From positions 1 to 40,596 of the forward strand of contig CALFAK010000039.1 of the NCBI GenBank assembly GCA_937948985.1: a DNA stretch of 40,596 bases, given 5' to 3'. This stretch comes from an uncultured Neomegalonema sp. Its GTDB lineage: Bacteria > Pseudomonadota > Alphaproteobacteria > Rhodobacterales > Rhodobacteraceae. Under the pieces are notes generated by a model that saw only the letters and a program-made list of their open reading frames with translations, searched no databases and was not told the origin of the DNA. Position numbers and translations under genes: made by a program. This document shows positions 1 through 40,596 of the stretch, in pieces (positions within the stretch are counted from its first letter, which is position 1; every line of letters begins with the position of its first letter).

Positions 1-993
1 GCGGCGCGCAGCGAAGTGGACTGGATCGTCCCGATTTCGCTGGGTGACAGTCATCGCGGCTATCGCGTTGTCGGCACCACGCCCGGGTTTTTTGAGCATT
101 ACCGCTACCGCCGCGATACGGGCCTGCGCTTTGAGGCGGGCACGACGCTTGGTGATTTGTTCGATACGGTGATCGGCGCGGATGTCGCGGCGGCGCTGGG
201 CTATGCCGTTGGCGATCGGATTATCGTCTCTCACGGCACAGGCCGGGGCAAGGGGGCTGAGCATGATGACAAACCCTTTCGCGTGACGGGCATCCTCTCC
301 AAGACCGGCACCCCGGTTGACCGCGCCGTCTATGTCAGCCTTGAAGCCATCGAGGCGATCCATGTCGATTGGCAGGGCGGCGGACGGGTCGAAGGGTTGC
401 AAATACCCGCCGAGCGGGTGCGGAATATGGACCTGACGCCTAAGACCGTTACGGCGGCGCTGGTGGGCCTGAAATCGCGCATCACGACTTTCCGGTTCCA
501 GCGTTTCGTGAATGAGTATGAAGAGGAACCCCTGACGGCCATTCTGCCGGGGGTGGCGTTGTCTAACCTGTGGTCGCTGGTCGGGGTGGCAGAGCGGGCG
601 TTGTCCGCTGTGTCGCTAATGGTGATAATCACGGCATTGCTGGGGCTTGTCACAACGCTGCTGGCCTCGCTGGAGGAGCGGCGGCGGGAAATGGCCATTC
701 TGCGCGCCAACGGGGCCAGTCCACGTACTGTTTCAGTGTTATTGACGGCGGAGTCGGGATTAATCGCGCTGGCCGGGGCAGTGCTGGGGCTGGTATTCGT
801 GTATGTGTTGTTGTTTACCCTGCAGCCCCTTCTCGACAACCGCTATGGCCTCTATCTAAAAGTTGATATCCCCAGTGTGCGAGAATGCGCTATACTTGCG
901 TTTATCGTTATCGCGGGGGTTGTTGCGGGTCTTATTCCGGCATGGCGGGCTTATCGCCGCTCGCTCGCAGATGGCATGTCGATCAGGAGTTAA
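1..993 (+). CDS. ABC transporter permease, FtsX/MacB-like (5' truncated by window edge)
   Basis: The reading frame is open to the first base, so the N-terminus lies outside the window. The visible 330 or so residues contain the end of a periplasmic MacB-type core domain (residues 1-180), then a typical FtsX C-terminal domain: a hydrophobic helix near residue 200, the cytoplasmic stretch EERRREMAILRANGAS, a second helix near 250, and a last helix followed by PAWRAYRRS. The EERRREMAILRA-type coupling segment is characteristic of MacB/LolC-type permeases, which move lipids, lipoproteins or peptides or act mechanically on the envelope. The next gene begins 2 bp after the stop, and its ribosome site lies inside this gene, so the two are probably co-translated. 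The ATPase partner is expected upstream. The substrate is unknown. Confidence 0.88.
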   Translation, partial: AARSEVDWIVPISLGDSHRGYRVVGTTPGFFEHYRYRRDTGLRFEAGTTLGDLFDTVIGADVAAALGYAVGDRIIVSHGTGRGKGAEHDDKPFRVTGILSKTGTPVDRAVYVSLEAIEAIHVDWQGGGRVEGLQIPAERVRNMDLTPKTVTAALVGLKSRITTFRFQRFVNEYEEEPLTAILPGVALSNLWSLVGVAERALSAVSLMVIITALLGLVTTLLASLEERRREMAILRANGASPRTVSVLLTAESGLIALAGAVLGLVFVYVLLFTLQPLLDNRYGLYLKVDIPSVRECAILAFIVIAGVVAGLIPAWRAYRRSLADGMSIRS

Positions 994-995
994 TT

Positions 996-1589
996 ATGCG
1001 CGCTCTACTTTTTGCCACGGCCTTTGGCCTGACGCTTCCTTTCGCCCTTCAGGCGCAGGCTTTCGATTTCCAAGAATTGTCGAAGACGGTTTTCGGCTCG
1101 TCGGAAGTGTATGGTGTCGAAGACCCGGACGCGCGTGAGATAGAGTGGAAAGACTTGTCTCCGCCCCTGTCCGCGGAAGCACAAGCTGCCGCCGCCAAGC
1201 TCAATGCGGCGATCGACACCATGAACGATGAGGATATCGCTGAGGCGATGGCCTTGATTGATGAGAATGGCAGCGAGATCATCGACGCGCTCGACGGCGA
1301 AACGATTTCGCTGGAGGGCTATCTTGTGCCGCTGGATTTTGAGGCAACCGAGGCAAAAGCCTTCGTTTTGGTGCCTTATATGGGGGCATGTATCCATGTT
1401 CCGCCGCCGCCGCCGAACCAGATTGTCTTTATCGAATATGAAGACGGTATGCCGATGGAAGCGTTGGAGGAAAACCTTTGGACACCGTTCCGCGTGACCG
1501 GGGCCATCCGTGCCGTGCCCGCGAAGACAGAGCTTGCGAATGTCGGTTATCAGATGTCGGCCAAGAGCATTCGGGTTTCAGAACTTTAA
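996..1589 (+). CDS. DUF3299 exported protein
   Basis: A 197-residue protein with an N-terminal signal peptide (hydrophobic residues 3-20, Ala-rich cleavage region near ALQAQA). The C-terminal half carries the stretch GACIHVPPPPPNQ preceded by GYLVPLDF, the signature of DUF3299, a periplasmic family usually encoded beside an FtsX-type ABC transporter, as here. The start chosen is ATG at 996 because AGGAG lies at 985-989 with six bases of spacing; an upstream in-frame extension would overlap the permease and has no ribosome site. The stop overlaps the stop of the convergent SDR gene by four bases. The molecular role is not established; the context suggests an accessory of the upstream envelope transporter. 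Confidence 0.85.
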   Translation: MRALLFATAFGLTLPFALQAQAFDFQELSKTVFGSSEVYGVEDPDAREIEWKDLSPPLSAEAQAAAAKLNAAIDTMNDEDIAEAMALIDENGSEIIDALDGETISLEGYLVPLDFEATEAKAFVLVPYMGACIHVPPPPPNQIVFIEYEDGMPMEALEENLWTPFRVTGAIRAVPAKTELANVGYQMSAKSIRVSEL

Positions 1590-2350
1590 CGCGGTGGCAG
1601 GCGCAGGGCGCCGTCGAGACGGATAACCTCGCCGTTGAGCATCGGGTTGCGGGCGATGTGCTGGACGAGCATGGCGAACTCGCCCGGATCACCAAGACGG
1701 GAGGGGCAGGGGACGCTGCCGCCCAGTGAATCCTGCACGTCTTGCGGTAATCCCTCCATCATCGGGGTTTTAAACAGGCCCGGCGCGATGCACATGACGC
1801 GCACCCCGTCGCGGGCGAGGTCGCGGGCCATCGGTAAAGTCATCGCGGCGACACCTCCTTTTGAGGCGGCATAGGCGAGTTGGCCGATTTGCCCCTCGAA
1901 AGCGGCGATTGAGGCGGTGTTGATGATCACACCCCGCTCGCCCGTGTCGAGCGGCTCAAGCGCGACCATCGCAGCGGCGGCTTGTGAGGTGAGGTTGAAA
2001 ACGCCCGTGAGATTGATGGCGATGGTTTTGGCGAACAAGGCGGCGTCATGCGCGCCCTCGCGGCCAACGGTTTTCGCACCCGGCGCGATACCCGCGCAAG
2101 CGACGGACAGGCGTGCGGGGCCGTTTTTGGCGGCGGCTTGGTCGAGTGCCGCCGTGATGCTGTCGGGGTCAGTTACGTCTGTCCGGATAAAGAGCGCGCC
2201 TGTCTCCGCCGCAACCCGCGTGCCTCGTTCGGTGTCGAGATCAAGCAGGGCGACGGGGCAATCGGCTTTGCGCATCCGCCGCGCCACCGCTTCACCGAGT
2301 CCCGATGCGCCGCCGGAAATCACGACGGGTGTTTGCGCGGACAGGTGCAT
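1586..2350 (-). CDS. SDR-family dehydrogenase, HSD10-like (3-hydroxyacyl-CoA dehydrogenase type)
   Basis: A 254-residue classical short-chain dehydrogenase. The NAD-binding glycine motif GGASGLG is at residues 13-19, the NAD-selecting acidic residues (LLDLD) follow beta-2, and the catalytic triad is Ser147, Tyr160 and Lys164 in the YAASK motif. The segment CIAPGLFKTPMM and the terminal G-V-I-R-L-D-G-A-L-R-L/P-P pattern fit the type-II 3-hydroxyacyl-CoA dehydrogenase (HSD17B10-like) branch, so fatty or branched acyl-CoA beta-oxidation is the likely role. Length is normal for the family. The start at 2350 is preceded by AAGGAGA. The gene is convergent with the DUF3299 gene and divergent from the small gene at 2425, with about 75 bp for promoters between. 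Confidence 0.88.
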   Translation of the reverse strand: MHLSAQTPVVISGGASGLGEAVARRMRKADCPVALLDLDTERGTRVAAETGALFIRTDVTDPDSITAALDQAAAKNGPARLSVACAGIAPGAKTVGREGAHDAALFAKTIAINLTGVFNLTSQAAAAMVALEPLDTGERGVIINTASIAAFEGQIGQLAYAASKGGVAAMTLPMARDLARDGVRVMCIAPGLFKTPMMEGLPQDVQDSLGGSVPCPSRLGDPGEFAMLVQHIARNPMLNGEVIRLDGALRLPPR

Positions 2351-2424
2351 GGGTTTCTCCTTGGTTTTTACGGGGCGTCAGGCCAATTTATCGCATCCTG
2401 ACCGTTTTCCCATCGGAGAATTTT

Positions 2425-2731
2425 ATGACATCTGCTGTTTCCGATGACATGCGCCGCCGTATTCTGGCGGATGGATATGGCCACGCTGATGGCAGGGTGC
2501 GATTTGGATCAGGCCACCGGCACGCTGATTGATGACCTCATCGCGCTCAAGAAACGGGTGACGAAGCGGCAGGAGGAAGGCGCCTGCGTTCCGGTGCTGG
2601 ATGAGTTGATCGCATCGGAGCAGAAGATTGCGAAAGAATGGCTGAATTCCACAGATAAGCCCGCCCCGCAGCCGGATTTGATCGGCGAGGCGGAAGCGAT
2701 ACATCGGGGATATGTGCGGGCGCTGGGGTAG
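2425..2731 (+). CDS. Small conserved-looking hypothetical, probable one-base frame break near 2473
   Basis: The intact downstream frame (from ATG 2471 or earlier) reads MDMATLMAGCDLDQATGTLI and continues as an acidic/basic helical protein to the stop at 2731. The best start is ATG 2425, which has GGAGAA just upstream and opens MTSAVSDDMRRRILAD in a different frame. Removing one G of the GG at 2473-2474 would join the frames as ...RRILADDMATLMAGCD..., giving a continuous protein of about 100 residues. I see no known domain. Either this is an assembly indel, a real frameshift, or translation starts internally at 2471/2477. The gene lies 27 bp before pirin on the same strand. Confidence 0.5.
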
Positions 2732-2758
2732 AGCGTCTTTTGAGAATGGAGAAATGAT

Positions 2759-3715
2759 ATGAGTTGGTCTCCTTGTCCCGATCCCACCCCCGGTGATGCC
2801 GCGTCGGTGGACGCGATTAAGACGGTTATCACACCGCGCGCCGTGGATTTGGGCGAGATGACGGTGCGCCGGGCGCTGCCCTCGACCAAGGGGCAGCTTG
2901 TCGGGCCGTTCATCTTTTTTGATCAGATGGGGCCGGCGGAGTTCCTGACCGATCAGGGGATCGACGTGCGCCCGCACCCGCATATCAACCTCGCCACGCT
3001 CACCTACCTGTTCGAGGGGGAAATCCGGCATCGGGATAGTCTGGGGACCGATCTGGCGATTACGCCGGGGGCGGTGAACTGGATGTGCGCGGGGCAGGGG
3101 ATCGTGCATTCCGAGCGGACAAGCGATGAGCGACGGGCGAACGGCCAGCGGTTGTTCGGGCTACAGACGTGGCTGGCGCTGCCCGGTGCGCATGAGGAGA
3201 CGGCCCCGACTTTCGTGCATCACGGCAAGGAGGCGCTGCCGCATCTGGAGGCGGAAGGCATCACAATGCGCCTGATCGCGGGGCAGGCGCACGGCGAGGT
3301 GTCGCCGTTGAAGACGTTGTCCGACACGCTCTACGCCGATGTGGCGCTGGAGGCGGGCGCGCGGTTCGAGGTGGAGCCGCTGTATGTGGAGCGGGCGCTC
3401 TATACGATTTCGGGGCGGATCGAGGTGGCGGGGCAGGTGTTTGAACCGGGGCAGCTTCTGATCTTGCATCCCGGAGACGCGATCACGGTGCGGGGGCTGG
3501 ATGCGGCGCGGTTTATGGTGTTTGGCGGCGAACCGATGGACGGTCCGCGCTATATCTGGTGGAATTTCGTCTCCTCGCGCCCTGAGCGGATCGAGCAGGC
3601 GAAGGAGGAATGGCGGCGCGGGCGGTTTGAGTCTGTGCCCGGCGACGAGTCGGAGTTTATCCCGCTGCCTGAACAAGCGGGCAAGCCGAGGGCGATTGAG
3701 CCGGGGATGGGGTAA
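2759..3715 (+). CDS. Pirin family protein
   Basis: A 318-residue bicupin. The N-terminal cupin has the pirin metal ligands: RPHPH (His73, His75) and GQGIVHSER (His117, Glu119), which bind Fe(II) or another divalent metal. The conserved stretch GPFIFFDQMGP at 50-60 is diagnostic. The C-terminal Pirin_C domain spans roughly 180-290 (GGEPMDGPRYIWWNFVSS). Bacterial pirins include quercetin 2,3-dioxygenases and modulators of pyruvate metabolism; the substrate here cannot be told from sequence. The start has GGAG at 2748-2751 with seven bases of spacing. Probably transcribed with the small gene upstream. Confidence 0.92.
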   Translation: MSWSPCPDPTPGDAASVDAIKTVITPRAVDLGEMTVRRALPSTKGQLVGPFIFFDQMGPAEFLTDQGIDVRPHPHINLATLTYLFEGEIRHRDSLGTDLAITPGAVNWMCAGQGIVHSERTSDERRANGQRLFGLQTWLALPGAHEETAPTFVHHGKEALPHLEAEGITMRLIAGQAHGEVSPLKTLSDTLYADVALEAGARFEVEPLYVERALYTISGRIEVAGQVFEPGQLLILHPGDAITVRGLDAARFMVFGGEPMDGPRYIWWNFVSSRPERIEQAKEEWRRGRFESVPGDESEFIPLPEQAGKPRAIEPGMG

Positions 3716-3720
3716 CGCTG

Positions 3721-3965
3721 CTAGGCGATTAATCTCGCCACCAGTATGACGATGATCGCGCCGATCATGGCGGTGACGATCTGGGCCAATATCGGATTGG
3801 CGATGCCCAAGGTGACCCCAAGTGCGGAGAGCACGAAGCCGCCGACGAATGCATCCAGCACACCCGTTATTAAGTGCCGGATCAACCCGCCGCCACCGAC
3901 CAGGAAGCTGGCGAGCCAACCCGCGATCAGGCCGATGACGAGAAATACGATCAGTTCTGGGGCAT
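3721..3965 (-). CDS. GlsB/YeaQ/YmgE-family small membrane protein (frame break at its start)
   Basis: The frame ending at TAG 3723-3721 encodes ELIVFLVIGLIAGWLASFLV, then GGGGLIRHLITGVLDAFVGG and a third hydrophobic helix ending VILVARLIA. This three-helix, glycine-rich pattern is the transglycosylase-associated (GlsB/YeaQ) family, usually about 80 residues and linked to envelope stress. No ATG, GTG or TTG in this frame sits at the expected position. However, an ATG at 3965-3963 with AAGGAAG seven bases before it is perfectly placed in another frame, and adding one base to the G4 run at 3959-3962 would give MPPELIVFLVIGL. I therefore place the start at 3965 and note a probable single-base indel. 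The alternative is a long in-frame extension to 4080 that overlaps the next gene. Confidence 0.7.
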
Positions 3966-4050
3966 TGAATGGCTTCCTTGAAATGGGGGCTACTTCTACA
4001 CCATAACGCAGGGGCGGCCAAGATGGTTGCGCGGCGGCGGGGAGGTCCGA

Positions 4051-4983
4051 ATGAATAATCCGATGATCGGCTTGCACCACGTGACCGCGATTTCAGGCGG
4101 GCCGCAAGAGAATATCGACTTTATGACCGGAACGCTGGGGCAGCGGTTTATCAAGCGGACCGTGAACTTTGACGCGCCGGACACGTATCACCTTTACTAT
4201 GGCGACCGCGATGCCGCGCCGGGGTCGGTGATGACGTATTTCCCTTTTGTGAACGCGGGCCCGGGGCGCGCGGGGAACGGGATGGCGCGCGCATTGGCCT
4301 ATGCTGTGCCCGTTGGCGCTCTGGATGCGTGGATCGGGCGGTTTGCGGGCGATGGTGTGGCGTTTGACGGGCCGCATGAGCGGTTTGGCGAGCGGATGAT
4401 TGCGGTGCGCGCGCCTGACGGGCTGTGCATTGAGTTGATCGAGACGGCGCGGGCGCAGGGTGACGGGCCGGATGACGGGTTCCACGGGGCGACGCTGCAT
4501 ATCGACAGGCCGGAGGCGACAGCGCGGCTGCTGACGCAGGTGTTCGGGTATACTGACGAGGGGGTTGAGCGCGCGGGGGATGCGACGCGGCGGCGGTTTC
4601 TGGCGGCGGGGCGGGGATCGGTGATTGATATTCTCAGCGACCCAAGCGCGCCTTCGGGGCGGCCCGGCGCGGGGACGATCCATCACATCGCGTTTCGGGC
4701 CAAGGATAACGCCGATCAGCTGTCATGGCGGGCGCGGGCGGTTGAGGCGGGGATGGATGTGACGCCCGTAATTGACCGCCAGTATTTCAACGCCATCTAC
4801 TTCCGCGAACCGGGCGGCGTGTTGTTCGAGATTGCCACCGATCCGCCCGGCTTTGCGGTGGACGAGCCGATGGAAACGCTGGGACAAGCCCTGATGCTGC
4901 CCGCGCAGTACGAGGGGAAGCGGAAGGCGATTGAGGCGGGGTTGCCGGAGATCAGGTTTCCATTGCCCTTGAAATCGCTCTAG
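4051..4983 (+). CDS. VOC-superfamily ring-cleaving dioxygenase-like protein (MhqO/LinE type)
   Basis: A 310-residue tandem glyoxalase-fold protein. The first module opens with GLHHVTAISG (metal-ligand His), and the second contains GTIHHIAFRAKD and ends with GVLFEIATDPPGFAVDEP, whose Glu is the usual third metal ligand. Length and the closing segment match the ring-cleaving dioxygenase group annotated as MhqO/MhqE or LinE-like, which act on hydroquinones. The start is ATG 4051 because GGAGG is at 4041-4045; an in-frame ATG at 4027 lacks such a site. The gene runs divergently from the GlsB-like gene. Its stop overlaps that of the small gene on the minus strand. Aromatic or quinone detoxification is the inferred role. 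Confidence 0.85.
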   Translation: MNNPMIGLHHVTAISGGPQENIDFMTGTLGQRFIKRTVNFDAPDTYHLYYGDRDAAPGSVMTYFPFVNAGPGRAGNGMARALAYAVPVGALDAWIGRFAGDGVAFDGPHERFGERMIAVRAPDGLCIELIETARAQGDGPDDGFHGATLHIDRPEATARLLTQVFGYTDEGVERAGDATRRRFLAAGRGSVIDILSDPSAPSGRPGAGTIHHIAFRAKDNADQLSWRARAVEAGMDVTPVIDRQYFNAIYFREPGGVLFEIATDPPGFAVDEPMETLGQALMLPAQYEGKRKAIEAGLPEIRFPLPLKSL

Positions 4984-5100
4984 TTCGCATCCCGCAGCGA
5001 AATCGTCAGCGTAGTGGGTGTTTTCGGGGGGCAGTGTTGAGAGTGCCCAGCGGCTGTTCCCGGTCATGCCAAACACCAAGATTGCCACGACCATCAGCAC
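4980..5100 (-). CDS. Possible tiny membrane or exported protein with frame break
   Basis: Reading the minus strand from GTG 5100 or ATG 5094 gives a hydrophobic helix (VVAILVFGMTG) followed by NSRWALSTLPP. At the C6 run (plus-strand G6, 5026-5031) that frame continues without protein-like character into the glyoxalase-like gene. If one base of the run is removed, the reading becomes PPKTPTTLTISLRDAN and stops at TAG 4982-4980, exactly where the convergent gene ends. That tidy ending supports a real gene of about 40 residues with a homopolymer error or a natural frameshift. No strong ribosome site is visible. No family recognised. Confidence 0.35.
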
Positions 5101-5142
5101 CGCATGGCGCGACGCTCAATGCTCACAACAACATTGCTTCAA

Positions 5143-5558
5143 TCAGGTGATATATATTTTGCTGAATTGCTGTAACAGTTTGGCGAGTATGCCAACGCCG
5201 ATAGCGATATTCGTCAGGATGCCTTGTTTTGACTCGTGAAACCTGAGCAGAATGAGCATCGTTGCGGGCTCAATTACTTTCCTGAAAAATTTAAACAGCA
5301 GTATAATAATTATCGCAGTTATGTATATTATACTTGGAATGACAGTGAATATAAGAGATTCAGTGGTAATTATCCCATATATTTTCGCATTCAGCAAAAC
5401 ATTAGGATCTCTAGATAAGAATCCATGCATAATATGTTCGCCGGTATAGCTCTGTAAAAAAAATATCAGCACAATACCGATTGTTGCGGCAATCAAAGCG
5501 AGGACAATATCTAATATTGCTATAAAAATATAATAAAAAATTTTTTATCTTTATTCAA
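5143..5558 (-). CDS. AT-rich hypothetical membrane protein (frame break near N-terminus)
   Basis: The open frame downstream of about 5523 encodes roughly 125 residues with a first helix IAILDIVLALIAATIGIVLI, a soluble loop (QSYTGEHIMHGFLSRDPNVL), a second long helix (VIPSIIYITAIIIILLF) and a C-terminal helix before SKIYIT. In that frame there is no good start. A TTG at 5558-5556 overlaps the stop of the upstream gene as TTGA and reads LNKDKKFFIIF before the T5 run (plus-strand A5, 5524-5528); one extra base there would join it to the long frame. The gene is thus probably translationally coupled to the gene at 5555-6052. Base composition is strikingly AT-rich relative to all flanking genes, which suggests horizontal acquisition. 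Function unknown. Confidence 0.55.
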
Positions 5559-6052
5559 TATAATTTTTGTAATAAGTAAATCGTAATTGATATTGTTATA
5601 AAGCTCGTCGCAATCATGGCAGGAGATATTTTTAAGAAACTTAACACCACCCCCTCAGAAGGAATATTCATTGATACTGATACGGAATCGCACTCAGAAA
5701 AAATTCCGCAAGGTTTGTACTTTATATCAACTTCCTTCGGATAAATGATAAATTTGTATATGCAGGATACGAAAACATAACAAAAAGTGAAAAGCCCAGT
5801 TGATAAGACACGCTTCAATGACAGAAAATCCGGACCAAAAACTTTTTCAGCTTTTTTTGCCATGACCTCGATCCCGGCAAATACGATGTCATACAGCCCG
5901 TGATCGCCGACATAAAGCCATGCCTCACCCGCTTTTTCACGCAATTCAGCACGCGCGGTTTCGCCGATGAGCCAATCGATAAAAGTAAGAATCGCCACGA
6001 AGAATGCTATTGTGAAGAAGAATGAATCCGCGAAATTGGAAAAGAAGCTCAT
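5555..6052 (-). CDS. AT-rich hypothetical membrane protein, 165 aa
   Basis: Starts at ATG 6052 (MSFFSNFADSFFFTIAFFVA) after a GAAGGGGAA ribosome site. It has an N-terminal membrane helix (residues 11-28), then an amphipathic stretch WLIGETARAELREKAGEAWL, a segment VMAKKAEKVFGPDFLSLKR, a second membrane helix (about 88-108), a Cys-containing periplasmic loop and a C-terminal helix ending LLQKLY. The layout of helix, charged coiled segment, FGPDFLSLKR and helix looks like a family of uncharacterised bacterial inner-membrane proteins, but I cannot name it. The first third has normal codon use, while the last half is AT-rich like its downstream partner. Function unknown; a two-gene cassette is likely. 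Confidence 0.65.
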   Translation of the reverse strand: MSFFSNFADSFFFTIAFFVAILTFIDWLIGETARAELREKAGEAWLYVGDHGLYDIVFAGIEVMAKKAEKVFGPDFLSLKRVLSTGLFTFCYVFVSCIYKFIIYPKEVDIKYKPCGIFSECDSVSVSMNIPSEGVVLSFLKISPAMIATSFITISITIYLLQKLY

Positions 6053-6248
6053 AATATTCCCCTTCTTCAAGTCGGTTTGAAAACTAACCACAATAATAAT
6101 AGTTGAACAAGCGCTTTTACAATCATGGCAGTTAAGTTGAGCCAGCCTGAATCGTTTCGAGTGAGACAAACGACACCAGTAATCCCCCTTGCAAACCGTC
6201 TCGCAGGTGCAGCATAACGCGCGTGACAACGAGTGCAGGAGCGTGCGT

Positions 6249-7292
6249 ATGACTGAGAGTAAGACGAACCCCGGTCGGTTTTTTGAGGATTTTGAGCTGG
6301 GCGAGACGTTGGTTCATGCGACGCCGCGCACGGTGACGGAGGGGGATCGGGCGCTTTATATGGCGCTGTATCCGAGCCGCTTTGCGCTGTATTCATCGGA
6401 CCAGTTCGCCCGCAATTGCGGGTTTCCCGAAAGTCCGGTCGATGATCTGATCGGGTTTCATGTGGCGTTCGGCAAGACTGTGCCGGATATATCGCTGAAC
6501 GCGGTGGCCAATTTGGGCTATGCGGATTGCCGGATGCTGGTTCCGGTTTTCCCCGGCGATACGCTGAGCACGACATCCGACGTGATCGGGTTGAAGCAGA
6601 ACTCGAACGGGAAGACGGGGGTTGTCTACGTCCGCTCGACCGCGCGTAATCAGGCGGGTGAGGATGCGCTGACATGGGTGCGCTGGGTGATGGTGCGTAA
6701 GCGGGATGCGGATAGTCCGGCCCCCGAAACGGTGATCCCCGACCTGCCTGACTGTGTCGCGGCGGAGGATTTGGTTATGCCCGCCGAGGGGTTCCATTTC
6801 TCGAATTACGACTTTGATCTGGCGGGCGAGCCGTATGCGCTGGGTGACTACACGGTCGGTGAGATTATCGACCATGTGGACGGTGTGACCATTGAGGAAG
6901 CCGAGCATATGCTGGCCACGCGGCTGTGGCAGAATACGGCCAAGGTGCATTTCAACGTGGAGGCGCGCGAGGACGGGCGGCGATTGATCTATGGCGGGCA
7001 TGTCATCTCGCTGGCGCGGGCGCTCAGTTTTAACGGGTTGGCCAACGCGCAGATGATCGCGGCGATTAACGGGGGCAGCCATGTCGCGCCGTGCTTTGCC
7101 GGGGACACGGTTTATGCGTGGTCCGAGGTGCTGGATAAAGCGGAGTTGGCGCCCGGCGTCGGGGCGCTGCGCCTGCGTCTGGTGGCCACAAAAGGCCGCA
7201 GCGGCGACGCCCCGCGCCTGCGCGGCGAGGACGGGAAATATGCACCGGGCGTGCTGCTGGACCTCGATTATTGGGCGTTGATGCCGAGGTAA
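6249..7292 (+). CDS. mch: Mesaconyl-CoA hydratase (MaoC-type double hotdog)
   Basis: A 347-residue tandem hotdog-fold dehydratase. The N-terminal segment KTNPGRFFEDFELGETLVHA, TVTEGDRALYMALYPSRFAL and YSSDQFARNCG closely follow mesaconyl-CoA hydratase (beta-methylmalyl-CoA dehydratase) as I remember it from Rhodobacter. The enzyme interconverts mesaconyl-CoA and beta-methylmalyl-CoA in the ethylmalonyl-CoA pathway, used for growth on acetate and C1/C2 substrates. A second MaoC-like domain follows residue 190 (LGDYTVGEIIDHVDG, NGGSHVAPCFAGDTVYAWSEV). Start: ATG 6249, with AGGAG at 6237-6241. No other pathway gene is adjacent; the IS remnant follows. Confidence 0.85.
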   Translation: MTESKTNPGRFFEDFELGETLVHATPRTVTEGDRALYMALYPSRFALYSSDQFARNCGFPESPVDDLIGFHVAFGKTVPDISLNAVANLGYADCRMLVPVFPGDTLSTTSDVIGLKQNSNGKTGVVYVRSTARNQAGEDALTWVRWVMVRKRDADSPAPETVIPDLPDCVAAEDLVMPAEGFHFSNYDFDLAGEPYALGDYTVGEIIDHVDGVTIEEAEHMLATRLWQNTAKVHFNVEAREDGRRLIYGGHVISLARALSFNGLANAQMIAAINGGSHVAPCFAGDTVYAWSEVLDKAELAPGVGALRLRLVATKGRSGDAPRLRGEDGKYAPGVLLDLDYWALMPR

Positions 7293-7331
7293 TAGCAACG
7301 GCACCAACACTGATTGTTGCATTTCCGCTCT

Positions 7332-7350
7332 GCCTCGCACGTGATGCGGG
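7332..7350. repeat. Palindromic repeat, copy A
   Basis: A 19-base element, GCCTCGCACGTGATGCGGG, that can fold as CCTCGCA / TGCGGGG around a five-base loop. It matches 25083-25101 at 18 of 19 positions and resembles the reverse complement of the terminator stem at 25123-25143. It sits 40 bp after mch without a T-run, so it is more likely a dispersed repeat than a terminator. Confidence 0.5.
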
Positions 7351-7420
7351 GAAAGGGACATTTCTCAGTGTGATCGCTTGAAAGCGGGAGCCAATCTATC
7401 AGCGTCATTGTCGGGTTTGT

Positions 7421-7439
7421 CGCACGAGTGTCCGGCAGG
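7421..7439 (+). repeat. Terminal inverted repeat, left copy
   Basis: CGCACGAGTGTCCGGCAGG at 7421-7439 is the exact reverse complement of 8127-8145. Identity ends abruptly on the inner side and decays on the outer side, as expected for IS ends. Confidence 0.75.
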
Positions 7440-7448
7440 TTTCATGCA

Positions 7449-8042
7449 TCATAGTATGTTTCCTGAAAATCGGGTTTTACCTGCCTTGGATCGCTGTGTG
7501 TCTGTGGCGGTCTGTAAAGGTTGTCGGGGGGACCGTCTGCGCATCAATGTTGTGCGGACGGCGCGGAGGAATTCGAGGGGTCGGGTGATGGCGCTCTGCG
7601 CGCTTTGGGCGAGGCGCAGCAGCAGGAAGGGGATCATGTTGACGGCCACTTGCGCGCGAACCGCGTTCCCGGACGTGCCGATGAAACGGGTGATGTTGAG
7701 GCCCTGCTTGCGCAGCTTGCGATGCGCAAGCGCGATCATCTCCTCCAGCAGCCCCGAAAACGCCGCCGCATCGCGGTCCCGGTTCGCATCGGCAAGCGTC
7801 GTGCGCTTCAAGTTCGTACCGCCCGAATGATACATCCGTGCCGCATCGGGCGACACGGTCGTGACCGTCGCCCGAAGTCCCTGCACGCCCGAAAGCGCCC
7901 CGTTGAGAAGGTTGACCAGATGGTGGCGCGGCTTGAATGTGCGCGCGGTCTGCTCGTGACCATACTCCTTCGCAAGCGCGTCAAACCGCTGCTACGGAAT
8001 GTACTGGAGAAGCTGGTGAAACACGGTATTCTGATGGGGCAT
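7449..8042 (-). pseudogene. IS4-family transposase, truncated with internal stop
   Basis: The minus-strand reading starts at ATG 8042 with MPHQNTVFHQLLQYIP, meets an in-frame TAG at 7994-7992 where the family has Trp, and continues through the N-terminal DUF4372-like domain (FKPRHHLVNLLNGALSGVQ) to GLNITRFIGTS. There the sequence jumps to AVRAQVAVNMIPFLLLRLAQ, which belongs to the C-terminal end of these transposases. By memory of full-length relatives, roughly half of the protein is absent, including the catalytic acidic residues. The nonsense codon and the deletion both make it inactive. The reading ends at 7449, ten bases inside the left inverted repeat. Confidence 0.8.
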
Positions 8043-8126
8043 GGCGCGGGCTCCGTTCGTGTCTTCAGATCGCTGAATTTTCCAAACACGATCTCAATCA
8101 ACGCCATGCGCTCTGGCAAGCAAGTT

Positions 8127-8145
8127 CCTGCCGGACACTCGTGCG
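8127..8145 (-). repeat. Terminal inverted repeat, right copy
   Basis: Exact reverse complement of 7421-7439 over 19 bases. It marks the transposase-start end of the IS remnant, 85 bp upstream of the transposase start codon. Confidence 0.75.
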
Positions 8146-8170
8146 TTGCGGGCGGGAAATCGGTGTCGAC

Positions 8171-8203
8171 GTGACCGCCGGACGGGTTCCGGCGGGCCTG
8201 TTG
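8171..8203 (+). repeat. 33-bp hairpin repeat, copy 1 (REP-like)
   Basis: Thirty-three bases that recur without a mismatch, in reverse complement, at 39913-39945. The core is CCGCCGGA, loop CGGGT, then TCCGGCGG, an eight-base perfect stem. This copy lies between the IS remnant and the 3' end of the rraA-like gene (minus strand), in non-coding sequence. The hairpin form and intergenic location fit a REP-type element. Confidence 0.75.
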
Positions 8204-8259
8204 CTGTGCGCGCTGATCGGGCGGGATTAATATTGTGGAGGTTTCAAGCGGTTGCGGTG

Positions 8260-8955
8260 TCAGACGTATTTGACCTTGTTACCCGCCAGCAATTCGGCGG
8301 TGGATGGCAGGATTTTGAGGCCTCCGGCGATTTCCGCGTCCAGGGTTTTTTCCAGTTCGATGACGGTTTTAAGCCGGGCGGTGACCGTGTCGATTTTCGC
8401 GAACGGGACGACTACGACACCGTCATGGTCGGCGACGATCATGTCACCGCTTTCGACTTGGCGTCCGCCGATTTGGATCGGCAAACCCACGGAACCCGGA
8501 CCGTTGGTGAAGGGGGAGGCGGGGGTCAGGCCCGTGGACCAGCAGGGCAAGCCGACTTCGACGATTCCCGCGTAATCGCGCACGGGGCCGTCGGTGATGA
8601 AACCCGCCGCGCCGTTGTTGCGCAACAGGCCGCAGACGCGATCACCCGCCGCCGCGCAGCCCTGAAAACCGTCGGCGGCGGAAAGGACAATGTCGCCGCT
8701 TCGGATCGATCCGACGGCGGCGATCAGGGCGAGGACATCACCTGCGCCGCTGTTAACGGTGAGGGCGGGTCCGGCGGCGACGCTTTTCAGATCGCGGCTT
8801 TCGCCCAAAGGACGGATGGTGTTGGCGAGAGCGCCCGTGCCGTACATCGCGTCGACGACAAAGCTGGTCGGGATGCCTTGGAAGGCGGCGATTTGTACGG
8901 CGTCGGGACGGCGGATGTTTTGGGCGATGGTCAGGAGAGGCGGTTCTTCGAGCAT
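8260..8955 (-). CDS. RraA / HMG-aldolase family protein
   Basis: A 231-residue member of the RraA-like fold. The substrate and metal region is recognisable: GDIVLSAADGFQGCAAAGDR then GFITDGPVRD, with Arg126 and Asp127 as the usual substrate- and Mg-binding residues. Relatives are either the RNase E inhibitor RraA or class II 4-hydroxy-4-methyl-2-oxoglutarate aldolases, which also decarboxylate oxaloacetate. Length exceeds true RraA (about 160), and the retained Arg/Asp pair favours an aldolase or decarboxylase. The gene starts 12 bp after sbtB with AAGGAA as ribosome site, so it is the third gene of sbtA-sbtB-rraA-like. A CO2-releasing activity next to bicarbonate uptake is a suggestive but unproven link. 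Confidence 0.82.
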   Translation of the reverse strand: MLEEPPLLTIAQNIRRPDAVQIAAFQGIPTSFVVDAMYGTGALANTIRPLGESRDLKSVAAGPALTVNSGAGDVLALIAAVGSIRSGDIVLSAADGFQGCAAAGDRVCGLLRNNGAAGFITDGPVRDYAGIVEVGLPCWSTGLTPASPFTNGPGSVGLPIQIGGRQVESGDMIVADHDGVVVVPFAKIDTVTARLKTVIELEKTLDAEIAGGLKILPSTAELLAGNKVKYV

Positions 8956-8967
8956 GGTGTCATTCCT

Positions 8968-9279
8968 TTAAAAACGCTCAGCGCGCAGCACTTCGCAATC
9001 GCTGACGGTGACGACGCCGATATGGCGTTCGACGACACTGAACGCGCTGTCGAGAAGGGCATCAAGGCGTTCGGGTTTGACGATGCACACGACTTGCACC
9101 ATGCCGCCCGCCATGCCGACTTGACCCTCCGCGCTCCAGGAACCGGAGCGGCCGGAGCCGCCTGTGACGGGCAGGATCGAGTAGCCTGTGACGCCCGCGT
9201 CTTCGAGGGTTTTGCGCAAACGCCGCTCCATCGGGGCTTCGATAATGATGGCGACGCGTTTTGCTTTGTGGGTTTGCAT
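8968..9279 (-). CDS. sbtB: PII-like regulator SbtB
   Basis: A 103-residue PII-fold protein: beta strand KRVAIIIEAPMERRLRKTLE, then GVTGYSILPVTGGSGRSGSW, the T-loop region characteristic of SbtB rather than GlnB, and a C-terminal half VVCIVKPERLDALLDSAF. Its position directly after sbtA (3 bp gap, with its GGAGG ribosome site overlapping the sbtA stop) supports the assignment. Cyanobacterial SbtB binds cAMP/AMP/ADP and controls SbtA. This protein ends CEVLRAERF and lacks the extra C-terminal Cys-Gly-Pro-x-Gly-Cys redox loop of many cyanobacterial SbtB proteins. Confidence 0.82.
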   Translation of the reverse strand: MQTHKAKRVAIIIEAPMERRLRKTLEDAGVTGYSILPVTGGSGRSGSWSAEGQVGMAGGMVQVVCIVKPERLDALLDSAFSVVERHIGVVTVSDCEVLRAERF

Positions 9280-9282
9280 GGG

Positions 9283-10290
9283 TCAACCTCCGGTCAGCAG
9301 GGTCGCAAGGGCGAGGTAAATCGGCAAGCCCAAAGTGAGATTGAAGGGGAACGTCACGCCCAGCGACAGTGTCAGATAAATGCCGGGGTCCGCCTCAGGA
9401 ACAGCCACACGCATCGCGGCAGGGACGGCAATATAGGAGGCGGAGGCCGACAGCACCATCAGCAGAAAGAGCGATCCGGCGGGCAGGCCGATGAGCAGGC
9501 CGAGGGCCGCGCCCGCTGCGGAGCCGATGAGCGGCATCAGGAAACCGAAGCCGAGAAGGCCGAGGGTCAGGACATTGCGACTGCGCCGCAAACCGCGACC
9601 CGCGACAAGGCCCATGTCGAGCAGGAACAGGCACAGCGCGCCCTTGAAGGGGGAGACGAAGAAGGATTCAACATCGGCCATGCCTTCCTTGCCGACGATC
9701 ATCCCGATGGCGAATGCGCCGACCAGCAGCACGATGGAGCCGTTAAGCATGATCTCGCGCCACAGTGTTGCATCCATGCGCGTCTCGGAATCGCCACGAC
9801 TGATGAGCCAGAGGGCGGAGAGGATGGCGGGGGCTTCCATCGCGGCGGCAACCGCAACCATGAAGCCGTCCGAGGCGATGCCCGCGCTCTCCAACACGGA
9901 TGTGCCCGCGACAAAGGTGACGATAGAGATCGAGCCGTAATGTGCCGCGACCGCCGCCGCATTTGTGCGGTCGAGGGCGGTCATGATGCCGAGCAGCTTG
10001 AAGGCGATGAGGGGGAGGGCTGCGGACAGGATGATTCCGGCTATGATCGCCCCGCCAAGGCGCAGATCGACGCCGTGATCGGCGACACTGACCCCGCCTT
10101 TCATGCCGATTGCGAACAGGAGATAGATGGAGAGCGCTTTTGCCGCCGCCTCCGGAAAAACCAGATCGGAGCGGCCCAACGCGGCGCAGACGCCTAAGAC
10201 GAAAGACAAGATCAGGGGTGAAATGAGGTTGGTGGTGGCCAATGAGAGAAAATCGTCCAAGACGGCCTCCATATACTTTATGCCAAACAT
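9283..10290 (-). CDS. sbtA: Sodium-dependent bicarbonate transporter SbtA
   Basis: A 335-residue integral membrane protein with about ten helices in two inverted halves. Segments such as LISPLILSFVLGVCAALGRSD, AAKALSIYLLFAIGMKGG, AAVAAHYGSISIVTF and LSASASYIAVPAAMRVAVPE are hallmarks of the SbtA family of Na+/HCO3- symporters. Two in-frame starts are possible (10290 and 10272); neither has a strong ribosome site. The gene heads the minus-strand operon sbtA-sbtB-rraA-like and is divergent from the carbonic anhydrase gene across about 115 bp, a shared control region. Predicted role: uptake of inorganic carbon. Confidence 0.88.
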   Translation of the reverse strand: MFGIKYMEAVLDDFLSLATTNLISPLILSFVLGVCAALGRSDLVFPEAAAKALSIYLLFAIGMKGGVSVADHGVDLRLGGAIIAGIILSAALPLIAFKLLGIMTALDRTNAAAVAAHYGSISIVTFVAGTSVLESAGIASDGFMVAVAAAMEAPAILSALWLISRGDSETRMDATLWREIMLNGSIVLLVGAFAIGMIVGKEGMADVESFFVSPFKGALCLFLLDMGLVAGRGLRRSRNVLTLGLLGFGFLMPLIGSAAGAALGLLIGLPAGSLFLLMVLSASASYIAVPAAMRVAVPEADPGIYLTLSLGVTFPFNLTLGLPIYLALATLLTGG

Positions 10291-10406
10291 AACGCGGCAA
10301 CAGCATATGTCCCGTGATTTCGCGAGGCTTGCATGGCAGCGCCCGATCTGAAAAGTAAACGCCGCTTCGCATGTTTGTTTGGTGGAGTGTTATGAGGAGC
10401 GATTAT

Positions 10407-11057
10407 ATGGGTGCCGTTACATCCTTTCCCACCCGCCTTCTGGAAGGCTACGCGTCATTCGTGAACGGTGCGCTGCCGCGACAGCAGATGCGGTTTCGCG
10501 ATTTGGCCGAAGAAGGGCAAAAGCCGGAAACGATGATCGTTGCGTGTTGCGATTCCCGTGCGGCACCGGAGATTATCTTTGATACGATTCCCGGCGAGGT
10601 CTTTGTTCTGCGGAATGTCGCCAATCTTGTGCCGCCCTATGAGCCGGACGGCGCGTATCACTCGACTTCATCTGCGCTGGAGTTTGCGGTGCAGGCGCTG
10701 AAGGTGAAGAATATCGTGGTGATGGGCCATGCGCGCTGCGGCGGGATTAATGCGGCGTTGAATCCGTTGGATAAACCGCTGTCGCCGGGGGATTTCATCG
10801 GTAAGTGGATGAGCCTGTTGCGCCCGGCGGGTAAAGTGGTGGCCAGTTATGAACACATGACCGCCGCCGAGCGGAACACCGCACTGGAGCGGATATCGAT
10901 ACGCTATTCGATCGAGAATTTACGGACATTCCCGTGCATCAAAATTCTTGAAGATAAGGGGCGTTTGAATCTGCATGGGGCGTGGTTTGACATCGCTACG
11001 GGAGAATTATGGGTCATGAACCCGGAGACGGGAGATTTTTCGCGACCAACATTATAA
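10407..11057 (+). CDS. Beta-class carbonic anhydrase
   Basis: A 216-residue enzyme that interconverts CO2 and bicarbonate. Zinc ligands are Cys48 (motif CCDSR with the Asp49/Arg51 dyad), His108 and Cys111 (GHARCGG). Conserved RNVANLVPPYEPDG and the alternating helical C-terminus fit the plant-type beta class. Start: ATG 10407 with AGGAG at 10395-10399, in preference to in-frame ATGs at 10371 and 10392. It is divergent from sbtA, so transporter and enzyme may be co-regulated. The reading closes 110 bp before the first small secreted-protein gene. Confidence 0.93.
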   Translation: MGAVTSFPTRLLEGYASFVNGALPRQQMRFRDLAEEGQKPETMIVACCDSRAAPEIIFDTIPGEVFVLRNVANLVPPYEPDGAYHSTSSALEFAVQALKVKNIVVMGHARCGGINAALNPLDKPLSPGDFIGKWMSLLRPAGKVVASYEHMTAAERNTALERISIRYSIENLRTFPCIKILEDKGRLNLHGAWFDIATGELWVMNPETGDFSRPTL

Positions 11058-11168
11058 GGTGTCTTAACGGTTAGTCAGAGGTTTTGCCTTACAGTGTTTG
11101 GTAACGGGTTGCGGCGGTTTGGTCTATTGCAGCGCCCGCAGAAACGTTAATTTCTGAGGATACCTGAC

Positions 11169-11477
11169 ATGAAAATTCTTTTGACTGCCGCTCTGATCAT
11201 CGGTGGCCTGAGTACGACGGCATTTGCGTCCGAAAATTATGAATATGGCTGGATGACCGGGCAAATCGCTGGCACTTCTATTATTGGTGCGAACGTGGTG
11301 CGCAAGCCCGCTTTTCAAGGCGAAAAAGATGAGCAGGTGCAGGCGATGGATAAGGCGAAAACCGCGCTTGAGAAAGATTACTGTCAGGATTCAAACAGCC
11401 AATTCGTCGCTGATCCCGGCCTGATCATGTACGATAAAGGCATCAATGAATGGATCGTTGGCGGCGTTTGTAAATAA
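11169..11477 (+). CDS. Small secreted hypothetical protein, paralogue 1
   Basis: A 102-residue protein with a Sec signal peptide (MKILLTAALIIGGLSTTAFA). The mature part contains GEKDEQVQAMDKAKTALEKD, YCQ, then FVADPGLIMYDKGINEWIVG and a terminal CK. It has two cysteines, likely a disulfide pair. The same order of motifs appears in the next gene, so the two arose by tandem duplication. I recognise no domain. A weak terminator follows. The gene lies between the carbonic anhydrase and nuoG. Confidence 0.75.
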   Translation: MKILLTAALIIGGLSTTAFASENYEYGWMTGQIAGTSIIGANVVRKPAFQGEKDEQVQAMDKAKTALEKDYCQDSNSQFVADPGLIMYDKGINEWIVGGVCK

Positions 11478-11500
11478 AACCACTGCTGATTGATAAGTTG

Positions 11501-11538
11501 AAAGAGGGTATCGCTCGGAAGGTGTTGCTCTCTTTTTT
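11501..11538 (+). terminator. Probable intrinsic terminator after paralogue 1
   Basis: AAAGAG at 11501-11506 can pair with CTCTTT at 11530-11535, and the T-run continues to 11538. The stem is short and the loop is long, so termination may be partial. Confidence 0.4.
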
Positions 11539-11627
11539 GTGTTAGGATTTGTGCGGAACTGTTCGACTTAACCTTTTGTACTTGCTAAGACTTATCCGCA
11601 AGTTCCATATAAAAAGGAAATCGGGCA

Positions 11628-11948
11628 ATGTTTAAAATGATTGCTGTGGCAGGATTGGCGGGTGTTTTGGCGCTTCCGGTCAGTGCGCAGGAGAGCTTCT
11701 CCTATAATGCGAATTCCGCTCAGCTGGCTGACGGTTCGGCACAAGCGGCATTGGTCGTTGCCGAAATTGTGCGCACACCGCCCTTCGTTGGTGAAAAAGA
11801 TGAGCAGGTTCAGGCGATGGATCAAGCCAAGCAAAAGCTGGATCAGGATTATTGCCAGAAAGCAGGCAGCAACTTTGTCGCTGATCCGGGTTTGATCATC
11901 TTCGACAAAGGTGTGGGCATGTGGATGATTGGCGGCGAGTGCAAATAG
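11628..11948 (+). CDS. Small secreted hypothetical protein, paralogue 2
   Basis: A 106-residue protein with signal peptide (MFKMIAVAGLAGVLALPVSA) and the block GEKDEQVQAMDQAKQKLDQD, YCQ, FVADPGLIIFDKGVGMWMIG and terminal CK shared with the gene at 11169. The mature N-termini of the two differ, whereas the second half is strongly conserved, including both cysteines. Start ATG 11628 follows AAAAAGGAAA. A strong terminator lies downstream, so it is not co-transcribed with nuoG. Function unknown; periplasmic location inferred. Confidence 0.75.
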   Translation: MFKMIAVAGLAGVLALPVSAQESFSYNANSAQLADGSAQAALVVAEIVRTPPFVGEKDEQVQAMDQAKQKLDQDYCQKAGSNFVADPGLIIFDKGVGMWMIGGECK

Positions 11949-11973
11949 AATCTGTACCATTTTGAACGTTTGA

Positions 11974-12004
11974 GGGGCATTGCCGCATCGGCAGTGCCCT
12001 TTTT
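11974..12004 (+). terminator. Intrinsic terminator upstream of nuoG
   Basis: Stem 11975-11985 (GGGCATTGCCG type) pairs with 11989-11999 around loop CAT with one wobble, followed by TTTTT at 12000-12004. It isolates nuoG from the secreted-protein genes, so nuoG-N should have its own promoter in about 12005-12131. Confidence 0.8.
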
Positions 12005-12131
12005 CTTGTGCAGTGCGCAACGACGCATCGACCTGAGAGCAATCACTTGCTAAAACGCCCGCGAGTCGCCGGGATGATTTGCGGCCCTGACCGCTGTTGT
12101 CCCGGAAAAAAGCCTGACGGGGTAAGAAGAT

Positions 12132-14159
12132 ATGGCCGATCTGCGCAAACTTGTGATCGATGGCGAAGAGTTCGAGTTCGATCCTGATTTGACGGTTTTA
12201 CAAGCCTGTGAAGAGGCCGGGCGGGAAATTCCGCGCTTTTGTTATCACGAGCGGCTGTCGATTGCCGGTAACTGTCGCATGTGCCTTGTCGAGGCCGTGG
12301 GGGCGCCGAAACCGATGGCGTCCTGCGCGATGCAGGTTAGAGACCTGCGAGGCGGGCGCGATGGTGAGCCGCCGGAAATCCGCACCGACTCCGCTATTGT
12401 TAAGAAGGCGCGGGAAGGGGTGATGGAGTTTTTGCTCATCAACCACCCGCTTGACTGCCCGATTTGCGACCAGGGCGGCGAGTGCGATTTGCAAGATCAG
12501 GCGATGGCCTATGGCGGCGGGATCAGCCGTTTTGTTGAGCCGAAGCGGGCGATGGCTGATATCAATCTCGGGCCGCTGATCAAGACTCACATGACGCGCT
12601 GTATTCAATGTACCCGCTGTGTCCGGTTTGCGACAGAGATTGCCGGCGTGCCGGAGATGGGTTGTACCGGACGGGGTGAGGATGCGGAGATTGTGTCTTA
12701 CCTTGATGCGGCGCTGGGATCGGAATTGCAGGGCAATGTGATTGATCTGTGCCCAGTGGGTGCGCTGACCTCGCGGCCTTATGCGTTCTCGGCGCGGCCC
12801 TGGGAATTGCGAAAGACTGAGACGATTGACGTGATGGACGCGCTCGGCTCGAATATTCGTGTCGATGCGGAGGGCAGCACGGTGCGCCGCGTGATGCCGC
12901 TGAACCATGACGGTGTGAACGAAGAATGGATTTCCGACAAGACGCGCTTTGCTGTTGATGGCCTGTCGCGGCAGCGGCTGGATCAGCCATATGTGCGCGG
13001 GACGGACGGCAAGCTGGCCCCGGCAAGCTGGGATAATGCGTTCGCGGCGATCAAGGATAAAATTGCTGCGGCTGCGCCTGAGAAAGTCATGGCTGTCGCC
13101 GGGGACTTGGTATCCGTTGAGGCGATGTGGGCGTTGAAGGCGCTGATGGGCCAAGTCGGTGGGACGACCGAATGCCGTGTTGACGGTGCGGCTCTGCCTG
13201 TGGGCAATCGCTCCGGCTATGTCGGGACAGCTAAGATTGAAGACATCGACAGCGCCGAGATGATTTTGCTCATCGGCACGAACCCGCGCCTTGAGGCGGC
13301 GGTGCTGAACGCGCGTATTCGGGGCGCTTGGGTTCGCGGAGCGGAGATCGGTTTGATCGGCGAGGCGGCTGATCTGACCTATGATTATGCGCATATGGGA
13401 ACGGATCGCGCGGCGCTGCGCGGGTTGGTCGATAAAGGTGTCAGCGACGAGACGCGGGGCAAGAAAACGCTCGTGATTCTCGGGCAAGGCGCGATCAGTG
13501 GTGCGGATGGTGCGGCGGTTCTGGGAGCGGTGCACGCGTTTTGCGCGGCGTCGAACTCGCAACTGCTGGTCCTGCATACGGCGGCCAGCCGTGTTGGTGG
13601 GATGGATATCGGCTTTACGTCTGAAGGCGGCATGGCTGCGCTGGGCGATGCGCAGGTCGTCTATAATCTGGGCGCGGACGAGGTGGATATGCCTTCCGGT
13701 GCATTTGTTGTGTATCAGGGAAGCCACGGGGATCGCGGTGCGCATGGGGCTGATGTGATCCTGCCGGGAGCGACCTATACCGAGCAATCGGGGCTTTATG
13801 TGAATACCGAGGGGCGGGCGCAGATGGCGCATCGCGCAGCATTCCCTCCCGGTGAGGCCAAGGAAGATTGGGCCATTATCCGCGCGCTGTCCGAACGCCT
13901 TGGCGAGCCGCTTGGGTTCGATACGATTGAACAGGTTCGCGCGCAGGTGTTTGAAGCCGTGCCGCATCTGGGCCGCCTTGGCACGGTCGAGGTTGCTGAT
14001 CTGACGGTCGTGAAAGAAGGCAGTCTTGGGAGCGGCGATTTTGAGTCGCCCGTCGGGGATTTCTATCTGACCAATCCGATTGCCCGTGCGAGTGAGACAA
14101 TGGCGGCGTGTTCAAAGCTGTCGCAAGAGCGCGCCGGACATGCGCTGGCGGCGGAGTAG
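12132..14159 (+). CDS. nuoG: NADH-quinone oxidoreductase subunit G
   Basis: A 675-residue peripheral-arm subunit of complex I. The N-terminal ferredoxin domain holds the [2Fe-2S] cysteines in [15 protein letters not shown] and SCAMQ. The His-Cys cluster region is around [20 protein letters not shown], and CIQCTRC with the later CPVG carries the next [4Fe-4S] site. The remainder is the molybdopterin-oxidoreductase-like domain, without cofactor function in complex I. It passes electrons through N1b, N4 and N5 toward NuoI. Length fits alphaproteobacterial NuoG. A terminator lies upstream and nuoA-F are absent from the window, so this begins the distal complex I operon. Confidence 0.97.
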
Positions 14160-14277
14160 AGCGCATGTATCTTTATCCGCGTAAGTCAGCGAAATTTTTC
14201 TATGGTGCTGTACCGCGAACAGTCTTAGACAGTGCCGCAACACGGCTACCGCAGCGCAGCGAAACGGGAATGCCCGC

Positions 14278-15372
14278 ATGAGTGACGGTTTTTGGATATT
14301 TCTGACCATTCTTGGCCAATGTTTGTTGGTGGTCGTGGCCGTGCTGATCTCGCTGGCTTTCCTGCTTTATATGGACCGCAAAGTTTGTGCGGCTGTGCAG
14401 TTGCGCCGTGGGCCGAACGTGGTTGGGCCATTCGGGTTGTTGCAATCCTTCGCGGACTTTTTGAAATTTGTGGCCAAAGAGATCGTTATTCCGGCGGGTG
14501 CGGACCGTGTGGTCTTTATCCTCGCGCCGCTGATGACCTTTGTGCTGGCCACGATTGCCTGGGTGGCGGTTCCTTTTGCGGACGGTTGGGTGATTTCAGA
14601 CCTGAATGTCGGGATCCTGTACCTGTTCGCGATTTCGAGTCTTGGCGTCTATGGCGTGATTATGGGCGGGTGGGCCGCAAACTCGAAATATCCGTTCCTT
14701 GGCGGGTTGCGCTCGGCGGCGCAGATGGTGTCTTACGAGGTGTCCATCGGGTTCGTGATCGTATGCGTGTTGCTGATGGTCGGTTCGCTGAACCTTAGTG
14801 ATATTGTTCGCGCGCAAGACGGGTATGGCGTGTTCAGCTGGTTCTTTATCAAGCAGCCTGTGATGTTCATCGTGTTCTTCATCTCTGCACTGGCCGAGAC
14901 CAACCGTCCGCCGTTTGACCTGCCGGAGGCCGAATCCGAGTTGGTTGCGGGTTATCAGGTTGAGTATTCCTCGACGCCGTATCTGCTGTTCATGATCGGC
15001 GAGTACATGAACATTGTGATGATGTGCGCCTTGACCACGATCCTGTTCTTCGGCGGCTGGCTGTCGCCGTTCGGGGTCGGGCACGGGCTGTTCTGGTTCG
15101 TGCTGAAAGTGGTGTTTTTCTTCTTCATGTTCTCGATGGTCAAAGCGATTGTGCCACGTTACCGCTACGATCAGCTGATGCGTTTGGGCTGGAAGTGCTT
15201 TTTGCCACTGTCACTTGCGTTTGTGATTATCACTGCGGGTGCGATGAAGCTGACCGGGGCGCAGCCTTGGACCTATACCGAAGCGGCGCATGAGATCGGG
15301 CGGGGCATTGGTCCTGATCCACGGATCGAAACGCCCGCTGAACCGACCACAACATTGGCGCAGGAGTCCTGA
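14278..15372 (+). CDS. nuoH: NADH-quinone oxidoreductase subunit H
   Basis: A 364-residue membrane subunit with eight or more helices that forms much of the quinone-binding chamber. Conserved ERK-like segment [31 protein letters not shown], and the acidic loop [20 protein letters not shown] are diagnostic. The start is ATG 14278, about 120 bp after nuoG. That is the largest gap in the operon and holds no gene I can support. The C-terminal tail ([16 protein letters not shown]) is hydrophilic. nuoI starts immediately after the stop. Confidence 0.97.
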
Positions 15373-15373
15373 T

Positions 15374-15865
15374 ATGGCAGTCGATTGGGCACGGGCCGGA
15401 TGGTATTTCGCGATGATGGATTTCGTCGGCGGCTTTAAGGTCGGGATGAAATACTTCTTCAAGCCGAAAGCGACGATCAACTATCCGTTCGAGAAAGGGC
15501 CGCTCAGCCCGCGTTTCCGGGGCGAGCACGCTCTGCGGCGCTATCCGAACGGCGAAGAGCGCTGCATCGCGTGCAAACTGTGCGAGGCGATCTGTCCGGC
15601 GCAGGCGATTCATATTGATGCCGAGCCGCGCGAAGACGGCTCGCGCCGAACGACGCGCTATGACATCGACATGACCAAGTGCATCTACTGCGGATTTTGT
15701 CAGGAAGCCTGCCCTGTTGATGCGATTGTCGAGGGTCCGAATTTCGAGTTTGCGACCGAAACCCGTGAGGAGTTGTTCTACAACAAGGACAAGCTGCTCG
15801 AAAACGGTGAGCGGTGGGAGCGCGAGATCGCGCGCAATCTTGAACTCGACGCGGCGTATCGGTGA
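15374..15865 (+). CDS. nuoI: NADH-quinone oxidoreductase subunit I
   Basis: A 163-residue ferredoxin-like subunit with two [4Fe-4S] motifs: [16 protein letters not shown] and [16 protein letters not shown] (clusters N6a and N6b) that hand electrons to N2 in NuoB. Start ATG 15374 is one base after the nuoH stop, with AGGAG inside the end of nuoH; the in-frame upstream extension overlaps nuoH and is not credible. C-terminal [15 protein letters not shown] is typical. Confidence 0.97.
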
Positions 15866-15932
15866 TGGGCGCGCTGTCCATGAAGACCCTGCATCTGGTG
15901 CGGGGCAGGTTAAACTCTGGAGGACTCGGCGT

Positions 15933-16529
15933 ATGATCCAAGCCCTTGCTTTTTATATGTTTGCCATTACCGCCGTGATTGCGGGAACGCTGGTGGTGTT
16001 TGCGCGCAACCCTGTTCACTCGGTGCTGTGGCTGATCCTGTCATTCTTTGCGACGGCGGGGCTGTTCGTGCTGATGGGGGCCGAGTTCCTCGCCATGCTG
16101 CTGATGATTATCTATGTCGGCGCGGTCGCGGTACTGTTCCTGTTCGTTGTGATGATGCTGGATGTGGATTTTGCGGAGTTGCGCGGGCGTGTGGCGCAAT
16201 ACCTGCCGCTGGGGCTGGCCATCGGGGTGATCCTGATCATCCAGCTGAGTATCGGCTTTGCCGCATGGTCCGAAGGGCCGACGGTCGGGCCTGTGGCGGC
16301 GGCGGATAATACCACCAACGCGCATGAGTTGGGCGCGGTGGTCTACACCAAATATGTCTACGCCTTTCAGGCATCGGGCCTGATCCTGCTGGTGGCGATG
16401 ATCGGTGCGATTGTCCTGACCCTGCGCACCCGTGACGGTGTGAAGAAGCAGGATGTGCTGGCGCAGATGTACCGCGACCCGAAAACCGCCGTTGAGCTTA
16501 AAGATGTGAGGCCCGGTCAAAGTTTGTGA
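15933..16529 (+). CDS. nuoJ: NADH-quinone oxidoreductase subunit J
   Basis: A 198-residue membrane subunit with about five helices: [60 protein letters not shown] (with the conserved pi-bulge helix region) and [10 protein letters not shown]. Start ATG 15933 is preceded by GGAGG at 15919-15923. The frame extends upstream through nuoI but without protein-like content. It takes part in coupling quinone chemistry to proton pumping. Confidence 0.95.
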
Positions 16530-16547
16530 TCGGGTAGCGAGGGAATT

Positions 16548-16856
16548 ATGGAAATCGGATTGACGCATTACCTCACGGTCGCGAGTATTTTGTTCGTGAT
16601 CGGCATCTTTGGTATTTTTCTCAACCGCAAAAACGTCATCATTATTTTGATGTCGATTGAGTTGATGCTGTTGGCGGTGAATATCAATTTCGTTGCGTTT
16701 TCAACGCATCTCAATGATCTGGGCGGGCAGGTGTTCACGATGTTCGTGCTGACCGTTGCTGCCGCCGAGGCCGCGATTGGCCTCGCTATCCTCGTTTGCT
16801 TCCATCGGAATCGTGGCACGATCGCGGTTGAAGATGTCGCGATGATGAAGGGCTGA
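16548..16856 (+). CDS. nuoK: NADH-quinone oxidoreductase subunit K
   Basis: A 102-residue three-helix antiporter-like (MrpC) subunit. Conserved glutamates sit in helix 2 ([20 protein letters not shown]) and helix 3 ([16 protein letters not shown]), both needed for proton translocation. Start ATG 16548, 18 bp after nuoJ, with AGCGAGGG upstream. nuoL follows after 3 bp. Confidence 0.97.
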
Positions 16857-16859
16857 CGC

Positions 16860-18821
16860 ATGTATTATTCCCTCATCGTCCTGTTACCGCTGCTGGGTGC
16901 GCTGATCGCCGGATTTGGTGTGCGCTGGACCGGAGAGCGTTATGCGCAGATTATTCCAAGCGCTCTACTGATACTCTGTGCGGTTATGAGTTGGTTCGGC
17001 TTGCCCGGCGCTGTCGAGTGGGACGCGCGGGAGCCGATTACGTGGTTCCGCTGGATGGCCTCCGGCGAGTTGGATATTTCGTGGGGCCTGCGGATCGACA
17101 CGCTGACGGGCGTGATGCTGATCGTGGTGACGACGGTGTCGGCCATCGTGCATGTCTATTCGATGGGCTATATGGCCGATGACCCCAGCAAGCCGCGCTT
17201 TTTTGCTTATCTGAGCCTGTTCACATTCGCGATGCTGATGCTGGTGACGGCGGATAACTTTGTTCAGATGTTCTTCGGTTGGGAGGGTGTGGGGCTGGCC
17301 TCGTATCTGCTGATCGGGTTCTGGTATCACAAGGACACGGCAAACGCGGCGTCGATGAAAGCGTTCATCGTCAACAGGGTTGGCGATTTCGGGTTTGCGT
17401 TGGGTATCTTTGGCGTCTTCGCGGTGTATGGCACGCTGAATTTCGATGCGGTTTTCGAGGCGATCCCCGGTTCGCAAGGGGCGACGTTCAAGTTTCTGTC
17501 GTGGGAAGTGGGTGTTCTCAACACGCTGGGGATGCTGCTGTTTATCGGCGCGATGGGTAAATCGGCACAGTTCTTCCTGCACACATGGCTGCCGGACGCG
17601 ATGGAGGGGCCGACGCCTGTCTCCGCGTTGATCCACGCGGCGACGATGGTGACGGCGGGGGTCTTTCTGGTTTGCCGCCTGTCGCCCTTGTATGAGTATG
17701 CGGACGGGGCGGCGACGTTTATCACCTATATCGGCGCGACGACGGCGTTTTTCGCGGCGACGGTCGGTCTGGTGCAGAACGACATCAAGCGCATCGTGGC
17801 CTATTCGACGTGTTCGCAGCTTGGCTACATGTTCTTCGCCGCAGGCGTTGGCGCGTATGAGGCGGCGATGTTCCACCTGTTCACGCACGCGTTCTTCAAG
17901 GCGCTGTTATTCCTTGGCTGTGGCTCGGTGATCCATGCGATGGCAAATGAGCAGGACATCCGCAAGATGGGCGGGCTGTGGCGGATGATTATCCCGACCT
18001 ATGTGCTGATGATGATCGGGACGATGGCGTTGACGGGCGTGCCGCCTTTCGCCGGGTTCTTCTCGAAAGATATGGTGCTTGAGGTTGCTTACGCGGCGTC
18101 GAATAATGCGGGTATGTACGCTTTCTGGCTGGGCATCGTGGTCGCGGCAATGACTTCGTTCTATTCGTGGCGTTTGATGTTCAAAGTGTTCCACGGGCCG
18201 CGTAACGGTGATCCTGAGGCTTACGCGCATATCCATGAAAGCCCGCCTGTGATGCTGATCCCGATGGGGGTTTTGTTCGTCGGGTCGATCCTCGCTGGGG
18301 CGGTGTTCTACAACTACTTTGTCGGTGACGGCGCGCATGATTTCTGGGGGCATTCGATTGTCCATGCCAAGGCGAACTACCTCTACGTCGAGAAATATGA
18401 CGAGATGCACAACATCGTTCATGCCGCGCACTATGTGCCGCTGTGGGTGAAGGCGCTGCCGTTTTTCGCGATGTTGAGCGGGTTGCTGTTGGCGCTGTAC
18501 TTCTACGTATGGCGGCCCGAAACCCCTGCACGGATGCGGGCGGCAAACCCCGGTGCGTATCAATTCCTGCTCGGCAAATGGTATTTCGATGAGCTGTATC
18601 AGACGATCTTCGTTAACCCCTCCATGTTGCTTGGCAAATTCTTCTGGAAGAAGGGTGACGGTAAGACGATTGACGGCGCGATTGACGGGCTGTCGATGGG
18701 AATCGTTCCGATGGTGACGGGGATATTCAACCGGATGCAGAGTGGGTACATGTTCCACTACGCGCTGGCGATGTTTGTCGGGGTTGCCGTGATTGTCACC
18801 TTTGCCGTTACGGGGGGCTGA
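16860..18821 (+). CDS. nuoL: NADH-quinone oxidoreductase subunit L
   Basis: A 653-residue Mrp-antiporter-like proton-pumping subunit. It has [20 protein letters not shown], the TM5 glutamate, [24 protein letters not shown] in pieces around 575-640 nt into the core, the broken helix with [16 protein letters not shown], and the C-terminal lateral helix region ending in the hydrophobic [14 protein letters not shown]. Length is between E. coli (613) and longer alphaproteobacterial forms. It starts 3 bp after nuoK and ends 3 bp before nuoM. Confidence 0.97.
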
Positions 18822-18824
18822 TCG

Positions 18825-20414
18825 ATGACGCATTCAGGCTTCCTTCTGAATATCATACTCTGGCTTCCGGCGTTTGGTGGTCTCGTCCTGCTGTGGATGG
18901 GCGGTGAGCGTGAGGCGGAACGGCAGACCGCGCGTAAGTGGTCGCTGGGGATTACGGTTGTTACCTTCTTGCTGACACTGGTGATGTTTGCCGGGTTTGA
19001 CCCGAACAATACCGGGTTCCAGTTTGTGACCGATATCGGGTGGCTCGGCGGACTGAAATACAAGCTGGGTGTGGATGGCATCTCGGTCCTGTTCGTGATG
19101 CTGACGGCGGGTATTATGCCGCTGGTCATTCTGGCGAGCTGGGATGTTGAGAAGCGCGCGGCGGAGTATCTGGCGGCGTTTCTGATCCTTGAAGCGCTGA
19201 TGATCGGTGTATTCGTTTCGCTCGACCTGTTTCTGTTCTACCTGTTCTTTGAAGCGGGCCTGATTCCGATGTTCATCATCATCGGGGTGTGGGGCGGTAA
19301 GCGGCGGATTTATGCCAGCTTTAAGTTCTTCCTCTACACGCTGCTCGGCTCGATCCTGATGCTGATCGCGATGCTGTATATGTATTGGGATGCGGGCACG
19401 TCTGATATTGTCGCGCTCATGGATCACGAGTTCAGTTCGACGCCTTTCGAGGTGATGGGCCTCGAGCTTGGTGCGGGTGTGCAGACGTTGCTTTGGTTCG
19501 CGTTCTTTGCCAGCTTTGCGGTGAAAATGCCGATGTGGCCAGTGCATACGTGGTTGCCCGATGCTCACGTTGAGGCGCCGACAGCGGGGTCTGTGGTGCT
19601 GGCGGCGATTTTGCTGAAGATGGGCGGGTACGGGTTTATCCGTTTCAGCCTGCCGATGTTCCCTGTTGCCTCTGATCAGCTTGCGAATTTTGTGTTCTTC
19701 CTGAGCGCGATTGCCATTGTCTATACCTCGCTGGTCGCGCTGGTGCAGGAGGATATCAAAAAGCTGATCGCGTATTCATCGGTCGCGCATATGGGCTTTG
19801 TGACGATGGGCATTTTCGCCGCGAACCAGCAAGGCGTTGACGGGGCGATCTATCAGATGATCTCGCACGGCTTTATCTCCGGCGCGCTGTTCCTGTCGGT
19901 TGGGGTGATTTACGACCGGATGCACACGCGGGAGATTTCGGCTTATGGCGGCCTCGTTGAGCGGATGCCTGTTTATGCGACGATTTTCCTGTTCTTCACG
20001 ATGGCCAATGTCGGATTGCCCGGCACATCCGGGTTCGTGGGCGAGTTCCTGACGATGATGGGCGCGTTCAAGGCCAATACATGGGTGGCGTTTGTCGCGG
20101 CGACAGGTGTGATCCTGTCAGCGGGGTATGCGCTGTGGCTGTATCGCCGTGTCGTGTTCGGGGTGATGACCAATCCGGCGCTTGAGACGATCCAGGATAT
20201 GAACAAGCGCGAGATTTTCACGATGATCCCGCTGATTGCCGCGACGCTGTATTTCGGGATCAATGCCTCGGCGCTGCTCGATGTGTTTGGTCCTTCGGTG
20301 GCGCATTTGTTGGACGGATATACCGCTGCGGTGGGTGCGCCTGATCCTATTCTCATTCAGTCGGGCGGGGAGGGTGCGGTTGCGGCACCAGCCAAGTCCG
20401 GCGCAGCGCATTAA
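18825..20414 (+). CDS. nuoM: NADH-quinone oxidoreductase subunit M
   Basis: A 529-residue antiporter-like membrane subunit, about fourteen helices. Signature segments are [20 protein letters not shown] (TM5 Glu), [39 protein letters not shown] and [14 protein letters not shown]. Each is a standard NuoM motif in proton translocation. The hydrophilic tail after residue 500 is Ala/Gly-rich. It is tightly packed between nuoL and nuoN (12 bp). Confidence 0.97.
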
Positions 20415-20426
20415 GGGGGCGTCGTT

Positions 20427-21866
20427 ATGGAACAGCTGAATTTGCTCGTTGCCGCTCCCGAATTGATCCTCGCCATTGGCGCGTTGGCGTTGCTGATGTT
20501 GGGTGTGTTCCGCCAGAACGCGGCGGGTGCGTCGTTGGTGATGTGGCTGTCGATTGCGTTGCTGGTGGTGGCCGGACTGGTCGCGTATGCGGCGGATGAG
20601 GCCAGCAATACGGCCTTTGGAGGCGTGTTTGTCTCTGACGGTGTTTCGCGGTTTGCGAAGATTTTCATCTTCTTCGGCACTGCGGTGACGCTATGGATGT
20701 CGCGCGATTATCTGAACCGTGCAAAGTTGATGCAGTTTGAGTTCCCTGTGCTGGTGGTGTTTGCCGCGCTGGGGATGTCGATGATGGTGTCATCCGGCGA
20801 TCTGATCGCGCTGTATGTCGGATTGGAGTTGCAGTCGCTATCGCTTTACGTGTTGGCGTCATTCCGTCGGGATTCGGTGCGTTCGACCGAGGCGGGGCTG
20901 AAATATTTCGTGCTGGGCGCGTTGTCTTCGGGCTTGCTGTTGTTCGGATCGTCGTTCGTTTATGGCGCGGCGGGTAGTACCGAATTTACTGTGATAGCTG
21001 AACATGCCACGGGCGATCATACGAATATTGCGATGGTGATCGGGCTGGCGCTGATGCTGGCCGGGTTGGCCTTTAAAATCTCGGCAGCGCCGTTCCACAT
21101 GTGGACGCCGGATGTATATGAGGGCGCGCCGACACCTGTGACCGCGTTCTTTGCCACCGCGCCGAAGATGGCGGCGGCGGTGCTGATGGTGCGGGTGCTG
21201 TATGACGGGTTTGGCAACGCGGTTGAGTCGTGGCAGATGATCGTGGCGTTCTTAGCTGCGGCGTCGATGCTGCTGGGGTCGATTGCGGCGATCGGGCAGA
21301 CGGATATCAAGCGCCTGATGGCGTATTCGTCCATCGGCCACATGGGTTTTGCGCTGGTCGGGCTGGCCGCCGGGAATGAGGCGGGCGCGCGGGGCGTGTT
21401 GGTATATCTGGCCGTCTATATGGTCATGAACCTCGGCGTGTTCGCGTATATCCTGACGATGCGGCGCGAAGGTGTGCTGGTCACGAAAATCTCTGATCTT
21501 GCCGGCTTGTGGGAGAAGGATGGGTTTGCGGCGATCTGTCTGGTGATCCTGATGTTCTCGCTGGCCGGCATTCCACCCCTCGCCGGGTTTTGGGCGAAGT
21601 GGTATGTGTTTCAAGCGGCGGTCGAGGCGGAGTTGATCTGGCTGTTGCTGGTCGCCACGGTGGCGGCGGTTATCAGCGCGTTTTACTACCTGCGCCTCAT
21701 CAAGATCATGGTGTTTGATGACAGCGAAGCGGAATTTGATACGCCGATGGGGCGTGAGTTCCGCATCGTGCTGGGTCTGTCGGCGGCAGTGATGGTACTC
21801 TTCGTGGCGGGTGGCCTTGGCGTGACGCAGATGGCGGCGGATGCGGCGACGCTTTACGCGCGTTGA
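20427..21866 (+). CDS. nuoN: NADH-quinone oxidoreductase subunit N
   Basis: A 479-residue antiporter-like subunit that completes the membrane arm. Motifs: LYVGLELQSLSLYVLASFRR (TM5 Glu), AAPFHMWTPDVYEGAPTPVT, KRLMAYSSIGHMGFALVGLA and AGIPPLAGFWAKWYVF. The stop TGA overlaps the TTG start of birA (TTGA). It is the last complex I gene of the cluster. Confidence 0.97.
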   Translation: MEQLNLLVAAPELILAIGALALLMLGVFRQNAAGASLVMWLSIALLVVAGLVAYAADEASNTAFGGVFVSDGVSRFAKIFIFFGTAVTLWMSRDYLNRAKLMQFEFPVLVVFAALGMSMMVSSGDLIALYVGLELQSLSLYVLASFRRDSVRSTEAGLKYFVLGALSSGLLLFGSSFVYGAAGSTEFTVIAEHATGDHTNIAMVIGLALMLAGLAFKISAAPFHMWTPDVYEGAPTPVTAFFATAPKMAAAVLMVRVLYDGFGNAVESWQMIVAFLAAASMLLGSIAAIGQTDIKRLMAYSSIGHMGFALVGLAAGNEAGARGVLVYLAVYMVMNLGVFAYILTMRREGVLVTKISDLAGLWEKDGFAAICLVILMFSLAGIPPLAGFWAKWYVFQAAVEAELIWLLLVATVAAVISAFYYLRLIKIMVFDDSEAEFDTPMGREFRIVLGLSAAVMVLFVAGGLGVTQMAADAATLYAR

Positions 21867-22630
21867 TCCCTGTCGTCAGCCTCGGTGAGATTGACAGCAC
21901 CAGCCGCGAGGCCGCGAGGCGGGCGGCGGCTGGTGATACTGGCCCCGTTTGGCTGCACGCGGAGGCGCAAACAGCGGGGCGGGGGCGCAGCGATCGCGTC
22001 TGGGACTCGCCGCGCGGCAATTTATTCGCAACATTGTTGGTGCCTTTCGAGGGGGCAGTGGGGACGGCGGCGCTGCGGTCTTTCACGGCGTGTCTTGCGG
22101 TGGCGCGGGTGCTTGACACGCTGACCGGCGCGCGGGAGCGGGTGACGCTGAAATGGCCGAATGATGCGCTGCTGGACGGGCGCAAAGTGGCCGGGGTGCT
22201 GCTGGAGGCCGGTGAGGTGAAGCGGCAGCGCTGGCTGAGCATCGGCATCGGCATCAACCTCGCTCATGCGCCTGAAACAGCGCGCTGGCCCACGATCTGT
22301 GTGGCGGATGTGAGGGATACACCCGCGCCGGAGCCGTTGGCGGTTTTGGACCTGCTGGGTGATGCGCTGGCGGAGGAGGAGCGGCATTTGCGCGAGGGCG
22401 GGTTCGCTGTGACCCGGGCGCGCTGGATTGCCCGTGCCGCGCGTCTGGGGCAGCAAATCGAGGCGCGCTTGCCGCAGGAGACACTGGCGGGGCGGTTTGA
22501 CGGGATCGCCGGGGATGGCGCGCTGTTGCTGGGCATGGCGGACGGGCAGCGACGGGTTGCGGCGGCGGATATTCATTTTCCTGATGTCACTATTCAAAAG
22601 GCGGAGGCGGATCATGCTGTTGGCGATTGA
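21863..22630 (+). CDS. birA: Biotin--[acetyl-CoA-carboxylase] ligase (no DNA-binding domain)
   Basis: A 255-residue class I biotin protein ligase. After EIDSTSREA comes the ATP/biotin loop AGRGRSDRVWDSPRGN, then the catalytic KWPNDALLDGRKVAGVLLE and the C-terminal SH3-like domain. The N-terminal helix-turn-helix of E. coli BirA is absent, so it should biotinylate AccB and other biotin enzymes without acting as a repressor. The start is TTG 21863 overlapping the nuoN stop; coaX overlaps its end by 17 bp. Co-transcription with complex I is expected. Confidence 0.92.
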   Translation: MIPVVSLGEIDSTSREAARRAAAGDTGPVWLHAEAQTAGRGRSDRVWDSPRGNLFATLLVPFEGAVGTAALRSFTACLAVARVLDTLTGARERVTLKWPNDALLDGRKVAGVLLEAGEVKRQRWLSIGIGINLAHAPETARWPTICVADVRDTPAPEPLAVLDLLGDALAEEERHLREGGFAVTRARWIARAARLGQQIEARLPQETLAGRFDGIAGDGALLLGMADGQRRVAAADIHFPDVTIQKAEADHAVGD

Positions 22631-23405
22631 TGTTGGTAACACCAACACCCTGTTCGCGTTCTATGATGGCGATAAGCCGTTGGCGGACTGGCGGATTGCG
22701 ACGGACTCAAAGCGGACGGCGGATGAGTATTTTGTCTGGCTTGACCATCTGATGGCACTTGTCGGTCTGTCGCGGGATGCGGTGGACGCAGTGATTATCG
22801 CAACGGTGGCGCCACAAACTCTGTTCAATCTCAAAACGTTATCGCGGAAATACTTCAACGCGGACCCGATGGTTGTGGGTGAGACGGGATGCGAATTGGG
22901 GCTTGAGGTCAAGCTGCCGCGTCCGTCCGAAGTGGGGGCCGACCGGGTGGTGAATGCGCGGGCGGCGTTGACCAGTTATGGCCCGAACCTGATTATTCTC
23001 GATTTTGGCACGGGCACGACATTCGATGTTGTCGATGGGGATGGCGCGTATATCGGCGGGGTGATTGCGCCCGGTGTGAACCTGTCACTGGATGCTCTGC
23101 AACGGGCGGCGGCAAAGCTGCCCCGTATCGCGGTGGAGCGGCCCGCCAGCGCAATCGGCAACGACACGGTGTCCGCAATGCAATCAGGTATATACTGGGG
23201 GTATATCGGCCTGATAGAAGGCTTGTGCAAACGGATCAAGGAAGAGCGCGGTACGGCCATGACGGTCATTTCAACCGGGGGGTTGTCGCCGCTGTTCGCC
23301 AAAGGAACTGATGTGATCGATCACGTGGATGACAGCCTCACAATGCGGGGGCTTGTGGAGATTTATGCGCTGAATACCAGCGCGGACCGCCGGGAGACGG
23401 AATGA
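22614..23405 (+). CDS. coaX: Type III pantothenate kinase
   Basis: A 263-residue ASKHA-fold kinase catalysing the first step of CoA synthesis. Seen: phosphate-binding DVGNTNTLFAFYDGD at the N-terminus, GADRVVNARAA (catalytic Asp), and the second phosphate loop LDFGTGTTFDVVDGDGAYIG. Start ATG 22614 with GGAGG just upstream; it overlaps birA by 17 bp and rnj by the tetranucleotide ATGA. Unlike the CoaA type, these enzymes are not feedback inhibited by CoA. Confidence 0.93.
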   Translation: MLLAIDVGNTNTLFAFYDGDKPLADWRIATDSKRTADEYFVWLDHLMALVGLSRDAVDAVIIATVAPQTLFNLKTLSRKYFNADPMVVGETGCELGLEVKLPRPSEVGADRVVNARAALTSYGPNLIILDFGTGTTFDVVDGDGAYIGGVIAPGVNLSLDALQRAAAKLPRIAVERPASAIGNDTVSAMQSGIYWGYIGLIEGLCKRIKEERGTAMTVISTGGLSPLFAKGTDVIDHVDDSLTMRGLVEIYALNTSADRRETE

Positions 23406-25072
23406 ACGGCCTATATTACCTGCCGCTGGGCGGCGCGGACGAAATCGGCATGAATATGTACCTCTACGGCTATGGGCCTAAGGGGAAGCAGCGCTGGATC
23501 ATGGTGGATTGCGGGATCGGGTTTCCTGATGCGGCCCATGCGCCGGGTGTCGAGACGATGACGCCTGATCCCGCTTTTATCGCCGAGCGCAAGGATAAGC
23601 TGGACGCGATTTTCATCACGCACGCACACGAGGATCATATCGGGGCGATTGGCTCGCTGTGGGAGCAATTCGGCGTGCCTGTCTATTGCACCGCGTTTCC
23701 GTCCGAGATTGCCAAGCGCAAGATGGAAGAGGCGGGGCAAAGCCCGAAACAGGTGAAAACCGTGCGCCATCATGACCCGGTGAAGGCGGGGGATTTCGAG
23801 GTCACGTTTTTCCCGATGACCCACTCGGTTCCTGAGACAAGCGCGCTGATTATCCGCACGCCTTTGGGAACGCTGTTCCACACGGCGGATTTCAAGTTTG
23901 ATCCCGCGCCGGTTTATGGCGAGGCAACGGATACCGCCGCATTGACGGCAATCGGTGACGAGGGTGTGCTGGCCATCATCTGCGATTCAACCAATGTGTT
24001 TGAGCCTGGCCGTTCTGGCGGTGAGGCGGCGTTGGCGGAGCCGCTGCGCGAGGTGATTTCGCGATGTAAGGGCAAGGTCGCGGCGACGACGTTTGCGTCT
24101 AACGTGGCGCGGCTGAAGCTGTTGGCTGATGCGGCGAACGCGAATGAGCGGGCGGTTGTGGTTGCCGGACGGGCGATGCAGCGGATGATTGAAACGGGCG
24201 CGCGCTCTGGCGTTGCAGCCGACTTTCCGCAGGTCATCACCGAGCATCAGGCGCGGGATGTGCCCGATCAGAACCTGTTCTATCTCGTGACCGGATCCCA
24301 AGGCGAGGGCAGGGCGGCGATGGCACGGATTGCCAATGGTTCGCATCCGAGTGTCAGCCTTGATCGCGGGGACACGGTGGTGTTCTCGTCGAAAACGATC
24401 CCCGGCAACGAAGTTGAGGTTTCGCGGATTTATAACAAGCTGGTCGAGCGCGGGGTACAGGTGATCGATTCAGATGCCGCGCCGATCCATGTCTCCGGCC
24501 ATGCGTGTCGTGATGAACTGCAGGAACTCTACGGCTATCTGCGGCCCAAGTTTTCGATTCCGATGCATGGAGAGCGCCGTCACTTGCGCGAACATGCCGA
24601 TATGGCGCGGACATGGGGTGCGGAACAGGCGTTTGTTGTGACGAATGGCGAGATGCTGTTGATCGAAGCGGATGGCGCGAAGATTGTGGATGATGTGCCT
24701 GTCGGGCGGCTCTACCGCGATGGCGATGTGATTATCGGCGCGATGGACGGGGTCGTGCGGGATCGCAGGAAAATGGCGCTGAACGGGCATATTGCTGTGT
24801 CGGTGATCTTGGATGATTCCGGGCAGCTGGTCGTGGAATCTGATGTGCGGACCACGGGAGCGCCGCAAAAGGGCCGCAAGGGCGGTGCTCCGGTCGATCA
24901 GCAGATTGCCGAAGCGGTGGATGACGCTATTGAGAACGCACCGAAAGCCAAGCGTAAGGATGATGCGCAGCTTGAGGACTTAATCACTGTTGCCGCGCGG
25001 CGGATGGCTAACAAGCTGTGGGGGAAGAAGCCGGAGACGGTTGTTTTCATAACGCGGCTTGAGGATGATTGA
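23402..25072 (+). CDS. rnj: Ribonuclease J
   Basis: A 556-residue metallo-beta-lactamase/beta-CASP nuclease with 5'-3' exonuclease and endonuclease activity on RNA. The zinc motif THAHEDHIGA gives His74, His76, Asp78 and His79; SGHACRDEL and KFSIPMHGERRHL belong to the beta-CASP and motif C regions. The C-terminal domain is intact (ARRMANKLWGKKPETVVFIT). The start overlaps coaX as ATGA. A bidirectional terminator follows. nuoN-birA-coaX-rnj is a widespread alphaproteobacterial order. Confidence 0.95.
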   Translation: MNGLYYLPLGGADEIGMNMYLYGYGPKGKQRWIMVDCGIGFPDAAHAPGVETMTPDPAFIAERKDKLDAIFITHAHEDHIGAIGSLWEQFGVPVYCTAFPSEIAKRKMEEAGQSPKQVKTVRHHDPVKAGDFEVTFFPMTHSVPETSALIIRTPLGTLFHTADFKFDPAPVYGEATDTAALTAIGDEGVLAIICDSTNVFEPGRSGGEAALAEPLREVISRCKGKVAATTFASNVARLKLLADAANANERAVVVAGRAMQRMIETGARSGVAADFPQVITEHQARDVPDQNLFYLVTGSQGEGRAAMARIANGSHPSVSLDRGDTVVFSSKTIPGNEVEVSRIYNKLVERGVQVIDSDAAPIHVSGHACRDELQELYGYLRPKFSIPMHGERRHLREHADMARTWGAEQAFVVTNGEMLLIEADGAKIVDDVPVGRLYRDGDVIIGAMDGVVRDRRKMALNGHIAVSVILDDSGQLVVESDVRTTGAPQKGRKGGAPVDQQIAEAVDDAIENAPKAKRKDDAQLEDLITVAARRMANKLWGKKPETVVFITRLEDD

Positions 25073-25082
25073 GGATTAAGCG

Positions 25083-25101
25083 GCCTCGCACATGATGCGG
25101 G
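25083..25101. repeat. Palindromic repeat, copy B
   Basis: GCCTCGCACATGATGCGGG, differing from 7332-7350 at one of 19 positions. It lies 10 bp after the rnj stop and 21 bp before a second, inverted version that forms the terminator stem, so two copies face each other here. Confidence 0.5.
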
Positions 25102-25117
25102 CCTCCAAGTGTAAGGC

Positions 25118-25150
25118 AAAAAGCCCCGCATCAAGTGCGGGGCAGGTTTT
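25118..25150. terminator. Bidirectional terminator between rnj and rpoH
   Basis: Perfect stem GCCCCGCA (25123-25130) with TGCGGGGC (25136-25143), loop TCAAG. It is flanked by AAAAA on the left and a T-rich stretch on the right, so it can end transcription from both convergent genes. Confidence 0.85.
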
Positions 25151-25152
25151 TC

Positions 25153-26064
25153 TCAAGCCGGTTCCATCTCAATCATACCTTCCTCGCTGGCGAGGGTATG
25201 CATTTTTTCTTGCAGTTTCTCGAACGCGCGAACTTCGATCTGGCGGATGCGCTCGCGGGAGACGCCGTATACATTGGCGAGGTCTTCGAGCGTTGACGGG
25301 TCTTCGGACAGGCGGCGTTTTGTGAGAATGTCCTGCTCGCGCTCGTTCAGGGTCGCCATCGCTTGGGACAGCAAGTCTTTACGCTTGTCGTATTCCTCGG
25401 CATCCGCGACCGCCGCCGCGTGGTCGGATTCGTCATCGGGCAGCCAATCCATCCACTCCGCAGAGCCGCCATCGGAATCCGCGCCGCGCATCGGGGCGTT
25501 CAGCGAGGCGTCGCCGCCGCCGCTCATACGGCCATTCATCATCACCACATCATCCTCGGAAACCGAGAGCGATTTGGCGATGGAGGCGACTTGTTCGGGG
25601 CGCAGATCGCCCTCTTCCAGCGCGTTTAGCTTGGATTTGGCGCGGCGCAGGTTGAAGAACAGCTTTTTCTGGCTGGCGGTCGTGCCGATCTTGACCAGCG
25701 ACCACGAGCGCAGGATGTATTCTTGGATCGACGCGCGAATCCACCACATCGCGTAAGTCGCAAGGCGGAAGCCCTTGTCTGGGTCAAAGCGTTTGACGGA
25801 CTGCATCAGGCCAACATTAGCCTCTGAAATCACTTCGGAAATCGGCAGGCCATAGCCGCGATAGCCCATCGCAATTTTCGCGGCGAGGCGCAGGTGTGAT
25901 GTCACCATCTTATGCGCGGCGTCGGTATCCTCATGGTCCACCCATGCCTTTGCGAGCATGAATTCTTCTGATTTTTCAAGCATCGGAAACTTGCGAATCT
26001 CCGACAGGTAACGGCTGAGGCCGTTATCAGAGCTAAGGGTTGGCAAGTTGGAGGTAGCGGCCAT
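25153..26064 (-). CDS. rpoH: RNA polymerase heat-shock sigma factor RpoH (sigma-32)
   Basis: A 303-residue group 3 sigma factor. The RpoH box is QKKLFFNLR at residues 132-140, region 2 is around LISEANVGLMQSVKRFDP-like sequence (LPISEVISEANVGLMQ, FRLATYAMWWIRASIQEYIL), and region 4.2 is VYGVSRERIRQIEVRAFEKL. An acidic insertion (about 180-215, WLPDDESDHAAAV) is normal in this family. Rhodobacterales often carry two rpoH genes; which one this is cannot be decided. It is convergent with rnj and preceded by 108 bp that must hold its promoter. Confidence 0.95.
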   Translation of the reverse strand: MAATSNLPTLSSDNGLSRYLSEIRKFPMLEKSEEFMLAKAWVDHEDTDAAHKMVTSHLRLAAKIAMGYRGYGLPISEVISEANVGLMQSVKRFDPDKGFRLATYAMWWIRASIQEYILRSWSLVKIGTTASQKKLFFNLRRAKSKLNALEEGDLRPEQVASIAKSLSVSEDDVVMMNGRMSGGGDASLNAPMRGADSDGGSAEWMDWLPDDESDHAAAVADAEEYDKRKDLLSQAMATLNEREQDILTKRRLSEDPSTLEDLANVYGVSRERIRQIEVRAFEKLQEKMHTLASEEGMIEMEPA

Positions 26065-26172
26065 GACTAAGGTGCTTTCATTTAAGTAACGATGAACAGA
26101 TTACTAATGGTTGAATAGGTCAGGAGTATGACCGAGACGTTAATTTAACCATTCCTTGAGAAAATATAGAGT

Positions 26173-27219
26173 TCAGGGGGCAATAAACAAGGCTTTGAGG
26201 CTCTGATAATCCTCCGGCGGGACGCTTTCAAAGCGGACTTCTTCGCCCTTTATCGGATGTATGAAGCCCAGCGTGGCGGCGTGGAGGGCTTGGCGGGGGA
26301 AGGCAGCGAGGGCGGCGCGCGTTTCATCCGGCAGCGAGGCAGGCGGTACGCGGGAGCGGCCATAGGCCTGATCGCCGACCAGCGGATGACCGACATGGGC
26401 AAGATGGACGCGGATTTGGTGCGTGCGGCCTGTCTCAAGGCGACAGGAAATCTGCGTCAGCGGGCCGAGATGTTCCTCAATCGTGAAGCGGGTGACGGCA
26501 TTGCGGCCATCCTTGATGTTGACGGCCATTTTCTTGCGGTCGGTGCGGGAGCGGCCAATGGTGGTCTCGATGCGGACCCAGCCCGGCTCGAAACTGACCG
26601 AGGGCAGGCCGGCGAGGCGGGCGTTGGCACTGCTGGGGGTTCCCCAGACGAGGGCTTTATATTCGCGTTCGAGATCATGGGCGGCGAATTGGGCGGCGAG
26701 GCCGTTATGGGCGGCGTCTGATTTCGCCACGACGAGCAGGCCGCTGGTGTCTTTGTCGATGCGGTGAACGATGCCGGGGCGTCTCTCGCCGCCGATGCCG
26801 GATAGGCTGTCCCCGCAATGGTGGAGCAGGGCGTTGACCAAAGTGCCGGTCCATGCGCCGGGCGCGGGGTGGACGACCATGCCAACGGGTTTATTGACGA
26901 CGATCAGGTGTTTGTCTTCGAAAATCACTTCTAACGGAATGTCTTCGGGTTCGGGGGTCGCGGGCAGGGGCGGCGGGACGATGATGTGGATCGTCTCGCC
27001 GCCTTTGACCTTTTGCGAGGGGTTGGTGAGGGGCGAGCCGTTGGCCAGACGCACGTCTCCGCCCTCAATCAACGCGCGCAGTCGGGAGCGGCTGATGCTG
27101 TATTCTTCCGTCAGTGAAGCGAGTGCTTTGTCCAGCCGCGCGGACCCGCTATCGTCCGGCAGAGTCAGGATCAGCGGTTCGCCTTCGTCGGCGGCTTCGG
27201 GGAGAGATGTGTCTGTCAT
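26173..27219 (-). CDS. rluD: RluA-family 23S rRNA pseudouridine synthase (RluD-like)
   Basis: A 348-residue enzyme with an N-terminal S4 RNA-binding domain (about 25-85: ARLDKALASLTEEYSISRSR) and the catalytic motif HRIDKDTSG, Asp155 being the nucleophile. LETGRTHQIRVHLAHVGHP is the conserved second motif. The presence of an S4 domain favours RluD, which modifies helix 69 of 23S rRNA, over RluA. Its start codon overlaps that of the divergent gene as CATG. It lies upstream of rpoH in the same direction, 108 bp apart. Confidence 0.9.
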   Translation of the reverse strand: MTDTSLPEAADEGEPLILTLPDDSGSARLDKALASLTEEYSISRSRLRALIEGGDVRLANGSPLTNPSQKVKGGETIHIIVPPPLPATPEPEDIPLEVIFEDKHLIVVNKPVGMVVHPAPGAWTGTLVNALLHHCGDSLSGIGGERRPGIVHRIDKDTSGLLVVAKSDAAHNGLAAQFAAHDLEREYKALVWGTPSSANARLAGLPSVSFEPGWVRIETTIGRSRTDRKKMAVNIKDGRNAVTRFTIEEHLGPLTQISCRLETGRTHQIRVHLAHVGHPLVGDQAYGRSRVPPASLPDETRAALAAFPRQALHAATLGFIHPIKGEEVRFESVPPEDYQSLKALFIAP

Positions 27220-27571
27220 GCAGCGGGATGTACACCAAAGCGCGGGGTTGCGCGATGAAGATAATGAGATTCCCGAACCGGCAAACCTACGGCTGCTGCG
27301 ACGGTTGGTTACCGTGCTGATGGGGACAATGATTGTCGGGATTTCAGTGATCGCGGGAGCGTTGGTCTACGGGATTGCGGGCGAGCGGTCGCCGGAGGGT
27401 TTGCCGTTTGCGGAGGTGCGTATTGAACCGGGCCTGAGCGTGGTGCGCGTTGATCAGAGCGAACCGTCGCGCATTGTCGTGGTGTTGCGCGATGCGGAGG
27501 GTGTGGAGCGGTTGCGTGTGTATGCGGTTGAGGCGGCCAATGCGCCGGATGTGCGGGTGGTGGGGGATTAG
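27218..27571 (+). CDS. Small single-pass membrane protein (DUF6476-like)
   Basis: A 117-residue protein. A short N-terminal cytoplasmic part (EIPEPANLRLLRRLVTVLMG) leads into one membrane helix (TMIVGISVIAGALVYGIAG), then a periplasmic beta-rich domain ending DVRVVGD. The pattern PANLRLLRRLVTVL resembles the Rhodobacterales family I remember as DUF6476, always small and next to rluD-type genes; the name is from memory. Start ATG 27218 has GGGGAGAG upstream. The start overlaps the rluD start on the opposite strand, and the stop overlaps that of the convergent PaiB-like gene by four bases. Confidence 0.7.
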   Translation: MQRDVHQSAGLRDEDNEIPEPANLRLLRRLVTVLMGTMIVGISVIAGALVYGIAGERSPEGLPFAEVRIEPGLSVVRVDQSEPSRIVVVLRDAEGVERLRVYAVEAANAPDVRVVGD

Positions 27572-28191
27572 TCTTTGTCGACTTCCTCCATACGCCCGGC
27601 GAGGTCTTCGGTGGCCTGGCCCATGCCTGTGTTGCGGACGCCTTTGACGGCACGGTGGCGCACTTCGTCGGGTTTGTTTTGTGAGAGTTTCCAAGTGCCC
27701 TGAATGTCATCAACTTCAATGGCGATAGGGACGATCTGGCGTTGCATTTTCTCGTAGATTTCCGTGTCCATCTTGTCGATTTTCCACGGGCGTTTGTCCG
27801 TAATGCGGTTTTCCATACCTGCCGAGAGGCGCTCTAACACGCCGTGTAATTGGGCTTGATCGAGGCGTTCGAGACGCCCGCGCAGGTGGACGGCGATGTA
27901 GTTCCATGTCGGAACCTGATTCTCGATACCGTACCAGTCAGGCGAGATATAGGCGTCGCCGCCCATGACGCTGATGACTGCGGGCACGGGTTGCTCAAGG
28001 TGTTTGAGGATCGGGTTTGAGCGGACGATATGCGCCTCAATATACGCGCCGTCTTCGGAAAGTTGGAATGGGATGTGGCTGAGCAGCGGGCCGTCATCGG
28101 CGTTGATCGCAAGGGTGCCAAAGCTGCGCGCGCGAGCGAAGGCGATGTTGCGTTGTTGTGACGGTTTACGGAATGCCTGATTCGGATGCAT
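27568..28191 (-). CDS. PaiB-family FMN-binding negative transcriptional regulator-like protein
   Basis: A 207-residue split-barrel flavin-binding protein. MHPNQAFR at the N-terminus, LSHIPFQLSEDGAYIEAHI, ISPDWYGIENQVPTWNYIAVHLRG and the C-terminal IEVDDIQGTWKLSQNKP are characteristic of PaiB. In Bacillus, PaiB is linked to repression of protease and sporulation genes, but most members have no known target. Start ATG 28191 after GAGGA. Two inverted repeats lie immediately upstream, see 28220-28251. Confidence 0.88.
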   Translation of the reverse strand: MHPNQAFRKPSQQRNIAFARARSFGTLAINADDGPLLSHIPFQLSEDGAYIEAHIVRSNPILKHLEQPVPAVISVMGGDAYISPDWYGIENQVPTWNYIAVHLRGRLERLDQAQLHGVLERLSAGMENRITDKRPWKIDKMDTEIYEKMQRQIVPIAIEVDDIQGTWKLSQNKPDEVRHRAVKGVRNTGMGQATEDLAGRMEEVDKD

Positions 28192-28219
28192 GGCACGGTC
28201 CTCTTTACAACGCGTAGAG

Positions 28220-28251
28220 GCCGTGTTTCACGGCATGAGTCAATATTGACT
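28220..28251. promoter_or_regulatory. Two palindromes upstream of the PaiB-like gene
   Basis: GCCGTG-TTT-CACGGC (28220-28234) and the perfect 14-base palindrome AGTCAATATTGACT (28238-28251) lie 29-60 bp before the start codon. The second contains a TTGACT that could serve as a -35 element on the minus strand. They look like operator sites, possibly autoregulatory. Confidence 0.45.
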
Positions 28252-28264
28252 TTTCTCGTATTTT

Positions 28265-29599
28265 TTACGGGCACACTATAGATAGCGCAAACTGGGTTGA
28301 GTCCTGGGCTTCCATTTCCCGCCGCACCTTGGCCGCGCCTGTTGTCTCATCCATCGCCACATCGGCCCAGCAGACCACTTCTCCCGCCGCGACATCGTTC
28401 CTTAGCGCCACATCCTGCGCCAACCCGATTGGCAGCGCCCCCGCCGCCAACGACGCTGCTGCGGGCATCAGGTTGCCCCACACAGAACTTCCGCCCTCAC
28501 CATCCAACATCTCACCTGCGCGCAAGTCCCGTTTGGCCGTCGCCACAACATCCCCGCGAAAGGCTTGCGTCGATCCGGTCGATTGGCCGAGCAATCCTGC
28601 GGACAGCACCGAGATGTTCAATTCTAACCCGATCAGGTGGAACGGCTTATACATCGCTGAGAACCGCCCCGTCGCGTCGGTGTTCATGCCATACTGCCTA
28701 AAACACGCCGCCGCATAATCGTTCGGCGCTTCGAGAACCACATAGACACCCCAGCGCAGATCGCGCGTCACCTCGCGCCCGTCCCGTTCCATCGACGATA
28801 CCACCTCAACCATTCCCGGCCCGTCCAAAACCCCGCCAATCTCGCGGGGTCGCAAGATATGAGCGAGGTCATCCATCCCGCAGGGCGGAAAGGCGAGGCC
28901 ACCCGCCGGAACCGCCAAATCACAGGCATTCGCAACCGCCGCCATCTCCAGGGCCGATTTCGTCCCGTCGAGAAATGAATTGAACATCTTAGGATTCATC
29001 CCCGCCTTGGCCGCTTCGTCCGGTGTCAGGCCGTAATATCCCCACACGGTTTCGGGTGTCGAAGCATGATACGCGGGCAGGTATTTCGTTCCTTTCCCCG
29101 CCGCCATCACGTTAAACCCGCAACAGCGCGCCCAATCGACCATCTCCGCGATCAGGGCGGGTTGATCGCCATAGGCCAGTGAATAAACCACCCCCGCCGC
29201 CCGCGCTTCCGCCGCCAACAACGCGCCCGCCAGCGCATCAGCCTCAACATTGACCATCACGATATGTTTTCCGGCCCCGATGGCCATGCGCGCGTGAACA
29301 ATCCCCGCCGCCGGATGCCCCGTCGCCTCGATCACAACATCCACATCATCACGCGCCAGCGCCGCCGCCGCATCATCGGTAAAATCCGTCGCCGCGATCC
29401 GCTCCGGCGTCCAGCCAACCCCCGCACAAGCCGCCCGCGCCGCACCAGGGCGCAGATCAGCAATCACAGTTACACTCAGGCCGGGCGTTGTGGGCACTTG
29501 GCTCAGAAACATCGACCCGAACTTGCCCGCCCCGATTAGCGCAACCCGAACCGGATTATCAGTTTCTGCGCGGGCTTGGAGCTGTTGGTGCAAATACAT
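28265..29599 (-). CDS. NAD(P)-dependent oxidoreductase with C-terminal SAF domain
   Basis: A 444-residue protein. The N-terminal Rossmann fold has VALIGAGKFGSMF (glycine motif) and EATGHPAAGIVHAR, as in homoserine-dehydrogenase-like and Gfo/Idh oxidoreductases. GKGTKYLPAYHAS and the central catalytic domain follow, and the last 110 residues (VVATAKRDLRAGEMLDGEGG onward) form a SAF domain. Homologues are often mislabelled as flagellar FlgA because of SAF. Members are associated with sugar-acid catabolism in some bacteria; the substrate here is unknown. The start is set at ATG 29599 (MYLHQQLQARAE) after GAGGGA; longer in-frame versions reach 29671. Codon use is C-rich compared with neighbours to the left. 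Confidence 0.82.
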   Translation of the reverse strand: MYLHQQLQARAETDNPVRVALIGAGKFGSMFLSQVPTTPGLSVTVIADLRPGAARAACAGVGWTPERIAATDFTDDAAAALARDDVDVVIEATGHPAAGIVHARMAIGAGKHIVMVNVEADALAGALLAAEARAAGVVYSLAYGDQPALIAEMVDWARCCGFNVMAAGKGTKYLPAYHASTPETVWGYYGLTPDEAAKAGMNPKMFNSFLDGTKSALEMAAVANACDLAVPAGGLAFPPCGMDDLAHILRPREIGGVLDGPGMVEVVSSMERDGREVTRDLRWGVYVVLEAPNDYAAACFRQYGMNTDATGRFSAMYKPFHLIGLELNISVLSAGLLGQSTGSTQAFRGDVVATAKRDLRAGEMLDGEGGSSVWGNLMPAAASLAAGALPIGLAQDVALRNDVAAGEVVCWADVAMDETTGAAKVRREMEAQDSTQFALSIVCP

Positions 29600-29749
29600 G
29601 GCGGGTTCCCTCATGATGGCTTGCACGAGTGTGGCTGCCCTTACGAAATGTTTCAAGCACCTCGCGCCCACTCACATTTCACGGCGCGGGGCGGTCAGGG
29701 CGGCGCAGGTGTACTAACATTGATTACATCGCAATCAGGAGCCTTCCCC

Positions 29750-30136
29750 ATGTTCTTTAAAATGACAGCATTCACCATCCTCGCCGCCTCGCTCGCACTC
29801 AGCGCCACAGCGTCTCACGCCGGAAGCAAACGCATGGGCACTTTTATCGGAGCCAGCAATCATATCACCACGGGCGGCGTCTCTATCGTGAAGACGCAAA
29901 ACGGCCTTGCCGTGAAGCTGGAATCGGATTTCTCACTCGATGGCGCTCCAGACCCCAAAATCGGCTTTGGCGTTGATGGTCGTTACGTTGACGGCACATT
30001 GATCGGGGTGCTGGCCTCCAACACAGGCGAGCAGTTGTACTCCATACCGGCGGGCATGGACGTGTCGCAGTTCAATGAAGTCTATATCTGGTGTGAGAAA
30101 TTCTCGGTCCCATTGGGCGTTGCAGAGCTTCGCTGA
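29750..30136 (+). CDS. DM13 domain-containing exported protein
   Basis: A 128-residue protein with a signal peptide (MFFKMTAFTILAASLALSATASHA) followed by a DM13 domain: GTFIGASNHITTGGVSIVKT, LESDFSLDGAPDPKIGFG, and the closing EVYIWCEKFSVPLGVAELR. DM13 is a predicted electron-transfer or metal/heme-related beta-sandwich found in exported proteins; its single Cys in IWCEKFSVPLG is a conserved feature. Start ATG 29750 with AGGAG at a 9-base spacing. A GC-rich terminator follows. Confidence 0.85.
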   Translation: MFFKMTAFTILAASLALSATASHAGSKRMGTFIGASNHITTGGVSIVKTQNGLAVKLESDFSLDGAPDPKIGFGVDGRYVDGTLIGVLASNTGEQLYSIPAGMDVSQFNEVYIWCEKFSVPLGVAELR

Positions 30137-30198
30137 GCCACGCGTTTCGAGATCGGCCCTATACATCGGTGTTAATAAGCAGTAAACGGCAATCACTC

Positions 30199-30228
30199 CG
30201 GCGCGCGAGCCACAGCGCGCCGTTTTCG
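30199..30228 (+). terminator. Hairpin terminator or attenuator before the helicase
   Basis: CGGCGCGC (30199-30206) pairs perfectly with GCGCGCCG (30215-30222) around an eight-base loop, followed by TTTT and more T-rich sequence. It closes the DM13 gene but lies less than 60 bp before the helicase, so it could also control read-through. Confidence 0.7.
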
Positions 30229-30277
30229 TTTGGCGAATGCCGCGCCCCCTGACCTCGAAGAAAAAGAACACCTGATC

Positions 30278-32434
30278 GTGATACAAACGCTCGCCGATGC
30301 GCTGGAAAAGCGCGGCTATGACACCCTGACCCCCGTACAAGAGGCTGTAACCCAGCCTGAACTGGGGGATGCGGATCTGCTTGTTTCGGCGCAGACCGGA
30401 TCGGGCAAAACCGTCGGCTTCGGATTGGCGATCGCATCGACATTGCTGGGCGAGGAAACCCGCTTCGGCCCGCCCAGCACCCCCATTGCGCTGGCGATTG
30501 CGCCAACGCGTGAATTGGCGTTGCAGGTCAAAGCTGAACTGTCGTGGCTTTATGGCGAGACGGGCGCGGTTGTAACCTCATGCGTCGGCGGCATGGACCC
30601 GCGCGAAGAACGCCGCGCACTGTCCCGCGGTGCACACATTGTTGTCGGAACGCCGGGTCGTCTGCGTGATCATATCGAGCGTAACGCGCTGGATATGACC
30701 GATCTGCGCGCTGTTGTTCTGGATGAAGCGGATGAGATGCTCGATCTGGGCTTCCGCGAAGATCTTGAATTCATTCTCGGCCAATCCCCGGATGAACGCC
30801 GCACCCTGTTGTTTTCGGCGACCGTGCCACGCGGGATTGTTATGCTGGCGAAGCGCTATCAGCGCGATGCGGTTCGGGTCACGACCACGGCGGAGAAATC
30901 ACAACACTCCGACATTGAATACCGCGCCCTTTCTGTCGCAGCGCGCGATTCCGAGGCCGCTGTCATCAACGTGCTGCGTTATTACGAGGCGCAAAACGCA
31001 TTGGTCTTCTGTAATACGCGCGCAATGGTCAACCGCCTGACGACCCGCTTCTCCAACCGGGGCTTCGCCGTCGTGGCGCTCTCGGGCGAGCTGACCCAAA
31101 CCGAACGCAGCCATGCCTTGCAAGCGATGCGTGATGGCCGCGCCAAAGTCTGCGTCGCAACCGATGTGGCCGCGCGCGGGATCGATCTGCCGAACCTTGA
31201 ACTCGTGGTTCATGCCGAATTGCCGACCAACTCCGAAACCTTGCTCCACCGTTCGGGTCGTACCGGACGGGCGGGACGCAAGGGCGTCAGTGTCCTGATT
31301 GTCGCTGGCAGTGCCGGACGCAAAGCCGAGCGCTTGCTCAATGGCGCAAAAGTGCGTGCCGAATGGGCCGCGCCGCCCTCCGCTGACGAAGTGCTGGAAC
31401 AAGACGAAATCCGCTTGCTCGCCGATCCGTCATGGGCGCAGGAAATTGATGAGGGAGAGCGCGGCTTTGTCGAGAAACTGACGGGCCTGCACAGCGCTGA
31501 ACAGATCGCCGCCGCCTATATCCGCCTTCACCGCGCCCGCAAGTCCGCGCCTGAAGAAATTTCCGTGCGCCCTGTTAAAGCACCGGATGAGCGCGGCCCG
31601 AAAACGCCGCGCGTTGAATTCGGCCCAAGCGTGTGGTTCTCCGTTTCGGTCGGGCGCGCTGATAACGCGGAAGTCCGCTGGGTACTACCGATGGTCTGCC
31701 GCTCCGGCAACCTGACTCGCGACGATATTGGCGCGATACGCTTGCAGCAAAACGAAACTTTCGTCGAGATTTTAGAAGCCAGCGTCCCCAAATTCCTCGA
31801 AACCGTCGGGCCGGATATGAAGATGGAGGCGGGTGTCACCCTCACACGCCTTGAAGGCGCCCCGAACATCGCGCCACCGCCCCGCCGCGATGCTCCACCC
31901 CGCAAGCCCTACGGTGATAAATCCTATGGCGACAAAGGCGGCGACAGGGGACCACGTCCCCCGCGCAAAGAATACGGTGATAAACCGCGCCGCAACGATG
32001 ATGACCGCCCGCGCAAACCCTATGGAGACAAGCCGGAACGCAAACCCTACGCCGATAAACCCGACCGTCCGGCCTATAAAGACAAACCGAAACGCGAGGA
32101 TCGCGGCGATAAACCCGCTTATGCGAAAAAGCCGAAAAGCGACTGGAATCCCGACAAATCTCCGTCCCGCGCCAAACCGGAAAAGCCCGCACCGGAGCGC
32201 AAAGGCGGCTACGAGCCGAAGCCAAAAGCCGAGTATGGCGCAAAGCCGGACAAAAAACGCTTTGCCGGTGACCCGACCGACACATCTTCGTCGAAACGGC
32301 GTGGCGCTAAGGAGGGCGGCAAGAAGAAAGCCGTCGGCAAACCTGCGAAGCCGAAGTCGGCAGGTGCAATCAGCAAATCCCGCCGCCCCGTTGGTGGTGA
32401 TGATGTCCCCCGCCGCAAACCGTCGAAGGGGTGA
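30278..32434 (+). CDS. DEAD-box ATP-dependent RNA helicase with DbpA-type domain and basic repeat tail
   Basis: A helicase of about 718 residues. Q motif GYDTLTPVQEAV, Walker A AQTGSGKT, DEAD box LDEADEM, SAT in LLFSATVP, and motif VI HRSGRTGRAGRKG are all present. After the core there is a DbpA RNA-binding-like domain (VWFSVSVGRADNAEVRWVLP), then some 180 residues of low complexity built from units like KPYGDKP and rich in Lys, Arg, Pro and Asp. The start is uncertain. TTG 30230 would lie in the T-tail of the hairpin at 30199-30222; GTG 30278 gives a family-like N-terminus (MIQTLADALEKRGYDTL) and I prefer it. A 12-codon ORF (30237-30275) ends just before that GTG. Role: ribosome assembly or mRNA turnover. 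Confidence 0.9.
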   Translation: MIQTLADALEKRGYDTLTPVQEAVTQPELGDADLLVSAQTGSGKTVGFGLAIASTLLGEETRFGPPSTPIALAIAPTRELALQVKAELSWLYGETGAVVTSCVGGMDPREERRALSRGAHIVVGTPGRLRDHIERNALDMTDLRAVVLDEADEMLDLGFREDLEFILGQSPDERRTLLFSATVPRGIVMLAKRYQRDAVRVTTTAEKSQHSDIEYRALSVAARDSEAAVINVLRYYEAQNALVFCNTRAMVNRLTTRFSNRGFAVVALSGELTQTERSHALQAMRDGRAKVCVATDVAARGIDLPNLELVVHAELPTNSETLLHRSGRTGRAGRKGVSVLIVAGSAGRKAERLLNGAKVRAEWAAPPSADEVLEQDEIRLLADPSWAQEIDEGERGFVEKLTGLHSAEQIAAAYIRLHRARKSAPEEISVRPVKAPDERGPKTPRVEFGPSVWFSVSVGRADNAEVRWVLPMVCRSGNLTRDDIGAIRLQQNETFVEILEASVPKFLETVGPDMKMEAGVTLTRLEGAPNIAPPPRRDAPPRKPYGDKSYGDKGGDRGPRPPRKEYGDKPRRNDDDRPRKPYGDKPERKPYADKPDRPAYKDKPKREDRGDKPAYAKKPKSDWNPDKSPSRAKPEKPAPERKGGYEPKPKAEYGAKPDKKRFAGDPTDTSSSKRRGAKEGGKKKAVGKPAKPKSAGAISKSRRPVGGDDVPRRKPSKG

Positions 32435-32451
32435 TCCTGCGATCTTTCGTA

Positions 32452-33141
32452 TCATTCGTAATCAATGACCAGGAGTGAGTGATCGGAGATTTTGCTCAAT
32501 CGCGGGTCGTGGTCATAGTGCACGTCTGTTATGCGCGCATCGAAAGCGGGTGTCGCTAATCCGTGGTCGTAGCGGAAGCCATTCTGACGCTTTGCGCTGA
32601 CCCATGTGTATTCGCGGGCGTCCCCGTGGCGCGAACGCCATGTATCGACCCAGCCTTGTACGAGCAGTTGCTGGAACAGATGCGTGTTGACAAAGGTTTT
32701 CGTGTCTGAATCCTCAAACGGAATTCCGCAGTTCAGATCGCCGATCAGCAGCGCCTCGCGCTCAACAGGCAGATCAAGCAGGGAATGGAACAGCGGCACT
32801 TGCGCCTTCTTTTGCGGGAAATGCAGGGGATAGAGGGTCAGGTCATCGAACTGCGCGCGCAGGATGTGAGTGTGGCCATCCGCGTCCGGGAAATTCTCAA
32901 CCTCAAACGGCACGCGCGCGGCGATCAGGATCGTGTTTTCCTTGGCATCTTTCGTCTCAGGCAGATGGATTTGCGAGAAGCCCTGCGCTTGCAGCCCGCT
33001 GACCAGCGCATCATCATGCGCGCCGCGCCGGACCTCCTGCAATGTCAAGATGTCGGGCTTGTGGCTCTCAATGGTGTCGAGGATGCCGTCCATCCGCCGC
33101 CCGCCGCCATGCAGGATATTCCAGCTGAGAATCCGCGTCAT
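32452..33141 (-). CDS. Endonuclease/exonuclease/phosphatase (EEP) family enzyme, last gene of repair operon
   Basis: A 229-residue EEP-fold protein. Catalytic residues are in place: Asn8 (SWNILHG), Glu36 (LTLQEVR), His107 (YPLHFPQ), Asp135 and Asn137 (IGDLNCG), Asp192 (RYDHGLAT) and Asp220-His221 (ISDHSLL). Relatives include exonuclease III, APE1 and TDP2, which clean DNA ends, and also various phosphodiesterases. Its start overlaps the ligase stop as ATGA (33141-33138), so it is translationally coupled to the ligase. Context therefore points to DNA end processing. Convergent with the helicase gene. Confidence 0.85.
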   Translation of the reverse strand: MTRILSWNILHGGGRRMDGILDTIESHKPDILTLQEVRRGAHDDALVSGLQAQGFSQIHLPETKDAKENTILIAARVPFEVENFPDADGHTHILRAQFDDLTLYPLHFPQKKAQVPLFHSLLDLPVEREALLIGDLNCGIPFEDSDTKTFVNTHLFQQLLVQGWVDTWRSRHGDAREYTWVSAKRQNGFRYDHGLATPAFDARITDVHYDHDPRLSKISDHSLLVIDYE

Positions 33142-34607
33142 TCCTGTACGACCCAGCCTTTTTTGAATTTCGCTTTCTCCCACATCTCCCAAAAACCTTC
33201 GATCTGTTTGAGCGAGGAACTGACCCGGATGTCGTGCTGTAACGGGTCTTTGCGGTTGGGGGAGTAGTCGGTCAGGTGGATCGCAAAGGCGGGGTGGTCG
33301 CGGGACACTTCCTCTTTGTTGGTTTTCCACATGATGATCTTGCGCACCATCATCGCGCCCTTCATCTCCTTGGTCGCCACGGCCCGGCGCAGCACTGTGG
33401 AGGAGGGCAGTTTCACGTCCTCGGCGGTGCGGTCGGTCTCGGGGATGTGCGTAATGTCGGTCAGTTGCGAGAGCTTCACATCCTCGGCAGTTGCGGATTT
33501 ATCGTCGCGCAGGCGCAGGAATTGGGGCGAGATGATGCTGGCCAATGGCAAACGCCGCACACCCTGCCACGTTTTTTTCTTCGCATCCCACTCCAGCACC
33601 ATGCGGTCAATCGTGCCGCCATGCGAGGTTTGGGCGATGATATCGAGGCATGAAATCTCGACCACGATGCCCGGTTGGATCATACGATAGGCGACGCGGT
33701 CGGAGTTGACCTCGACAAAATCACTCTCCGCATCGCGCTTGCGCAGGGTTTTGAGCAGCTTGGTCCGATCCTCATCGGAAAAGCCGCCGCCGACGCGGCC
33801 TATGATCTGGAACGCGCCGTCCGTGCGGACGATCCCCAGCAGCATCGAGTGCAGCATTCCCGCACGGTCATCGACGCCTTCGGAATAGCCGATGACGGCG
33901 AGGTCGAGGGTATGGCGGGGTTTGATCTTGAAAACACCCGCCGCGTCAGAGCGGGCGACGACGCCCTCCGCGCCCTCCTTCTCGACCCATTTCGCGTATT
34001 GTTTGCGGACGGCTTTGAAATCTTCGCCCGTCACTGTTTCGACGGCGTGGACACGGTTGCCGGACTTGAACAGGGCTTGCGCTTTGGCGATGGCCTCAAA
34101 ATAGCGCATCGACAGATCTTCGCCGTCCAGGTCGTAGATGTTGAAGACGGCAAAGCAGAGCCGTTCCACGTCTTCCCTGGTCTTCGGGGCGCGGTTCAGG
34201 CGGGTGGCATCATGCACCCAGGCCCGCGCGCCATCTTCACGCCGCGCGTAGACCTCGCCGCCGAGCATGGCTTTTTTGATCTTGGCCTTTTTGAGCAGCG
34301 TGGCGGCTTCCTCGTGGAACATCGCGCCCGCACGAACCGCGCCGCCGGGGTTGAGGGTGATCACGTCGCCGCCGTCGTAATATAGGACCGCGAATTCGCC
34401 GTCATACTTTCGGCTGATCGCGTATTCGGCGGGGGGCAGACGTTTGGCGGCGGTGTCGAGATCGAACGCGGCCATCATCCGGCCCAGCTGGCGGCGGCGC
34501 AGGCGGACGGCTTGCAGGAGCGCGGGGTCTTTGAGCGCGTCCGCGTTACCGGTGGCGTATCCGGCGACTTTTTCTTTGAGCTTTTTGGGATCGGCGAGGC
34601 GTTTCAT
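33138..34607 (-). CDS. ATP-dependent DNA ligase
   Basis: A 489-residue nucleotidyltransferase. Motif I is KYDGEF with Lys67 as the AMP-accepting lysine; the usual Arg of KxDGxR is Phe72. LGGEVY (Glu118) is motif III-like, CFAVFNIYDL follows, EGVVAR (214-219) is motif IV and FKIKP (226-230) is motif V. An OB-fold domain with an RVGGGF segment follows around residues 250-300, and about 120 further residues (to KKGWVVQE) have no family I recognise. It is neither a plain LigC nor a LigD, because no polymerase or phosphoesterase domain is fused. Its start overlaps the stop of the gene at 34604 as ATGA, and its stop overlaps the EEP start. Confidence 0.88.
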   Translation of the reverse strand: MKRLADPKKLKEKVAGYATGNADALKDPALLQAVRLRRRQLGRMMAAFDLDTAAKRLPPAEYAISRKYDGEFAVLYYDGGDVITLNPGGAVRAGAMFHEEAATLLKKAKIKKAMLGGEVYARREDGARAWVHDATRLNRAPKTREDVERLCFAVFNIYDLDGEDLSMRYFEAIAKAQALFKSGNRVHAVETVTGEDFKAVRKQYAKWVEKEGAEGVVARSDAAGVFKIKPRHTLDLAVIGYSEGVDDRAGMLHSMLLGIVRTDGAFQIIGRVGGGFSDEDRTKLLKTLRKRDAESDFVEVNSDRVAYRMIQPGIVVEISCLDIIAQTSHGGTIDRMVLEWDAKKKTWQGVRRLPLASIISPQFLRLRDDKSATAEDVKLSQLTDITHIPETDRTAEDVKLPSSTVLRRAVATKEMKGAMMVRKIIMWKTNKEEVSRDHPAFAIHLTDYSPNRKDPLQHDIRVSSSLKQIEGFWEMWEKAKFKKGWVVQE

Positions 34608-35476
34608 TTCTTTGCCGCTTTCGCTTTCGCTTTGGCTTTGGTCTTTGGTTTCGCCTTAGGAGCGGCTTTCACCTTTGGCTTAGCGGCAGCTTTGGCCTTC
34701 GCCTTCGCTTTCGCAGGCTTTGGTTTCGCCTCCGCCTTCTTTGGAGTGGGTTTTTTCTCCTTCATCTTATCCGGCATTTCGGGGGGCGGTTTGAGTTCCA
34801 TGTTTGAGAGGTGCAGCAGCAGGATGTACTGGTCGCCACTGACCCGGCCTTCCAGAAATCCACGATATGGCGTCGAGCCGCGACGGAAGACCAGCGGTTG
34901 CTTGCCGGAACGTCCGCCGCCCAGCAGCATGACCGATTTCGCCTTATGAAGCTCCTCCGCCATACCATAGAGGAAATCGAAGGTCAGACCGTTCACATGG
35001 ACTATTTGCAGCTTCGAGGAGAAGACAAACTTCCTGTACGCCTCGGCTTTGGGCAGCATCGTGCCCGTCCATTTCAGCGGGACATCGGCATCTACATTCG
35101 CCTCGTCCCGCTCGCGGGGGCGGCGGTCTTTGACGCGCCCGAACGGGCCGCGCACGACTTCAAATTGCTCGATGCGAAAAACCAGCGCGTCTTCGGGGTC
35201 GGTGTAGACTCGACTGAGATTCCACAGCGATATGCCGAAGCGTTCAATGTCGATTTCGGGGTCGCCATCAACCAGCGCCTGTCCCAGTTTTTCCGGCGAG
35301 CCGGCCTGTTCCAGCAGCGTATCGTAGTCATGATCGACGGTCGCCTTGAGCACGCGGCGGGTATAGGCGCGCCCGCCTTTGGGGCCGACATAGCGGACGG
35401 GATCGGTGATCCGCACGCTCTCGGCCTTGACAACGGCGTCGCGTTTGCGGCTGTCGGTGAGATTTATGTTTGGCAT
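34604..35476 (-). CDS. Uncharacterised repair-operon protein with histone-like Lys/Ala tail
   Basis: A 290-residue protein. Residues 1-215 look like a folded alpha/beta domain (DPVRYVGPKGGRAYTRRVLK, LVDGDPEIDIERFGISL, SKLQIVHVNGLTFDFLYGMA, LLGGGRSGKQPLVFRRGSTP, YILLLHLSNMELKPPPE). I cannot assign it to a named family. The last 65 or so residues are repeats of Lys, Ala and Pro (units such as KPKAKAKAKA) resembling a histone H1-type tail, so binding to DNA is likely. Start ATG 35476 after GAGG; the stop overlaps the ligase start. Being inside this operon it is probably an accessory to the ligase or a scaffold. Confidence 0.72.
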   Translation of the reverse strand: MPNINLTDSRKRDAVVKAESVRITDPVRYVGPKGGRAYTRRVLKATVDHDYDTLLEQAGSPEKLGQALVDGDPEIDIERFGISLWNLSRVYTDPEDALVFRIEQFEVVRGPFGRVKDRRPRERDEANVDADVPLKWTGTMLPKAEAYRKFVFSSKLQIVHVNGLTFDFLYGMAEELHKAKSVMLLGGGRSGKQPLVFRRGSTPYRGFLEGRVSGDQYILLLHLSNMELKPPPEMPDKMKEKKPTPKKAEAKPKPAKAKAKAKAAAKPKVKAAPKAKPKTKAKAKAKAAKK

Positions 35477-35489
35477 CTTACCTCACTCA

Positions 35490-36152
35490 TCAAAGCATCC
35501 CGAAATCGAGGCCATCGCCTTCATCTTCCGCGTCATCATCATCGACCTGCGCCTTGTCGGCCCCGCAGAGCGCGGCTTCCTCCAGTCCGATGAACTCCAC
35601 GCCTGTTTCCTCGCCGATCAGCATCCAAATCGAGCCGCGTTCACCTTGGAGAATGAAGGCAACATCGGGATCGACTCCGCCGCGATAGCTGAACGGGACT
35701 TGGAAGATTTTGCCTTTCTCAAGCGCACTCATCAGCGGTTTCGGGACCGGATCATCGCCGCCCAAGCGGTAGCAAAGGCGGATGGTGTGGTCGAGGAAGG
35801 TTTCTATATCAACCTCGGTGGCGATTTCGGTGGGGGCTTTGAAGCTGGACTCCATTTCGACCAGCGGCTTGCCCTTGGCATCGACGGGCACCAGATCGCC
35901 CCGATCCACCCACTCCCCGGCGGGGTTCATGTAGCCGAAAGCCGTGCCGCCACTGGGGATCAGCGTGCGACCGTCGCTGGCCAGCGTGGACAGCTTGCAC
36001 AGCGCGCCATCGGCGTTAACCGTCTCCACCACCACCGAGCCATAGAGTTTGGTGCGGTCGAGCTTCTCGATCTCCCGCGAGAAAGTCTTGCCCTTAAACG
36101 TGAATTCCAGACTGCGCGCCATGTGGTCCCCTTCGGTGGAGGACCGTGCCAA
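35490..36152 (-). CDS. Uncharacterised repair-operon protein with acidic C-terminus (possible Ku-like scaffold)
   Basis: A 220-residue protein: N-terminal beta-rich segment (SLEFTFKGKTFSREIEK), then GGTAFGYMNPAGEWVDRGDL, EVDIETFLDHTIRLCYRLGG and a second domain (IFQVPFSYRGGVDPDVAFIL). The last 20 residues are strongly acidic and end DGLDFGML, recalling the acidic protein-docking tips of SSB. The order GY..GEWV, IETFL and CYRL roughly parallels the core of bacterial Ku (GY..GE.V, I.-FV, .Y.L), but the similarity is too weak to claim homology. Start ATG 36152 with AGGGGA upstream; gaps of 28 and 13 bp to its neighbours mark it as part of the operon. Confidence 0.7.
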   Translation of the reverse strand: MARSSTEGDHMARSLEFTFKGKTFSREIEKLDRTKLYGSVVVETVNADGALCKLSTLASDGRTLIPSGGTAFGYMNPAGEWVDRGDLVPVDAKGKPLVEMESSFKAPTEIATEVDIETFLDHTIRLCYRLGGDDPVPKPLMSALEKGKIFQVPFSYRGGVDPDVAFILQGERGSIWMLIGEETGVEFIGLEEAALCGADKAQVDDDDAEDEGDGLDFGML

Positions 36153-36180
36153 GGCGAGGGGGCCGGAGTCAACGCTCCTG

Positions 36181-37407
36181 TCACCCCGCGATCTGCCGGG
36201 CCAGCTTCAACGCTGTTGCAAACGCCTTCACGCCGTCTTCTTCAGGGCGACAAGTTACGCCGCGATCATCGATATACGCTTGCGCGGGGGGCTTGCCGTG
36301 GGCGTTGTGGATCTTGTCATAAGCAAAGCCGTGTTCGTCGAGCCAGGCTTTGAGCGCCGTCACCAATGCTTTACGCTCAGCGGCTTTGGCGCGTGAAAGG
36401 CGGGCGGTGAGGATGGTTATATCGGCCCATTCTGAAAGAGTACGGGTGAAATCGACCGCGCCGTCAATCGGTTCACCGAACTCTATCAGCGACCCGCCAT
36501 CGTGGCGATGCAGCACACCATCGAGGTCGACGCAGATGGTCGCCTTGCCCTCCCGTTTGAAACGGCGCTTGCGGGCGGCAGCGGTTTTAGCGGGTTTGGG
36601 TTTGTCCGCCGTGCGCCGCGTCGTGCGTGAGCCGTACTCGGCCCCTTCGGGTGCGGGCGGCGGGGGTGGGCCGGGAATGGCGGTCAGCATCCGGTCAATG
36701 GCGGCATCACCCTCCAGCCACGGGTCGTCGAGATAGTCTTCGCCGCTCCAAACACGGGCGTAATGCTCCTGCGTATGGTGCAGGCCGGGCAGGCGAAACC
36801 ATGCACCGAGGCTGCGCGGTTTGAGCTTTTTCGGGAATGTCTCCGGCTCCTCATCCAGATGCGATGCCTCCCATGTCGAGACCAGCGAATAGGCCAGCGC
36901 GAACACATCCTCCGTCGGTGCGGGGTCGGCGAACAGCACCCACAGATGCAGTCCGCCCGCGCCGTTTGTGTCGAACAACAGCGGATCATAGCCCTGCGCC
37001 TGCAGCCGCTCGCACCAGTCGAGGGCGGCGGCCAGATTCCGGCGCGCGTGTTCTTCGGCGGTGGGCTTGTCAATATCGTGCATATCGATATCGATGCCGA
37101 GCCACTTGCTGGTGTTCTCTTTCGATTTGGTTTGCAGGCCGATGATTTGCGGTTTGCGATAGTGACGGCTGGAAAAATGGCGGGTCAGTTTGTCGATTGT
37201 GACGTGGTCCGAGCCGTCGCGCATCGACACCATCGGTAGGGTCATGGCTTTGTAGGATTTGCCTGTTTTCTTACGCTCGGCGGGGGTCAACACGCTGTAT
37301 TGGCCCCAGATATCCTTGCGATTGACGAGGCGTTCCATCGCCCAATCCGCCAACTCACCCGCCCGCGCCGCCCATTCATCCCCAACAATTTCATGCCGTG
37401 TTGCCAA
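36181..37407 (-). CDS. Archaeo-eukaryotic primase-like polymerase fused to a HAD phosphatase
   Basis: A 408-residue two-domain protein and first gene of the operon. Residues 30-240 carry AEP/Prim-Pol motifs: GIDIDMHD (Asp106, Asp108), NGAGGLHLW (His154 in the sxH-type motif) and GAWFRLPGLHHT (basic motif III). A Pro-rich/basic linker (245-287) leads to a HAD domain: CVDLDGVLH (Asp294, Asp296), TILTAR (Thr334), the Lys of HGKPPAQ and YIDDRG (Asp380/381). HAD enzymes of this sort include DNA 3'-phosphatases. Filling and end-dephosphorylation in one chain would prepare ends for the ligase downstream. The start is TTG 37407, with AGGAG at 37416-37420. Confidence 0.83.
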   Translation of the reverse strand: MATRHEIVGDEWAARAGELADWAMERLVNRKDIWGQYSVLTPAERKKTGKSYKAMTLPMVSMRDGSDHVTIDKLTRHFSSRHYRKPQIIGLQTKSKENTSKWLGIDIDMHDIDKPTAEEHARRNLAAALDWCERLQAQGYDPLLFDTNGAGGLHLWVLFADPAPTEDVFALAYSLVSTWEASHLDEEPETFPKKLKPRSLGAWFRLPGLHHTQEHYARVWSGEDYLDDPWLEGDAAIDRMLTAIPGPPPPPAPEGAEYGSRTTRRTADKPKPAKTAAARKRRFKREGKATICVDLDGVLHRHDGGSLIEFGEPIDGAVDFTRTLSEWADITILTARLSRAKAAERKALVTALKAWLDEHGFAYDKIHNAHGKPPAQAYIDDRGVTCRPEEDGVKAFATALKLARQIAG

Positions 37408-37498
37408 AGCGCAGGCTCCTCAAACCGGAAAGACGATCGCTGCAAATTTAGCAAGGTCACGGTGTCGTCGGCAACTGTCGAAAGGATAACCGCCCACG

Positions 37499-37512
37499 AT
37501 TGAGCGCTCAAT
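37499..37512. promoter_or_regulatory. Perfect 14-bp palindrome upstream of the repair operon
   Basis: ATTGAGCGCTCAAT, a perfect palindrome 92 bp before the AEP-HAD start and 31 bp past the 3' end of tRNA-Phe. No T-run follows, so it is not an obvious tRNA terminator; an operator for the operon is the better guess. Confidence 0.4.
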
Positions 37513-37542
37513 TGGCGTAAAACTGATTGTGCTGAGGAAAAA

Positions 37543-37618
37543 TGGTGCCCGGAGACAGACTTGAACTGCCGACACGCGGATTTTCAATCCGCTGCTCTAC
37601 CAACTGAGCTATCCGGGC
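37543..37618 (-). tRNA. tRNA-Phe (GAA)
   Basis: On the minus strand a complete cloverleaf: acceptor GCCCGGA pairs with TCCGGGC, D arm with AGCTCAGTTGGTAGAGC, anticodon loop ATTGAAAAT with GAA, T arm with GTTCAAGTC, discriminator A and an encoded CCA (37545-37543). Length 76. It sits at the end of the infA-maf-rng-yacG set and immediately upstream of the repair operon. Confidence 0.97.
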
Positions 37619-37690
37619 ACTGCTCGCGTTCGATAGCGCAGGGGAGGGGGGCTGTCTAGAGGCAAAAACGATCAGCGGAAATTTTTCGGC

Positions 37691-37867
37691 TCACCCATCA
37701 TCACGCGAGGCACGATCCGCGTCCGGGTTGGCTTCGGCGCTCTCTGACAGCGGGATGGTATAACCGCCGATAACCCACTTGCCCAAATCCACATCGGCGC
37801 AGCGTTTTGAGCAGAACGGACGATAGCGGGTGACGGTTTGCGCTTTACAAATCGGACATTTGCTCAT
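37691..37867 (-). CDS. yacG: DNA gyrase inhibitor YacG (zinc-binding)
   Basis: A 58-residue zinc protein with Cys4, Cys7, Cys19 and Cys23 (CPICK, then FCSKRC), followed by DLGKWVIGGYTIP. This is the YacG pattern; E. coli YacG binds GyrB and inhibits gyrase. The start is ATG 37867, overlapping the rng stop as ATGA. Last protein gene of the infA cluster. Confidence 0.93.
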   Translation of the reverse strand: MSKCPICKAQTVTRYRPFCSKRCADVDLGKWVIGGYTIPLSESAEANPDADRASRDDG

Positions 37868-38940
37868 GGTTTCGCTCCTTTGAGCAGGGTTGCGAGCGAG
37901 CGGCCCGGACGGGCGCAGCGGAATTCCAGCAGCCCCGCCGGACCCCACCCCAGCAGGCGCGGGTCGTCAACACGCGCACGCGTGGCGGCCATCATGGCAC
38001 GCTCCAGCTTTTTGCGGGCCTGTCCGGTGGGGCCGCCCGCGAAATCGATCATCACTGTGCCGCCCAGCTTTCGCAAGGCGAGGGCGCGGGGAATCGCTGT
38101 GGCGGCATCAAGATTGGCGCGTAGCGCCGCATCTCCGCCCCGTGCACCGCCCGTATTCACGTCGATAGCGATCAACGCGGCGGTCGCCTCAACCGCGATC
38201 CAGCCTTCGCGCAGCTTTGTTTGCGGGCTGAGGACGGCCTCCAGCTGGCTTTCAATATCAAGATCATCGAACAGTGTCGGGGCGGCGGGCTGATGATCTG
38301 GCAGCAAATGCGCCACTTCGGGGGTGGCATGAATGACCGCGCCATCGCAAAGCGGCTTGCGAAGCAACCGCGCGAATGCATCAGGGGCCGGCAATTTCAG
38401 GCCAAGGTCGTCCGTTGCGGGCAATGATTTCGCCCGCGCCAGCAACTGCGCGGCCTCAGCGCCCAAGACTGCCGCATCAGCGCTTTGTGCGGCGGTGCGG
38501 ATCACAAAACCCGCCCCGTGAGCAATGGGATCGACAGCGGCTTTCAAACGCGCGCTTTCGGCCTCCTCAATCTTCTTCGAGACATTCACCCCCGGTGCAC
38601 CGGGCGTATGAATCAGATATCGGCCCGTGAATTGGAGGTCCGGCGACAATCGCGGCAGCTTGTCCCCCTCTGCTTCGCGCCTGACTTGCGCCGTCACAAT
38701 CTGACCGGATATAAGGCCGTCCGCGCGGGGGAAAAACCCGCTCAACCCCCCGCCCATATCTGCGAAAGCGGCGTTGATGCCGGGCATGGTATCTGTGATT
38801 TTGCAGGTATAGATCGCTTCGATTTGCGGCGCGGTATCTGTCAGCCGATCAATCTCGACGGCTTCCAACCGCCCGTCTATCAGCAAAGCGGCCCGCCGAT
38901 GGGTGGCGGTTACATCAAATGCGGCGAGGCTGCCTTTCAC
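37864..38940 (-). CDS. rng: Ribonuclease E/G family protein (RNase G-like)
   Basis: A 358-residue member, shorter than E. coli RNase G (489). An S1-like strand region (YTCKITDTMPGINAAFADMG, SGFFPRADG) is followed by the DNase I-like catalytic domain with metal-binding Asp residues in IAIDVNTGG and VMIDFAGG. It ends just after the catalytic region (LLEFRCARPGRSLATLL), so the Zn-link and small domain of RNase E are missing. The start is GTG 38940, overlapping the maf stop as GTGA. Compact RNase E/G proteins in this position (infA-maf-rng-yacG) are usual in Rhodobacterales. Confidence 0.88.
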   Translation of the reverse strand: MKGSLAAFDVTATHRRAALLIDGRLEAVEIDRLTDTAPQIEAIYTCKITDTMPGINAAFADMGGGLSGFFPRADGLISGQIVTAQVRREAEGDKLPRLSPDLQFTGRYLIHTPGAPGVNVSKKIEEAESARLKAAVDPIAHGAGFVIRTAAQSADAAVLGAEAAQLLARAKSLPATDDLGLKLPAPDAFARLLRKPLCDGAVIHATPEVAHLLPDHQPAAPTLFDDLDIESQLEAVLSPQTKLREGWIAVEATAALIAIDVNTGGARGGDAALRANLDAATAIPRALALRKLGGTVMIDFAGGPTGQARKKLERAMMAATRARVDDPRLLGWGPAGLLEFRCARPGRSLATLLKGAKP

Positions 38941-39524
38941 GGCGTCGTCACCGCAATCCCGGCGGCCTCCAACAGGCCAACACTCTCCGTCAGCGGCAAC
39001 CCGACGACGTTGGAATGCGAGCCGCCGATCCACGGCACAAACCGCGCGGCAAGGCCTTGAATCGCATAGCCGCCCGCCTTGCCCTGCCACTCATCGCTAT
39101 CAAGATAAAGCGCGATTTCAGGGTCGGAAAGGCGTTTGAAGCGAACCTGCGTCTCAACCGTGCGCGACCATATGCGACCCTCCGCGATCACGCAAACGCC
39201 CGTAATCACGGTGTGGCGGCGGCCTGAGAGCAGGGCGAGGTGCTTGCGGGCATCATCGCGGCCGGCGGGCTTGTCCAAGATCCGCCGCCCCACGGCCACG
39301 ACAGTATCAGCGGCAAGCACGCAGGATTGCGTCTCGCGCGCGGCGATGTGCGCGGCCTTTGAAACGCTCAGGCGCGCGGCGTACACGCGCGGCAATTCTG
39401 CATGAAGGGGGGTCTCGTCGATATCCGCCGGAATCACCGCGTCGGGCCTGATGCCCACCTGTGCCAGCAGATCAAGGCGTCGCGGCGAAGCGCTTGCCAG
39501 AACAAGACGCATCGTCTTCGTCAC
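38937..39524 (-). CDS. maf: Maf family nucleoside-triphosphate pyrophosphatase
   Basis: A 195-residue Maf protein that hydrolyses non-canonical or canonical NTPs. Signature LASASPRRLDLL at residues 9-20, AADTVVAVGRRILDKPAG (catalytic Asp in the middle) and GKAGGYAIQG are all present. It starts 5 bp after infA (ATG 39524; a second in-frame ATG at 39512 is possible). Implicated in nucleotide-pool cleaning and cell-division arrest. Confidence 0.93.
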   Translation of the reverse strand: MTKTMRLVLASASPRRLDLLAQVGIRPDAVIPADIDETPLHAELPRVYAARLSVSKAAHIAARETQSCVLAADTVVAVGRRILDKPAGRDDARKHLALLSGRRHTVITGVCVIAEGRIWSRTVETQVRFKRLSDPEIALYLDSDEWQGKAGGYAIQGLAARFVPWIGGSHSNVVGLPLTESVGLLEAAGIAVTTP

Positions 39525-39529
39525 ATCGC

Positions 39530-39748
39530 TTACTTGAAGCGGTAGGTAATGCGGCCTTTGGTCAGGTCATAAGGAGTCATTTCGACTGATACCTTATCGC
39601 CCGCCAGCACACGGATACGGTTTTTGCGCATCTTACCGGCGGTATGCGCAATGATCTCATGGTCATTTTCGAGTTGCACCCGAAACGTTGCGTTTGGCAG
39701 CAGTTCCATAACTGTGCCTGCCATTTCAATGACTTCTTCCTTCGCCAT
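39530..39748 (-). CDS. infA: Translation initiation factor IF-1
   Basis: A 72-residue OB-fold protein, sequence almost canonical ([20 protein letters not shown], then [26 protein letters not shown] end [15 protein letters not shown]). It binds the A site of the 30S subunit. First gene of infA-maf-rng-yacG. Its promoter must lie in 39749-39912, which contains no gene. Confidence 0.97.
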
Positions 39749-39912
39749 TCAATTCCCTGTTTTCGTCTCGGCGGAGATACCCGCCGTCATATTGTTAAGC
39801 GCCGATTGCGCTTTGATAGGCACTACATGGCGATTTTGTTCATAAAATGCAAGCGTTGGTGCAAGATGGCCAAGGCAATCGCTTGAAGCATTCACAGTAT
39901 CAACCCCCATGA

Positions 39913-39945
39913 CAACAGGCCCGCCGGAACCCGTCCGGCGGTCAC
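39913..39945 (-). repeat. 33-bp hairpin repeat, copy 2 (REP-like)
   Basis: Reverse complement of 8171-8203 with no mismatch over 33 bases; same eight-base stem (CCGCCGGA/TCCGGCGG). This copy touches the last codon of the upstream hypothetical gene (stop at 39947-39945) and lies upstream of infA. Confidence 0.75.
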
Positions 39946-40596
39946 TATGAATTTGATTTTCCGCCCGCAACGGGAGGATCATGCAGCGCGTAAAGCGCCA
40001 TTTCATGACAATCCTTGAGGACAAAATCCACCGGATGCCGCCCCCGATCCCTGTGACCGGGCGGTTTTCCCGGTCTCATCGGCGCGATGTATTTGCCAGT
40101 CTCAGCCCTGCCAGCCTGACGCTTTGCCTCCCACCGCGCCAGCCGCCGCGCCTGTTTCGGCACATCGCCCAACGCCAGATGCAAAGCCTTCAACCGTCGC
40201 ATCAGATGCGCCGCACTCACTTCATCATCGGGCGAGATCACGACGACAGGCTCAAACACCTGCACCTCGTCGAAAAACCGGATGCGTGGCACAGGCTTTC
40301 GCCCCTTCACAGACGAGCGCGGCTTGAATGATTTGCGCGCATCGAACATCGCGAATGCCGGAATCCGAGCAGAAACATCGCCCGAAACACGCGGAATCGC
40401 GGGCACAGGCCCACGCCGCACAGCCACCCCCGCCTCAATCTTGAAAACAACCTTCACCACCACGACCAGCCGCCGGAACGCCGCCTCAGCGGGCCGTAAA
40501 ACCCGCCAAATCCCCGTCCTGACATGCCTCGGCAGCACAGATCCATCGCCCGCCAATACGAGCAACGCGGCAACCATCCGCAGCAGCGCATCGCGC
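39945..40596 (-). CDS. Conserved-looking hypothetical protein (5' truncated by window edge)
   Basis: The frame is open to the end of the window, so the N-terminus is outside. The visible 216 or so residues: a hydrophobic/LRP region (MVAALLVLAGDGSVLPRHVR, VLRPAEAAFRRLVVVVKVVF), a middle with PAFAMFDARKSFKPR, an amphipathic helical stretch (LMRRLKALHLALGDVPKQARRLAR) and a Pro/Gly-rich tail. I do not recognise a domain. The combination looks like a lineage-specific alphaproteobacterial family. Role unknown. Confidence 0.6.
   Translation of the reverse strand, partial: RDALLRMVAALLVLAGDGSVLPRHVRTGIWRVLRPAEAAFRRLVVVVKVVFKIEAGVAVRRGPVPAIPRVSGDVSARIPAFAMFDARKSFKPRSSVKGRKPVPRIRFFDEVQVFEPVVVISPDDEVSAAHLMRRLKALHLALGDVPKQARRLARWEAKRQAGRAETGKYIAPMRPGKPPGHRDRGRHPVDFVLKDCHEMALYALHDPPVAGGKSNS

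Follow-up and report, generated by a model that had tools for sequence, protein, structure and literature searches.

A candidate end-joining operon encoding a predicted two-gene Ku-like pair in an uncultured alphaproteobacterium

A stretch of 40,596 nucleotides from an uncultured Neomegalonema sp. (contig CALFAK010000039.1; hereafter the window) holds an operon of five genes, all on the minus strand (37407..32452), which probably serves the joining of double-strand breaks: the products of two adjacent genes, both predicted to fold like the core of Ku, would pair as a Ku-like heterodimer and recruit the neighbouring ligase. In our best reading, this is an end-joining system, undescribed so far, whose Ku-like pair is encoded by two genes. 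What we observe here is which genes are present, that they recur across phyla, that their catalytic motifs are in place, and that the models of protein A (fair) and protein B (poor) match Ku in structure.

Why would such a system matter? Bacterial Ku has been described as mostly homodimeric (PMC1378119, PMC11936186), and a published survey detects it by sequence, so that a genome scored as having no Ku may be taken to be without end joining. If our reading is true, a widespread Ku-fold pair invisible to Ku profiles would redraw the map of end joining, and the split into Ku70 and Ku80 would have its parallel in bacteria. Researchers and genome engineers would also gain a small heterodimeric set of end-joining proteins to work with.

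Coordinates of the operon genes and of the adjoining tRNA gene (positions in the window).
Feature	Position	Strand	Length	Remarks
AEP-HAD gene	36181-37407	-		TTG start as originally given
Protein A gene	35490-36122	-	210 aa	Ku-core fold predicted; first member of the putative Ku-like pair
Protein B gene	34604-35476	-	290 aa	Predicted Ku-core-like fold
Ligase gene	33138-34607	-	489 aa	ATP-dependent DNA ligase (Pfam DNA_ligase_A_M/A_C)
EEP nuclease gene	32452-33141	-	229 aa	Exonuclease III-like (Pfam Exo_endo_phos)
tRNA-Phe	37543..37618	-		ARAGORN; immediately upstream of the operon, listed for context

The five minus-strand genes listed in a preliminary description of this DNA are real, with two starts revised (protein A to ATG 36122, the nuclease to ATG 33141). 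Both ATGA overlaps reported there are present, between protein B and the ligase (34604-34607) and between the ligase and the EEP nuclease (33138-33141), and the 13-bp gap from A to B is right; the 28-bp gap given for AEP-HAD to A presupposes a TTG start at 36152. Homologues of protein A are mostly ~205-215 aa long (among the 120 matches listed) and its conserved N-terminus starts at ATG 36122, which sets this gap at 58 bp. The arrangement of the genes lies far beyond chance, because distant phyla carry these genes together as well.

Neither protein A nor protein B matches a Pfam family above its cut-off, and the Ku profile PF02735 gave no match to 49 members of the A family or 40 of the B family in Pfam scans up to E 10. 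PDB searches with a profile of either protein returned no link to Ku. Comparison of A and B by hhalign with 29 Ku ORFs from 25 loci was not significant, unrelated control pairs scoring alike, and the comparison of A with B was not significant either (0.1%). The two proteins are tied to Ku by predicted structure, and by no sequence or profile method. The model of protein A is fair (pLDDT 76.5); all 48 of its PDB structural matches at E<=0.001 are Ku chains or Ku-containing complexes (best 2e-6), and by this model A is assigned the Ku core fold. For protein B the model is poor (pLDDT 54.7), and its 50 listed PDB matches, with a best E of 1.6e-3, are all Ku. The C-terminus of A is acidic and ends in DFGML; B bears a Lys/Ala-rich C-terminal tail, where some relatives carry a SAM domain.

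The ligase of the window matches Pfam DNA_ligase_A_M (38.7 bits) and DNA_ligase_A_C (46.9 bits). Among NCBIfam models it comes closest to TIGR02779, for NHEJ ligases (1.6e-20), but scores 73.6 bits, below the cut-off of 227.75. The ligase profile retrieved 31 PDB matches at E<=0.001, every one a DNA ligase, DNA ligase 4 included. By alignment the KxDG motif is present in 75/75 ligase rows; a strict motif pattern, which found it in 25 of 77, was misleading. Extensions specific to the family occur at both the N- and the C-terminus.

The AEP domain of the window is assigned to Pfam AEP-TOTE at 29.3 bits (cut-off 27). Its DxD and GGxH residues and the DLDG/DD residues of the HAD domain are invariant in 20 aligned relatives, as are the HAD motifs when written DxDG and IDD, except for the I of IDD. 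Pfam does not call the HAD half of the window protein. A profile of AEP-HAD relatives, searched against solved chains, found 7nqf/7nqd at 6e-6 and, at 3e-8, 1xpj, which we take to be a HAD-like chain. The protein is an AEP primase-polymerase fused to a HAD-type phosphatase domain, with predicted roles in filling gaps (polymerase) and cleaning ends (phosphatase). One AEP relative (locus L077) matches PF21686 at 0.041. The EEP nuclease matches Pfam Exo_endo_phos (44.7 bits, 1.7e-11), NCBIfam xth at 9.7e-18, under its cut-off, and PDB exonuclease chains at 1.6e-9; processing of 3' ends or abasic sites is its predicted role. The Pfam matches and the HAD residues conserved in relatives uphold the identities first proposed for the polymerase-phosphatase, the ligase and the nuclease.

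How often do these genes travel together? Eighty loci in eight phyla were selected by protein B alone, and all kept loci come from metagenome-assembled genomes, which may be why the system has gone unnoticed so far. Protein A adjoins B in 70 of them (same strand, within ~700 bp) and lies elsewhere in the locus in one; 9 lack A, and 6 of those genomes carry it away from the B locus, so that A and B are both found in 77 of the 80 genomes. Two of the three remaining B loci lie at contig edges; in the third, L069, A is genuinely absent from the locus. The ligase adjoins B in 70/80 loci and is further off in 5. AEP-HAD occurs in 43 of the 80 loci; 21 of the 37 genomes lacking it there encode it elsewhere, a 22nd match spanning the HAD part only. 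The EEP nuclease is found in 24/80, and all five genes in 20/80. The co-occurrence of five genes envisaged at the outset therefore stands for A and the ligase as neighbours of B, and in part for AEP-HAD and the nuclease. The core is A, B and the ligase, and most genomes with it also encode AEP-HAD at some place; the nuclease has been added mainly in proteobacteria, and by the AEP-HAD and nuclease counts the five-gene set is a largely proteobacterial version of a core of three to four genes. Distances among the A, B and ligase families correlate at 0.89-0.92 (62 loci), against a permutation maximum of 0.13.

Protein B was found in 1/142 genomes of the window's class and 1/196 of its order, in both cases the window's own genome, and in 2/196 genomes of the order of the Pirellulaceae genome G176. 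A phage-like contig, found through protein A, holds the bare A-B-ligase core; the protein B profile yielded no confirmed match in viral contigs, though this contig holds B, and plasmid and phage records gave no match to B.

Classical Ku was detected in 1/80 operon genomes, compared with 19/142 Alphaproteobacteria (Fisher p 0.0013) and 27/196 genomes of the order of G176 (p 0.0007), both being unmatched background samples. A profile search of the window's own genome with PF01068 missed the window ligase, which hmmscan finds; such searches can overlook divergent copies, so that counts from genome profile searches, those of Ku included, are lower bounds. The window's genome yielded neither a PF02735 Ku nor the LigD phosphoesterase domain (LigD_N). 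'Ku-less', as the operon had been called, is accordingly correct by sequence but wrong in fold, since Ku heads the structural matches for the models of both A and B. These same matches, B's from a poor model, support the original guess at end joining and suggest that the notion of two unknown proteins standing in for Ku was largely right. On balance, though with less assurance than for the operon itself, we favour a second end-joining machinery of bacteria, unrecognisable by sequence. It would comprise an obligate Ku heterodimer encoded by two genes, a DNA ligase dedicated to it and a fusion of AEP and phosphatase, would largely replace Ku-LigD among uncultured lineages in eight phyla, and would also have been taken up by a phage.

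We infer that A binds B, that the two encircle DNA and recruit the enzymes, and that double-strand breaks are their target. The two proteins would close round a broken DNA end, the ExoIII-like nuclease and HAD phosphatase would remove blocks from 3' (or 5') termini, the AEP domain would fill gaps, and the ATP-dependent DNA ligase, recruited by the A-B heterodimer, would seal the ends. Like Ku-LigD of M. tuberculosis and B. subtilis, the operon encodes a predicted Ku-type fold together with an ATP-dependent DNA ligase, an AEP polymerase and end-cleaning activities. Unlike Ku-LigD, which has one Ku gene, it has two distinct Ku-like genes without a PF02735 sequence match. LigD unites polymerase, phosphoesterase and ligase on a single chain, whereas the operon divides these activities over separate genes, as had been proposed, and its HAD and ExoIII-like enzymes take the place of the phosphoesterase domain. 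With eukaryotic Ku70/Ku80 and DNA ligase 4 it shares two non-identical predicted Ku-fold subunits and a separate ligase, whose profile has DNA ligase 4 among its PDB matches; in contrast, Pfam detects no vWA domain in the pair, the sequences are very distant, and the tails are of the Lys-rich or SAM type instead of SAP. A bacterial Ku heterodimer has already been suggested for genomes in which a single operon holds two classical ku genes (PMC1378119). Those genes are called Ku by homology, while here neither subunit is recognisable by sequence.

Could the operon serve another purpose? LigC complexes repair bases and gaps (PMC5663958), and a similar complex, like mycobacterial LigC/Prim-PolC, might operate here: the ExoIII-like enzyme would nick abasic sites, the AEP would fill and the ligase seal, with A and B as DNA-binding scaffolds instead of end-gripping rings. 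The exonuclease III-like nature of the nuclease fits this, as does the presence of an AEP polymerase and an ATP-dependent ligase outside LigD. We nevertheless consider it unlikely, for the nuclease is an inconstant member and the constant core consists of two Ku-like proteins and the ligase; moreover, the AEP of the window has no match to LigD_Prim-Pol (PF21686, Pfam up to E 1). By Pfam its family differs from that of Prim-PolC, and the abstract on the LigC complexes names no Ku-like pair (PMC5663958). A little less probable again is the reading that A and B share only a generic SPOC/Ku-type beta-barrel and have another role, for instance recruiting proteins at the replication fork.

Less credible still is an RNA repair or conflict system, in which the AEP-HAD would be a TOTE-type or 'Swiss army knife' protein and the operon would heal cut RNA. 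AEP-TOTE is indeed the best Pfam match of the AEP domain, the HAD of the relative L077 matches HAD_SAK_2 below cut-off, and the window ligase scores 27 bits with Pfam RNA_ligase, which is the cut-off of that model; in locus L007 RNA_ligase exceeds DNA_ligase_A_M (27.5 against 26.1, the latter below cut-off). Yet both DNA_ligase_A models outscore RNA_ligase in the window, DNA_ligase_A_C leads in L007 (37.5), and the ligase profile matches DNA ligases only among PDB entries at E<=0.001. TOTE systems are named for TPR, OB, TBP and Effector (PMC12458937); the first three, as partner domains, were not found by Pfam in nine window proteins (the five genes and four neighbours), and PADLOC gave no match up to E 0.01, one weak AEP match excepted. 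The predicted Ku-like folds, finally, suit double-stranded DNA ends.

Among the neighbour clusters present in at least 4 loci, none outside the five families looked like another component; they were shadows of genes, antisense or out of frame, or reflected synteny within a lineage. Of ten scanned proteins that flank or interrupt the loci, most have no relation to the system or no match (ACT domain, carbonic anhydrase, TetR, transporter, HD domain); the exception is a NIF-type HAD phosphatase that adjoins the ligase at locus L055. Integration of the operon at tRNA-Phe was considered and rejected: the 3' end of the tRNA has no second copy in the window, and a tRNA of any kind occurs in 2/34 relative loci scanned.

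In genome G000 the operon lies on contig C39 (the window) between a tRNA-Phe gene and a convergent DEAD-box helicase. The preliminary description of five genes is right, and both of its ATGA overlaps are present in the sequence. No att-like repeat was found at the tRNA gene when the window was searched. We place the start of protein A at the ATG at 36122 and not at the TTG at 36152, since a length of about 205–215 aa prevails among the 120 listed homologues and the conserved N-terminus, MARxLxF, begins at this ATG. The nearest named relative, locus L002, also comes from an uncultured Neomegalonema; over 236 columns its protein B is 97% identical.

The operon and its flanking genes in the window
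Feature	Position	Strand	Remark
tRNA-Phe	37543-37618	(-)	operon start ~136 bp downstream of tRNA 3' end
AEP polymerase fused to HAD domain	36181-37407	(-)	first in transcription order
Protein A, 210 aa	35490-36122	(-)	second
Protein B, 290 aa	34604-35476	(-)	third
ATP-dependent DNA ligase	33138-34607	(-)	fourth
EEP nuclease, ExoIII-like	32452-33141	(-)	fifth
DEAD-box helicase	30230-32434		convergent with operon

Conserved catalytic motifs mark the enzymes. The ligase matches DNA_ligase_A_M and A_C above cut-off; its top NCBIfam match, the NHEJ ligase model TIGR02779, stays below it (73.6 bits against a cut-off of 227.75). A profile built from 22 family members, out of 77 frames found, finds nothing but DNA ligases in the PDB at E<=0.001 (31 sequences, including DNA ligase 4), and KxDG is kept in 75 of 75 aligned rows. 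The AEP domain matches AEP-TOTE barely above cut-off. The AEP-HAD profile (20 of 44 members) matches chains 7nqf and 7nqd, which we take to be CRISPR-associated prim-pols, and 1xpj, which we read as HAD-like. DxDG is kept in 41 of 44 AEP-HAD rows, the other three being gaps; the AEP residues DxD and GGxH and the HAD residues DLDG and DD are invariant among the 20 aligned members. The EEP protein matches exonuclease III, and its family keeps the WN, QE and SDH patterns in 25 of 25 members and GDxN in 18. Elsewhere in the window's genome (G000:C177:7363-7911) there is another frame for an ATP-dependent ligase, 569 aa long.

How constant is this gene set? The protein B alignment was scanned against one genome per species and the best 80 of 204 relatives were kept; picked by protein B alone, these loci are its nearest relatives, so that proteobacterial arrangements are over-represented. 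All 80 records are titled MAG. By record title they fall into Pseudomonadota, Planctomycetota, Acidobacteriota, Cyanobacteriota, Verrucomicrobiota, Myxococcota, Thermodesulfobacteriota and Chloroflexota (L073 is unlabelled, and L041, titled Cyanobacteria, groups among Proteobacteria). The preliminary description had proposed asking whether all five genes recur side by side. Counting as adjacent those on the same strand within about 700 bp, protein A adjoins B at 70 loci (further off at 1, absent at 5, without full room at 4), as does the ligase (further off at 5, absent at 4, no room at 1). The other two genes are less constant: AEP is present at 43 loci, EEP at 24, of which 23 are titled as Proteobacteria, and the complete set at 20.

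Protein A was recovered by genome search in six of the nine genomes whose B locus lacks it. A and B thus occur together in 77 of 80 genomes, unlinked in six, a pattern that matches what would be predicted for an obligate heterodimer. At L051 and L071, whose genomes yielded no A, protein B lies at the extreme contig start. In the Desulfatirhabdium MAG G209 (L069:494-1207), neither A in the genome nor a ligase in the 7-kb locus was found; since B begins 494 bases into the contig, there is space for the greater part of a neighbouring A, and this is the one clear, real exception to the pairing unless the genome is incomplete.

In 37 genomes the locus has no AEP; 22 of them, as a raw count, match the AEP-HAD profile outside it. 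All of these matches except that of G219 (HAD part only) cover the AEP domain wholly or in part; that of G213 begins at position 197, and that of G191 is weak and without HAD, in a 1011-aa frame. Among the remaining matches, some may reflect a broken contig and not a separate site. The Myxococcales locus L055 lacks AEP, and the gene after its ligase (L055:4186-5514) encodes a NIF-type HAD phosphatase domain that possibly replaces the AEP-HAD phosphatase.

Pairwise distances were compared at the 62 loci carrying A, B and ligase together: the correlation is 0.89 for A against B, 0.92 for B against ligase and 0.90 for A against ligase, and the highest value in 500 permutations is 0.13. The protein B tree needs 8 changes of phylum label where 7 is the minimum; with the tree tracking phyla so closely, the family looks old and patchily retained rather than freely mobile. 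Protein B is rare: the 142 genomes sampled from the class and the 196 from the order each include one that has it, in both cases the window's own, and the order of the Pirellulaceae genome G176 has it in 2 genomes out of 196.

Could the operon replace classical Ku? Neither PF02735 Ku nor the phosphoesterase (PE) domain of LigD (LigD_N) was found in the window's own genome, and classical Ku occurs in one of the 80 operon genomes (G192, Prosthecobacter). In the background samples it is commoner: 19 of 142 genomes from the class carry it, as do 27 of 196 from G176's order. Fisher p is 0.0013 and 0.0007 once the backgrounds are cleared of operon carriers (the own genome in the first, two genomes in the second); because lineages are unmatched and the MAGs incomplete, this depletion only suggests replacement. 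LigD_N was found in 11 of 50 genomes (the own and 49 of the 80), strongly in G192, which also has Ku, G199, G200 and G220, and weakly in seven, in frames of 113-208 aa. In G199, G200 and G220, where classical Ku was not detected, the strong matches lie in short open frames (165-317 aa), which suggest a stand-alone PE enzyme.

The label 'Ku-less' proved wrong in fold, as judged by the predicted structure of protein A. Because A resembles Ku in predicted fold while the comparison with Ku in sequence fails, we rate the system as a form of NHEJ outside the Ku-LigD family; the deeper guess, of proteins A and B standing in for Ku, was a good one. We commit to end joining as the operon's function, and infer all binding and repair steps: A and B would mark and hold broken ends as a Ku-like heterodimer, EEP and HAD would clean them, AEP would fill gaps and the ligase would seal.

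Titles and abstract beginnings in the searched collection gave no recognisable description of this gene set; novelty is provisional, since most subscription papers lie outside that collection. Bacterial Ku is described as predominantly homodimeric, some genomes having two ku genes per operon and possibly heterodimers (PMC1378119); Streptomyces has several ku-like genes (PMC5124664); a Ku survey was done by BLAST starting from M. tuberculosis Ku (PMC11936186); and the TOTE acronym is spelled out (PMC12458937).

The protein B tail in the window (34604-34770) is Lys/Ala-rich (K+R 0.44). Precomputed SAM domains occur in 29 of the 120 listed protein B homologues, confirmed for L017; the SAM domain forms the C-terminus in some Granulosicoccaceae relatives (e.g. 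L017:8001-9554), and most loci of other phyla have little or no extra C-terminal sequence. At a Pirellulaceae locus, an effector-associated EAD1-trypsin protein directly follows the ligase (L064:4877-6076), a hint of a conflict setting. A, B and ligase stand in the same order on a phage-like IMG/VR contig (L114:5354-8079, IMGVR_UViG_3300028031_000090), divergent, with A 28% identical. Searches with the A and B of this contig, at a setting suited to close relatives, recovered L114 alone. Nearby lie genes for an integrase and a replication initiator, a ParA-like gene and one weak tail-related match; here the core perhaps circularises or protects the contig's own genome.
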